Assembly: GCA_002841685.1 (NCBI GenBank)
Contig: PHAM01000082.1
Coordinates: forward strand, 1-6,231
Length of the DNA: 6,231 bases
Source of the DNA: Elusimicrobia bacterium HGW-Elusimicrobia-2
GTDB lineage: Bacteria; CG03
Reading direction: 5' to 3'
Positions within the stretch are counted from its first letter, which is position 1; every line of letters starts with the position of its first letter. The notes below the pieces were generated by a model that was not told the DNA's origin, made no database searches, and saw nothing but the letters and a program-made list of their open reading frames with translations. Shown in pieces: positions 1-6,231 of the stretch. The position numbers were made by a program, and so were the translations under genes.

Positions 1-1
1 A

Positions 2-154
2 AGAAATAAAATTGTAATTATTGCCGGAGATTATTATGGGATTTTTGACATCGAGGAATTGATGATTTTGGCGGGTAAACCCCCCGATGATTTTTGGAGG
101 ACCAATCCTGATAAATTTAGACATGAATACGATTTAATTCGCGGCAAAAAGTGA
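2..154 (+). CDS. C-terminal end of an unrecognised protein (cut by the window edge)
   Basis: An open frame enters from the left edge and runs for 50 codons to a TGA at 152-154. The visible residues begin RNKIVIIAGDYYGIFDIEEL and end in a basic tail, RGKK. The middle is acidic and aromatic (DDFWRTNPDKF). The amino-acid mix is protein-like: a short hydrophobic beta-like stretch (KIVIIAG) is followed by a likely helix. I do not recognise the family, and no catalytic motif is visible in this fragment. Codon use is A/T-rich, like the small gene at 295 and unlike the operon from 742 on. It could also be a chance open frame, since only the 3' end is seen. Confidence 0.5.
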   Translation, partial: RNKIVIIAGDYYGIFDIEELMILAGKPPDDFWRTNPDKFRHEYDLIRGKK

Positions 155-213
155 ACGGCGTTTTTTTATCAAAAAATCCTTATGGCAAAACTTCAGTAAT
201 AGTGTCCATCAAT

Positions 214-242
214 TTGAATTTAACGGGGAATGTTGATACAAT
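214..242 (+). promoter_or_regulatory. Candidate sigma70-type promoter for the small membrane protein gene
   Basis: TTGAAT at 214-219 (four of six matches to TTGACA) and TACAAT at 237-242 (five of six matches to TATAAT) are separated by exactly 17 bases. This would place the transcript start near 249, about 45 bases before the ATG at 295. The surroundings are A/T-rich, so a chance match is possible, but both the spacing and the position fit well. I see no clear operator or riboswitch fold in the rest of 155-294. Confidence 0.5.
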
Positions 243-294
243 AAAAAATATTAATTTTCATATTCCGCCGCGATAGGAACAAGGGGGGGACAAA

Positions 295-510
295 ATGAAT
301 TGGATGCTGGTACTTGTTTGTCTTTTACTGATGATTCTGTGGTTAAATTTCCGGGTAAATGAGCTGGAAAAAAGCAGTAAGGCCATGGGATACTCTTTCC
401 AGAGTCTGCTGGATAAGATCGTAAAATTACGGAAGCGGGTGGAGCGAATAGAGGATGAAGTGAATATCCCCCGTCCCGAAGGAAATAACGAGGCAGGTTG
501 GAATAGTTGA
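295..510 (+). CDS. Small single-pass membrane protein with charged helical tail
   Basis: This 71-residue protein has an uninterrupted hydrophobic segment at about residues 3-19 (WMLVLVCLLLMILWLNF). A strongly charged stretch, likely helical, follows at about residues 20-57 (NELEKSSK, LLDKIVKLRKRVERIEDEV). The regular spacing of L, I and V suggests a coiled coil, and the end is polar and glycine/asparagine-rich. The start at 295 is supported by a very G-rich ribosome binding site (AAGGGGGGGA, 281-290) about five bases before the ATG, and by the promoter at 214-242. The architecture is that of a membrane-anchored coiled-coil protein, perhaps a scaffold or a partner for a cytoplasmic protein. 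I recognise no named family. A cysteine lies in the hydrophobic segment, but there is no proper lipobox. The gene stands alone, with about 230 bases before the next gene. Confidence 0.65.
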   Translation: MNWMLVLVCLLLMILWLNFRVNELEKSSKAMGYSFQSLLDKIVKLRKRVERIEDEVNIPRPEGNNEAGWNS

Positions 511-540
511 ATAAATGACGACGGCAAGCTGAAAATGGAA

Positions 541-600
541 AAGAATGTAGGACGTTCCAATACTTCCTGAAAAAGAATGCAGGACGTCCCAATACTTTCC
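541..600. repeat. Two-copy imperfect direct repeat with palindromic GGACGTCC core
   Basis: Copy one spans 541-567 and copy two 573-600, with their starts 32 bases apart. They agree except for two substitutions and one extra T in the second copy. Each carries AGGACGT(T/C)CCAATACTT. In copy two the core GGACGTCC (582-589) is a perfect 8-base palindrome. A third partial echo of the tail (AATACTTTC) lies at 602-610. The surrounding stretch 511-741 has no convincing gene. The structure resembles dispersed intergenic repeats of the kind left by or mobilised by small transposases, but no transposase is visible here. Confidence 0.7.
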
Positions 601-741
601 AAATACTTTCAGAAATTTATCAAAGTTTACAACAGGAAAAAGAAAAATACGGGCTCTCCGCCATTATCGTATGAAATTGGATTTTTCGCAGCACATTTGC
701 TAACATTCAGACATTAAAATTTATTCCAAAGGAGATTTGGC

Positions 742-1956
742 ATGAAAGTTAATTTACTTAAAGAAGCAAAGAAAGAAGAAAAAAATGCCGTTAAGTTCCT
801 GAGGGATCTGGTCGCCATTCCCGGCGAATCCTGCGGAGAGAAAAAAGTCATTGAGAGGATCCGCAAGGAGATGCTCAAGACGGGTTTTGACAGCGTTAAT
901 ATTGACCCGATGGGAAACATCCTCGGCAAAATCGGCCGCGGCAAACGCATCATCGCCATGGACGCGCACATAGATACCGTCGGCGTGGGCGACATCAAGC
1001 AGTGGAAATGGGACCCTTACAAAGGCAAACTTGAAAAAGGCTTAATTTACGGACGGGGCGCGGTGGACCAGCTCGCCGGAATGGCGGGGATGGTTTACGG
1101 GGTGAAGCTCCTCAAAAAACTCAATCTTATGGATGATTTCACGCTTTACGTTGTCGGCAGCGTCCAGGAAGAGGACTGCGACGGTTTGTGCTGGCAGTAC
1201 ATAATCAAAGAAGGTAAATTAAAACCCGAATGCGTTATTATAACCGAACCCACAAATCTTGACCTGTACATAGGACAGAGGGGAAGAATGGAGATAGGCG
1301 TGACGACAAAAGGCAAAGCCGCGCACGGCTGCATGCCGGATCGTGGAATCAACGCTATTTATAAAATGAGCGGCGTAATTAAAGAAATAGAAAAGTTGAA
1401 TGACCGCTTAAAGAAAAACGCTTTTCTGGGGAAGGGTACGGTTGTCGTGAGCTATATTAACTGTAAAACACCGTCAATGTGCGCCGTGCCGGACGAATGT
1501 TATATTCAGCTCGACAGGCGTCTGACGACGGGCGAAACAAAAGAAATCGCTCTGCGCGAGGTGCGTGAAGCCGTAAAGAGGGCAGGCGTCGAGGCCGAGG
1601 TGAAACTACTCAAATATGACAAACCGAGCTGGAAGGGTTTGAAATATCCGACGGAAACTTATTTTCCGACATGGATACTCCCGAAGAATCACAAACTCCT
1701 CAAGGCCGCCGAAAAAACATATCTAGGGGCACTGGGCAAAAAAGCAAAAGTTAGCAGGTGGATATTCTCAACGAACGGTGTCGCCACAATGGGAATGTTC
1801 AAAATACCGACGCTCGGATTCGGGCCCGGTAATGAAAAATACGCGCATTCGGTCAATGATCAGGTACCGGTGGAGCATCTTGTCAAAGCCGCCGCGTGGT
1901 ACGCGCTTTTCCCGAAGACATACTGCCAAATAACAAAAAAGAAGAAACATGCGTGA
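742..1956 (+). CDS. ygeY: YgeY-type M20 family metallohydrolase
   Basis: This 404-residue protein is a full-length member of the M20 zinc amidohydrolase/peptidase family and resembles YgeY, a putative hydrolase found with selenium-dependent hydroxylase genes. The visible metal and catalytic residues are in the expected order: DAHID (His76 ligand, Asp78), GRGAVDQ (Asp109, bridging), QEED (Glu143 base, Glu144 ligand), ITEPT (Glu169 ligand) and KYAHSVND (His369 ligand). A dimerisation/lid segment lies around residues 180-300, with AHG at His195. The substrate of YgeY is not firmly established; amide or carbamoyl-amino-acid cleavage is typical of the wider family. The start is set by AAAGGAG (728-734) seven bases before the ATG. 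It is the first gene of a four-gene operon, 26 bp ahead of ygeW. No signal peptide is seen, so it is probably cytoplasmic. ArgE, DapE and peptidase relatives are alternatives, but the YgeW neighbour favours YgeY. Confidence 0.88.
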   Translation: MKVNLLKEAKKEEKNAVKFLRDLVAIPGESCGEKKVIERIRKEMLKTGFDSVNIDPMGNILGKIGRGKRIIAMDAHIDTVGVGDIKQWKWDPYKGKLEKGLIYGRGAVDQLAGMAGMVYGVKLLKKLNLMDDFTLYVVGSVQEEDCDGLCWQYIIKEGKLKPECVIITEPTNLDLYIGQRGRMEIGVTTKGKAAHGCMPDRGINAIYKMSGVIKEIEKLNDRLKKNAFLGKGTVVVSYINCKTPSMCAVPDECYIQLDRRLTTGETKEIALREVREAVKRAGVEAEVKLLKYDKPSWKGLKYPTETYFPTWILPKNHKLLKAAEKTYLGALGKKAKVSRWIFSTNGVATMGMFKIPTLGFGPGNEKYAHSVNDQVPVEHLVKAAAWYALFPKTYCQITKKKKHA

Positions 1957-1982
1957 AGCTGTAGGAATAGGAGAATAAAAAA

Positions 1983-3188
1983 ATGAAAGGAAAAGAACCC
2001 ATCTTTAAACTGCGTTCGGAGTTAAACTATCTGAACCGTCTGGACTTTGATATGTACAGAAAGGATTTTCTGCTAACGTGGGAAAAATCACAAAATGATA
2101 TTCTCGCGACGCTGACGCTGGCTCAGATAATGAGAACCATGTACAGGGATAATGTAGCGATGCGCGCTTTTCAGACGGGCCTCGCCATATCGCAGTTCCG
2201 CGATAAATCCACGAGGACGCGTTTCGCTTTCTCATCGGCCTGCAATATGCTGGGCCTCGGCGTTGAGGATGTGGACGACGAAAAAACTCAGGTGGCGCAC
2301 GGCGAGACCGTCAGGGAAACCGCCAACATGATATCTTTTCTGAGCGAGGTCATAGGCATCCGCGACGACATGTACATAGGCCGCGGACACACCTTCATGA
2401 AGGAAGTGGCGGGGGCTCTTGACGAGGGTTTCAAGGAGCGGGTGCTCAACATGAGGCCGGCCGTCATAAACCTTCAGAGCGACCTCGACCACCCGACCCA
2501 GACGATGTCGGACCTCCTGCACCTTCAGAATTATTTCGGCGGCATTAGCAATCTCAAGGGCAAAAAAATTGTTATGAGCTGGGCTTATTCTCCGAGCTAC
2601 GGAAAACCGCTCTCGGTGCCGCAGGGGATAATAGCCCTGATGACCAGGTTCGGCATGGATGTGACGCTGGCGCACCCCGAGGGTTATGAGATGATGGATG
2701 ATATCGTCGATCTGTCGGCGAAACAGGCGAAGGAATCCGGCGGTTCTTTTAAGGTGTCGCACGATATGAAAGACGCGTTCAAAGACGCGGATATTGTGTA
2801 TCCCAAGAGCTGGGCGTCATTCAGCGTGATGAAAGAAAGAACCAAACTGCTTGAGAAAAACGATTCGGCTGGCCTCAAGGATCTTGAAAAGAAATGCCTC
2901 ACCGAAAATGCCAAACACAAGGACTGGCTCTGTGATGAAAAGATAATGTCCACCACCAAAGACGGGGAAGCTCTTTATCTCCATTGTCTGCCTGCCGATG
3001 TGCAGGGTTTGAACTGCAAGGCCGGAGAGGTGACGCATGGCGTTTTTGAGAAATACCGCATTGAAACATATAGGGAAGCCCGCTATAAACCTTTCGTGAT
3101 AGCGGCGATGATCATGCTCTGCTGCTTCAGGGATCCCGTGGCCGTGATGGAGGGTTTTTACAGAAACAGCAAGAACCGCGCCGGATGA
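1983..3188 (+). CDS. ygeW: Knotted carbamoyltransferase YgeW
   Basis: This 401-residue cytoplasmic enzyme belongs to the aspartate/ornithine carbamoyltransferase superfamily. The N-terminal domain binds carbamoyl phosphate through FRDKSTRTRF (STRT 76-79) and DHPTQT (170-174). The C-terminal domain holds HCLPADV (334-340). Segments such as AHGETVRETANMISF, WAYSPSYGKPLSVPQG and DADIVYPKSWA are characteristic of E. coli YgeW and set it apart from ordinary ornithine or aspartate enzymes. The length is close to that of E. coli YgeW (about 396). The family is related to acetylornithine and succinylornithine carbamoyltransferases, which have a knotted fold. The physiological second substrate of YgeW is unknown. 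The start is chosen by TAGGAG (1968-1973), nine bases upstream of the ATG. The stop overlaps the ClC start by four bases (ATGA), so translation is probably coupled. No carbamate kinase is visible in the window to use carbamoyl phosphate. Confidence 0.92.
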   Translation: MKGKEPIFKLRSELNYLNRLDFDMYRKDFLLTWEKSQNDILATLTLAQIMRTMYRDNVAMRAFQTGLAISQFRDKSTRTRFAFSSACNMLGLGVEDVDDEKTQVAHGETVRETANMISFLSEVIGIRDDMYIGRGHTFMKEVAGALDEGFKERVLNMRPAVINLQSDLDHPTQTMSDLLHLQNYFGGISNLKGKKIVMSWAYSPSYGKPLSVPQGIIALMTRFGMDVTLAHPEGYEMMDDIVDLSAKQAKESGGSFKVSHDMKDAFKDADIVYPKSWASFSVMKERTKLLEKNDSAGLKDLEKKCLTENAKHKDWLCDEKIMSTTKDGEALYLHCLPADVQGLNCKAGEVTHGVFEKYRIETYREARYKPFVIAAMIMLCCFRDPVAVMEGFYRNSKNRAG

Positions 3189-4534
3189 AAAAAAGGCTCG
3201 CCGAGAGCTCCATACTTTTCATAAGCATAACAAAGTGGGTAGTGCTCTCGTCAGTTATCGGTCTTGTCGTAGGGCTTTCCACTTCTCTTTTTCTGAAACT
3301 GCTTGAGGCGGCTTCTTCTTTCAGCGGCAGTTACAATTATTATTTTCTCGCATTGCCGGCGGCTATGTTTCTGAGCGCCCTTGTTATAAAGCTCGCTCCC
3401 GGCGCTGAGGGCCACGGCACGGAGAAAGTGATAGAGGCCGTACACAAAAGGAGCGGGAAGATGTCTCCCGCGATCGTGCCCGTGAAACTTTTAGCCACGC
3501 TTTTAACTATCACCGCCGGCGGTTCCGTGGGGAAAGAGGGCCCCTGCGCCCAAATCGGCGGCGGCTTATCCTCTATCATCGCGGATCTGTTCCATTTTGA
3601 CGACAGGGACAGGAGAAAGCTCGTGATCTGCGGCATCAGCGCGGGTTTTGCTGCCGTTTTCGGCGCGCCCGTGGCCGGAGCCATCTTCGGCGTTGAGGTG
3701 CTCCTTGTGGGCGGGATACTCTACGAGGTGCTGCTGCCGAGCATCATTGCCGGTATCGTATCGTATGAGATCGCTGTTTCAATGGGCGTCTCATATTTCT
3801 ATAAGCACATAGATATGGCCGGCAGGTTCACGCCCGCTGTGCTTTTTCAAATGTTTGCCGCGGGAATATTCTTCGGACTGTGCGCCACAATATTCATTGA
3901 ATTTCTGAACAGGGGGAAAAGGGCCGCGTCAAAAATCCCGCTGTCCTCGCCCTTAAAAGGTTTTGCCGGCGGCCTTATCCTTATCGCCCTGACTTTTGTG
4001 TTTTCCAAACAATACCTCGGCCTGGGTCTCAGTACGATTGAGGGCGCTCTGCACGGGGCGAAAATCGTCTGGTACGCTTTCCTGGTCAAAATAATTTTTA
4101 CGAGCATCACGCTCAATATGGGCGGTTCGGGCGGAATAGTGACGCCTCTGTTTTTTGTCGGAGCCAGCGCCGGCACTCTTTTTGCTTCTTTAAGCGGCAT
4201 CGATCCGGGGCTCGGCGCGGCTGTCGGAATGGTGAGCGTTCTCGCCGGAGCCGCGAACACGCCGATTGCCGCCGTGATACTTTCCATGGAGCTTTTCGGC
4301 GCCGAGGTGGTGCCGATGTGCGCCGTGGCCGCCGGCGTGAGTTTTCTTATGACGGGGCACAGGAGCGTTTACCCTTCGCAGAAAATAGCCCTTAACAAGT
4401 CAGCTTCCATATATGTGAAGCATGGCGAAACGCTTGAAGATATTATACCCATAGCGAAAATAAAACTCGGTAGCGTTACGGACAGGCTGCTGAATATCAT
4501 AAAAAAAATATACGAATGGAGGAAAAAATGTTGA
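3185..4534 (+). CDS. ClC-family chloride channel or proton/chloride antiporter
   Basis: This 449-residue polytopic inner-membrane protein has about ten or more hydrophobic segments. ClC hallmarks are present: AEGHGTEKVIEAV (73-86, a divergent form of the GSGIP selectivity region), GGSVGKEGP with gating Glu118, the helix pair around ISAGFAAVFGAPVAGAIFGVE, and GSGGIVTPLFF (314-324, the GxFxP-like region). A tyrosine in GHRSVYPSQ (Tyr396) probably matches the central tyrosine gate. There are no C-terminal CBS domains. The CLC-F fluoride signature is not seen. At the position of the internal proton glutamate of ClC-ec1 (E203), my alignment by eye places Val172 (FGVEV), as in channel-type ClCs. 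The start overlaps the ygeW stop (ATGA) and has no clear Shine-Dalgarno, so it probably depends on coupling. Its operon position suggests anion or charge balance for the neighbouring enzymes, which is inference. The transported ion cannot be read from the sequence. Confidence 0.9.
   Translation: MKKRLAESSILFISITKWVVLSSVIGLVVGLSTSLFLKLLEAASSFSGSYNYYFLALPAAMFLSALVIKLAPGAEGHGTEKVIEAVHKRSGKMSPAIVPVKLLATLLTITAGGSVGKEGPCAQIGGGLSSIIADLFHFDDRDRRKLVICGISAGFAAVFGAPVAGAIFGVEVLLVGGILYEVLLPSIIAGIVSYEIAVSMGVSYFYKHIDMAGRFTPAVLFQMFAAGIFFGLCATIFIEFLNRGKRAASKIPLSSPLKGFAGGLILIALTFVFSKQYLGLGLSTIEGALHGAKIVWYAFLVKIIFTSITLNMGGSGGIVTPLFFVGASAGTLFASLSGIDPGLGAAVGMVSVLAGAANTPIAAVILSMELFGAEVVPMCAVAAGVSFLMTGHRSVYPSQKIALNKSASIYVKHGETLEDIIPIAKIKLGSVTDRLLNIIKKIYEWRKKC
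4518..4522 (+). promoter_or_regulatory. Ribosome binding site deciding the dehydrogenase start
   Basis: GGAGG lies inside the last codons of the ClC gene, five bases before the ATG at 4528. An upstream in-frame ATG at 4516 overlaps this site and has no Shine-Dalgarno of its own, so 4528 is the better start. The resulting ATGTTGA junction overlaps the ClC stop by seven bases and indicates translational coupling. Confidence 0.7.
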
Positions 4535-5679
4535 ACAAAGCTGAAAGTGCGCCGTGGCGTGCGAAATCCGCCTGCGGCGGAAAAAACGCGATGACCATGA
4601 TGAGCGCGGATATGCTCGAAAAATTTATGAAAGATGTTTTTATCGGTCTGGGTGTTAAAGACGAAGACGCCGCTCTCTGCGCCGGGGTTCTCATAACTGC
4701 TGATAAAAGGGGAATAGATTCCCACGGAATAGCGCGGCTCAAAAACATTTATTATGACAGGATAAAAGAGGGGACACAGAAAGCGACGGGCGATTTCGAG
4801 ATACTGAAAGAAAGCCCGACGACGGCTCTTCTTGACGGGAAAGACGGCATGGGTCACGCCATATCCAAAAAAGCCATGGATATGGCAATACAAAAAGCAA
4901 AAGAATACGGTACGGCCATGGTGGCGGTTAAAAACTCCACCCATTACGGCATAGCCGGTTATTATGTCATGCAGGCCGCGGAGTCGGATATGATAGGCAT
5001 AACCGGTACCAACGCCAGGCCCTCTGTCGCCCCGACATTTGGCGTGGAAAACATGCTCGGCACGAATCCCCTGACGATAGGCCTCCCTACCGACGAGGAA
5101 TTTCCTTTTGTCATTGACTGCGCCACTTCCATGGCCCAGAGAGGGAAAGTGGAAACATACAACCGCCTCAACAAAAAACTGCCGGAAGGCTGGGTCATAG
5201 GGCCCGACGGTTTATCTAAAACCGACGCTTCCGCCGTGCTGGATGATCTTGTGAGCGGCGCTGCGGCGCTTACGCCTCTGGGCGGTATAGGGGAAGAAAC
5301 GGCCGGATATAAGGGCTACGGCTACGGCGCGGCCGTCGAGATCCTTTCGGCGGCTCTTCAGAGCGGGCCCTTTCTTAAAATGCTTTCGGGCATAAAGGAC
5401 GGTAAAAAAGTTCCCTATCATCTGGGACATTTTTTCATAGCGGTAAACATATCGTCTTTCGTCGAGCCCGCTCTTTTCAGAAAAACCGCGGGGAATATAC
5501 TCAGGAATCTCCGTGCGTCAAAAAAAGCGCCGTGCCGCGACAGGATATACACAGCCGGAGAAAAGGAGCATCTCGCATGGCAGGAGCGCAAAAAGACAGG
5601 CATCCCCGTCACGGATAAAACCATAGCCGAGATGAAAGTGATGCGCGACGAGCTGGGCCTTGCCGGCGGCGACTTTTAA
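4528..5679 (+). CDS. Ldh2-family NAD(P)-dependent 2-hydroxyacid dehydrogenase (malate/lactate/ureidoglycolate type)
   Basis: This 383-residue enzyme belongs to the Ldh2/malate-L-lactate dehydrogenase family, which also includes ureidoglycolate dehydrogenase AllD and is unrelated to classical Rossmann LDH/MDH. Diagnostic segments are ADKRGIDSHGIARL (His66, Arg70), KNSTHYGIAGYY (His139), ITGTNARPSVAPTFG, MLGTNPLTIGLP, FVIDCATS (Asp197) and GGIGEETAGYKGYGYG (Lys262). Then come GHFFIAVNISSF and a C-terminal RIYTAGEKEHLAWQERK tail typical of one subgroup. It would interconvert a 2-hydroxy acid and a 2-oxo acid in the cytoplasm; the substrate is not determined by these motifs. The conserved domain begins near residue 22 (MTMMSADMLEKF), so the first 21 residues are an unusual extension that contains a hairpin repeat. 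A second start at 4591 would give a 362-residue protein of more usual length but lacks a good Shine-Dalgarno. It is the last gene of the operon. Confidence 0.9.
   Translation: MLNKAESAPWRAKSACGGKNAMTMMSADMLEKFMKDVFIGLGVKDEDAALCAGVLITADKRGIDSHGIARLKNIYYDRIKEGTQKATGDFEILKESPTTALLDGKDGMGHAISKKAMDMAIQKAKEYGTAMVAVKNSTHYGIAGYYVMQAAESDMIGITGTNARPSVAPTFGVENMLGTNPLTIGLPTDEEFPFVIDCATSMAQRGKVETYNRLNKKLPEGWVIGPDGLSKTDASAVLDDLVSGAAALTPLGGIGEETAGYKGYGYGAAVEILSAALQSGPFLKMLSGIKDGKKVPYHLGHFFIAVNISSFVEPALFRKTAGNILRNLRASKKAPCRDRIYTAGEKEHLAWQERKKTGIPVTDKTIAEMKVMRDELGLAGGDF
4567..4581. repeat. Perfect small palindrome inside the dehydrogenase leader codons
   Basis: TCCGCC (4567-4572), a three-base TGC loop and GGCGGA (4576-4581) form a perfect 6-bp hairpin, followed by an A-run. 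Just before it, CGCC GT GGCG (4550-4559) forms a shorter one. Both fall in the 21-codon extension ahead of the conserved dehydrogenase domain. It could be a dispersed palindromic element inserted in the reading frame, or an mRNA hairpin affecting start choice. Its dispersal cannot be judged from one copy. Confidence 0.5.
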
Positions 5680-5685
5680 AAAGTC
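5671..5685. terminator. Weak A/T-rich inverted repeat between convergent genes
   Basis: GACTTTT (5671-5677) and AAAAGTC (5679-5685) are perfect inverted copies around a single A. They overlap the dehydrogenase stop codon, in a gap of only 25 bases to the end of the convergent gene. A T-rich run follows (TTTCTTTTT, 5691-5699). A real hairpin would have to open several A-T pairs to make a loop, so the stem is weak. It may serve as a shared terminator, but the support is thin. Confidence 0.25.
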
Positions 5686-5704
5686 CGAGGTTTCTTTTTG
5701 ACCG

Positions 5705-6184
5705 TTATTTCTTAGGGGTGATTCTTTCCGTTATCTCTTTGCCCGTTTTCACTGAAACGCCTGTGATATCTATGTATATCACCTTCGGCAGAGGGAAAGA
5801 GGATTTAGATTTAATATATATCTGACTGACAACGGACTCTTCGCCGTTAATATACATAAGCGCCCGCGCCGTGGTTTCGTCTTTATCTCTTGTTATCACG
5901 GCTTTGATCGGGTTTTCAGGGAGGGATTTGACATAGAACCCAACTTCTTCCCTCGTGGCTGTTGTTATTTCTATGCCATAACCTATTTTCTTTTCAATAG
6001 TGTTTAAGGGTGCCGTTGTCGTGCCTTTCTTTCCGTACATGATCCAATAGATGTTCACGGGGTCGTTTATGGAGAAGCCCGCTTCATCCAGCGCCGCCTC
6101 GTAAATGACCTGATTCTCGTTCAGGCTGCGCGTTATTATATGCAACGCATTAAATAGATGCGCATAAGGATTTAAGGGTTTCAT
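5705..6184 (-). CDS. DUF4833-like protein of unknown function
   Basis: This 159-residue protein resembles the DUF4833 family. Matching traits are an N-terminal strand HIITRSLNENQVIYEA, then DPVNIYWIMYG (about residues 41-51), NTIEKKIGYGIEI (about 61-73), and a C-terminal half with SQIYIKSKSSFP and IDITGVSVKTGKEITERI. These proteins look like small beta-rich domains, and many relatives carry an N-terminal export signal. No function is established. The copy here starts directly at the domain, with no signal peptide. The in-frame stop TAA shortly upstream of the ATG at 6184 excludes a longer version in this frame, and no strong Shine-Dalgarno is visible. It is convergent with the operon, so it is unlikely to share its regulation. 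The family call is from recalled consensus features. Confidence 0.7.
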   Translation of the reverse strand: MKPLNPYAHLFNALHIITRSLNENQVIYEAALDEAGFSINDPVNIYWIMYGKKGTTTAPLNTIEKKIGYGIEITTATREEVGFYVKSLPENPIKAVITRDKDETTARALMYINGEESVVSQIYIKSKSSFPLPKVIYIDITGVSVKTGKEITERITPKK

Positions 6185-6231
6185 TAGGATGATCCCATTG
6201 GGTAAACTGATTTATAAGGGCTTTTTCGAGA
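6150..6231 (-). CDS. Possible C-terminal tail of an upstream minus-strand gene (cut by the window edge)
   Basis: Read on the minus strand, a frame enters from the right edge and gives 26 residues (LEKALINQFTQWDHPNETLK and a few more) before a TAA at 6150-6152. The composition is protein-like and it would overlap the start of the DUF4833-like gene by 35 bases. It could be the end of a neighbouring gene, or the former N-terminal part of the DUF4833-like gene after a frameshift. It is too short to identify and may be chance. Confidence 0.3.
   Translation of the reverse strand, partial: LEKALINQFTQWDHPNETLKSLCASI

Follow-up and report, generated by a model that had tools for sequence, protein, structure and literature searches.

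Does a ygeY-ygeW pair that stands without ygeX function without diaminopropionate ammonia-lyase, or does it belong to a longer pathway in which this lyase has been replaced? The question is raised by the window analysed here, a stretch of 6231 bp that makes up the entire contig C36 of an Elusimicrobiota MAG (genome G000; 1.78 Mb, 96% complete). In E. coli K-12 the urate cluster is ordered ygeW-ygeX-ygeY-hyuA-yqeA ... ygfK-ssnA-ygfM-xdhD, the order of the first five genes being confirmed in NC_000913. The sequence-only reading of the window, which set it against the E. coli order ygeW-ygeX-ygeY, proposed that YgeY and YgeW, kept together without ygeX, may form a functional pair that does not need the lyase, and it regarded their substrates as unknown.

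The latter view no longer stands for E. coli, whose two enzymes were characterized when two studies of 2025 resolved the reductive urate degradation pathway (PMC12507026 is one of them, PMC12990295 a commentary on both). YgeW performs the phosphorolysis of one ureido group of 2,3-diureidopropionate, YgeY hydrolyses the remaining one, its substrate being albizziin or 3-amino-2-ureidopropionate, to give 2,3-diaminopropionate, and YgeX cleaves 2,3-diaminopropionate into pyruvate and ammonia; the two studies disagree on which ureido group YgeW removes first.

Gene organization of the window

The window carries five genes:
742..1956, plus strand: ygeY, M20-family hydrolase of 404 aa, with an RBS-like AGGAGA upstream
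1983..3188, plus strand: ygeW, knotted carbamoyltransferase of 401 aa, 26 bp past ygeY
3185..4534, plus strand: ClC-type chloride channel gene (PF00654, 244.5 bits)
4516..5679, plus strand: Ldh_2-family dehydrogenase gene (PF02615, 398 bits)
5705-6184, minus strand: DUF4833 gene, the last of the window

The coordinates, order and gap of ygeY and ygeW agree with those given by the earlier reading, which was also right that the window holds neither ygeX nor any further cluster member (hyuA, ssnA, ygfK, carbamate kinase). The start of the ClC gene overlaps the stop of ygeW (ATGA), and its position between ygeW and Ldh_2 is peculiar to G000, the three other genomes of the genus (G001-G003) running from ygeW straight to Ldh_2. 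Because it is missing at the same place in three genus mates, the ClC gene is probably a lineage insertion, outside the module. In each of the four genomes of the genus the Ldh_2 gene, whose true start in the window may be at 4591-4600, comes after ygeW, the neighbours being 85-87% identical in G001-G003, and the 12,359-bp contig of G002 has the same ygeY-ygeW-Ldh_2 content. No other cluster gene was found over 9.0-9.9 kb past ygeW in the longer contigs of three genomes of the genus, nor in the 2.2 kb ahead of ygeY in one genome of the genus. A promoter scan gave no excess relative to shuffles.

Family assignment of YgeY and YgeW

Both proteins score well above the NCBIfam cut-offs of their families, with 570.8 bits for YgeY (NF009555, cut-off 321) and, for YgeW, 630.8 bits with NF005538 (cut-off 453) and 607.7 with TIGR03316 (cut-off 500). 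They are respectively 53% and 59% identical to their E. coli K-12 counterparts. The M20 metal-site motifs of YgeY are DAHIDT (74), GAVDQ (106), QEEDCDG (142) and YAHS (367), and the expected metal-site residues are invariant across the aligned YgeY sequences; YgeW has the motifs STRTR (76), HPTQ (170) and HCLPAD (334), and its best PDB match is 3q98 (545 bits). In a maximum-likelihood tree, the YgeW of the window and that of E. coli fall in one clade with a support of 100/100, separate from the OTC/AOTC/ATC-like carbamoyltransferase paralogues and from the PyrB of the same phylum. YgeY was also scored as ArgE/DapE (199.3 bits, cut-off 217.6) and YgeW as N-acetylornithine carbamoyltransferase (AOTC; 125.3 bits, cut-off 288), and both assignments were rejected. 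Family scores and tree therefore answer the objection, raised by the sequence-only reading against itself, that the two proteins could group with ordinary ArgE/DapE and AOTC. Judged by their sequences, ygeY and ygeW are true members of their families.

The constancy of Ldh_2 after ygeW in the genus, together with the fact that its family includes the ureidoglycolate dehydrogenase AllD, would be in agreement with a role of the pair and the adjacent Ldh_2 in a different pathway, for example of an allantoate/ureidoglycolate-like type combining an M20 amidohydrolase, a dehydrogenase and a carbamoyltransferase. We consider this very improbable, as the Ldh_2 protein stays under every NCBIfam cut-off (242 against 500 for sulfolactate dehydrogenase, 208.7 against 356 and 197.7 against 496 for the two AllD models), the best matches of YgeY include no AllC model, and Ldh_2 lies beside ygeW in no other genus of the surveyed loci. 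The oxamate carbamoyltransferase of E. coli, moreover, is AllFGH and not YgeW (PMC11326118, in its available text).

Distribution of the ygeY-ygeW order

The survey covered the best 80 loci encoding YgeW relatives; because these were taken from a longer list, the sample is skewed towards relatives of the window. Among the 70 judgeable loci, ygeY immediately preceded ygeW in the same orientation in 37, the other arrangements being reverse (4), convergent (4) and non-adjacent (25). The ygeX gene was absent from the locus in 35 of these 37 tandem cases, and from 35 of the 42 loci whose flanks reached 5 kb or more in both directions. At the genome level, a YgeX match at E 1e-30 was missing in 40 of the 48 searched genomes having a related YgeW. 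Neither G000 nor its three genus mates have a YgeX, the best match in these four genomes reaching 28 bits; for G000, the best match to TIGR03528 (27.3 bits) is a ThrC-like protein discussed below. The claim that the pair is kept together without ygeX is thus borne out well beyond this contig. The arrangement is nevertheless no oddity, ygeY followed by ygeW without ygeX being the commonest order in the sample.

Two loci show additional features: two tandem YgeY-related M20 genes, 37% and 65% identical to the references, precede ygeW in L048:7549-9954, and NuoF-like and hydrogenase-like genes adjoin ygeW-ygeY in L034:5510-9371 (G010).

Pathway genes on other contigs

A loss of the whole cluster, as the reduced module could suggest, is contradicted by the rest of the genome, where SsnA, an XDH-type Mo hydroxylase, a PreT-PreA-like reductase and carbamate kinase sit on other contigs, the pathway genes being spread over at least five. 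SsnA is encoded on C39 (468.2 bits, cut-off 455.5) and is present in 58 of the 65 genomes searched. C56 carries the large subunit of the XDH-family Mo hydroxylase and a 2Fe-2S subunit, next to a cytosine-deaminase-like gene, and C15 the PreT-PreA-like fusion reductase (184 bits to PreA against 335), family membership not fixing the substrate of either enzyme. There are many GltD-like matches to YgfK in G000, none above the cut-off. An 8-oxoguanine deaminase is found on C45 and an adenine deaminase on C60.

The carbamate kinase on C2 (TIGR00746, 399.8 against 358) adjoins two YgeW paralogues. Two tandem YgeW paralogues with a carbamate kinase were noted in L041:5363-8443, L164:5687-12228, L165 and L217:4663-16729, and in other Elusimicrobiota the paralogue pair and carbamate kinase adjoin SsnA, a YgeY-like M20 hydrolase and 8-oxoguanine deaminase. 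From its gene content, this association looks like a second ureido-cleaving cassette.

The genome-wide search suggested by the earlier reading thus recovered ssnA and carbamate kinase; it found no YgeX, and of hyuA only a stub. No full-length HyuA or other hydantoinase was found in G000. On C13 (L179:1484-1570), the first codons of a hyuA-like gene (VFDIFIKNG) join directly to its last part, and the break point is a short sequence found at both ends in the copy of the genus mate G003, where the gene is full-length (L161:6474-7817). On this comparison, the stub could reflect a real loss or strain variation. A fragment on C66, considered as HyuA, was rejected, as it scores as an amidohydrolase/deacetylase N-terminus.

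The deletion stub, and the dispersal of the pathway genes over separate contigs, would be expected if the pathway were decaying in the genus, ygeX and hyuA having simply been lost and ygeY-ygeW remaining as a leftover or as a salvage pair that converts imported ureido compounds into carbamoyl phosphate and diaminopropionate. We find such a relic unlikely: YgeY and YgeW are both intact and 89-95% identical within the genus, with invariant active-site motifs, and the genes for two PLP enzymes, one ThrC-like and one CysK-like, are retained in all four members.

Compared with E. coli K-12, G000 shares the YgeW and YgeY orthologues as well as SsnA, a Mo hydroxylase and carbamate kinase, but it differs by the order ygeY-ygeW, the absence of a detectable ygeX in the genome, the scattering of the genes, the PreT-PreA-like reductase in the place of YgfK and the deleted hyuA-like gene. 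A PreA/PydA-type reductase in the place of YgfK is also a trait of the Clostridioides difficile urate cluster (UacX, UacY). According to the available text of PMC12507026, C. difficile keeps ygeX and has UacY in place of YgeW, whereas G000 keeps YgeW and lacks ygeX. Closer by taxonomy, Elusimicrobia bacterium ADurb.Bin231, of the same phylum, has the ygeY-ygeW tandem (locus L048) without ygeX in the locus or the genome; unlike G000, it clusters the pair with hyuA, ssnA, carbamate kinase and the ThrC-like and CysK-like genes.

Candidate enzymes for the lyase step

Comparison of all ORFs of the ygeX-less loci revealed two recurrent PF00291 families, each in 18 loci. One is ThrC-like, about 415 aa long, and carries a zinc ribbon at its N-terminus; the other is CysK-like and measures about 490 aa. 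Of the 43 loci that contain ssnA or carbamate kinase, 20 have only the ThrC-like gene, 8 only ygeX and none both (Fisher p = 0.004, uncorrected for relatedness). The order XDH, ThrC-like, CysK-like is repeated among the Bacteroidota loci. The ThrC-like gene occupies the middle slot in L075, L087, L100 and L111; in L225 this same position between XDH and CysK-like is held by a true diaminopropionate ammonia-lyase (NF006058, 406.6 bits against 276). The exclusion is not genome-wide, since G033 combines a ygeX with a ThrC-like gene, the latter next to carbamate kinase and the two on different contigs.

The ThrC-like protein of G000, encoded on C53, groups with the cluster-borne copies. It exceeds the NCBIfam cut-off for threonine synthase (TIGR00260) and its gene sits amid housekeeping genes, two features which suit an authentic threonine synthase, or else a neighbour with a housekeeping function, diaminopropionate then being used otherwise (export, transamination, or the CysK-like protein alone). 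This seems to us somewhat doubtful, because a second, distant ThrC of the genus (on C65 in G000, 298 bits for TIGR00260) can serve threonine synthesis, and urate-type clusters from several phyla repeatedly contain the ThrC-like gene.

The CysK-like protein of G000 is encoded on C89. PF00291 scores it low (54.8 bits), which alone suggested its absence, but an alignment search gave 831 bits. It is present in 46 of 48 YgeX-negative and 7 of 11 YgeX-positive genomes (Fisher p = 0.009, uncorrected for relatedness), and also in Elusimicrobiota without YgeW. A plain substitution of YgeX by this protein was therefore rejected in favor of a role as pathway companion. In one Elusimicrobiota genome without YgeW, SsnA adjoins the CysK-like protein (L216:544-3347, G007). 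Its structure model (pLDDT 84, pTM 0.88) matches the folds of O-acetylserine sulfhydrylase, cyanoalanine synthase and CBS over residues about 31-415, with Z of about 28-31 and 18-28% identity. The modelled fold supports a compatibility with aminoacrylate chemistry and would fit beta-elimination or beta-replacement on a beta-substituted alanine, diaminopropionate for example, and it names no substrate. Overall, the distribution of the two families suggests that the ThrC-like protein fits better as a YgeX substitute than the CysK-like one.

Proposed pathway and significance

We consider it on balance probable that the pair removes the two ureido groups in a urate-type pathway with scattered genes, in which the lyase for diaminopropionate would have been replaced. 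By analogy with E. coli, phosphate would receive one carbamoyl group from 2,3-diureidopropionate through YgeW of G000, and the carbamoyl phosphate so formed would supply carbamate kinase for ATP formation; YgeY would hydrolyse the other ureido group, giving 2,3-diaminopropionate. The latter would be cleaved by a PLP fold-type II enzyme other than YgeX, most likely the ThrC-like protein, perhaps together with the CysK-like one. The absence of clustering between the genes of the window and the remaining pathway genes in G000 speaks against this proposal, and the pathway may be incomplete, because the hyuA step is without an intact candidate in the assembly. Nevertheless, lyase replacement by other PLP enzymes appears to fit the gene neighbourhoods better than the lyase-free pair first envisaged.

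The pair is hence a real component of a known pathway, of ordinary appearance, and its gene order is common. The apparent novelty, from the comparison of gene neighbourhoods, lies in the absence of ygeX across many phyla and in the two PLP families encoded next to these genes; searches of the open-access literature turned up no account of clusters that lack YgeX and carry ThrC-like genes. As a tentative generalization, which we do not yet hold as probable, a YgeX-less variant of anaerobic urate degradation could be widespread (Elusimicrobiota, Bacteroidota, Bdellovibrionota, Verrucomicrobiota and others), with the ThrC-like protein replacing the lyase, the uncharacterised CysK-like protein participating, and the pair of the window included.

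Surveys of urate degraders that expect ygeX beside ssnA would overlook many lineages, and where YgeX is marked by PF00291 alone, as in PMC12507026, the ThrC-like and CysK-like enzymes are indistinguishable from it. Should the replacement be true, there would be a reaction to test for two uncharacterised groups of PLP enzymes, and the breakdown of purines without oxygen would reach further into uncultured phyla.
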